IMG/VR virus record: IMGVR_UViG_3300044635_000347 | Location: 1 to 29,493 of that record | Length of the DNA: 29,493 bases | Direction: 5' to 3' (one strand) | DNA from: a virus | Part shown: positions 1 to 29,493 of the stretch, piece by piece | Layout of the letters: every line of letters begins with the position of its first letter | Numbering within the stretch: the first letter of the stretch is position 1 | Notes under the pieces: model-generated | What the model was told of the DNA's origin: nothing | The model's database searches: none | What the model saw: the letters and a program-made list of their open reading frames with translations, nothing else | Made by a program: the position numbers and the translations under genes

Positions 1-1137
1 AAAGCAGGAGCATGGTGGGAACAACAAGGACAGCGTAGCCTTGCTAACAACTCTGCTGTGTATGATGTAAAGCCTTCAGTAGGGCAGTTTATGCGTGAAT
101 GGTGTTCGATCTATGAAAGCCATTCAGGTGAACGTGGTATCTTTAACAGAGATGCATCGAAGAAGCAAGCAGCTGTTAATGGCCGTAGAGATCCTAACCA
201 TGACTTCGGTACGAATCCTTGCTCAGAGATTATCCTTCGTCCTTACCAGTTCTGTAATCTCACAGAGGTCATTGTTCGTGATACGGACACTCTTCAAGAC
301 TTGATGTACAAAGTACGTGTAGCATCGATTCTAGGTACTTGGCAGAGCACGATGACTACCTTCCCATACCTACGTAAGATCTGGGAAAAGAACACCGCTG
401 AAGAGCGTCTATTGGGTGTATCGCTGACAGGTATCTATGATCATAAACTACTGAATGATCCTGATGATAAAGCGTTACCAGCAAGATTGGAGATGTTGAA
501 AAATGAAGCAATCATTGCTAACGAAGTTACAGCAAGTGCTCTTAATATCCCTGTCTCTGCTGCTATCACTTGCGTCAAGCCTTCTGGTACTGTGTCTCAG
601 CTTTGTGGCACTGCTTCTGGCATTCATCCTCAACATGCCCAGTATTACATTAGGCGTGTACGATCAGATAAAAAAGACCCTCTCACGGCGTTTATGATCG
701 AACAAGGTATTCCTAGTGAGCCTTGTGTGATGAGACCAGATAGCACTACCGTGTTCTCATTTCCTATGAAGGCTCCTGAAGACGCTATCACCAGGGATGA
801 TGTTGATGCTATAGCTCACCTTAACCTATGGCGTATCTATCAGCTACACTGGTGCGAACATAAACCTTCAGTAACTATCTCAGTCAATGAGAATGATTGG
901 CCTACTGTAGGGGCTTGGGTATATGACAACTTTGATATCTGTACTGGTGTATCATTCCTGCCAATGGATGGGGGTACGTATAGGCAGGCTCCTTATGAGA
1001 CATGCAGCAAGGAAGAATATGAAGCCTTGTTAGCTAAGATGCCTACAGACATCAATTGGGATATGCTCAAAGAGAATGACGATAACGTCGAAGGTGCACA
1101 GCAATTGGCCTGTGTAGCCGGAGTGTGTGAGATCTAA
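1..1137 (+). CDS. nrdJ: Adenosylcobalamin-dependent (class II) ribonucleoside-triphosphate reductase, 3' part
   Basis: This enzyme reduces ribonucleotides to deoxyribonucleotides for phage DNA synthesis, using vitamin B12 coenzyme. The reading frame is open from base 1 and the upstream residues (KAGAWWEQQG, then SLANNSAVYD) already look like family sequence. The gene is therefore cut by the window edge, and the GTG at 58 is not its start. In the 378 visible residues, NPCSEI with C74 and E76, followed by C85, matches the cysteine-x-glutamate plus second-cysteine active-site spacing of the monomeric Lactobacillus-type enzyme. VKPSGTVSQLCG is a further conserved block. The C-terminus has C371 and C376 in a C-x4-C arrangement, the expected redox-active pair that re-reduces the active site. 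It ends tail to tail with the leftward lysis genes. Confidence in the family is high; no regulation is visible. Confidence 0.93.
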   Translation, partial: KAGAWWEQQGQRSLANNSAVYDVKPSVGQFMREWCSIYESHSGERGIFNRDASKKQAAVNGRRDPNHDFGTNPCSEIILRPYQFCNLTEVIVRDTDTLQDLMYKVRVASILGTWQSTMTTFPYLRKIWEKNTAEERLLGVSLTGIYDHKLLNDPDDKALPARLEMLKNEAIIANEVTASALNIPVSAAITCVKPSGTVSQLCGTASGIHPQHAQYYIRRVRSDKKDPLTAFMIEQGIPSEPCVMRPDSTTVFSFPMKAPEDAITRDDVDAIAHLNLWRIYQLHWCEHKPSVTISVNENDWPTVGAWVYDNFDICTGVSFLPMDGGTYRQAPYETCSKEEYEALLAKMPTDINWDMLKENDDNVEGAQQLACVAGVCEI

Positions 1138-1165
1138 ATAAAAAAAGACCCCTGCAAAGGGGTCT
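1138..1165 (-). terminator. Rho-independent terminator for the leftward late transcript
   Basis: AGACCCC (1146-1152) pairs with GGGGTCT (1159-1165) around a 6-nt loop. Read on the minus strand, the hairpin is followed directly by a run of at least six T residues (1146 down to 1141). On the plus strand it is followed by ATAAAGG, so it should stop leftward transcripts after the endolysin rather than rightward ones from nrdJ. Confidence 0.8.
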
Positions 1166-1187
1166 ATAAAGGTCACTAAGGAAAACT

Positions 1188-1361
1188 ATGCCGAATATCT
1201 GGGGTTGGTCTTTTCTATCAGGGTTTATGTTAGGGATTTGTTACTCTGATGATTTTGTCGTAGCTGACGAGGACGGAACGGAGATCCCTCTCGAAGGGTT
1301 CTTTGTCTTTGTCAACATTGCTATCTTTAGCTTTGTTGTTGGATGGGCTAAGGAGGAATAG
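1188..1361 (+). CDS. Possible small two-helix membrane protein, antisense to the endolysin 3' end
   Basis: This is a 57-residue reading frame with a good ribosome-binding site (TAAGGA, 7 nt before ATG), 50 bp after nrdJ on the same strand. It has two hydrophobic stretches, about residues 5-19 (WGWSFLSGFMLGICY) and 38-54 (GFFVFVNIAIFSFVVGW), joined by an acidic loop (ADEDGTEIP). This suggests a hairpin membrane protein. Its last 132 nt lie opposite the C-terminal tail of the endolysin gene, so one of the two reading frames may be unconstrained there. I recognise no family. Because it opposes a recognised gene, it could still be a chance frame. Confidence 0.45.
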   Translation: MPNIWGWSFLSGFMLGICYSDDFVVADEDGTEIPLEGFFVFVNIAIFSFVVGWAKEE

Positions 1362-1802
1362 TGTCGCCTCTGCTTCACGACGAAGAACAAGGCCTTTGGT
1401 TACTTTACCTGCTGCAAGATTCCAACGCTTTAGTTCTTGAACAGCTTCCTCCCATCGTTCTTGGTTTATTCTTGTTCGCATCGTGGATGATCTAAGCCTA
1501 GCTGGTCCTAAGTTATAAGTCCAGCTAAGTATTGCAGCAGCTTTATTATGGTGTTTCGTCAACACTGGACAGGCTTTGTAGACTTGAAGTAGGAATCTCT
1601 CTGCATCAAGTTCGAACAATTCCTGTCCTCTTTCTTTTGATATCTCAGGATCATCTAAGGTAACCCTATCACCATTCTCATACATGGTAGATCCCCATCC
1701 TATGGTGGGGACGTTAGCACTACACAGATAGGGTTTACTTCTCCAGCCTTCGAATCTCTTGATTAGTGGTTCAGCGATGGCGATTACTTCTTTGATTCCC
1801 AT
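1230..1802 (-). CDS. Endolysin, glycoside hydrolase family 24 lysozyme
   Basis: This 190-residue muramidase cleaves the glycan strands of peptidoglycan to release progeny. The N-terminus carries the family signature glutamate-x8-Asp/Cys-x5-Thr as E18, C27 and T33 (FEGWRSKPYLC, then PTIGWG). The helical domain continues through LSWTYNLGPARL and WNLAAGKVTKGLVLRREAE, which is typical of the P22/lambda-like branch. No signal peptide is evident, so export should depend on a holin. The lysozyme fold appears to end near residue 150. The remaining charged tail (KAKDSNVDKDKEP) looks unrelated and overlaps an antisense frame. The start overlaps the upstream holin gene by 19 nt, suggesting translational coupling. 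It is the last gene before the leftward terminator. Confidence 0.92.
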   Translation of the reverse strand: MGIKEVIAIAEPLIKRFEGWRSKPYLCSANVPTIGWGSTMYENGDRVTLDDPEISKERGQELFELDAERFLLQVYKACPVLTKHHNKAAAILSWTYNLGPARLRSSTMRTRINQERWEEAVQELKRWNLAAGKVTKGLVLRREAEATLFLLSPSNNKAKDSNVDKDKEPFERDLRSVLVSYDKIIRVTNP

Positions 1803-2248
1803 ACCCTACCAACAAACCAAAAAGTTAGAATCAATGACAGCATACCTTCATCGTAGTCAGTCCATCCTGACAACAACACTGCTGTCCAAGAACCATCCTG
1901 AAGAAAAGCTAGGTATAGTCCAGCAGCTTTAACAACTGAATAGAAAGCTACAAACCAGTATGTCACTGCTGGTCTAACCAAAGCAGATAGTGATGCTACC
2001 CACTTCCAAGCTTTGCTGTCAGACTCTGCTTGTTGTTTGAATGCTTCACCGATAGCATCTAATTCATGCTCTTGTAGACGTTGATGTCCCTGCTGTAGAG
2101 CAAACTCTGCTTGCATCTTAGCGATAGAGACTTCAACATCTAACTTCTTCAGTTCATGTTCTCTTTCAAACTTCCTATCTAAGATCTTTAAGACCTCTGG
2201 AGCAAGACGAAAGACACCACCGATAAGAGCACCAATGAGTTCAAACAT
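1784..2248 (-). CDS. Probable holin with C-terminal membrane helices (gene-transfer-agent 3-TM type)
   Basis: This 154-residue protein has an N-terminal hydrophobic patch (ELIGALIGGVF), then a long charged helix (about residues 20-80, rich in K, E and Q). Hydrophobic C-terminal segments follow at roughly 84-102 (WVASLSALVRPAVTYWFVAF), 103-115 and 135-150 (LSLILTFWFVGRV). This layout resembles the three-helix holins of gene-transfer agents and many podoviruses, and the gene directly precedes and overlaps the endolysin, the normal holin position. A strong ribosome-binding site (TAGGAGG, 9-10 nt before ATG) lies within the end of the preceding gene, which it overlaps by 8 nt. Function is inferred from topology and position. 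A second holin-like gene lies at 10418-10621. Confidence 0.68.
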   Translation of the reverse strand: MFELIGALIGGVFRLAPEVLKILDRKFEREHELKKLDVEVSIAKMQAEFALQQGHQRLQEHELDAIGEAFKQQAESDSKAWKWVASLSALVRPAVTYWFVAFYSVVKAAGLYLAFLQDGSWTAVLLSGWTDYDEGMLSLILTFWFVGRVWESKK

Positions 2249-4253
2249 TGATGAAACCTCCTAAAAGGTCTCCAACAATACTGCTTTGCTTCATGGGTTG
2301 TTTCTTCTCAGGCTGTGAAGGAGGCTGTGTAAGGTTTCTAAGCTCATCCATCTGCTCTGGTGTTAAACCTTGCTGTGGTTGATCCTGTGTAGCTGCTTCA
2401 GGAGCACCAAAGTCTGATGTTGTTACACGAGCATCATTGTATATCTTTGCTAACTTAGCAGCAGCAGCACCTGTCATACCTGTTTTACTAATCTCTTTCT
2501 CTAACCCAACTAATTGATTAGCTGCTTTAGGGTTAGTAGCTATCTTAGCTAGTATCTTTGGTGTTAGAAGCACACCCGCACCAACAGCAGCACCAAGTAA
2601 AGGATCTTGATATAGTGCTGTTCCTGTTCCTAACACAGCAGCAACAGAACTAGCAGCATCAGCTTGTTTACCAGCAATAAACAAAGATAGACCTGATCCA
2701 GGTGTCTTTGCACTTAATTCAGCAGATTTACTTAATGCCCTTATGCTGTTCTGTGCTTCAGGGCTAAGTGCTTCTTCAAACGTCCTACGAAACTTAGCAT
2801 CTTTTCTAAGCTTATCGTTGATACTAACAAACTCTTTAAGCGTATTCTCAGCACCTTGTTCGCCTAAGAAAGACTCAACATAGCCTCTATTCAATGATTG
2901 TTGAATAGCTTTACTATCTAAGGCAGGATCAATCGTTTTAGCTTGTGCTAAAGCATCTTTGATAGCACGTATCTCTGATTGGTTACCAGCTTTGTATATA
3001 GCCTCTCCAATACGTTCAGGCTCTTTGACAAGTATCTTAAGAACTGTTTCAGGAAATAACTTATCTAATGATTCTTTGTAGAATTGCTGTGTGCTACGAT
3101 AACGAGCAAGGAGTTCTGGGTCCATTTGTTTAGCTGATGTATCCATCGCATCGTCAATACTTTTAACTGCTTTGGACAGTTCAGCAACAACAGGACTATT
3201 CTTACCTACTTCTACTTTGAGATCACGTAGACGACTATTTAAGATAGATCTTAGTTGATGTGCTTGAGCAAATGATACATCAGAAGATAAATTACTAATG
3301 TCTTTTAAGACACGAGCAACGTCATCACCATACACAGCAGCAGGATTACCTGTTTCTGTTAACTTCTCAGCTCTTTTGAGTGTTTCAAAAGCCTTAGACT
3401 TTATAGGGTTAAAGTCAACAAGTAAGTTGAAACCTCTAGCAGGTAACTCTTGTTCGTAGAAAGGAGAAACAGCCTCAGATAACCTTGTGTTAGCTGTCTG
3501 TATAATATCTCTTACACCTTGACCAGCCTGAATAGATGGAATAGCTTCATCAGACACAGTATCAAGAATCTTATCTCTTTCCTGACGTAAAGCATTTAAG
3601 TTAGTCTCTGCTAGTTGATCAAAGGTGCTTTGACCTGAGAAACCACTACGAGCAACTGATTCACGTACTTTAGCACCTGTAGTGCCTGTGATTTGATACT
3701 CTGTTAGCGAACCACCATACTTCTGTAAAAGCTCTTGAGCAACACGTTTAGCTTCTTGTGCAGAGGTATCCATTGGTGGTAATACACCAGCTTTTAACAA
3801 TGCGTCTTTAGTAACACGGTAACCTTTTCCAAGCATGTTAAAGACTACATTACCAGTAGCATCTAAAGCCATGTTCGTTACGGAGTTAGACAACATATCT
3901 GCTGCTGTCTTTGTCAGAGGCACTGGCATACCCATTGCAGACTTGACACCAGACTCTAGAGCTGTTCCTGTCGCTGCTCCAAGACCAGAGCCAATAACAC
4001 CTCTAACAGCTTGTTGCGCTAAAGCCCTACCTGTCATAGCCCCTTGAGGGGTTCGTGTTGTAGCTGCTCCAATAACACCACCAGCTAAACCACCAATATC
4101 AGGTAATGCTTCTATGGCTAAATCAGTAAACGTCTTTCCTGGTTGTTTAGCACCCTCCATGACTGATGTAGGCTGTACTGGTGCTGGTGCTCCTTGAGAA
4201 CCTAATAAACTCTTAAGTTCATCAAGTTCTTGAGGTGAAAGTCCTGTTGCCAT
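2241..4253 (-). CDS. Large putative internal virion (DNA ejection) protein
   Basis: This 670-residue protein has no catalytic motif that I recognise. After a short N-terminal helix (LSPQELDELKSLLG), residues about 50-100 are a Gly/Ala-rich, membrane-compatible segment (AGGVIGAA, GVIGSGLGAATG). A long predominantly helical body follows, and a second Gly/Ala segment lies near 545-565. The C-terminus ends in IVGDLLGGFINV. A motif close to the N-terminal helix recurs near residue 629 (LTPEQMDELRNL). Position after the tail nozzle and before the lysis genes matches the ejectosome proteins of T7-like phages. Composition supports a helical protein that enters the host envelope. No lytic transglycosylase domain is visible, so the role is inferred from context. 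Confidence 0.6.
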   Translation of the reverse strand: MATGLSPQELDELKSLLGSQGAPAPVQPTSVMEGAKQPGKTFTDLAIEALPDIGGLAGGVIGAATTRTPQGAMTGRALAQQAVRGVIGSGLGAATGTALESGVKSAMGMPVPLTKTAADMLSNSVTNMALDATGNVVFNMLGKGYRVTKDALLKAGVLPPMDTSAQEAKRVAQELLQKYGGSLTEYQITGTTGAKVRESVARSGFSGQSTFDQLAETNLNALRQERDKILDTVSDEAIPSIQAGQGVRDIIQTANTRLSEAVSPFYEQELPARGFNLLVDFNPIKSKAFETLKRAEKLTETGNPAAVYGDDVARVLKDISNLSSDVSFAQAHQLRSILNSRLRDLKVEVGKNSPVVAELSKAVKSIDDAMDTSAKQMDPELLARYRSTQQFYKESLDKLFPETVLKILVKEPERIGEAIYKAGNQSEIRAIKDALAQAKTIDPALDSKAIQQSLNRGYVESFLGEQGAENTLKEFVSINDKLRKDAKFRRTFEEALSPEAQNSIRALSKSAELSAKTPGSGLSLFIAGKQADAASSVAAVLGTGTALYQDPLLGAAVGAGVLLTPKILAKIATNPKAANQLVGLEKEISKTGMTGAAAAKLAKIYNDARVTTSDFGAPEAATQDQPQQGLTPEQMDELRNLTQPPSQPEKKQPMKQSSIVGDLLGGFINV

Positions 4254-4254
4254 A

Positions 4255-5487
4255 TTAGTATCCTAATTGTCTACGCTGTTCAGGAGTAGCTCTTTCTAAC
4301 AACTGGTTAATTCTCCTAGCTTTTTGTCTTGCTTCTGTACGAGCACCTGCAAAATCAAAGTCATTAAGATTTTTACCACTACGTTGATAATCAAAAGCTT
4401 GCTTATATGCTTCTTTATCAGCAATAGCGTCTTCACGCATACGACCAAGCATAGCCTGTAGTGTTTGCCTAGTCATACCACCAGTACCAATAGCCTCTCT
4501 TAAGAACATTAATTCCTTTTCAGACAAAGAACCAGGAAGTGTTCGTGCCTGTCCTTGAGCCAGTTTAGCTAACAACTGATTCAACTGCTCTGATTCTGTT
4601 GTTCCTGTAACTGTTACACCAAGAGCATTAGCAACCTGCCCTGCTTTAAGAGCAACACCGCTACCAACACCAGTGAAAGCATTCCCTAATACTGAACTGA
4701 TTGCATTAACATTGTTAATTACTGAATCAGCATTAACAGCAGCATTCTCAAACTCATTTAGTCTAGCTACTTTTGTTTTGTTGATGTCTTTTTCTTGAGC
4801 TGCTGATGCAGTAGCACTAACATTAATTTGATTAGCTTTATCTACAGCTTCAAGTTTATTCGTAGTTAGATTTTTTTGAACCAATATTTGTTTACCGTCG
4901 GCACCAGAGATTAAGTACTGATCAGAATATCCTGGTTTAGACACTAAATCTTTATAGTTACCTGATTCTCTAAACTTGTCTAAGCTTTCTGGTGTAAACT
5001 TATCTGGATCAATCTTACCAAACGGTGTATCTAGTTTCTCTCTTTGGGCCTTTGCAGCCTCTGCTAAAGCCTTCTCAGTCTGTGCTCCTTTCAATCCAAG
5101 CTCTGCTTGAGTCTTAAGCGATGTAGACTTAACATCTTCATACTTAGCTGCTGCTACGATAGCTTTGTCAATCATACCTCTGGACTGATAAGCATTAATC
5201 AACGCAGGGTATAGTTTCTCAGAGTCAGTGAAGTCAACACCACTATCCTTCAGTTCTTTGAAGATAGCTTCTTGCTGTGCTGCTTCCTTCAGCCTAGGAT
5301 CTTCGATACCGAACAAACCACCTAAAGCTTTACCAGCTTGTCTACCACCCTGTAGAGCTACCCTTGTTAGTTGTTGCTCAGGACTAAGCTGTGCTAACTT
5401 AGCTGTGATTGCCTCATCTTCTTGAGCGATACCAGCCTGTGTCTGTGCTAGGCTAGGACCAAACAAACTCATCTGTTGTTGTGCCAT
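4255..5487 (-). CDS. Putative internal virion protein, helical
   Basis: A 410-residue, alanine/glutamine-rich, mostly helical protein that starts with MAQQQMSLFG and has a good ribosome-binding site (TAAGGA). Residues about 40-150 are strongly helical (LFGIEDPRLKEAAQQEAIFKE, ending KAQREKL). The middle holds a beta-like stretch (DQYLISGADGKQILVQ). The C-terminus TPEQRRQLGY resembles the short ends of other phage ejection proteins. It lies between two other large unassigned virion-type genes, with only one base before the next gene. The family is not recognised by eye; the assignment to the ejection apparatus rests on synteny with T7-like internal core proteins. Confidence 0.55.
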   Translation of the reverse strand: MAQQQMSLFGPSLAQTQAGIAQEDEAITAKLAQLSPEQQLTRVALQGGRQAGKALGGLFGIEDPRLKEAAQQEAIFKELKDSGVDFTDSEKLYPALINAYQSRGMIDKAIVAAAKYEDVKSTSLKTQAELGLKGAQTEKALAEAAKAQREKLDTPFGKIDPDKFTPESLDKFRESGNYKDLVSKPGYSDQYLISGADGKQILVQKNLTTNKLEAVDKANQINVSATASAAQEKDINKTKVARLNEFENAAVNADSVINNVNAISSVLGNAFTGVGSGVALKAGQVANALGVTVTGTTESEQLNQLLAKLAQGQARTLPGSLSEKELMFLREAIGTGGMTRQTLQAMLGRMREDAIADKEAYKQAFDYQRSGKNLNDFDFAGARTEARQKARRINQLLERATPEQRRQLGY

Positions 5488-5496
5488 TATATTTCC

Positions 5497-7611
5497 TTAG
5501 ATAAACAGACCAATGTCTTGATTACCGTATCCCAAGCCAGTACCAAAACCTAAAGAGTTTACGTTACCCGCTGCATTAGGATTGAATAGATTACCTAGAG
5601 CACTACCAACAACACCACCTAAGGCATTAGAGCCACCAGCACCACCTAACAGACCTTGTGTTAGTTGTTGGTTAGCACCAGACCTAGCTGCTGTAGCTTG
5701 TAGTTGTCTTGCTAACAAGTCTTGTAGACCTTGACGCTGTAGTACACCAGCAGATTGAATACCTTGTGTCTGCAAGTTAGTTAACAGATTCTGTCTAGCA
5801 AGGTTAGAAGCAAACTGTTGTTGTGCTGCTTGCTGTGCTGTGGTTCCAAGCTGTACAGCAGGTTGTAATGCAGCAGTTCCTTGAGACAATAATGTACCAC
5901 GTTCGCCTAATGCAGCCTGTCTAGACTGTAACTCACGTTGTAGTTGCTGCTGTGCTATAGCCTGTTCCTGAGCTAACAATTCTGGTGACGTACCACCATA
6001 AGCAGAACCACTTACACCCAATCTTCCTTGAGCACGTAAGCGTTCTTCAGTGGCTAGTCGCTGACGTTGTTGCTCTGGTGCGGACAATGCAGCTAACTTG
6101 TTGTAGTAATCCTGAGATAACTGATCGACATTAGTTAGACCTGCTTGGTTAAAGGACTGCTGTGCAGCCTGCATTGCAGCATTCTGAATGTTCTGACCAG
6201 AAGGACCAAACAAGTTGGTAGTGATACCATAAGGTGTAAACTCACCTAACTGTTGACCTGTCTGTGTTGCTAGATTATTATACTGTCCTTGAATGTTAGA
6301 TGCAAGTGCATTGTATTGTTGTTGACTGATCTGTCCAGACTTAAGTAAGTCATCAGCAGCAGCTTTAGCTTGTTGATAGTTAACACCAGCATTGATTAAT
6401 TGACCAATAGTGTTTGTTTGATCACCACTGAACAAACCCTTAGCAACTTGTGCTGCTGTACTAACCAAAGACGTAGGTAAACCACCTGTAGTAGTTGGTG
6501 CTGCTACATTAGGGTTAGTATTGTTGATGATGTCTTGTAAAGCACTTTGACCTGTTCCATCTAGCGTAGCTAATGTACCCGCACTAAGCCCACCAGCAAT
6601 AACTTCAGGAGGAATACCTGAAATAGGTATTTGTGGATTAGGTAAAGGTGTACTTTGTACTGTTACTGATGGTGTTGTACTAGCCCCTGCTGCGGCAGCT
6701 CCAGCAGCTAAACCAGCATCTAACAAACCACCAGTAGTACCTACAATTTCAGGTATTGCTGTTTGACCAACAGTTTCTAATGCTGCTAATGTTTCCGGTG
6801 CTAGTGTTCCTGCAATAGTTGATGTTACTGGTGTAGTAAGCGTAGGTAAGGCAGATGCAACAGCTCCAGCAGCTAATCCGGCATCAAGTAAACCACCAGT
6901 GCCTGCAATAATCTCACTAACAGCACCAGGACCAATAGCATTGAGTGTAGCTAATGATTCTGCGGACAAACCACCAGCAGCTAAATCAGCTCCTAAGCCA
7001 GCAGCAGCTTCAGTACCGAACAAAGAACCAGCTAGCTGTGGTGCTGCAATCAAAGCAGCCATTGTACCTATCAGTACTTTACCTAATCTATCAGTTGTCT
7101 TATTACGATCCAACACTCTTGTAGTAACTTCACCAGTAGCAGGATCTAAGAAGTCTGCCCTGTATTGTCCGCTACCAATACCACTCTGATCCGCATTAAG
7201 TGTTGAGATTTGAACACCACCATCAGGACTTCTGAAGGCTGTCCAGTTCCTACCACCAAAGTCTACAGAACCAGTTTTGATGTCGGATTGTATTCCAGGC
7301 TGTTCTTGGTTAGCTACTTCAGCATCCCATAACGAGTTCAATGATCGAAGTTGTGTACCTAAGAATTCTGTACTGCCTTTAAAGGCATTAGATACATCAT
7401 TCAAGGTAGCTTTACCGCTATTAACCTGATCAACCCAATACTGTAAACCACCAGCATCAGGGGATCTTTGAAGCATGTTCTGATACAGGTTACTAATACC
7501 TGAAGTTACTTGATCAAAAGCAGTTCTTGAAGCGTCTTCAGACATTGTTAAAGGAGTGTCTTCTAAACCTCCCTCCATCATCCTAAACCCAGTATTCTGC
7601 TGAATAGCCAT
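5497..7611 (-). CDS. Virion protein with DUF4214 domain and internal Ala/Gly repeats
   Basis: This 704-residue protein carries a DUF4214-like domain at about residues 36-88, recognisable from LYQNMLQRSPDAGGLQYWVD, then ATLNDV and FKGSTEF. DUF4214 occurs in secreted and surface proteins of bacteria and in some phages. Next come a beta-rich stretch and, from about 213 to 364, three copies of a motif of the form LAxETLATLxxxGxxAxxEI followed in two of them by GGLLDAGLAAGA. The second half is Gln-rich and helical, with a low-complexity Gly/Leu tail. The start overlaps the nozzle stop as TAATG. Position suggests a virion component delivered with the DNA or lining the tail; the exact role is unknown. 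Confidence 0.6.
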   Translation of the reverse strand: MAIQQNTGFRMMEGGLEDTPLTMSEDASRTAFDQVTSGISNLYQNMLQRSPDAGGLQYWVDQVNSGKATLNDVSNAFKGSTEFLGTQLRSLNSLWDAEVANQEQPGIQSDIKTGSVDFGGRNWTAFRSPDGGVQISTLNADQSGIGSGQYRADFLDPATGEVTTRVLDRNKTTDRLGKVLIGTMAALIAAPQLAGSLFGTEAAAGLGADLAAGGLSAESLATLNAIGPGAVSEIIAGTGGLLDAGLAAGAVASALPTLTTPVTSTIAGTLAPETLAALETVGQTAIPEIVGTTGGLLDAGLAAGAAAAGASTTPSVTVQSTPLPNPQIPISGIPPEVIAGGLSAGTLATLDGTGQSALQDIINNTNPNVAAPTTTGGLPTSLVSTAAQVAKGLFSGDQTNTIGQLINAGVNYQQAKAAADDLLKSGQISQQQYNALASNIQGQYNNLATQTGQQLGEFTPYGITTNLFGPSGQNIQNAAMQAAQQSFNQAGLTNVDQLSQDYYNKLAALSAPEQQRQRLATEERLRAQGRLGVSGSAYGGTSPELLAQEQAIAQQQLQRELQSRQAALGERGTLLSQGTAALQPAVQLGTTAQQAAQQQFASNLARQNLLTNLQTQGIQSAGVLQRQGLQDLLARQLQATAARSGANQQLTQGLLGGAGGSNALGGVVGSALGNLFNPNAAGNVNSLGFGTGLGYGNQDIGLFI
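6520..6975 (-). repeat. Three degenerate protein repeats in the DUF4214 virion gene
   Basis: Repeat units start near residues 213 (GGLSAESLATLNAIG), 268 (GTLAPETLAALETVG) and 340 (GGLSAGTLATLDGTG). The first two continue into GTGGLLDAGLAAGA or GTTGGLLDAGLAAGA. The spacing is about 57 and 70 residues. The two complete units are also clearly similar at the DNA level around 6700-6730 and 6865-6900. Confidence 0.75.
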
Positions 7612-9143
7612 TATATGACCCTACCTGTTTTCACAAATACGTCCAATTGTTGAACGGAGATTGTTTCTGTTGCTATGTTAGCTTCAATACCTATCTGGAA
7701 TACACCACCAGTACCGCTAATCTGTCTTTCTATCTTACGAACAGATAAACCAGTGTTGTAACCTGTGTTGTATTCATCAATGTTGTACTGAGCAATGTTG
7801 TACTCAGCACGAGCTATTGTAGGTAGTGTGTATTGACCGCTTTTGTAGCTGTTACTGTAATCTGTAGCCCATCGAATATTGATAGTGGTGTTGTTACCAC
7901 CAATAAGAAGCATTGTCATCTTCTTAAGTATCTTAAATATTCCTGGTGTTTGAGCATCAATGTTTGAAGTATAGTAAGAGAACGTATATGCTGTTCCATT
8001 GTCGCTTGCACCAGAGTATTGAGCTATATAGCCTGTTCTGCTAAAGTACAATTTACGATCACTGGTAGCACAAAACGATATCGGTGCTATTGTCCATGTA
8101 GTGACTTTACAGGAACCATCCTGTAGCCTTGACTTAACATCAAAGCAATAGATTAGTTTTCTTGAGGGAAGACTTAATAAGTAGAAACCATCAGCATCTG
8201 AGTAAACAGACTTGATGTTGTCATCATTACCATTGGTAGCAATGTCAGTGATCAAATCATTCTTGACATTACGAGAGATATCAAAGATCGGATTAGACTT
8301 CTCTTGAATAACCCTAGCTAGACTCTTAACACCACTATCGGACAAGAAGAAGATATCAGTGCCTACATCTTGTACTGTATCTCTGCTGATACAACCAACA
8401 CCATCAATGACTTCAACCAATGATAGGTTTGTTGTTGGGTCATTCTGAGCACCATTGTATATGATGATAGACCGACGACAGAAGATAATAAGATAGCCGT
8501 TAAAGGCTGCTAAGGCTGTGATAGTATCAGTTCCGTTAGTCAATACTTTCTCAATATTGACAGAACCTGCTGTACCGCCTGTCCAAGCAAAACCCTGTAG
8601 CGAGTCTGACCAAGTAACTGTACGTTTATCAGTGCTTGTGTCCGCAACCCATAGACGACCAAAAGCACTTAACACTTCATTAGCTAAGGGTACAGTACCA
8701 CTATAGCTACCATAAGCGGACATCAGTGAGTAAGTATTGGTGCTGTGTACGTAGATCAGTGGGTCATGATTACGTTGAAAGAAGTAAGTAAAGCCGTTGA
8801 AGTCTACTGCTTTCCAGTTCTGTGCTGTCCATGTAGTACCAGTGTACTTCAGTGTCAGTGTTGTAGTTCCTGAGTAGATCTTGTTGTCACCAACACTAAG
8901 AATCTCTTTTGATCCATCAGTCTTGATGACTTCTTTGATCAATGCAGGCTCTGTGCTGTTGAAACCAGAAGAAGTATTGACCTTGACCCAACCACGCCTA
9001 GAAGCAATACGACCAAACTGATCAATAACAGCATTCTCTGCCTTAAGAGCATATTCCTTAGGCAGCGTAACAGAAGAGTCTTGGGTGTTAAGACCAAAAA
9101 AACCAGGAGCAACAACTGTTACTGGTTTAAGTTGATCAGCCAT
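7611..9143 (-). CDS. Tail nozzle protein (T7 tubular B / P22 gp10 type)
   Basis: This 510-residue, beta-rich protein opens with VVAPGFFGLNTQDSSVTLP and NAVIDQFGRIASRRGW, the typical start of podoviral nozzle proteins. Repeating propeller-like strands follow (GRLWVADTSTDKRTVTWSD, YLIIFCRRSIIIYNG, IFFLSDSGVKSLA). In related phages this protein forms the distal part of the short tail, holding packaged DNA and contacting the fibres. It lies immediately after the adaptor gene with a TAATG stop/start overlap, the conserved adaptor-nozzle order. Length is within the usual range. Confidence is good from the N-terminal motif, propeller pattern and synteny together. Confidence 0.8.
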   Translation of the reverse strand: MADQLKPVTVVAPGFFGLNTQDSSVTLPKEYALKAENAVIDQFGRIASRRGWVKVNTSSGFNSTEPALIKEVIKTDGSKEILSVGDNKIYSGTTTLTLKYTGTTWTAQNWKAVDFNGFTYFFQRNHDPLIYVHSTNTYSLMSAYGSYSGTVPLANEVLSAFGRLWVADTSTDKRTVTWSDSLQGFAWTGGTAGSVNIEKVLTNGTDTITALAAFNGYLIIFCRRSIIIYNGAQNDPTTNLSLVEVIDGVGCISRDTVQDVGTDIFFLSDSGVKSLARVIQEKSNPIFDISRNVKNDLITDIATNGNDDNIKSVYSDADGFYLLSLPSRKLIYCFDVKSRLQDGSCKVTTWTIAPISFCATSDRKLYFSRTGYIAQYSGASDNGTAYTFSYYTSNIDAQTPGIFKILKKMTMLLIGGNNTTINIRWATDYSNSYKSGQYTLPTIARAEYNIAQYNIDEYNTGYNTGLSVRKIERQISGTGGVFQIGIEANIATETISVQQLDVFVKTGRVI

Positions 9144-9799
9144 TATACTGCTTCCCAGAGAACTAAGTCACTCTCTCTACCAGCTTCAATAGAGATATAG
9201 TTAGCAAGTGTCTTACGATAAAGATCTGCTTGCTGATCAGATAGACGACCACCATCCTCTCCACGTTCATTGATAGCACGTAGGTAAGCACCTTGGATAA
9301 CAACATCTGATGGTACATAGATAACATCAGTATCATTAACAAGATCTGCTTGAGGTACAATGCAATCAAACTTCAGTGTGTAAACTGCATCTGGAACAGG
9401 ATATACATCAACGGACAACACACCAGCAGAACTTGTCGTAGCCATAGCATAGCTGCTAGGACGACCAGTAGGAGCACTGAGAACATTTAAGTACATGTTC
9501 ATCTCTGCTGCTGATAGCTGACGTAGATACCAGTGTGCAGCGGGTATGAAAGCATCTTCAATCTTAGTTCTTAGATTAGAACCAGATAAAGCATAATTAG
9601 TTGTTGATGCTGCTGTAGTGACTGTGATCGTTTGACGAAGCACAGACCAGTTCCAAGCATCTTCAACTTCTCTCTTAGCTTCATTGACCATATCACCAAT
9701 GAGTTTAGAGTAGTCACTTTGAATAACAGTAACTACTTCATCCTCACGGATGCGCCTAAGAACGCCATTAACACAATCAAGAAAGGTAGCCATTACCAT
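9143..9799 (-). CDS. Head-to-tail adaptor (T7 gp11-like tubular A)
   Basis: A 218-residue protein starting with a helical N-terminus (FLDCVNGVLRRIREDE; DMVNEAKREVEDAWNW) followed by beta-strands (TTNYALSG, VLSVDVYPVPDAVYTLKFDC). It ends in a helix containing GAYLRAINERGEDGG. This order is characteristic of podoviral adaptor proteins, which form the ring joining portal and nozzle. Two starts are possible: ATG at 9799 and ATG at 9793, six bases downstream. The latter overlaps the upstream stop as TAATG and gives MATFLDC; AAGGTGA lies just before both. It is followed directly by the nozzle gene. Confidence 0.82.
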   Translation of the reverse strand: MVMATFLDCVNGVLRRIREDEVVTVIQSDYSKLIGDMVNEAKREVEDAWNWSVLRQTITVTTAASTTNYALSGSNLRTKIEDAFIPAAHWYLRQLSAAEMNMYLNVLSAPTGRPSSYAMATTSSAGVLSVDVYPVPDAVYTLKFDCIVPQADLVNDTDVIYVPSDVVIQGAYLRAINERGEDGGRLSDQQADLYRKTLANYISIEAGRESDLVLWEAV

Positions 9800-10050
9800 T
9801 TCACCTTATTGGCCCAGTAAGCCGCTGACATCTTACCTTTTGAGATGTTTTCTGCATGACGAGCTTTAAAGGCTTTGTTCCTTGCTGAACCTTCAGGAGA
9901 ACCTTTAACACCTTGTTGTCCGAAGCGAATCGTCTTTACTTGATCACCGTCCTTTGCAACAACAATGTGAGATTTCGTAGGATGGTCCGGTGTACGCTTC
10001 GGTTTGTTGTACCCAGACACTCCCGCCCTTTCCAATCTAGAGTCTTTCAT
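9793..10050 (-). CDS. Small basic conserved phage protein (KARHAxNI-MSAAYWANKVKW type)
   Basis: An 85-residue, lysine/arginine-rich protein with a recognisable phage pattern: an N-terminal GVSGYNKPKRTPDHPTKSH, a central IRFGQQG and a C-terminal FKARHAENI then KMSAAYWANKVKW. Similar small proteins recur next to the adaptor gene in many podoviruses, and their function is unknown to me. Basic character and position between head and tail genes hint at a DNA-contacting or assembly role, which is inference. It overlaps the gene before it (ATGA) and the adaptor after it, so it is translationally coupled on both sides. Confidence 0.75.
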   Translation of the reverse strand: MKDSRLERAGVSGYNKPKRTPDHPTKSHIVVAKDGDQVKTIRFGQQGVKGSPEGSARNKAFKARHAENISKGKMSAAYWANKVKW

Positions 10051-10193
10051 TTCTTCTTAGCAGTTTTAGCTGCCTCCTTGAAATCTTTAGCTGTTGGAGC
10101 ACCTTTACTTCCAGGCTTCTTCATCTTCTCACCAGAGCCTTCGGCAATACGCTTACGCTTAGCTTGGATGTTAGCGTATAGTCCTGGTTTCAC
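10047..10193 (-). CDS. Small lysine-rich conserved phage protein (KPGLYANI type)
   Basis: A 48-residue, very basic protein containing KPGLYANIQAKRKRIAEGSG, then KKPGSKGAPTAKDF and a poly-lysine end. Close relatives are common in phage genomes beside structural genes; the function is not known to me. I chose the GTG at 10193, which overlaps the preceding stop as GTGA and places the conserved KPGLYANI block right at the start, as in relatives. A longer form from GTG 10229 (60 residues) would overlap the preceding gene by 40 nt and has a poorer ribosome-binding site. It overlaps the next gene by 4 nt. Confidence 0.72.
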   Translation of the reverse strand: MKPGLYANIQAKRKRIAEGSGEKMKKPGSKGAPTAKDFKEAAKTAKKK

Positions 10194-10285
10194 TTTGTTC
10201 TCTTTGCTTCTTTGGCTTTCATCATACACTTACCAGCTTTCTTGCACTTAGCTGGGGTAGGACATCCTGGACAGGGTTTCATCAT
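10190..10285 (-). CDS. 31-residue cysteine-rich micro-protein
   Basis: A very short frame joined to its neighbours by ATGA at its start and GTGA at its end. The sequence begins MMKPCPGCPTPAKC and has four cysteines at 5, 8, 14 and 20, ending in a basic tail. The CxxC pair plus two spaced cysteines could hold one zinc ion. Similar CPGCPTPAKC micro-proteins accompany the KPGLYANI gene in other phages, as far as I recall. Coupling on both sides and the non-random cysteine pattern support a real gene despite its size. Function is unknown. Confidence 0.62.
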   Translation of the reverse strand: MMKPCPGCPTPAKCKKAGKCMMKAKEAKRTK

Positions 10286-10443
10286 TTCTTCTTTCCTTTC
10301 TTCTTAGTCATACCAGCCTCTGATAAGGCAATGGCAACCGCTTGCTTACGTGACTTAACTACAGGACCGCCTTTACCACTATGCAGAGTACCTTCTTTGT
10401 ACTCACGCATAACTTTCTCAATCTTCTTTGGTTTTTGTTTCAT
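10282..10443 (-). CDS. DUF6496-like small conserved phage protein
   Basis: A 53-residue protein: basic start, then VMREYKEGTLHSGKGGPVV and KSRKQAVAIALSEAG, ending in a lysine-rich tail. The motif of an MREF/Y-K-G-LHSG block followed by KxRKQAIAIALSEAG is the hallmark of the DUF6496 family, which is abundant in phages and some bacteria; its role is not established to my knowledge. It overlaps the end of the upstream holin-like gene by 26 nt and the next micro-gene by 4 nt. The start ATG at 10443 is preceded by a purine-rich GGAAGAAAG site. Confidence 0.8.
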   Translation of the reverse strand: MKQKPKKIEKVMREYKEGTLHSGKGGPVVKSRKQAVAIALSEAGMTKKKGKKK

Positions 10444-10621
10444 CTTTCTTCCTTCCAAAGATCATCTGTACTGTATCTGTTTCCCATATCCTGATTGCAG
10501 TCCATACAATGGTGAGAACAGCAGCCATTGCAGGTAGTAATTCAGCTAACGTACCTACAACAGTGATGATTGATAAGGCATCACCAATCTGTTTTACGTG
10601 TTCGTCTGCTTGGAGAGCCAT
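10418..10621 (-). CDS. Small holin-like membrane protein
   Basis: A 67-residue protein with a short soluble N-terminus (MALQADEHVKQIGDAL), two adjacent hydrophobic segments at about residues 14-29 (DALSIITVVGTLAELL) and 30-46 (PAMAAVLTIVWTAIRIW), and a highly charged basic/acidic tail. The pattern AVLTIVWTAIRIWETDTV recurs in small phage membrane proteins annotated as holins. ATG at 10621 overlaps the upstream stop as TGATG and has GGAG 7 nt ahead; a GTG one codon earlier is also possible. It is far from the endolysin, so it could be a second holin, an antiholin, or a membrane protein of the virion cassette. Confidence 0.65.
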   Translation of the reverse strand: MALQADEHVKQIGDALSIITVVGTLAELLPAMAAVLTIVWTAIRIWETDTVQMIFGRKKDETKTKED

Positions 10622-11418
10622 CACACATCTCCGGTATTAGTTGACGGGAATGAACGTCCTGCTCCCCATATAATTCTTACTGCACCACCAGCACCACTAC
10701 CTGCTGCTGCAAAACCACCAGATCCTCCGCCACCACCATACGCACCTCCGTTACCAGATCCTCCTGATGTTCCAGTGCCGCCATTAGCTCCACCAGATCC
10801 TCCTGTTCCACCACCACTTGGATAAGAACCAGTGGTACCTCCAGTTCCTTCTCCTAATATTCCAACACCACCTCCACCGCCTGTGGCGTTTTCTGTAAAG
10901 TTAGCATTACCACCTGTTCCGCCTCCTGTGGTGCTACTATACCCACCAGCACCGCCACCACCCCCTCCTGTTAAAGGTCCACCGCCTGGGGATGTCTTTC
11001 CAGCAGAACCACCATCACCTGTGTAACTACCACCACCACCGCCTGTATTATCTACACCGCCGCCAGATCCACCATAACCAGCAACTGTCGATGTATTGAT
11101 AAAGTAACTATTCCCACCGTCTGATCCAGAAGCACCTGAACTAGTTGCGCCAGCACCACCAGCACCAACAACAACTGTGTATGAGTTTCCAGGGACTACA
11201 GTGATGTTATTCTTGTAACCTAAACCACCTCCACCTCCACCTACCACAGAATTACTTCCGATAGCAGGTAAAGCACCTCCTCCACCAGCACCAACAGTAA
11301 CTACACAAACTGATTCAACACCAACAGGGGCTACCCATGTATAAGTACCTGCTGTTGTGTATGCTGCTTGTCCTTCTCTTGAAACTGTTGAACCTAAGAA
11401 GGCAGGAAGGGCTGTCAT
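10621..11418 (-). CDS. Glycine-rich tail-tip/adhesin-like protein
   Basis: A 265-residue protein. The first 40 residues form a small beta unit (YTTAGTYTWVAPVGVESVCVVTVGAGGGG) typical of phage glycine-rich fibre proteins. Nearly the whole remainder consists of Gly-run motifs ([37 protein letters not shown]) and it closes with VRIIWGAGRSFP. Such domains form polyglycine-II-like tips that bind receptors in some phages, so host recognition is plausible (inference). It starts with an ATGA overlap on the fibre gene upstream and resembles the protein at 15823-16935, suggesting paralogy or domain sharing. Confidence 0.72.
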   Translation of the reverse strand: MTALPAFLGSTVSREGQAAYTTAGTYTWVAPVGVESVCVVTVGAGGGGALPAIGSNSVVGGGGGGLGYKNNITVVPGNSYTVVVGAGGAGATSSGASGSDGGNSYFINTSTVAGYGGSGGGVDNTGGGGGSYTGDGGSAGKTSPGGGPLTGGGGGGAGGYSSTTGGGTGGNANFTENATGGGGGVGILGEGTGGTTGSYPSGGGTGGSGGANGGTGTSGGSGNGGAYGGGGGSGGFAAAGSGAGGAVRIIWGAGRSFPSTNTGDV

Positions 11419-11966
11419 TTTACGTTACCTACAATGACAGCAAGCGAAGAAGTTACGAACAAGATCGTAGCAATTCCTCTAGTGGCTACTGTTGCTGAAG
11501 TCTTTGCTGAACTAATACCACCAACATAAGCAGTAACAGCACTACAAGTGATTGTCATATCACCTGTGGTGTTGTTAAAGATGATGACACTATCACCAGC
11601 AGTAAACACAGATGTTGGAACAACAATAGAACCTCCAGATTCTACTTGAATGAAGTTGCCAGCATCTGCTGCTACTAACGTATACGAAGTTGTTTTTGTA
11701 GAACCAGACTTCTGAATACCACGAACATTACCATCAGCATCAGCAATCGATGTCATACCGCTCATCGTACCGCCAGTGATGGTTACGTTGTTTGCGTTCT
11801 GTGTTGCTATCGTACCAAGCGAAGAAGAATCCTGCTTAGTAGAGATAGCAGTTGCAATGTTGTCAAACTCAGTGTCAAAGTCAGAACCTTTGACAATCTT
11901 TCCAGCATTACCTGATGGTAGAGAATCTTTAGCAGTAAAGTTGGTTGTCTTCGTATAGTTAGACAT
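11415..11966 (-). CDS. Small tail-fibre-like protein
   Basis: A 183-residue protein. The N-terminus (YTKTTNFTAKDSLPSGNAGKIVKGSDFDTEFDNI) matches a widespread phage fibre opening, followed by a short trimeric-looking stretch (NANNVTITGGTMSGMTSI). The C-terminal half is a beta domain (SYTLVAADAGNFIQVESGG, then VIIFNNTTGDMTI) that resembles the second half of the protein at 16945-17391. Likely a structural fibre or fibre-connector component beneath the glycine-rich tip gene, which it overlaps by 4 nt. Precise position in the virion is unknown. Confidence 0.7.
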   Translation of the reverse strand: MSNYTKTTNFTAKDSLPSGNAGKIVKGSDFDTEFDNIATAISTKQDSSSLGTIATQNANNVTITGGTMSGMTSIADADGNVRGIQKSGSTKTTSYTLVAADAGNFIQVESGGSIVVPTSVFTAGDSVIIFNNTTGDMTITCSAVTAYVGGISSAKTSATVATRGIATILFVTSSLAVIVGNVK

Positions 11967-11968
11967 TT

Positions 11969-12130
11969 CTAATCCTCTTTAGATTTCTTTACCTTAGTAG
12001 CCTTTTCAGTTTCTTCTTTCTTTTCTTCTTCTACTTCATCATAGTCAGGATGCTTACGCATCTGTGCTACATCATATTCAACCTCAACACCAATTACATT
12101 GTTGGACCACTTACATCTAAAGTAAACCAT
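11969..12130 (-). CDS. Small acidic/basic-tailed hypothetical protein
   Basis: A 53-residue protein starting MVYFRCKWSNNVIGVEVEYD, with QMRKHPDYDEV and a lysine/glutamate tail (KKEETEKATKVKKSKED). A YFxCKxSxNxxxF start and an MRxHPDYxEV segment are seen in small phage proteins near capsid genes, but I cannot assign a function. The start is supported by AGAGGT 6 nt upstream. It lies between a hairpin after the decoration gene and the fibre gene. The charged tail may be disordered. Confidence 0.68.
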   Translation of the reverse strand: MVYFRCKWSNNVIGVEVEYDVAQMRKHPDYDEVEEEKKEETEKATKVKKSKED

Positions 12131-12149
12131 AATGACCTCTATATGTTGA

Positions 12150-12167
12150 AGGGGCTACAAAGCCCCT
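12150..12167. other. Intergenic hairpin after the decoration gene
   Basis: AGGGGCT (12150-12156) pairs with AGCCCCT (12161-12167) around the 4-nt loop ACAA. On the plus strand a CC then five T residues follow. On the minus strand, the coding direction here, it is followed by TCAACATA without a T run. It is therefore a poor leftward terminator and more likely an RNA-stability or attenuation hairpin; it could stop antisense transcripts. Confidence 0.6.
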
Positions 12168-12172
12168 CCTTT

Positions 12173-12493
12173 TTATACGAACCTAGCTACAGCAATCTTG
12201 ATCGTAGTGGATGCTAAGTTAACAGCACCACCAGTATTGTTGTTAGCGGCAATCGTTACCGTATCAGCAGCCGTGACATCAGCAGTAATACTGAGCCCAG
12301 CAACATCGACACCGAACGAAACACCAAGAACAACATCACCAAGAGCAACACCAGGAACCGTAACAGTATCAACTTGTGTTTCAGCATCAGCAACCGAAGC
12401 CAAGTCCAGCGTAGCTGTCACTGACCAAGTATCACTGAATAGACCACGAAACTGATCTGTACCACGACGAGAAACAACAGAAGTAGCAGCCAT
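12173..12493 (-). CDS. Putative capsid decoration / head protein
   Basis: A 106-residue protein directly downstream of the major capsid gene with a strong ribosome-binding site (TAAGGAGATAATT before ATG). After a short basic start (SRRGTDQFRGLF) it is almost entirely beta-strand: SVTATLDLASVADAETQVD, VALGDVVLGVSFGVD, ITADVTAADTVTIAANN and IKIAVARFV. A small beta protein flanked by hairpins and following the capsid gene is most simply a decoration or head-stabilising protein, but I do not recognise the family. A phage structural role is more certain than the exact function. Confidence 0.6.
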   Translation of the reverse strand: MAATSVVSRRGTDQFRGLFSDTWSVTATLDLASVADAETQVDTVTVPGVALGDVVLGVSFGVDVAGLSITADVTAADTVTIAANNNTGGAVNLASTTIKIAVARFV

Positions 12494-12511
12494 AATTATC
12501 TCCTTAGTTAG

Positions 12512-12530
12512 AGGGGCTGATTAGGCCCCT
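12512..12530. other. Intergenic hairpin between capsid and decoration genes
   Basis: AGGGGC (12512-12517) pairs with GCCCCT (12525-12530) around a 7-nt loop. No T run follows on either strand. It has nearly the same stem as the hairpin at 12150, and both lie directly after abundant head genes, consistent with mRNA 3'-end protection or partial attenuation. Confidence 0.55.
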
Positions 12531-12537
12531 AATGTTA

Positions 12538-13512
12538 TCAACCAGGGATAATGAGGGCGATACCAGCATCGTTACGAAGCTCTGCAACACCATAAAGGGT
12601 GTCAGCAGTGTACAGCGTAGAGAGATACTCTTGCTTGTACTGAGCCTGTGAACGAACAGCCATCTGCTCTGCATGAACCATTGCATCCTTGTGGAACATC
12701 AAGCAAGCACGAGGAGCAGTCCCAGAAGAGCTGTAAGCTGTGTCAGCGTTCGTAGAAACAAACACTTTAACACCGTATACATCACCGATCTGACCATTGC
12801 GGATGGTGTTGCTACCGCCTTGCTCACCAACGAAAGCCTGCTCGGTGAAACGAGAAAGACCCATCATGGTGTTACGAGCAACAGGAGGAACGAGGAAGTA
12901 ACGCTGATCCATAGGAACATCAGCATCATCAAGACGCTGAATGGTACGGCGGATAGCAGCATCAGTCAGTGCAGAAGCGTTACCAGCACCAGCACCGCCT
13001 GAGAAGGCAGTCGTACCATCACCACCGATGTAGGCAGTGGTTGTACCAGTAACAGAGTAGTCACCAGTTGCACCAGCAGCGTGTGAGCCATTGAAGAGAC
13101 GACCGATACGAACAAGGTCAGTATCTACTTGCGTAGCAAGAGCGTAACCAGCGTCTTCGGTGTAGAAGCGGCGCAGGGAAGCCAATGCTTGCACTTCAAC
13201 GATGTCCTCAATCAAACGTGAGTATTCGTAGTGCTTGTTAATTGAAACTTGCACTTCGTCTTCAACGTTAGCCTGAATGGTAACGGCAGTGTTAGCAGCT
13301 TTGGCAGCAGCTACACCACGGGTGGGTTTAGGAATGTGAAGCAGATCACCTTTCTTGCCACGCATAGACATCTTGTTGACAAGGTTTGCCATAACAAGAT
13401 TCTTCTTGTAGGCAGCGATGATTTCATCAGACCAAATCTCTGGGATAAATTTATCAGCATTGGTCTTGTTAACGATGGAGGAACTACCTCCAGGATAAGT
13501 TACAGCAGCCAT
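12538..13512 (-). CDS. Major capsid protein
   Basis: A 324-residue protein located after the scaffold gene, as in T7-like phages. It starts with a short N-arm (YPGGSSSIVNKTNADKFIP) and has the capsid-type sequence IWSDEIIAAYKKNLVMANLV, then GKKGDLLHIPKP. HYEYSRLIEDIVEVQALAS, YFLVPPVARNTM, GQIGDVYGVKVFVS and LYGVAELRNDAGIALI all fit an HK97-fold coat protein with P-loop, spine helix and A-domain. AAAGGAAAC precedes the ATG. Codon use appears regular. It is flanked by scaffold upstream and a putative decoration gene downstream, separated by a stem-loop. Confidence 0.9.
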   Translation of the reverse strand: MAAVTYPGGSSSIVNKTNADKFIPEIWSDEIIAAYKKNLVMANLVNKMSMRGKKGDLLHIPKPTRGVAAAKAANTAVTIQANVEDEVQVSINKHYEYSRLIEDIVEVQALASLRRFYTEDAGYALATQVDTDLVRIGRLFNGSHAAGATGDYSVTGTTTAYIGGDGTTAFSGGAGAGNASALTDAAIRRTIQRLDDADVPMDQRYFLVPPVARNTMMGLSRFTEQAFVGEQGGSNTIRNGQIGDVYGVKVFVSTNADTAYSSSGTAPRACLMFHKDAMVHAEQMAVRSQAQYKQEYLSTLYTADTLYGVAELRNDAGIALIIPG

Positions 13513-13536
13513 TTTAAGTTTCCTTTAAAATTAAGT

Positions 13537-14313
13537 TTAACGGACACGACCATCAGCGTATGCCTGCATAATCTCTGGTTGCAGGTTTAGGTAACGCTCT
13601 GGATCTGTCATCTGAAGCCGAATAAGATCGCTTCGACGGTAAATTTTCTTGCTCGTTTCTCCAGTAGCACCATCAAGAGCTACAGTAGCAGCTTTAAGTG
13701 TCTTCTCTGTCTGTTCTTGGAGTTGTTGAGAAGCTTGATTAACAGTTTCCTGTTTGATCTTTCTCAGTTCCTTAAACGTAGTGAGTAGTTCGTTAGCAGA
13801 GTCAAAGTCAAACTGTTGATCTGCTGCTGCGTACAGCCTTTGGCGAACACTAGAGCCTTTAACCCATTCAGCAAACTCAGGATCAGCAATGACCTGTGTA
13901 TAATCTGGATGTGATTGAGCTAGCCTGTTCGCAGTCTGCATACGAGCCATCTGTGCTGCTGCTAATTGAGCTTGCTGCACAGCAGGATGCGTAGCTACTG
14001 CTTTGTTAACTGCCTTAACAGGATCGGCAAAAAAATCAGTCTCTTCTTCAACAGCTTCTTTTGCTTCTACCTTAGGGGTAGTGATTTGCCTCTTGATTAA
14101 CTCATCAGCAAGTTTTCGAACTTCACCAACCTCTTGTGCTTGACGACCAATTAACTTCTCAGCCTCTTGGTGCATCCTTATGATCTCATCTAGAGATTTA
14201 CCCTTATACTTCTCAGGGATCTCATGCTGAGTAGGTGTTGCTTGCTTTACTTCCTCCGCTTGAAATTCATTAACTTGTTGTTCGTCATCAACAGAATCTA
14301 CAAATTCAGCCAT
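13537..14313 (-). CDS. Scaffolding (capsid assembly) protein
   Basis: A 258-residue, highly charged and helical protein. The N-terminus is acidic (DSVDDEQQVNEFQAEEV), then KYKGKSLDEIIRMHQEAEKL, which resembles phage assembly-scaffold starts. The centre is Ala/Gln-rich coiled-coil (AQLAAAQMARMQTANRLAQ), and the C-terminus contains a conserved-looking basic block (SDLIRLQMTDPERYLNLQ) that would bind the coat protein. The gene lies immediately upstream of the major capsid gene. TAGGAG precedes ATG by 6 nt. Scaffolds direct procapsid assembly and leave before DNA packaging. Assignment rests on composition, the SDLIRLQxxDPERY-like end and synteny. Confidence 0.85.
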   Translation of the reverse strand: MAEFVDSVDDEQQVNEFQAEEVKQATPTQHEIPEKYKGKSLDEIIRMHQEAEKLIGRQAQEVGEVRKLADELIKRQITTPKVEAKEAVEEETDFFADPVKAVNKAVATHPAVQQAQLAAAQMARMQTANRLAQSHPDYTQVIADPEFAEWVKGSSVRQRLYAAADQQFDFDSANELLTTFKELRKIKQETVNQASQQLQEQTEKTLKAATVALDGATGETSKKIYRRSDLIRLQMTDPERYLNLQPEIMQAYADGRVR

Positions 14314-14367
14314 TTGCGTCTCCTAGTCGGGTTAAACCCAATTGTTAGGATGTTAAGAAAATCTAAG

Positions 14368-14607
14368 TTATCCCTCGTAGTAGGACTTAGACTGTGCTAC
14401 TTTAGCGGCCTGTTCGTGTACCTTAGCCCATCGATCTGCTGCTCCAGGGAATGAGCCAGTAATACCTTCTAGCTTACTTCTCGGTGCTGCTAATTGCCTT
14501 TGTGCTCTTTTACCGCAAACAGGACAAACTACAGTGTTCTGGGTATACTCAACTAAATGCTCTGTTGTGTGACCTTCAGAGCATTGAAAATCATTTATAA
14601 TCCTCAT
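14368..14607 (-). CDS. FmdB-like zinc-ribbon small protein
   Basis: A 79-residue protein with an N-terminal zinc ribbon: C9 and H13 (FQCSEGH) and C28-x2-C31 (VVCPVCGKRAQRQL). The C-terminal part, containing KLEGITGSFPGAADRWAKVH, is a common phage extension. Such FmdB-type ribbon proteins are frequent next to phage scaffold genes; a regulatory or assembly role is possible but unproven. The start overlaps the preceding gene by 17 nt. Confidence 0.75.
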   Translation of the reverse strand: MRIINDFQCSEGHTTEHLVEYTQNTVVCPVCGKRAQRQLAAPRSKLEGITGSFPGAADRWAKVHEQAAKVAQSKSYYEG

Positions 14608-14833
14608 TCGTTAAATCCTCATAGGCTTTTTCTGATACTTCTTTGAGTGTCAGGAGCCAATCTAAGATGTCTAGTTGACCTTTTTTAAAGAATAGGTTGT
14701 TTGAGTCAGTGATGGAGGTGACTTTGTTGTATGCTTCGAACAGTTGTTGAGCATCTTCCATCAAATCAAGCCAACCTGGATGAGAAAATAAGTCAAACCT
14801 ATTTTCATAGTATCTTTGTAGTTTTTCTTCCAT
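14591..14833 (-). CDS. Small conserved phage protein upstream of scaffold cassette
   Basis: An 80-residue helical, acidic protein (ENRFDLFSHPGWLDLMEDAQ; KGQLDILDWLLTLKEVSEKAYEDL). A WLDLMEDAQ...KGxLDILxWLL pattern appears in many podoviral genomes beside the zinc-ribbon gene; function unknown. It is the first gene of the scaffold-capsid block. No Shine-Dalgarno site precedes the ATG, and the predicted leftward promoter would start RNA at or next to the ATG, giving a leaderless or nearly leaderless message. It overlaps the zinc-ribbon gene by 17 nt. Confidence 0.72.
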   Translation of the reverse strand: MEEKLQRYYENRFDLFSHPGWLDLMEDAQQLFEAYNKVTSITDSNNLFFKKGQLDILDWLLTLKEVSEKAYEDLTNEDYK

Positions 14834-14839
14834 GTTGTA

Positions 14840-14869
14840 ATTTTACCACACCTATTTTGTTGCTGTAAA
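14840..14869 (-). promoter_or_regulatory. Leftward sigma70-type promoter for the scaffold-capsid block
   Basis: On the minus strand TTTACA (14869-14864) and TAAAAT (14845-14840) are separated by 18 bp. The expected transcription start falls at about 14833-14834, essentially on the ATG of the first gene. The -35 element lies 5 bp from that of the divergent promoter driving the endonuclease gene. Confidence 0.6.
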
Positions 14870-14874
14870 GCCCC

Positions 14875-14903
14875 TTGACTGCGTTACTAAAGTGTGATAC
14901 AAT
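14875..14903 (+). promoter_or_regulatory. Rightward sigma70 promoter of the HNH endonuclease gene
   Basis: TTGACT (14875-14880) and TACAAT (14898-14903) with an ideal 17-bp spacer. Transcription should start near 14910, giving a short leader that carries GGAG before the ATG at 14923. It is one of the best sigma70-like promoters I saw in the window. Confidence 0.75.
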
Positions 14904-14922
14904 CCTGCTTTTTGGAGACACT

Positions 14923-15507
14923 ATGCAGGCACATCACTTTGCTAAAACATCACTAACTTCTCAGGAAAGGTTAAACCTTGTCCAACACTTAGTTGCTCAT
15001 GGAAAACCTACTGAAGAGATACGTAAAGCTTTAGGTAATGTAAGCAGACAACGAGTACATCAACTGATTGATAAACTAGTCAAAGAAGGTCGTATCACTG
15101 ATGAACAACGTCCTCGAACACAGCGTAGAGAGCTTCTAAGACAGAACTATAAGCAGAAATGGGGTCATTACCCAGAAGAGGCATCAGTGCGTGAACAAGA
15201 TGCCTATCAAGCCTTTAGAGAGAAGTTTAGACGTAAGAAAGCTTCTAACTATAAACATGAATGGACGATAGAGTTTGGTGATCTAGCATTCCCTACTCAT
15301 TGTCCGATACTAGGTATTGAACTTAACTACTTTGCTCCTGAAAGACAAGAGAACTCGGTTAGCTTTGACCGTATAGACGCTACCAAAGGCTACATCAAAG
15401 GTAATGTAGTGGTAGTGTCATGGAGAGCTAACCGTATCAAGAACGATGGTACTGCTGAAGAACATCAGAAGATTGCTGATTTCCTTAAACAGTGTCAGCA
15501 CCAATAG
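14923..15507 (+). CDS. HNH-type endonuclease with N-terminal HTH domain (selfish/homing-like)
   Basis: A 194-residue protein on the + strand inside leftward late genes. Residues about 12-60 look like a helix-turn-helix (TSQERLNLVQHLVAHGK; NVSRQRVHQLIDKLVKEGRI), giving sequence-specific binding. Residues 115-194 form an HNH/His-Me-like nuclease: C127 in THCPILGIEL, SFDRIDATKGYIKGN (D149-D152) and VVVVSWRANRIKNDGT. The DRIDxxKGYIxGNV block is typical of phage HNH enzymes. ATG 14923 is chosen because GGAG lies 5 nt upstream and a strong promoter occupies 14875-14903; the longer TTG start would lie within that promoter. It overlaps the convergent downstream gene by 23 nt. A free-standing homing endonuclease is the simplest reading. 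Confidence 0.8.
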   Translation: MQAHHFAKTSLTSQERLNLVQHLVAHGKPTEEIRKALGNVSRQRVHQLIDKLVKEGRITDEQRPRTQRRELLRQNYKQKWGHYPEEASVREQDAYQAFREKFRRKKASNYKHEWTIEFGDLAFPTHCPILGIELNYFAPERQENSVSFDRIDATKGYIKGNVVVVSWRANRIKNDGTAEEHQKIADFLKQCQHQ

Positions 15508-15814
15508 AGTCAGCAGCTACAGTAACAATCCACTGACAAGTCTCTTCATCAAGTACAGCATCATCAGAAGGCTTAGGTGGTATAAAAGCATCACGAATTG
15601 AGTCATAAAAATACCCGCGCCCCGCGTAATTCTTGCGCTTGCTACCGTTGTAACTTGTTTGCTTCCAGTAAGGATAGCCGCCAGACCATGCAACCAAGAA
15701 GTCAATGCCTTTTTGTTCTTGCTCAATACCGTTTTCATCGAGCAATTCGTTGTTGTGAACACAATGCACTTCAAGCACATTGTTGTTTTCATCAAGTTTT
15801 GCAAAGTGAGCCAT
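15485..15814 (-). CDS. Conserved phage virion-associated small protein (MAHFAKLDENN type)
   Basis: A 109-residue protein whose start, AHFAKLDENNNVLEVHCVHN, and middle, GIDFLVAWSGGYPYWKQTSY, YFYDSIRDAFIPPKP and VLDEETCQWI, match a protein widespread in cyanophages and other aquatic phages. It is usually placed among structural or fibre genes; the precise role is not known to me. GAGGTGA precedes the start. The last 23 nt overlap the HNH gene on the other strand. Local base composition is more GC-rich than in the neighbouring late genes (for example around 15610-15640). Confidence 0.78.
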   Translation of the reverse strand: MAHFAKLDENNNVLEVHCVHNNELLDENGIEQEQKGIDFLVAWSGGYPYWKQTSYNGSKRKNYAGRGYFYDSIRDAFIPPKPSDDAVLDEETCQWIVTVAADSIGADTV

Positions 15815-15822
15815 ACGTCACC

Positions 15823-16935
15823 TCAGAATGTGATTGAACCGTTGCCGGTGAACGTGTAGCGACGGTAACCGCCGGATACAACAACAGTAGGCGACCCTGT
15901 TGTTTGAGCTGCACGATAAGTGTCTGGATAGGCAATAATCACAATGCCTGAGCCTCCATTAGCACCTGTGCTATGAGCCGTTTGATAGGAATTTCCTCCG
16001 GCCCCTCCACCCGTATTTTCGCCACCAGGCGTGCCTGGATTATTCCCACCCGCCGTTCCGCCACCACCGCCACCGCCTGAGCCTCCTGCGCCTGCGGTGC
16101 CGCCAAATGCAGTACCACCCCCACCACCACCAGCGTATGTTCCGCCGCCTAACTGTGAACTAACTGTTGATCCATTGCCACCAGCACCGCCGGTTGTGCC
16201 TGTTCCGTTTGTTCCGCCACCATTAGCCCCACCGCCACCGCCGCCACCATAATTTGGCGCACTTGCTCCGGCTCCTGATCCGCCATTACTACCTTGGCTT
16301 GCGCTAATGCCTGTGCCGCTTAAAGCGCCAGTAATGGTTTGATTTGACCCAGTTGTTTGACTTGTATCTACCGTATATGTTCCTGCCCCACCTGATGTTC
16401 CTGTCAATTGAGCAGTTATTTTTGTATTTGATGTTACGTTTGGTGCAGTGCCAGTGCTGGATAAAATCATGCCAACCAAGAAAGTTCCAGACGAAACAGT
16501 TCCAACTGTTAAAGTAGTTCCTGTAATGCTTGAACCCGTGGATGTTGTAACGGCACTTGGATTGCCTGTGCCGCCGGCTTGCGTTGCGCTATTAACTCCA
16601 GCACCGCCACCTCCTGATCCGCCAGAAGCACCAGCCCCACTTGTAGATCCAGGTTCACCACCACTACGGCCTCCTCCTAAAGCGGTAATAGAACCAAATA
16701 CAGAATTCTGTCCACTAGTCCCTACATTTCCACCAGCAGATCCAGTACCGCCACCACCAACAGTGATTGAGTAGGACGTGTTCGCAAGAACTGCATAAGA
16801 ACTTGCTGTCCTGAATCCACCGCCTCCACCAGCTCCGCTGTATGCACCAGAACCTCCGCCAGCAACCACGGCGAAATCAATCGTTGGAGTTGGTGTTCCT
16901 CCGCTTCCAAGTAATAAAGCAAGAATGCCTGTCAT
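15823..16935 (-). CDS. Glycine-rich putative receptor-binding tail protein
   Basis: A 370-residue protein. Residues 18-45 are a beta segment leading into Gly runs ([20 protein letters not shown]), with the conserved [23 protein letters not shown] non-glycine-rich insert near residues 130-205 ([39 protein letters not shown]) is a beta domain seen in other phage fibre proteins. Long Gly/Ala/Asn stretches return ([24 protein letters not shown]). The end, [16 protein letters not shown] then [14 protein letters not shown], is a common C-terminus of glycine-rich phage proteins. Probable tail-tip adhesin controlling host range (inference). AAGGAG precedes ATG. More GC-rich than neighbours, suggesting recent acquisition. 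Confidence 0.72.
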
Positions 16936-16944
16936 GACAACTCC

Positions 16945-17391
16945 TTAAGTTAATCCTGTACCAGAAATCAACCAAGTTGTTGATGTAAGCTTAATTGCTG
17001 TTGCCATACCATACTGAGCTAGTGATCTTGATCCAGTAGTACCTGTACCAGCTAAGTACAGTGTATCTGTGGTAATAGCAATAGTAACTACTTGAGATGT
17101 CATATTGATGAATGTTAACACAGTTCCTACTTCATATGCAACAGAACTATTAGCAGGAATCGTAAATGTTCTTGCATTAGCGTCTGTTGAAGGATGTAGA
17201 ATAGCTTTACCAGCATCTGTATCTACTAATGTATACGCTGCTGATTGTGAGTTAACAGGTACATTAAGATAACCTAGTGTAACACCGTCTGTAGATGGTA
17301 ATGTTTGAGTAAAGCTGCTATTACTATTCGCAGACTGTAGTGTTGTAGTACCTGAGCCACTTGCGTGACCTTGAAGTTTTATTGCGGACAT
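16945..17391 (-). CDS. Small tail-fibre-related beta protein
   Basis: A 148-residue protein beginning IKLQGHASGSGTTTLQSANS, TQTLPSTDGVTLGYLNVP, then a beta domain SAAYTLVDTDAGKAILHPS, TVLTFINMTSQVVTIAI and MATAIKLTSTTWLISGTGL. The TLQSANSxxxxTxTLPSTDG opening is common in phage fibre and fibre-associated proteins, and the second half resembles that of the protein at 11415-11966. It lies between the long collagen-type fibre and the glycine-rich adhesin, with TAAGGAG upstream. Probably part of the distal fibre. Confidence 0.7.
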   Translation of the reverse strand: MSAIKLQGHASGSGTTTLQSANSNSSFTQTLPSTDGVTLGYLNVPVNSQSAAYTLVDTDAGKAILHPSTDANARTFTIPANSSVAYEVGTVLTFINMTSQVVTIAITTDTLYLAGTGTTGSRSLAQYGMATAIKLTSTTWLISGTGLT

Positions 17392-17401
17392 TAATAGCTC
17401 C

Positions 17402-20278
17402 TTAAGCTAAAACCATCCATCTCTGACCTGTTCCTACAGTTACAGAGACTCCTGTGTTAATCGTTACAGGACCAACGCTAATACCATTCTTAGCGGCAGT
17501 GACTGTATAGTTTGAAGAAATTGTTTGGTCATTCTCTAGGATCGTTGATGATCCACCACCACCACTTGCTGTGGCCCAAGACAGTGTTCCAGTACCGTTG
17601 GTTGATAAGACTTGACCATTGGTTCCATCTGTGCTTGGTAGTGTCCAAGTAACATTACTGCTTACAGTTGCTGGTGCTTGGAAAGCAACCCAATTACTTG
17701 AATCAGCATCAGCAAAGCGAAGATCAGCCTGTGCTGGTAGTGTTACATTGTCTGAGTCATCAATCGTAACACCAGAGTTCTGAATCAGTTTACCTGTTGT
17801 TGTATCAAACCTTGCTATAGCATTGTCAGTAGCAGACAGAGGCCCAACAACATCACCAGTACCTACACCACCTGTGGCAGATAACGTACCAGCAGCAAAG
17901 CTTAGTCCTGTACCTATCGTAACATTGCTAAAACCACCAGAGCCATTACCGTATAGGATAGAAGTACCACTGGTTGCTGGTGCATAGTCAGTACCGGATA
18001 CAGCAGCAGTGAATGCTGAAGAACCATTACCTTTTACGATACCTGTTAAAGTAGTAGCCCCAGTACCACCATTAGCAACTGCTACTGTACCAGTGACATT
18101 ACCTGCGTTACCGCTGATATCACCTGTTATCTTTGATCCAGCTAAGGCTGTAAGCCATGTTGGGTTTGAATAGCTACTACCTGTAGATACACCGTCAGTG
18201 ATGCCGTAACCACTTAGCGTTGTAGGTGTACTGCTTATTTTACTCCAAGCTAATGAGGTAATCCACGATGGGTTAGCGTAACTACCAGTTGTATATACAC
18301 CATTCGTTACTGTACCAGCATTACCTGTGATACTGATGCCCCAGGTTCCTGTAACTGACGCTGGTGCAATGTTCTTCCAGTATTGGTTTGCTGAATCATA
18401 CTGAAGTATATCATTATTGGCAACAGAAGTAATCTTAACATTGTGTAGCTCATCCAGTTCCCAACCGTTGTTGATATTCAGGAACAACTCACCTGAAGAG
18501 GCATTAACCTTAACAACCCAACCTAGGAATACCGTATGTGCTGGTGCTGATGGTCTTGTTGCTGTAAACCCACCAGCAGTCTGTGATAAGTAAACATCGT
18601 CACCAGCAGTGAATGCACTGGTATCAATACCTCTGATCACACCAAAGGTGGTTACAAATCCTTCTGCACCGTTAGCAATGTCTTCTGCTGTAACACCTAG
18701 TGTAGGTGCGGACAAGGCTTCAGTATCTGCATCAGCAAGTACTACACTGGGTCGTTGTCCTTGAGCACCTGATACAGCAACTACCTTACCTTTTGTAATC
18801 GTAGAGCCTGTACCATTGTATACTAAGACAACATTCTCTTGACCTACTTGTAGATCAACATTGTTACCTTTTAGCCGTGTAACAAGAGAACCATCACCGC
18901 TGTCATACCATACTTTACCTACAGCACCAGTAACCGTAGCTGCTGTGTCAAACTGTATGAAGTCTGGTGAGCTAATACCACCAGTGATGCTATCTAAGCT
19001 AGTGATGTTTGTGTTAGCACCTGAGTTAGCAGCACCTAAGGTGTTGTAACTAATTGTTCGTGCTACAGAACCATCAAAGGTAGTTCCTGATGCAGCACCA
19101 CTACCACTATTGTTGAAAGTAACTGCATTGGTTGTTGTACCACCACCGCCAGCAGTGACAGTATCCCAACCAAATGTTGATCCATTCCACTTAAGGTAGG
19201 TATTTGATGTGGTAGGAGCATCAATAAAGCCTGTAGTGTCAGCACCAAGCTGATAAACAATCTTATTAGCAGCACCACCAGCAATCGCTGTTGCAGTGCC
19301 TGCATTACCACTGATGTTACCAGTGATCTTTGATCCAGCCAGTGATGTAATCCACGTAGGATTGCTATAGCTACCACCAGTGCTTACACCATCAGAGATA
19401 CCATAACCTGATAAGGTTGTTGGTGTTGATGTAATCTTAGTCCAAGCTAATGCTGTGATCCATGAAGGATTACTGTAGCTTCCTGTTGTATATACACCGT
19501 TAGTAACTGTACCAGCACTACCTAGAATGTCAATATTCCAAGTACCAGTAGCATTCGTACCTGTGATGCTAGGAGCACCAATAGTGTTGTAGCTGATTGT
19601 ACGGGCTACAGAGCCATTAAAAGATACAGGTGAGGTTGCACCAGAACCAGTGCTGTTAAAGGTCACTGAGTAGGTTGTAGTGCCTCCACCGCCTCCTCCA
19701 CCGCCACCAGCAATCCAAGATAGGTTACCTTCACCATCTGTGGAGAGAACTTCTCCAGCATGTCCTGTTTGATCTGGTAGTAGTTCTGTGATGCTCATCT
19801 GTCCTTGTTTGAACATCTGAACAACAGCATCACTAGCAATACGTGTTACGTAACCAGCATTGATTTGTTGTCCGTTAGATAGTTCAACAACTAACTGATC
19901 ATCAAAGTCAATGAATACATTGGTAACACTTACACCATCAGCACCATCTCTACCGTCTTTACCATCAATACCATCTTTACCTGGACGACCATCAATACCG
20001 TTTGTACCGTCACGGCCGTCCTTACCGTTTACACCATCCTTACCATCTCTACCAGGATCACCTTTCTTTGTAGAAAGATCTTTGATCTCATTATACTTAG
20101 CGGTAAGTCTATCCTCAATCTGTTTAAAGGCATCAACGATGTAAGCGGATTTAGTCTTGCTCACCTCCAGATCATGTTTCTGTTTCTCTTCACGAAGACC
20201 AGCAATTAACTCTTTCAACAAGAGTTTCTTATCTCGTGAAGAAGCCTGCATTACTGCATCAATAAGTTCTTTAGCCAT
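17402..20278 (-). CDS. Long tail fibre with coiled-coil, collagen-like stalk and repeats
   Basis: A 958-residue protein. Residues 1-70 form a charged helix likely to trimerise or attach (KKLLLKELIAGLREEKQKHD). Residues 73-115 are about 14 uninterrupted Gly-X-Y triplets (GDPGRDGKDGVNGKDGRDG onward), a collagen-like triple-helix stalk. A beta-rich shaft follows with two long repeats around TVTNGVYTTGSYSNPSWIT and TTLSGYGISDGVSTGGSY, plus a duplicated block ending SVARTISYNT. Later segments (TDNAIARFDTTTGKLIQNSG; TLPSTDGTNGQVLSTNGTG) are standard fibre motifs. The start overlaps the portal gene by 8 nt and lacks a clear Shine-Dalgarno site, suggesting coupling. The N-terminus is not like T7 gp17, so attachment may differ. 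Confidence 0.82.
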   Translation of the reverse strand: MAKELIDAVMQASSRDKKLLLKELIAGLREEKQKHDLEVSKTKSAYIVDAFKQIEDRLTAKYNEIKDLSTKKGDPGRDGKDGVNGKDGRDGTNGIDGRPGKDGIDGKDGRDGADGVSVTNVFIDFDDQLVVELSNGQQINAGYVTRIASDAVVQMFKQGQMSITELLPDQTGHAGEVLSTDGEGNLSWIAGGGGGGGGGTTTYSVTFNSTGSGATSPVSFNGSVARTISYNTIGAPSITGTNATGTWNIDILGSAGTVTNGVYTTGSYSNPSWITALAWTKITSTPTTLSGYGISDGVSTGGSYSNPTWITSLAGSKITGNISGNAGTATAIAGGAANKIVYQLGADTTGFIDAPTTSNTYLKWNGSTFGWDTVTAGGGGTTTNAVTFNNSGSGAASGTTFDGSVARTISYNTLGAANSGANTNITSLDSITGGISSPDFIQFDTAATVTGAVGKVWYDSGDGSLVTRLKGNNVDLQVGQENVVLVYNGTGSTITKGKVVAVSGAQGQRPSVVLADADTEALSAPTLGVTAEDIANGAEGFVTTFGVIRGIDTSAFTAGDDVYLSQTAGGFTATRPSAPAHTVFLGWVVKVNASSGELFLNINNGWELDELHNVKITSVANNDILQYDSANQYWKNIAPASVTGTWGISITGNAGTVTNGVYTTGSYANPSWITSLAWSKISSTPTTLSGYGITDGVSTGSSYSNPTWLTALAGSKITGDISGNAGNVTGTVAVANGGTGATTLTGIVKGNGSSAFTAAVSGTDYAPATSGTSILYGNGSGGFSNVTIGTGLSFAAGTLSATGGVGTGDVVGPLSATDNAIARFDTTTGKLIQNSGVTIDDSDNVTLPAQADLRFADADSSNWVAFQAPATVSSNVTWTLPSTDGTNGQVLSTNGTGTLSWATASGGGGSSTILENDQTISSNYTVTAAKNGISVGPVTINTGVSVTVGTGQRWMVLA
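18090..18354 (-). repeat. Fibre repeat, second (C-terminal) copy
   Basis: Encodes about 86 residues running from TGTWGISITGNAGTVTNG through SGYGITDGVSTGSSYSNP to ITGDISGNAG. It corresponds closely to the copy at 19285-19550. Confidence 0.75.
19285..19550 (-). repeat. Fibre repeat, first (N-terminal) copy
   Basis: Encodes TGTWNIDILGSAGTVTNG through SGYGISDGVSTGGSYSNP to ITGNISGNAG. It is very similar to the copy at 18090-18354, so the shaft has grown by duplication or the copies can recombine. Confidence 0.75.
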
Positions 20279-22271
20279 TGTCGGTCAACTTATCAAGTAG
20301 TTCGTTGAGCATATCTTCATCACCAGGGAGTACACCAGCTTTACTCATTTGCATTTCTACAATCTTGGTGTTGTTCGCTAAGTCAGCTTCTTTGAGCATT
20401 AACTCTGCTATCTTGACTCTACGGTCAAACTCAGTTTTAGCAGCATCGTCTTGGTTTGGTAAGTTCTTAGACACTGCTGCCATTATTTTAGCACGAGTCT
20501 CTTCAGGAAGCAACTGTGCCTCTATTGCTGTCTTCTGAGCCTCAGCAGCATCCTTAGCAGCTTTAGCTTGTTTCTCTCGGACACTAGCTTCAGCATCTGC
20601 TAGTTGCAACTGTGCTGCTTGCTGTTGTATCTGCTGCTGTTGTGGGTCTGGTTGAGCAAGCTGAGCTAACTGAGCTAACAATGTTTCTTTGTTAGGTAGT
20701 GAACTTGTCTCAATAACACCCTGTAGCAACAGAGGAACGATAGGACTGTTCGGACCAAGTGTAGACAACAGTGCAAGTATCTGTGCTTGTTCGAACTCTC
20801 TTGCTATCATACCCATCGTACCTGTAGCAACAAAGTCAAAGTCTTGTACTGGATAGCGATCAGGACTAAACTGCATGTATCGCCATGCTGCTTTCTCTAC
20901 AAAAGGAATCAAGAAGTCTTCTTGGAAGTTAACCAACGATCTCTTGTTCTTTTTAATCAGTCCGGACACTGCCATAGCAAGACCAGCAGTGGCTGCTTCA
21001 CCACCAGAGACCTGTGCAGGAAGGTTTGCAGTGTCTAATGTACCTGTAGCCTGTAACATCATCCTTTCAAAGACCTGTGCAGACTGTAAATTAGCTGGAT
21101 CTGTGTTACCAAACTTAAATGGAGCTAAGATTTCGTTAGGATTACCGTTGGTTAGGATGGTTTTACCAGGACGAATCTCAAATTTAGCTCCTCTAGGCAG
21201 TCTTGTAGCGTCTACAGCCATCATAGGAGCCGTTGTAAGCCCTAAAGAGTCTAAATGGCTACGTAACTGAGCATCAACAGCCTTTTGCATGTTGTAAGCC
21301 TTCTCAGCCGTTCCTCTACCCCAGAAACGACCAGGAACAGAGTCAGCTTGGTAGGCAACTACAGGCCTATCTTGCATCATGAACGGGTTTTCTTCAGCCT
21401 TTAGCAAGGCTTCTCCGTTCGCAATGACCACCATAGCCTCAACCATGTCTGAATATAGCTCATCATCCTCATAAGCCATGTCATCAGGGTTCGCTAACAG
21501 CTTTCTAGGCACTAAACCATAGTACCTTAACATCAAAATCTTATCATTCTGATAGTATGTTAGGTCTTGATCAGGCTCTAAGTCAGTATCTACAGCAGCA
21601 TCACCTAGTGCAACTGCTTTGTAAATACCATCTTCCATGCCTTTGATGACTGCATGTCTACCTACGTACTCTTCAATAGCACAACCCATAGCATCCTCAA
21701 TGCTGGTTGCATTAGGATCAATAAGAAAGTTCTTAGGATTGATGGGTTTTAGCTGCACAGCAATGCGGTTGTTAGCTCGGACACCAATCATAGATAGTCC
21801 AGGCTGTGCTGAAGGCTGTGTTGCTGGAGCCATCTCCTTCTTTTGCTTAACAATCAACTCACCGATACCAGTACCGTAGATCTCTGCTAAGGTCATGGCA
21901 TTGCCAATGGCTTTTCTTATCTTGTCTTTCTTAAAATCTTCAGACAAACGAGTACGTAAGACTTCAATGTCTTGTTTGTTTTGATCAGCAACGTCATCAC
22001 TGATGTCAAAGAACTGTCCTTTAGCGAACACAGCTTCTTCAAGATCAGCTTGTTTGTTGTCTACTGCTTGCTGTAAGGCAGGGGAGATGATCTTTGAACG
22101 CTCAGACTGTCTAGTTTTATCTTCATCAGCCCAGATTCCACGCCAAAGACGCTCATACTCTTCCCATCTTGGAAGGTAATTCTCATCTCTGTAGTTCCTC
22201 CAGTTGTTGCATCGATCCATCACAAATGCTACAAGAGCATTCTGAGGAGTGATTTCGGATTCAAATTTCAT
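20271..22271 (-). CDS. Portal protein
   Basis: A 666-residue protein of P22-portal-like length. The N-terminal region WRNYRDENYLPRWEEYERLWRG and the segment SKIISPALQQAVDNKQADLEE match the start of many podoviral portals. LAEIYGTGIGELIV, INPKNFLIDPNATSIEDAMG, GRFWGRGTAEKAYNMQKAVD and FKFGNTDPANLQSAQVFERM are family-like. The C-terminal third is a Gln/Ala-rich coiled coil forming the barrel region. It makes the dodecameric DNA channel at one vertex and docks the terminase. TAGGAT precedes ATG. It sits directly downstream of the large terminase and overlaps the fibre gene by 8 nt. Confidence 0.9.
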   Translation of the reverse strand: MKFESEITPQNALVAFVMDRCNNWRNYRDENYLPRWEEYERLWRGIWADEDKTRQSERSKIISPALQQAVDNKQADLEEAVFAKGQFFDISDDVADQNKQDIEVLRTRLSEDFKKDKIRKAIGNAMTLAEIYGTGIGELIVKQKKEMAPATQPSAQPGLSMIGVRANNRIAVQLKPINPKNFLIDPNATSIEDAMGCAIEEYVGRHAVIKGMEDGIYKAVALGDAAVDTDLEPDQDLTYYQNDKILMLRYYGLVPRKLLANPDDMAYEDDELYSDMVEAMVVIANGEALLKAEENPFMMQDRPVVAYQADSVPGRFWGRGTAEKAYNMQKAVDAQLRSHLDSLGLTTAPMMAVDATRLPRGAKFEIRPGKTILTNGNPNEILAPFKFGNTDPANLQSAQVFERMMLQATGTLDTANLPAQVSGGEAATAGLAMAVSGLIKKNKRSLVNFQEDFLIPFVEKAAWRYMQFSPDRYPVQDFDFVATGTMGMIAREFEQAQILALLSTLGPNSPIVPLLLQGVIETSSLPNKETLLAQLAQLAQPDPQQQQIQQQAAQLQLADAEASVREKQAKAAKDAAEAQKTAIEAQLLPEETRAKIMAAVSKNLPNQDDAAKTEFDRRVKIAELMLKEADLANNTKIVEMQMSKAGVLPGDEDMLNELLDKLTDNG

Positions 22272-22282
22272 GTTTGGTTATC

Positions 22283-23536
22283 CTAATAGCCTGCTACTTG
22301 ATCTAATACTTCAAACTCTTCTTCATCAAGGTTCTGATTCCAGTTTGCAGTTTGTATTTGATCAATGTAGCTAAGTGCATCAATCAAATCATCATGTGTC
22401 TTAGTGTCTGGGAACTGCATCAGTTGATCCATGAACTGATAATTCCAGTCACCTTCGTTTAAAACAATCCTACCATGCTCAAAGCGACCCTGTAGTGACC
22501 AAACAATCCTATCTGCTTTCTTCTTATTACCATGCGTTAGTTCTTCAATCCTAGGATAGAACCCATTCCTACGCATTAGATCGTGCATATAAGGCATCAC
22601 TGCATTCTTCAGTGCACCTTTCTCTATTCCAACACAGCTAACGTGGTAATCCTTTGCAGCCTTTAGGATACGTACTGCTGTCTCTCGGACATCCCACCTA
22701 CCATGCAGTATGTCAGCAACCCACCAGCCTCTGGTGTTAACCTTAACAATGGCTATCGCTGTCTCATCCAGTTTCGAATTCTTCGATTTGTTTGTCTGAG
22801 AAGAATCCGAGAAACCACATAGATCCACCGCCATAAAGTAGTTACCTTCATCGGGTTCCTCGTCGCTGACTTTAATCCATTCTTCCTTAAATATCTCACT
22901 CTGAGATGCTTCAAATGAAGCCATAAACTCTTGTCTGAAAGCAAAGCTAGACATTGAACCTTTAGCAGCTTCAATCTCTGCTGGATCTAACAAAGGATTA
23001 TCAAAGCTGGTGAAGTGCCATGCCTTGTAATCTTTATCTTTACCGCTATCACCTAGCCTATATAGCTCATAGAAGTGGTTTCTACCCATTGGAGTACCAA
23101 TGAACATAGCTCTACCCTTCTGATCCGCTAAAGCAGGTCTTAAGATCTGTTCGAACACTTGTGGCTTCATATCAGCGTATTCATCCATCACTAGATACTT
23201 TAAGCTGACACCACGCATTGTTTCTGGTCTATCTGCACCCTTTAGTGAGATCATTGCACCATTGACTAAGGTAATCTGCATATTGTTAACATGACTACCT
23301 TTAATGACTGTATGGCCTAGCTCTAACAGCGTAGACCACATAATATCTCTAGCTTGACCCTGTGTAGGTGCTACATACCAAACATGACCCTTCTCAGTCT
23401 GTAGTGCCTCTATGATTAATGTCCAAGCTGCTAACCTAGATTTACCTGTACGTCTACCAGCAGCGATGATCTTAAACCTTGATGGATCTTTAAAGACATT
23501 TTGTTGCCAAGGAAGTAACTTAACTTGTAGATCCAT
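22283..23536 (-). CDS. terL: Terminase large subunit (packaging ATPase/nuclease)
   Basis: A 417-residue motor protein that cuts concatemeric DNA and pumps it into the procapsid through the portal. The ATPase domain has an adenine-binding LLPWQQNVF (7-15), Walker A AAGRRTGKS (25-33), Walker B YLVMDE (114-119) and coupling motif GTPMG (147-151). The nuclease domain starts at MAVDLCGFSD with D238 as the probable first metal ligand and has HDDLIDALSYID as the last acidic motif. ATG 23536 is chosen; an upstream TTG (23557) would add MITKKKT without a good ribosome-binding site. The start overlaps the small subunit by 17 nt. Length and motif spacing are normal. Confidence 0.93.
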   Translation of the reverse strand: MDLQVKLLPWQQNVFKDPSRFKIIAAGRRTGKSRLAAWTLIIEALQTEKGHVWYVAPTQGQARDIMWSTLLELGHTVIKGSHVNNMQITLVNGAMISLKGADRPETMRGVSLKYLVMDEYADMKPQVFEQILRPALADQKGRAMFIGTPMGRNHFYELYRLGDSGKDKDYKAWHFTSFDNPLLDPAEIEAAKGSMSSFAFRQEFMASFEASQSEIFKEEWIKVSDEEPDEGNYFMAVDLCGFSDSSQTNKSKNSKLDETAIAIVKVNTRGWWVADILHGRWDVRETAVRILKAAKDYHVSCVGIEKGALKNAVMPYMHDLMRRNGFYPRIEELTHGNKKKADRIVWSLQGRFEHGRIVLNEGDWNYQFMDQLMQFPDTKTHDDLIDALSYIDQIQTANWNQNLDEEEFEVLDQVAGY

Positions 23537-24014
23537 CGTCTTCTTCTTCGTAATCAATTAACGTGGTTTCTACGTCAACAGGTTCATGTTCAATCATTTC
23601 TACTGGATTATCATTCACTCCAGTGATGTTGATGGTAATGGCTCTAGAGCCTCCTCCAACACCTTTATCCTCAAAATAAGATACTGGCAACATCCTATCA
23701 ACACACAGCTTCAGTGCTGCCATCTGATCCTTATCCTCATCATTCAATGCTTTGTGAACAATCTTACGGATAATGGCCTGTGAGTGTGTCAGCAACAGCG
23801 AAGCTGTTAACTCTTTAATCCTTGCTGCTTCACCAGGAGGTCTACCTCTTTTAGCTCTTTTGATGTACTTCTGTACTTCTTCCTTCTTTGGTCTTCCTCT
23901 TTTCCTTTTTTTCGCAGGCACTTTCTTTTCTTCATTGACTGCCACGACATCCTGGCTGACCGATGAAGGTAGCGAACAAAGATCAGATACAACTTCAGTT
24001 TTAATTTCGGACAT
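23520..24014 (-). CDS. Terminase small subunit-like protein with two AT-hooks
   Basis: A 164-residue protein directly before and overlapping the large terminase. The N-terminal tail holds two RGRP cores within basic context, KRGRPKK (38-44) and KRGRPPG (55-61), typical of AT-hook minor-groove binding. Residues about 62-115 are helical (ARIKELTASLLLTHSQAIIRK; KDQMAALKLCVDRMLPVSYF), with MAALKLCVDRMLP resembling small terminase sequences. The C-terminus is acidic. It would recognise phage DNA to start packaging. ATG 24014 is preferred over GTG 24017 because AGAGG lies 5 nt before it. It is the first leftward gene after the control region. Confidence 0.78.
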   Translation of the reverse strand: MSEIKTEVVSDLCSLPSSVSQDVVAVNEEKKVPAKKRKRGRPKKEEVQKYIKRAKRGRPPGEAARIKELTASLLLTHSQAIIRKIVHKALNDEDKDQMAALKLCVDRMLPVSYFEDKGVGGGSRAITINITGVNDNPVEMIEHEPVDVETTLIDYEEEDDGSTS

Positions 24015-24167
24015 CACTACCTCTATATAGTTTCTCTGCCGGAAGGCAGGACTGTAGGGTGTATATAATTTTATGTATCTACAATGTAGTGTATGACGAT
24101 AAGTTATAAGTCTATTACTGAATTGTTTTTATACAATGTTTTGTTCATAGCCTACATAGAAGGACTT

Positions 24168-24197
24168 ATTGTAGCATACAACTGATATTGTTGTAAA
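24168..24197 (-). promoter_or_regulatory. Leftward sigma70-type promoter of the terminase block
   Basis: On the minus strand TTTACA (24197-24192) and TACAAT (24173-24168) are separated by 18 bp. This is the same -35 and spacer length as the leftward promoter at 14840-14869. The leader to the terminase start would be about 150 nt. Confidence 0.55.
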
Positions 24198-24228
24198 GAC
24201 TCTTGACTACTACTGTAGGGTTATTGTC

Positions 24229-24270
24229 AGTGCAGACTGTGCTTTAACCAGTGCAGATTCAGTGCAGACT
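24229..24270 (+). repeat. Iteron-like array, module 1
   Basis: AGTGCAGACT at 24229-24238 followed by GTGC, then AGTGCAGATT at 24250-24259 and AGTGCAGACT at 24261-24270. Start spacing is 21 and 11 bp, so all copies lie on the same helical face. Confidence 0.7.
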
Positions 24271-24467
24271 ACACACCAATCAAGGCTTCAGCGGGACTCC
24301 ATTAACATGGTGTCAGAGGCTCCGCAGAGGCAATATAGATAACCTATTGATTCTAAAGAGATTTCTTAATAGTAATGAATTATCATTATCAAGTCACTTT
24401 TTAGCTTTTTTTGAGGCTAGGTAGCACCACAACAATTTACTATACAACTCTACCCCCTCCCCCTATG

Positions 24468-24491
24468 TTGTATACTGTATACAGAATACAA
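24468..24491. repeat. Near-perfect 24-bp palindrome (operator-like)
   Basis: The perfect core CTGTATACAG (24475-24484) lies at the centre of an outer TTGTAT / ATACAA pair (24468-24473 and 24486-24491). 11 of 12 base pairs are symmetric. Size and symmetry suit a dimeric DNA-binding protein. Confidence 0.65.
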
Positions 24492-24501
24492 TGGAGATAC
24501 T

Positions 24502-24540
24502 GCAAGATAGCAGCAAGATAGCGTAAGTTAACGTAAGTTA
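24502..24540 (+). repeat. Short tandem repeats next to the palindrome
   Basis: GCAAGATAGC occurs at 24502-24511 and 24513-24522. CGTAAGTTA then occurs at 24522-24530 and 24532-24540. Periods of 11 and 10 bp are close to one DNA turn, as in protein-binding repeats of origins. Confidence 0.65.
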
Positions 24541-24550
24541 CTGCATAGGC

Positions 24551-24581
24551 TGTGCAGTCTGTGCTGGTTGCTGTGCAGATG
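24551..24581 (+). repeat. Iteron-like array, module 2
   Basis: TGTGCAGTCT at 24551-24560 followed by GTGC, then TGTGCAGATG at 24572-24581. The architecture and 21-bp spacing are the same as in module 1. Confidence 0.65.
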
Positions 24582-24634
24582 GAAGAGTGTAGCTGTGAAG
24601 CACCCTATTGAGATACACCTACAGAGACACCTAA

Positions 24635-24660
24635 GACTGTGCAGACTGTGCAACCAGTGC
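24635..24660 (+). repeat. Iteron-like array, module 3
   Basis: GACTGTGCA is repeated exactly in tandem (24635-24643 and 24644-24652), followed by ACC and AGTGC. This third GTGCAG-CTGTGC unit ends 3 bp before the parS-like site. Confidence 0.65.
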
Positions 24661-24662
24661 CA

Positions 24663-24678
24663 TGTTCCACGTGAAACT
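24663..24678. promoter_or_regulatory. parS-like centromere site
   Basis: TGTTCCACGTGAAACT matches the bacterial chromosomal parS consensus TGTTTCACGTGAAACA at 14 of 16 positions. The fifth position, one of the two differences, is variable among natural sites. The core CACGTG is intact with both inner arms. ParB would load here as a CTP-dependent clamp. No ParB gene is present in the window, so host ParB or a gene elsewhere would be needed. Confidence 0.65.
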
Positions 24679-24698
24679 GTTGTATTCGAACAACACTA

Positions 24699-24729
24699 CC
24701 GTTCATCCTGGGTTATTGTCCGTTCATCC
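24699..24729 (+). repeat. Direct repeat CCGTTCATCC x2
   Basis: Exact 10-mers at 24699-24708 and 24720-24729, 21 bp apart, immediately upstream of the rightward promoter. Probable tandem operator for a regulator of early transcription (inference). Confidence 0.55.
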
Positions 24730-24748
24730 AGATAGGTGCAAAAGCCCA

Positions 24749-24777
24749 TTGAAATATGTTCGGAAAGTCTATAAGAT
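24749..24777 (+). promoter_or_regulatory. Rightward early promoter
   Basis: TTGAAA (24749-24754) and TAAGAT (24772-24777) with a 17-bp spacer; an overlapping TATAAG (24770-24775) would give a 15-bp spacer. The start is expected near 24784, about 27 nt before the first rightward gene. Confidence 0.5.
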
Positions 24778-24810
24778 GGTTTTCATCGCAACCAACAAAG
24801 GATTAATCAA

Positions 24811-24987
24811 ATGAAAATCGAACTAGATCACGTTGAAGCTCTTAGAATCCTTGAAATTCTACATGATCTACATAAGATGACCATGGATGATTTAGCAGAT
24901 CCTAAAGTAGTCGGTACACTACAAGCAAAAGCTTTTACATCATCTTTGGATGTTCGCCACGCACTATATAAAACAACAAAGAAGTAG
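24811..24987 (+). CDS. First rightward early protein, 58 residues
   Basis: Small helical protein starting MKIELDHVEALRILEILHDL, with HKMTMDDLADPKVVGTLQAK and a basic end (YKTTKK). AAAGGA lies before the ATG in a leader, ACAAAGGATTA, that recurs before the gene at 25072. It is the first gene after the early promoter and the repeat region, a position often taken by host-takeover or regulatory proteins. I recognise no family; function unknown. Confidence 0.68.
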   Translation: MKIELDHVEALRILEILHDLHKMTMDDLADPKVVGTLQAKAFTSSLDVRHALYKTTKK

Positions 24988-24997
24988 TGTCCAGCTT

Positions 24998-25024
24998 ACA
25001 ATGCCTTACAATCTAGGGCATTGT
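24998..25024 (+). other. Intergenic stem-loop
   Basis: ACAATGCC (24998-25005) pairs with GGCATTGT (25017-25024) around an 11-nt loop. No T run follows, so it is not a classical terminator. It lies between two early genes and could affect mRNA processing or stability. Confidence 0.45.
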
Positions 25025-25071
25025 TGGAAGTACACTAAGCTTCAATCAACCACCACAAAGGATTATCTATC

Positions 25072-25374
25072 ATGACCACATCAACTTACAACGGCTGGAG
25101 CAATTACGCTACTTGGAGAATCAACCTAGAGATCTTCGATGGTATGACAGCACGTGAGCTTACTGGAAAATCTGTACCTTGCATGTCAGAATTGAGGGAT
25201 GCCTGTCAGGAATATGCTGAACAATTAATTGAGGCAACATCAAACGAAGGTCTTGCACGTGATTATGCTTTAGCGTTTTTGTCTGATGTTGACTGGTGGG
25301 CTATTGCTGATCAGTTAGTATCTGATACTGACGACGAAGACGAAGAAGAATCGGAAGAGGAAGAGCAAGTATGA
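25072..25374 (+). CDS. YNGWSNYATW-family early protein with acidic tail
   Basis: A 100-residue protein. The start YNGWSNYATWRINLEIFDG belongs to a small family found in many phages and plasmids with NGWxNYxTWxVxLWI. The middle is helical (ELRDACQEYAEQLIEATS), then WWAIADQLVSD. The last 20 residues are nearly all Asp/Glu, DNA-mimic-like in charge, which could point to inhibition of a nucleic-acid-binding host protein (inference). The ribosome-binding site is AAAGGA in the ACAAAGGATTA leader. It overlaps the next gene by ATGA. Confidence 0.78.
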   Translation: MTTSTYNGWSNYATWRINLEIFDGMTARELTGKSVPCMSELRDACQEYAEQLIEATSNEGLARDYALAFLSDVDWWAIADQLVSDTDDEDEEESEEEEQV

Positions 25375-25532
25375 AGATTGTCGGATATCTAGTCACGTAC
25401 TATCTAAGCTTGGAGGGTGGCTTAGAACATTTGGATAGGTTTGATACGTTGGATGAAGCTGAAGACTTCGTAGACCGTTTAGAACCTGAAGAGTATTGGA
25501 TTAACCCTATTGTTGACCTATCTGGAGAGTAG
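25371..25532 (+). CDS. Small acidic early protein, 53 residues
   Basis: Starts MKIVGYLVTYYLSLEGG, then HLDRFDTLDEAEDFVDRLEP and EYWINPIVDLSGE. The strand followed by an acidic DEAEDFVDRL helix is common in tiny phage proteins. The start overlaps the upstream stop as ATGA, indicating coupled translation. Unknown function; supported by coupling and by the good composition of the frame. Confidence 0.68.
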   Translation: MKIVGYLVTYYLSLEGGLEHLDRFDTLDEAEDFVDRLEPEEYWINPIVDLSGE

Positions 25533-25534
25533 AC

Positions 25535-25624
25535 ATGCAATCTAGTGACTTTGTGTTGTATCTTGGTGGTAGTGCCTTCGGTGTATTGTTCGCCTTCATG
25601 CTCTTTATAGGATTAACTATATGA
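25535..25624 (+). CDS. 29-residue single-span membrane micro-protein
   Basis: Sequence MQSSDFVLYLGGSAFGVLFA then a hydrophobic end, FMLFIGLTI. Residues about 6-29 make one membrane helix with a short polar N-terminus. GGAG lies upstream of ATG, and the stop overlaps the next gene start as ATGA. Location and coupling support a real tiny gene. Function unknown; possible inner-membrane effector. Confidence 0.55.
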   Translation: MQSSDFVLYLGGSAFGVLFAFMLFIGLTI

Positions 25625-25833
25625 TTCAGTTATACTTCAATGGCAAGCCTTGTGAGATAGTCAGCAGGGACTCTACAGACGGTACAGTCTGCATACGCTA
25701 TGCTGCTGATAATCCTAACTGGCCTTTCCCTAATTATACTTGGGTTAATCCCAGAGTATTGTCTAAGCTTAGGCAGTCTAAACACGCTAAGCGATTAGAG
25801 GCTCTACAAGACATTGAAGATGCACTCATGTAG
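25621..25833 (+). CDS. Small early hypothetical protein, 70 residues
   Basis: Begins with a beta segment (IQLYFNGKPCEIVSRD; GTVCIRYAADNPNWPF), then TWVNPRVLSKLRQSKHAKRL and a helical acidic end. This could be a small SH3-like or OB-like fold followed by a helix. The ribosome-binding site (TAGGAT) lies inside the preceding micro-gene. No family recognised. Confidence 0.65.
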   Translation: MIQLYFNGKPCEIVSRDSTDGTVCIRYAADNPNWPFPNYTWVNPRVLSKLRQSKHAKRLEALQDIEDALM

Positions 25834-25848
25834 GTAGGTGTCACCTTA

Positions 25849-25870
25849 GCCTAGATCGTCGCTTCTAGGC
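25849..25870 (+). other. Intergenic stem-loop, possible weak terminator
   Basis: GCCTAGA (25849-25855) pairs with TCTAGGC (25864-25870) around an 8-nt loop. Four T residues follow after ATG. This could attenuate rightward transcription between 25833 and the next gene at 25900. Confidence 0.4.
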
Positions 25871-25899
25871 ATGTTTTAATCGATTCTAGAGGGTATTCT

Positions 25900-26073
25900 A
25901 TGACTAAAGAACTGTTAGATGAGTTACTGTACTTAGTTGAACTTCAAATTAAGGCTAACATTGCCATTGCATTAGGTCATGCTGATGCTGCGGACAAAGA
26001 AGCGGAAAAGGAGCATGTTCAGTATTACAGACTTGTTTCGTTGATTGACTCTATGAAGGATGACTTAAAATGA
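25900..26073 (+). CDS. Small helical early protein, 57 residues
   Basis: Helical throughout: MTKELLDELLYLVELQIKAN, ALGHADAADKEAEKEHVQYY, then RLVSLIDSMKDDLK. The leucine-heptad pattern at the start suggests a coiled coil. GAGGG lies about 7 nt before ATG, and the stop overlaps the next start as ATGA. No family recognised. Confidence 0.66.
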   Translation: MTKELLDELLYLVELQIKANIAIALGHADAADKEAEKEHVQYYRLVSLIDSMKDDLK

Positions 26074-26267
26074 GATGCTTATCATGCAATGAAGCCTTAA
26101 GTGACTATGAAGCCTCACGGCGTAGTGTTCGAACACACCAGTACATTGACTTATGCAATGATTGTTTTCGTTATGTCCGTGATGAAATAGCAGCAGTAGG
26201 CAATGTACGCTTGATCAATGAAGGAGATGATGACATTGTAAGCAAACGTAACATTGATGAAGAATGA
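26070..26267 (+). CDS. Small zinc-finger early protein
   Basis: A 65-residue protein with two CxxC pairs: C3/C6 (MRCLSCNEALSDYEASRR) and C29/C32 (IDLCNDCF). These should bind one zinc ion. The MRCxSCNxxLSDxEA opening with LCNxCF is a common phage pattern in T7-like and aquatic phages. The acidic C-terminus is probably disordered. Regulatory or nucleic-acid contact is plausible but unproven. It is coupled to the gene before it and followed by a repeat-rich control gap. Confidence 0.78.
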   Translation: MRCLSCNEALSDYEASRRSVRTHQYIDLCNDCFRYVRDEIAAVGNVRLINEGDDDIVSKRNIDEE

Positions 26268-26268
26268 C

Positions 26269-26297
26269 TTGACAACTCTGGTTTTCTCTGATACCCT
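26269..26297 (+). promoter_or_regulatory. Rightward sigma70-like promoter
   Basis: TTGACA (26269-26274) is a perfect -35 element. After 17 bp comes TACCCT (26292-26297), a weak -10 preceded by TGA, which could act as an extended -10. It would drive the replication block beginning at 26429 through the repeat region. Confidence 0.45.
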
Positions 26298-26306
26298 AAA
26301 TCTATA

Positions 26307-26333
26307 TAGGCTATGTAGGCTACTTAGGCTATG
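26307..26333 (+). repeat. 9-bp tandem repeat (TAGGCTATG type) x3
   Basis: TAGGCTATG (26307-26315), TAGGCTACT (26316-26324) and TAGGCTATG (26325-26333) are head to tail. A reverse-complement-like AGCC element lies at 26389-26392. The repeats are downstream of the promoter and upstream of the replication genes. Confidence 0.7.
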
Positions 26334-26381
26334 TACTATGTATATATTAAATATTATACTTAGTATATACTTAGTACATAG
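26329..26381. repeat. Long inverted repeat, AT-rich
   Basis: CTATGTACTATGTATATA (26329-26346) is complementary to TATATACTTAGTACATAG (26364-26381) at 17 of 18 positions, with a 17-nt AT-rich loop. In RNA this would be a stable hairpin in the leader; in DNA, a large operator or cruciform. Confidence 0.7.
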
Positions 26382-26428
26382 ACTATTTAGCCTATGTACA
26401 GTAGGGCTTAACTAAAGGATTGTTCGAA

Positions 26429-26623
26429 ATGTACCCTGATGATGAGTTTTTACCTGAAGAAGCATTCGATGAGATCACTAAAGGTGAGTACGAAGACATG
26501 ATGGAAGATCACAATGTCAATGATGTGTTAAATCGCTTTGTTCGCTTATGTCAAGAGTATGGTTTTTACTTCATGATGCGTCAGTTAACTAAGGCTTTGA
26601 ATGCTAAAGGGTTCAACGTATGA
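26429..26623 (+). CDS. Acidic early hypothetical protein, 64 residues
   Basis: MYPDDEFLPEEAFDEITKGE, then YEDMMEDHNVNDVLNRFVRL and YGFYFMMRQLTKALNAKGF. ATG 26429 is preferred to TTG 26420 because AAAGGA ends just before the TTG, leaving a proper gap only for the ATG. Strongly acidic first half, amphipathic second half. It overlaps the next gene as ATGA. Function unknown. Confidence 0.66.
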   Translation: MYPDDEFLPEEAFDEITKGEYEDMMEDHNVNDVLNRFVRLCQEYGFYFMMRQLTKALNAKGFNV

Positions 26624-26901
26624 GAAGGCGTATACAACCACGCAAGCGTAAGGTTAACCCCTACGTAGCCTACCTCGAGAATCATGGCCGCCATGCTACC
26701 TTAGAAGACCTCCTAGAGGCATTCCCTGACAAGACCCACAAGCAGATCAGAGACTCTATGTCTAAGTTAGTTGATAACTACACTGTTGATAGGGATATTA
26801 GGAAGGATGATCACCAATATTTGATATCGTACTCACTAGGTGGATACAACACCAGGGATAACACTGGTATCTGTTGGCATAACCCTTTTAATCTGAGGTA
26901 A
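26620..26901 (+). CDS. Small basic, winged-helix-like protein
   Basis: A 93-residue protein with a very basic start (RRRIQPRKRKVNPYVAYLEN). A likely helix-turn-helix follows (HATLEDLLEAFPDKTHKQIR, DSMSKLVDNYTVDRDI) and then a beta hairpin (HQYLISYSLGGYNT). The arrangement suits a DNA-binding winged helix. It is in the replication block, coupled to its neighbour by ATGA. The assignment is structural guesswork from the sequence pattern. Confidence 0.66.
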   Translation: MRRRIQPRKRKVNPYVAYLENHGRHATLEDLLEAFPDKTHKQIRDSMSKLVDNYTVDRDIRKDDHQYLISYSLGGYNTRDNTGICWHNPFNLR

Positions 26902-26903
26902 GT

Positions 26904-27152
26904 ATGGCTGAAAACAAAAACGCAAGGACATCCGCAGACGGCCCTGTGGCATGGCAGTGCCAATGCGGTAAAGCGTATACGGTTACTTGTATTTCAAGCA
27001 AACCATCAAAGCAATGGGTTGGACTGACTGATGAGGAGATTCAGGACTTGAGTTATCTATCTCAAAAGATTGATGCTAGTAACGCAGCGTGGTTTGATCG
27101 TTGGGGTTTTGCTAGGGCCATTCAACAAACCTTAAAGGAGAAAAACAGGTGA
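26904..27152 (+). CDS. Hypothetical protein before primase-helicase
   Basis: An 82-residue protein starting MAENKNARTSADGPVAWQCQ, with C-x-C and a later cysteine, then PSKQWVGLTDEEIQDLSYLS and a C-terminal FARAIQQTLKEKNR. The WVGLTDEEI...FARAIxxxLKEKN end is common in small phage proteins of unknown role. GAGGT precedes the start; the stop overlaps the primase-helicase GTG start (GTGA). Confidence 0.68.
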   Translation: MAENKNARTSADGPVAWQCQCGKAYTVTCISSKPSKQWVGLTDEEIQDLSYLSQKIDASNAAWFDRWGFARAIQQTLKEKNR

Positions 27153-28756
27153 ACTACTTAGCCACGCATGTTGGCTGTGATGATTGTGGATCTAGTGATG
27201 CGTTGTCCGTATCTGTTAACGATAAAGGAGAGACTTGGTCACACTGTTTTGCTTGTGGTACGAATACGAAAATGTCTGAACATGATGATAACTTCAGACA
27301 AAAGCATACAAAGTCTGCTAAGGTGATTCCAATGTTAGATGGTAAGTATCAGTCCATACCGCTAAGAAACCTCTCCAGAGATGCCTTAAAAGCCTTTGGT
27401 GTGATGATCACTGATGAAGGTGGTGTAGCTTTTCCCTACTGTGATGCTGATGGTAAGGTCACTGCATACAAGGTAAGACATGATGCAATGAAGACTGATT
27501 GCACCATCAAAGGTGATTGGTCTAAGGCTACTTTGTTCGGACAGCATTTATTCCCTAAAGGTGGTAAGAGTATTACCATCACTGAAGGTGAGTTTGATGC
27601 TGTTGCTGTGTTTCAGATGAATGGTATGCGGTACCCAGTAGTCAGTATACGCAATGGCGCACAATCAGCAATTAAGGACTGCAAGGACAACTATGAATAT
27701 CTTGACTCTTTTGAAACCATTGTTATCAGCTTTGATGCTGATGAGGTTGGTAAGCAAGCTGCTACGAAGGTAGCTGATTTATTCGGTGCTAAGGCTAAGG
27801 TAGTAAAGCACAGGCAACCACACAAGGACGCTAACGATTATCTCAAAGATGAGATGATCAAGGAGTATATCCAGGATTGGTTTGCTGCTGAAGTCTATGT
27901 ACCTGATGGGATCATCGAAGGATCAAAGCTTTGGGAAGAAATCAATACTCCAGCCATTAAAGCCTCTTGTGACTATCCTTGGGTTGGTCTTAATGCTTTG
28001 ACCTATGGCATCCGTAAAGGTGAACTGGTGACGTTTACAGCAGGTTCTGGACTGGGTAAATCACAGGTGCTTAGGGAGATTGTTTATCACATCCTATGTA
28101 AGACTGAGGACAACATTGGGTTAATGTTCCTGGAGGAGTCTACTGTTCGCACTGCCAAAGGTATCATGTCTATCCATGCGAACAAACCACTGCATCTACC
28201 TGACACAGCGTACACTGATGAGGAGTTTAGAGATGCCTTCGAGCACACTCTTGGCACTAATAGGGTTTATCTTTTTGATCATTTTGGGAGTACATCAATT
28301 GACAACATACTATCAAGAGTCAGATTCATGGCTAAAGGACTCGGATGTAGCTTTGTTGTGTTGGATCATATTAGTATTGTCGTCAGTTCTGGCGATGTTG
28401 GCGATGAACGTAAAGCATTAGATGAGATCATGACTAAGCTTAGGATGATTGTGCAGGAGACAGGCATAGCACTGTTGATTGTCAGCCATCTTAAGAGACC
28501 AGATGGTAAAGGCCATGAAGAAGGAGCAGCTACTTCACTAGGTCAGCTTAGGGGATCTGGTAGCATTGCACAGTTGTCTGATATGGTGATCGGTATGGAA
28601 AGGAATGCACAGCATGATGATGAACGTGAACGCAATACCACCAGGATTAGGGTACTCAAGAACCGTTTCAGCGGTGTCACAGGTCCAGCCTGTAACGTCT
28701 ACTACAGCCACACAACAGGAAGGTTATCAGAGGTCACACAAGATGAAGACTTATGA
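27149..28756 (+). CDS. DNA primase-helicase (T7 gp4-like)
   Basis: A 535-residue bifunctional replisome enzyme that makes RNA primers and unwinds DNA. It has an N-terminal zinc finger with C10, C13, C33 and C36, a TOPRIM domain with E146 in TITEGEFDAV and the DAD motif at 196-198 (VISFDADEVG), and a linker (WFAAEVYVPDGIIEGSKLWE). The RecA-like helicase has Walker A GSGLGKS (299-305), E-rich motif LMFLEES and Walker B SFVVLDH. AAAGGAG lies 8 nt before the GTG start. Length and domain order match T7 gp4. It would partner the DNA polymerase beginning at 29361. Confidence 0.93.
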   Translation: MNYLATHVGCDDCGSSDALSVSVNDKGETWSHCFACGTNTKMSEHDDNFRQKHTKSAKVIPMLDGKYQSIPLRNLSRDALKAFGVMITDEGGVAFPYCDADGKVTAYKVRHDAMKTDCTIKGDWSKATLFGQHLFPKGGKSITITEGEFDAVAVFQMNGMRYPVVSIRNGAQSAIKDCKDNYEYLDSFETIVISFDADEVGKQAATKVADLFGAKAKVVKHRQPHKDANDYLKDEMIKEYIQDWFAAEVYVPDGIIEGSKLWEEINTPAIKASCDYPWVGLNALTYGIRKGELVTFTAGSGLGKSQVLREIVYHILCKTEDNIGLMFLEESTVRTAKGIMSIHANKPLHLPDTAYTDEEFRDAFEHTLGTNRVYLFDHFGSTSIDNILSRVRFMAKGLGCSFVVLDHISIVVSSGDVGDERKALDEIMTKLRMIVQETGIALLIVSHLKRPDGKGHEEGAATSLGQLRGSGSIAQLSDMVIGMERNAQHDDERERNTTRIRVLKNRFSGVTGPACNVYYSHTTGRLSEVTQDEDL

Positions 28757-28913
28757 AGATTTGAAAGAGGATACGAAACGATTTGCTTTACAGCAGATAC
28801 GTACAGGGTCTACAATGGGTGAAGTAGTTTGTTCGTTCGAAGAGATCATCAATGAGATCAGAAGAGCATCAGACTACTTAGAAGCTACTCAAGATGCTGA
28901 CAGGAGACCATAA
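28743..28913 (+). CDS. Small early protein after primase-helicase, 56 residues
   Basis: MKTYEDLKEDTKRFALQQIR, then TGSTMGEVVCSFEEIINEIR and ASDYLEATQDADRRP. Helical. It starts within the last 14 nt of the primase-helicase gene, with AGAGG about 9 nt upstream. It ends TAATG with the next gene. Function unknown. Confidence 0.66.
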   Translation: MKTYEDLKEDTKRFALQQIRTGSTMGEVVCSFEEIINEIRRASDYLEATQDADRRP

Positions 28914-29092
28914 TGGCTGAAGTTACAAACATTGAAGAGCATGATGACGGTACAGCTACACTACACTTTGATCTTACTGATGAAGAGGTTAGGATGCTGA
29001 TTCAATGGGGTATCAAAGAAGCAATAAAACTTGCTTTTCACAAAGCAAATAACTTTGATTGGAAGGACAGCGGTAGTGAAACAAACACTTAG
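28913..29092 (+). CDS. Small acidic early protein, 59 residues
   Basis: MAEVTNIEEHDDGTATLHFD, then LTDEEVRMLIQWGIKEAIKL and a polar end. The DDGTATLxFDLTDEEVxxLxxxGI pattern is common in tiny T7-like phage proteins of unknown function. AGGAG precedes ATG, which overlaps the upstream TAA. The end overlaps the next gene's GTG start by 17 nt. Confidence 0.72.
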   Translation: MAEVTNIEEHDDGTATLHFDLTDEEVRMLIQWGIKEAIKLAFHKANNFDWKDSGSETNT

Positions 29093-29267
29093 AGATATGA
29101 TGAGTCAATGCTGGAACAACCGCATGGACTGTGAACGCTTTGACTTTGAGAAGTTTGCTGAGATGGTAGCCTTCCAAGCCAGTGAAGAAAGATTAGATCG
29201 CTGTATTGAAGCCTTGGAGAGAAGAGGTTACGCTGATGCAGCAGACATCATCAGGGGAGAAGGTTAA
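29076..29267 (+). CDS. Small early hypothetical protein, 63 residues
   Basis: Begins at GTG 29076 (AAGGA 8 nt upstream): VKQTLRDMMSQCWNNRMDCE, then FEKFAEMVAFQASEERLDRC and ALERRGYADAADIIRGEG. ATG 29097 or 29100 is an alternative start. Entirely helical. The stop overlaps the following ATG (TAATG). No family recognised. Confidence 0.66.
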   Translation: MKQTLRDMMSQCWNNRMDCERFDFEKFAEMVAFQASEERLDRCIEALERRGYADAADIIRGEG

Positions 29268-29446
29268 TGTGGGTAATGGATAGGCTGTTAGCTGACCACG
29301 CCGAGCTAAAGAAGAAATATGATACACTGCTAGAAGACTATCAGAGACTGGTACATAAATATGAAGAGCTTAGTGCTGGACATCGAAACAGACATGAATC
29401 AGACTGTTATCTTCTGCGTAGTCACGAAGGATCTGACAACAAGTGA
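29267..29446 (+). CDS. Coiled-coil micro-protein overlapping DNA polymerase start
   Basis: A 59-residue protein: MWVMDRLLADHAELKKKYDT, then LLEDYQRLVHKYEELSAGHR. The heptad pattern of Leu and Tyr suggests a coiled coil to about residue 37. The start is coupled by TAATG. Its last 86 nt are read in another frame from the DNA polymerase gene, so its tail is probably dictated by the polymerase. Real gene likely; function unknown. Confidence 0.6.
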   Translation: MWVMDRLLADHAELKKKYDTLLEDYQRLVHKYEELSAGHRNRHESDCYLLRSHEGSDNK

Positions 29447-29493
29447 GGTGGTATGTCATACTCATCCAAATACACTAAAGCCTCTTATAGAGG
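29361..29493 (+). CDS. DNA polymerase (family A, T7 gp5-like), 5' end only
   Basis: The frame begins MKSLVLDIETDMNQTVIFCV and runs off the window. LVLDIETD is the Exo I motif of a proofreading 3'-5' exonuclease domain (D7 and E9), as at the start of T7-type DNA polymerases. ATG 29361 is the first start after an in-frame stop at 29331-29333. No strong Shine-Dalgarno site is visible, so translation may depend on the overlapping upstream gene. Only 44 residues are visible, but position after primase-helicase strongly supports the call. Confidence 0.8.
   Translation, partial: MKSLVLDIETDMNQTVIFCVVTKDLTTSEVVCHTHPNTLKPLIE

Follow-up and report, generated by a model that had tools for sequence, protein, structure and literature searches.

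Directly ahead of the replication genes of a freshwater phage, IMG/VR virus record IMGVR_UViG_3300044635_000347, which comprises 29,493 bases and was analysed in full (hereafter the window), lies a gene-free block at positions 26268-26428 that we interpret as a sigma-70-type promoter used by the host's polymerase, together with a structured 5′ leader, which would guard the mRNA of the replication operon. We hold this interpretation at slightly less than even confidence, and its functional part is something we infer from the comparisons described below. A first-pass annotation had offered three options for the block, namely a second regulatory switch, an RNA leader structure, or a secondary origin. 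The RNA leader is the best supported of these, given a conserved syntenic promoter, a leader hairpin, and base pairing that favours G-U in the mRNA sense. As a type of element such a leader is ordinary; what makes it interesting is that remodelling of its hairpin, of the kind expected from template switching, can be seen among relatives.

In the mechanism that we favour, the host polymerase would start 6-9 nt past the −10 element, where the first bases of the hairpin lie. With a stem positioned at the 5′ end or close to it, 5′-end-dependent decay of the RppH/RNase E type would be slowed, such that the message for the primase/helicase and polymerase might be kept long-lived. The ompA and papA mRNAs are known to be stabilised in this manner by 5′ stem-loops. 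According to one review, bla mRNA became more stable once a 5′ hairpin was appended, and hairpins in this position impede RppH (PMC3997798); a second review credits 5′ leader stem-loops with stabilising the recA and vacA mRNAs (PMC7509114). Tandem 9-bp units in the block would offer two registers for the stem, with the 5′ end either closed or preceded by a free first unit. Because the loop and inner stem vary among relatives, to the point of being flipped, it is the structure of the element, and not its sequence, that would matter.

Genomic context

The structural genes of the window (terminase, portal and capsid) are encoded on the − strand and the replication genes on the + strand. Features of the block and its neighbours are collected in Table 1. 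We presume that the primase/helicase gene shares the transcript that begins at the promoter. Relative G007, whose identical 127-base ends suggest a closed genome, encodes a DNA polymerase A downstream.

Table 1. Features in and around the promoter-leader block, in window coordinates
Feature	Position	Strand	Basis or detail
Upstream gene, 65-aa Cys-rich zinc-ribbon-like protein (MRCLSCN...LSDYEASRR)	26070-26267	+	stop codon directly before promoter; synteny
Promoter: −35 TTGACA, 17-nt spacer ending TGA, −10 TACCCT	26269-26274 (−35); 26292-26297 (−10)	+	sequence; conserved block
Predicted transcription start, 6-9 nt past −10	26303-26306	+	position of promoter
Outer stem, 5′ arm, TATATAGGCTA, register 1	26303-26313	+	folds; alignments
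Three tandem 9-bp units	26307-26333	+	TAGGCTATG at 26307, TAGGCTACT at 26316, TAGGCTATG at 26325
Inner 18-bp inverted repeat, 5′ arm	26329-26346	+	sequence
AT-rich spacer/loop, 17 nt, inverted between relatives	26347-26363	+	sequence comparison
Inner inverted repeat, 3′ arm, 17/18 complementary	26364-26381	+	sequence
Outer stem, 3′ arm, TAGCCTATGTA	26388-26398	+	folds; alignments
Shine-Dalgarno-like AAAGGA, outside hairpin, starting 15 nt past stem	26414-26419	+	position
First gene of downstream operon, 64 aa (MYPDDEF...)	26429-26623	+	ORF list; relatives
DNA primase/helicase	27149-28756	+	phrog_239, E 1.1e-176
Frame resembling polymerase-associated (pol A-like) exonuclease	from 29361	+	our reading

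The Cys-rich gene precedes the promoter in clade-1 and clade-2 contigs, and in most clade-3 loci that reach this place (clades are introduced below). Its product matches Pfam DUF7685 at E 0.025, which is under the family cut-off, and is a possible zinc-binding candidate. Elsewhere in the window, the interval 24018-24810 between the divergent structural and replication blocks holds short frames only, with a strong + strand fold near 24541, and is possibly the main early control region.

No DNA similarity to named phages was found at the settings used. By primase, the closest named phages are the Pelagibacter phages HTVC115P, HTVC104P and HTVC103P (51-53% identity), and a primase scan of bacterial and archaeal genomes found no relative. 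We claim no host despite these nearest named phages, because the 43% GC of the window does not resemble that of SAR11. In HTVC103P (L235:5250-5480), a TTGACA-17-TATAGT promoter overlaps the end of the gene for the ssDNA-binding protein; between it and the primase gene lie first a hairpin and then a terminator-like stem carrying a T run, an arrangement that could possibly reflect attenuation or a small RNA. HTVC115P (L234:3600-4060) has a gap of roughly 400 nt before the genes for the ssDNA-binding protein and primase. This gap contains a long AT-rich hairpin together with two promoter-like TATAAT sites, an arrangement that resembles, in a marine relative, the one described here. Among the matches listed for literature on HTVC103P, HTVC115P and HMO-2011, on template switching, and on phage mRNA stem-loops, titles and abstract openings do not describe the leader.

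Census of relatives

A primase scan returned 228 relatives, from which the best 80 of 228 were kept. These fall into identity groups of mostly 96-99% (clade 1), 86-88% (clade 2) and 59-60% (clade 3), with the clades named by leader type and not by primase. Two loci, L039 (88%) and L054 (86%), combine a primase at the clade-2 level with a promoter and hairpin of the clade-1 type, a mismatch that suggests recombination between clades near the block.

The block was sought in 164 sequences, comprising 163 loci (several of them sharing a contig) and the window. Its pattern is present in 120 of the 164, and once five incomplete examples are set aside, the remainder represent 59 distinct versions, 43 of them of clade-1 type and 16 of clade 2. 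Among the 44 sequences lacking the block, 16 are the clade-3 loci L066-L081. Inspection of the other 28 revealed that 19 are without the upstream gene, two carry the block on the other strand, five end at most 29 nt from the gene, and two are distant relatives. The promoter and hairpin are therefore described here as kept in the sense that every fetched clade-1 or clade-2 contig extending through the place has them. When a 167-base region was searched against 20 longer records, one strong place was recovered in each of the 14 clade-1 and clade-2 records; the six clade-3 records gave two weak matches (E about 0.005) and four had no match.

The first-pass annotation had held that its proposals would be undermined if close relatives carried unrelated sequence at this place with gene order and expression unaffected. 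Such replacement was not seen in the fetched clade-1 and clade-2 contigs. In clade 3 it has occurred in part, in that the hairpin is replaced or lost and the neighbouring genes mostly stay.

A conserved, probable sigma-70-type promoter

The TTGACA element highlighted by the first-pass annotation is present, and with its 17-nt spacer and TACCCT it forms the sole exact match to TTGACA-N17-TANNNT in the window, with TG preceding the −10. Ten more sites match with one mismatch; chance alone would give 13.3 sites compared with the 11 counted, so the weight of the assignment rests on conservation. Only three of the six −10 positions are identical to TATAAT, and the promoter is absent from the output of a pattern scan that requires at least 4/6 in each hexamer. 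In a comparison of seven clade-1 with five clade-2 sequences, the promoter block is 87-100% identical in four 10-nt bins, compared with 66% on average (range 43-91%) over the preceding nine bins (90 nt) and 69-95% in the coding sequence farther upstream. A strict pattern for the promoter block matches 49 contig stretches and a loose pattern 70, once per stretch, and we found no convincing additional genomic copies.

The best reading of this sequence is a promoter of sigma-70 type, served by the host RNA polymerase. We rejected a T7-type phage promoter, since PF00940 (T7-type RNA polymerase) was detected in T7, searched separately as a control, and in none of the 11 relatives searched, which may be fragments and whose own search gave no control hit; use of the host polymerase is accordingly to be expected.

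Among more distant relatives, 16 of the 18 loci scanned have the upstream gene, and sigma-70-like promoters recur at its stop codon: TTGACA-17-TATACT in seven loci, TTGACA-17-TACAAT and TTGACA-17-TATTTT in one each, CAGACT-17-TG-TATAAT in four, and CGGACT-17-TG-TATAAT in one. The −10 is TATACT, TATAAT or TACAAT in 13 of these 16, and L073 has lost the gap. The promoter at this place thus seems older than the present sequence of the hairpin. At a primase identity of about 60%, most relatives retain a sigma-70-like promoter, and only some have a hairpin; the hairpin is likely to be a replaceable addition, as some clade-3 phages do without one. L071 (59% primase identity) has no good promoter consensus but retains CTTCTCTGATACCCT at the promoter place (2696-2775), with the hairpin sequence not kept. 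Given this locus, the TACCCT −10 and the preceding CTCTGA may constitute a specific recognition sequence.

One long quasi-palindrome

Past the promoter, the first-pass annotation had reported three head-to-tail 9-bp repeats and an 18-bp inverted repeat with 17 matches and an AT-rich loop. Both are present as described, and both are parts of one long quasi-palindrome spanning about 26303-26398. The inverted repeat had been understated, since it forms only the central part of a longer pair of arms, each 39 nt, with 85% complementarity and 1 nt between them. This is the sole place in the window with 25-nt arms, at most four mismatches and a loop of at most 15. Folded as RNA, positions 26290-26420 give −45.5 kcal/mol, an energy matched by none of 200 shuffles (z −4.8), and as DNA z −4.3. 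By raw folding energy the place ranks fourth among the 120-nt stretches of the window, and once GC is corrected for it heads all 1470 stretches (110 nt, + strand). The syntenic place is likewise first of 1993 GC-corrected folds in G007 and first of 2106 in G005, and in the clade-3 record G020 it is outside the top 8.

Single folds of nine clade-1 and clade-2 sequences range from z −1.9 (L131) to −7.9 (L033). In clade 3, another strong hairpin occupies the place in L068 (z −5.1) and L069 (z −4.5), with L070 at −3.7. No significant hairpin was found in L077 (z 0.5), the gaps of the clade-3 or distant loci L067, L074-L076, L078, L079 and L162 give z 0.3 to 1.1, and L072 gives −1.3. For L081 and L071 the value varies with the stretch chosen (−2.6 or −0.2, and 0.5 or −2.1, respectively).

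Several other assignments were considered and set aside. That the gap has no gene, as first reported, holds true: a 53-aa TTG-start frame (26254-26415) is not credible as a hidden gene, being broken in relatives by indels that are not multiples of three. No Rfam match in the window exceeds the gathering score, and a known RNA family was rejected on this basis. An intrinsic terminator or attenuator was also rejected, in that the stem is AT-rich and is followed by CAGTAGGGCTT without a U run; a scan gave six terminator-like sites, none at this place.

The tandem units themselves could be read as a DNA operator array, in which repeated TAGGCTATG half-sites after the promoter bind a phage or host repressor. 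Near-matches to TAGGCTATGTA (at most two mismatches) do number 26 in the window against 10.8 expected (sd 2.95), nine of them inside 26268-26428, with the remaining 17 still above expectation. Set against this enrichment is the inconstancy of the array, which has three units in the window, four in L005 and L011 and seven in L126, and of which clade 2 keeps the first unit alone. We consider an operator array extremely unlikely.

Conserved pairing, with G-U favoured in the mRNA sense

Across the 59 distinct sequences, the 11-bp outer stem is paired in 648 of 649 cells. Read in the mRNA sense, these include 52 G-U cells and no A-C cell. L065 has C-G where 42 clade-1 sequences show T-A, which is a double change, and three sequences have C-G at an outer-stem position where 40 have U-G. 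The alignment used for clade 1 holds 33 of the 43 clade-1-type versions; L010 and L095 were missed by a pattern, and L001, L005, L013, L022, L024, L033, L126 and L137 were left out owing to indels or an inverted spacer. A second alignment holds 15 of the 16 clade-2 versions, with L050 left out. Within the alignment of 33, changes to or from G-U affect five pairs, the double change of L065 affects one, and A-C occurs in one cell.

A 32-pair structure pairs in 99.7% of cells among these 33 versions, compared with 13-53% when the partner is slid by 1-3 columns. The RNAalifold consensus of 40 pairs is broken in five single cells (A-G, C-U twice, U-U and A-C). Covariation is slight, with one double-change pair and 34 of 500 shuffles scoring as high, and the test is weak because there is too little variation. 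When the hairpin is aligned in a strand-neutral way, 162 mismatch cells are G-T and 65 are A-C, or 33 and 9 when distinct contexts are counted. This excess is supportive of pairing in the mRNA sense, with the proviso that the events are not independent. The mean folding energy of the 59 sequences is −40.8 kcal/mol for the + strand and −38.5 for the − strand. The window could extend its stem by 5 bp (CCCTA/TAGGG) into the −10; clade 2 lacks this extension, as would follow if it lies outside the transcript.

The direction of the G-U preference bears on whether the block is instead a replication origin, secondary or main, at which a promoter and an AT-rich extrudable palindrome prime synthesis near the primase gene. 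The block has 30% GC compared with 43% for the window, it places a promoter with AT-rich DNA just ahead of the replication genes, and it appears as one strong place in each of the 14 clade-1 and clade-2 records searched, all of which would suit an origin. The T7 phi1.1A/B origin region similarly has a promoter with AT-rich DNA near replication genes, but the promoter here is of sigma-70 type, and the 11 relatives searched yielded no T7-type RNA polymerase. The arms favour G-U in one sense, a bias that would not be expected of a DNA cruciform, and the hairpin is dispensable in part of clade 3. Moreover, the cumulative GC skew has its turning point about 2-3 kb ahead of the hairpin in G007, and 1.5-2.5 kb ahead of it in G005, close to where the gene blocks diverge; gene direction confounds skew, however, and leaves it uninformative as an origin test. 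We judge an origin to be quite improbable.

Predicted 5′ end and ribosome-binding site

If the structured leader is to act as a 5′ stem, its details at the predicted 5′ end matter, and these differ between the clades. Folds of the predicted transcript alone leave 0 nt free at the 5′ end in all 16 clade-2 versions. Among the 43 clade-1-type versions, the free 5′ end amounts to 9 nt in 35, 4 nt in six, 12 nt in one and 0 in one; for the window it is 4 or 9 nt, depending on the downstream length folded. In such folds a second stem register appears, in which 26313-26322 pairs with the same outer 3′ arm. The 9 free nucleotides of most clade-1 versions arise because the second 9-bp unit competes for that arm, and they make the protective role uncertain.

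AAAGGA is unpaired in the 26290-26420 fold and partly paired with downstream sequence in the transcript fold. Over 55 transcript folds its mean unpaired probability is 0.60, with a lowest value of 0.23. Thus, a model with a stem at the exact 5′ end and an open ribosome site holds only in part, and closure of the 5′ end is well predicted in clade 2 only. The stretch from hairpin to start codon is longer in the clade-2 loci L044, L048, L053, L045 and L050, the extension being about 45 nt in L044, L048 and L053; TAGCATGTACACCCCTGTCAAG lies downstream of the hairpin in four of these five loci, and L050 has a similar start.

Remodelling of the hairpin among relatives

L015 and L003 carry a 17-nt spacer between perfect 14-bp arms, and in L013 this spacer is exactly reverse-complemented. 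Over arms and spacer, L013 matches L015 and L003 at 45 of 45 positions when inverted, compared with 38 of 45 directly, where the spacer contributes 10 of 17. The spacer orientation of L013 recurs, with two changes (43/45), in the window and in L008. L033 also has this orientation, with a small deletion, and its left arm is the reverse complement of the common right arm, which gives it the longest unbroken stem among the folded sequences. A nested segment of the right arm exists as either ACTATTTAG or TCTAAATAG.

Assembly error is an unlikely source of the inverted form, since the block is shorter than a usual sequencing read and the form occurs in four contigs, the three named ones of which bear different metagenome numbers. 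For the inverted state, a primase tree of 32 clade-1 rows requires three changes, of which supported branches force one; because the tree is star-like, independent inversions cannot be counted.

An invertible switch was among the readings that the first-pass annotation's second regulatory switch could imply, and the data do not bear it out. The inverted segment lies downstream of the promoter, which is outside it, and neither serine (PF00239) nor tyrosine (PF00589) recombinases were found in eight records, with 10 and 14 of 14 controls detected. We therefore rejected an invertase-driven switch.

The changes in the inner hairpin fit what template switching predicts, namely spacer inversion, copying between arms and gain of units. 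A yeast study (PMC8604942) explains both arm homogenisation and spacer inversion by template switching between inverted repeats, and the two outcomes are found here between relatives. Template switching has also been argued to create and maintain RNA hairpins (PMC8794818). As in other quasi-palindromes of this kind, the spacer between the 14-bp arms is exactly inverted and one arm is rewritten from the other; unlike in those studies, this is deduced from environmental phage contigs and not from strains or mutants, and the 17-nt spacer compares with shorter ones in the yeast study. We tentatively propose, at well short of even confidence, that the leader stem of these phages is kept paired mainly by replicative template switching, with the promoter and outer stem nearly fixed and two registers at the 5′ end.

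The same observations can be taken further, to a neutral origin in which the quasi-palindrome is kept by template-switch mutation alone and sits harmlessly behind a functional promoter. The exact spacer inversion, shared with two changes by the window and L008, the left arm of L033 rewritten from its own right arm, and the unit gain in L005, L011 and L126 would all follow, as would a hairpin that is weak or absent in part of clade 3 and transcript-only folds that give no single 5′-end structure. Mutation of this sort would be less expected to leave an outer stem that is nearly invariant in its pairing and favours G-U in one sense, a block kept in every sufficiently long clade-1 and clade-2 contig fetched, and a different strong hairpin at the same place in L068-L070. 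We regard the wholly neutral explanation as unlikely but deserving of weight.

Comparison with known leaders

Given the 36-48 pairs predicted for the 59 leaders, ahead of replication genes, the structure could alternatively be a site of mRNA processing or control, recognised either by RNase III for cleavage or by a phage replication protein. The T4 gene 32 and gene 43 leader operators likewise place RNA structure in front of phage replication genes, and these mRNAs are described as controlled via a leader pseudoknot and an upstream hairpin (PMC3014915). The same source reports that the gene 43 operators of T4 and RB69 share loop bases, whereas the loop here is inverted and variable, with neither its sequence nor its orientation conserved. 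On balance we find a processing or control site rather unlikely.

Our preferred reading, a stabilising 5′ leader, finds closer counterparts in the 5′ stem-loops of ompA, papA and bla. Like these, the predicted stem stands at or near the 5′ end and upstream of the ribosome site, and its structure is conserved over its sequence. It differs from them in belonging to a phage operon, in its longer AT-rich stem (about 40 predicted pairs), in the rapid remodelling of its inner part, and in that most clade-1 folds leave 9 nt free at the 5′ end.

Implications

These findings do not indicate a new kind of system. They offer a concrete picture of how the replication operon may be transcribed in a group of uncultured phages, whose relatives carry no detected phage RNA polymerase. 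The 59 distinct natural variants display the mutational upkeep of the hairpin directly, in the form of spacer flips, arm copying and unit gain. If the proposed role of template switching is true, they would document, on the scale of a natural population, how mutation maintains an RNA hairpin.
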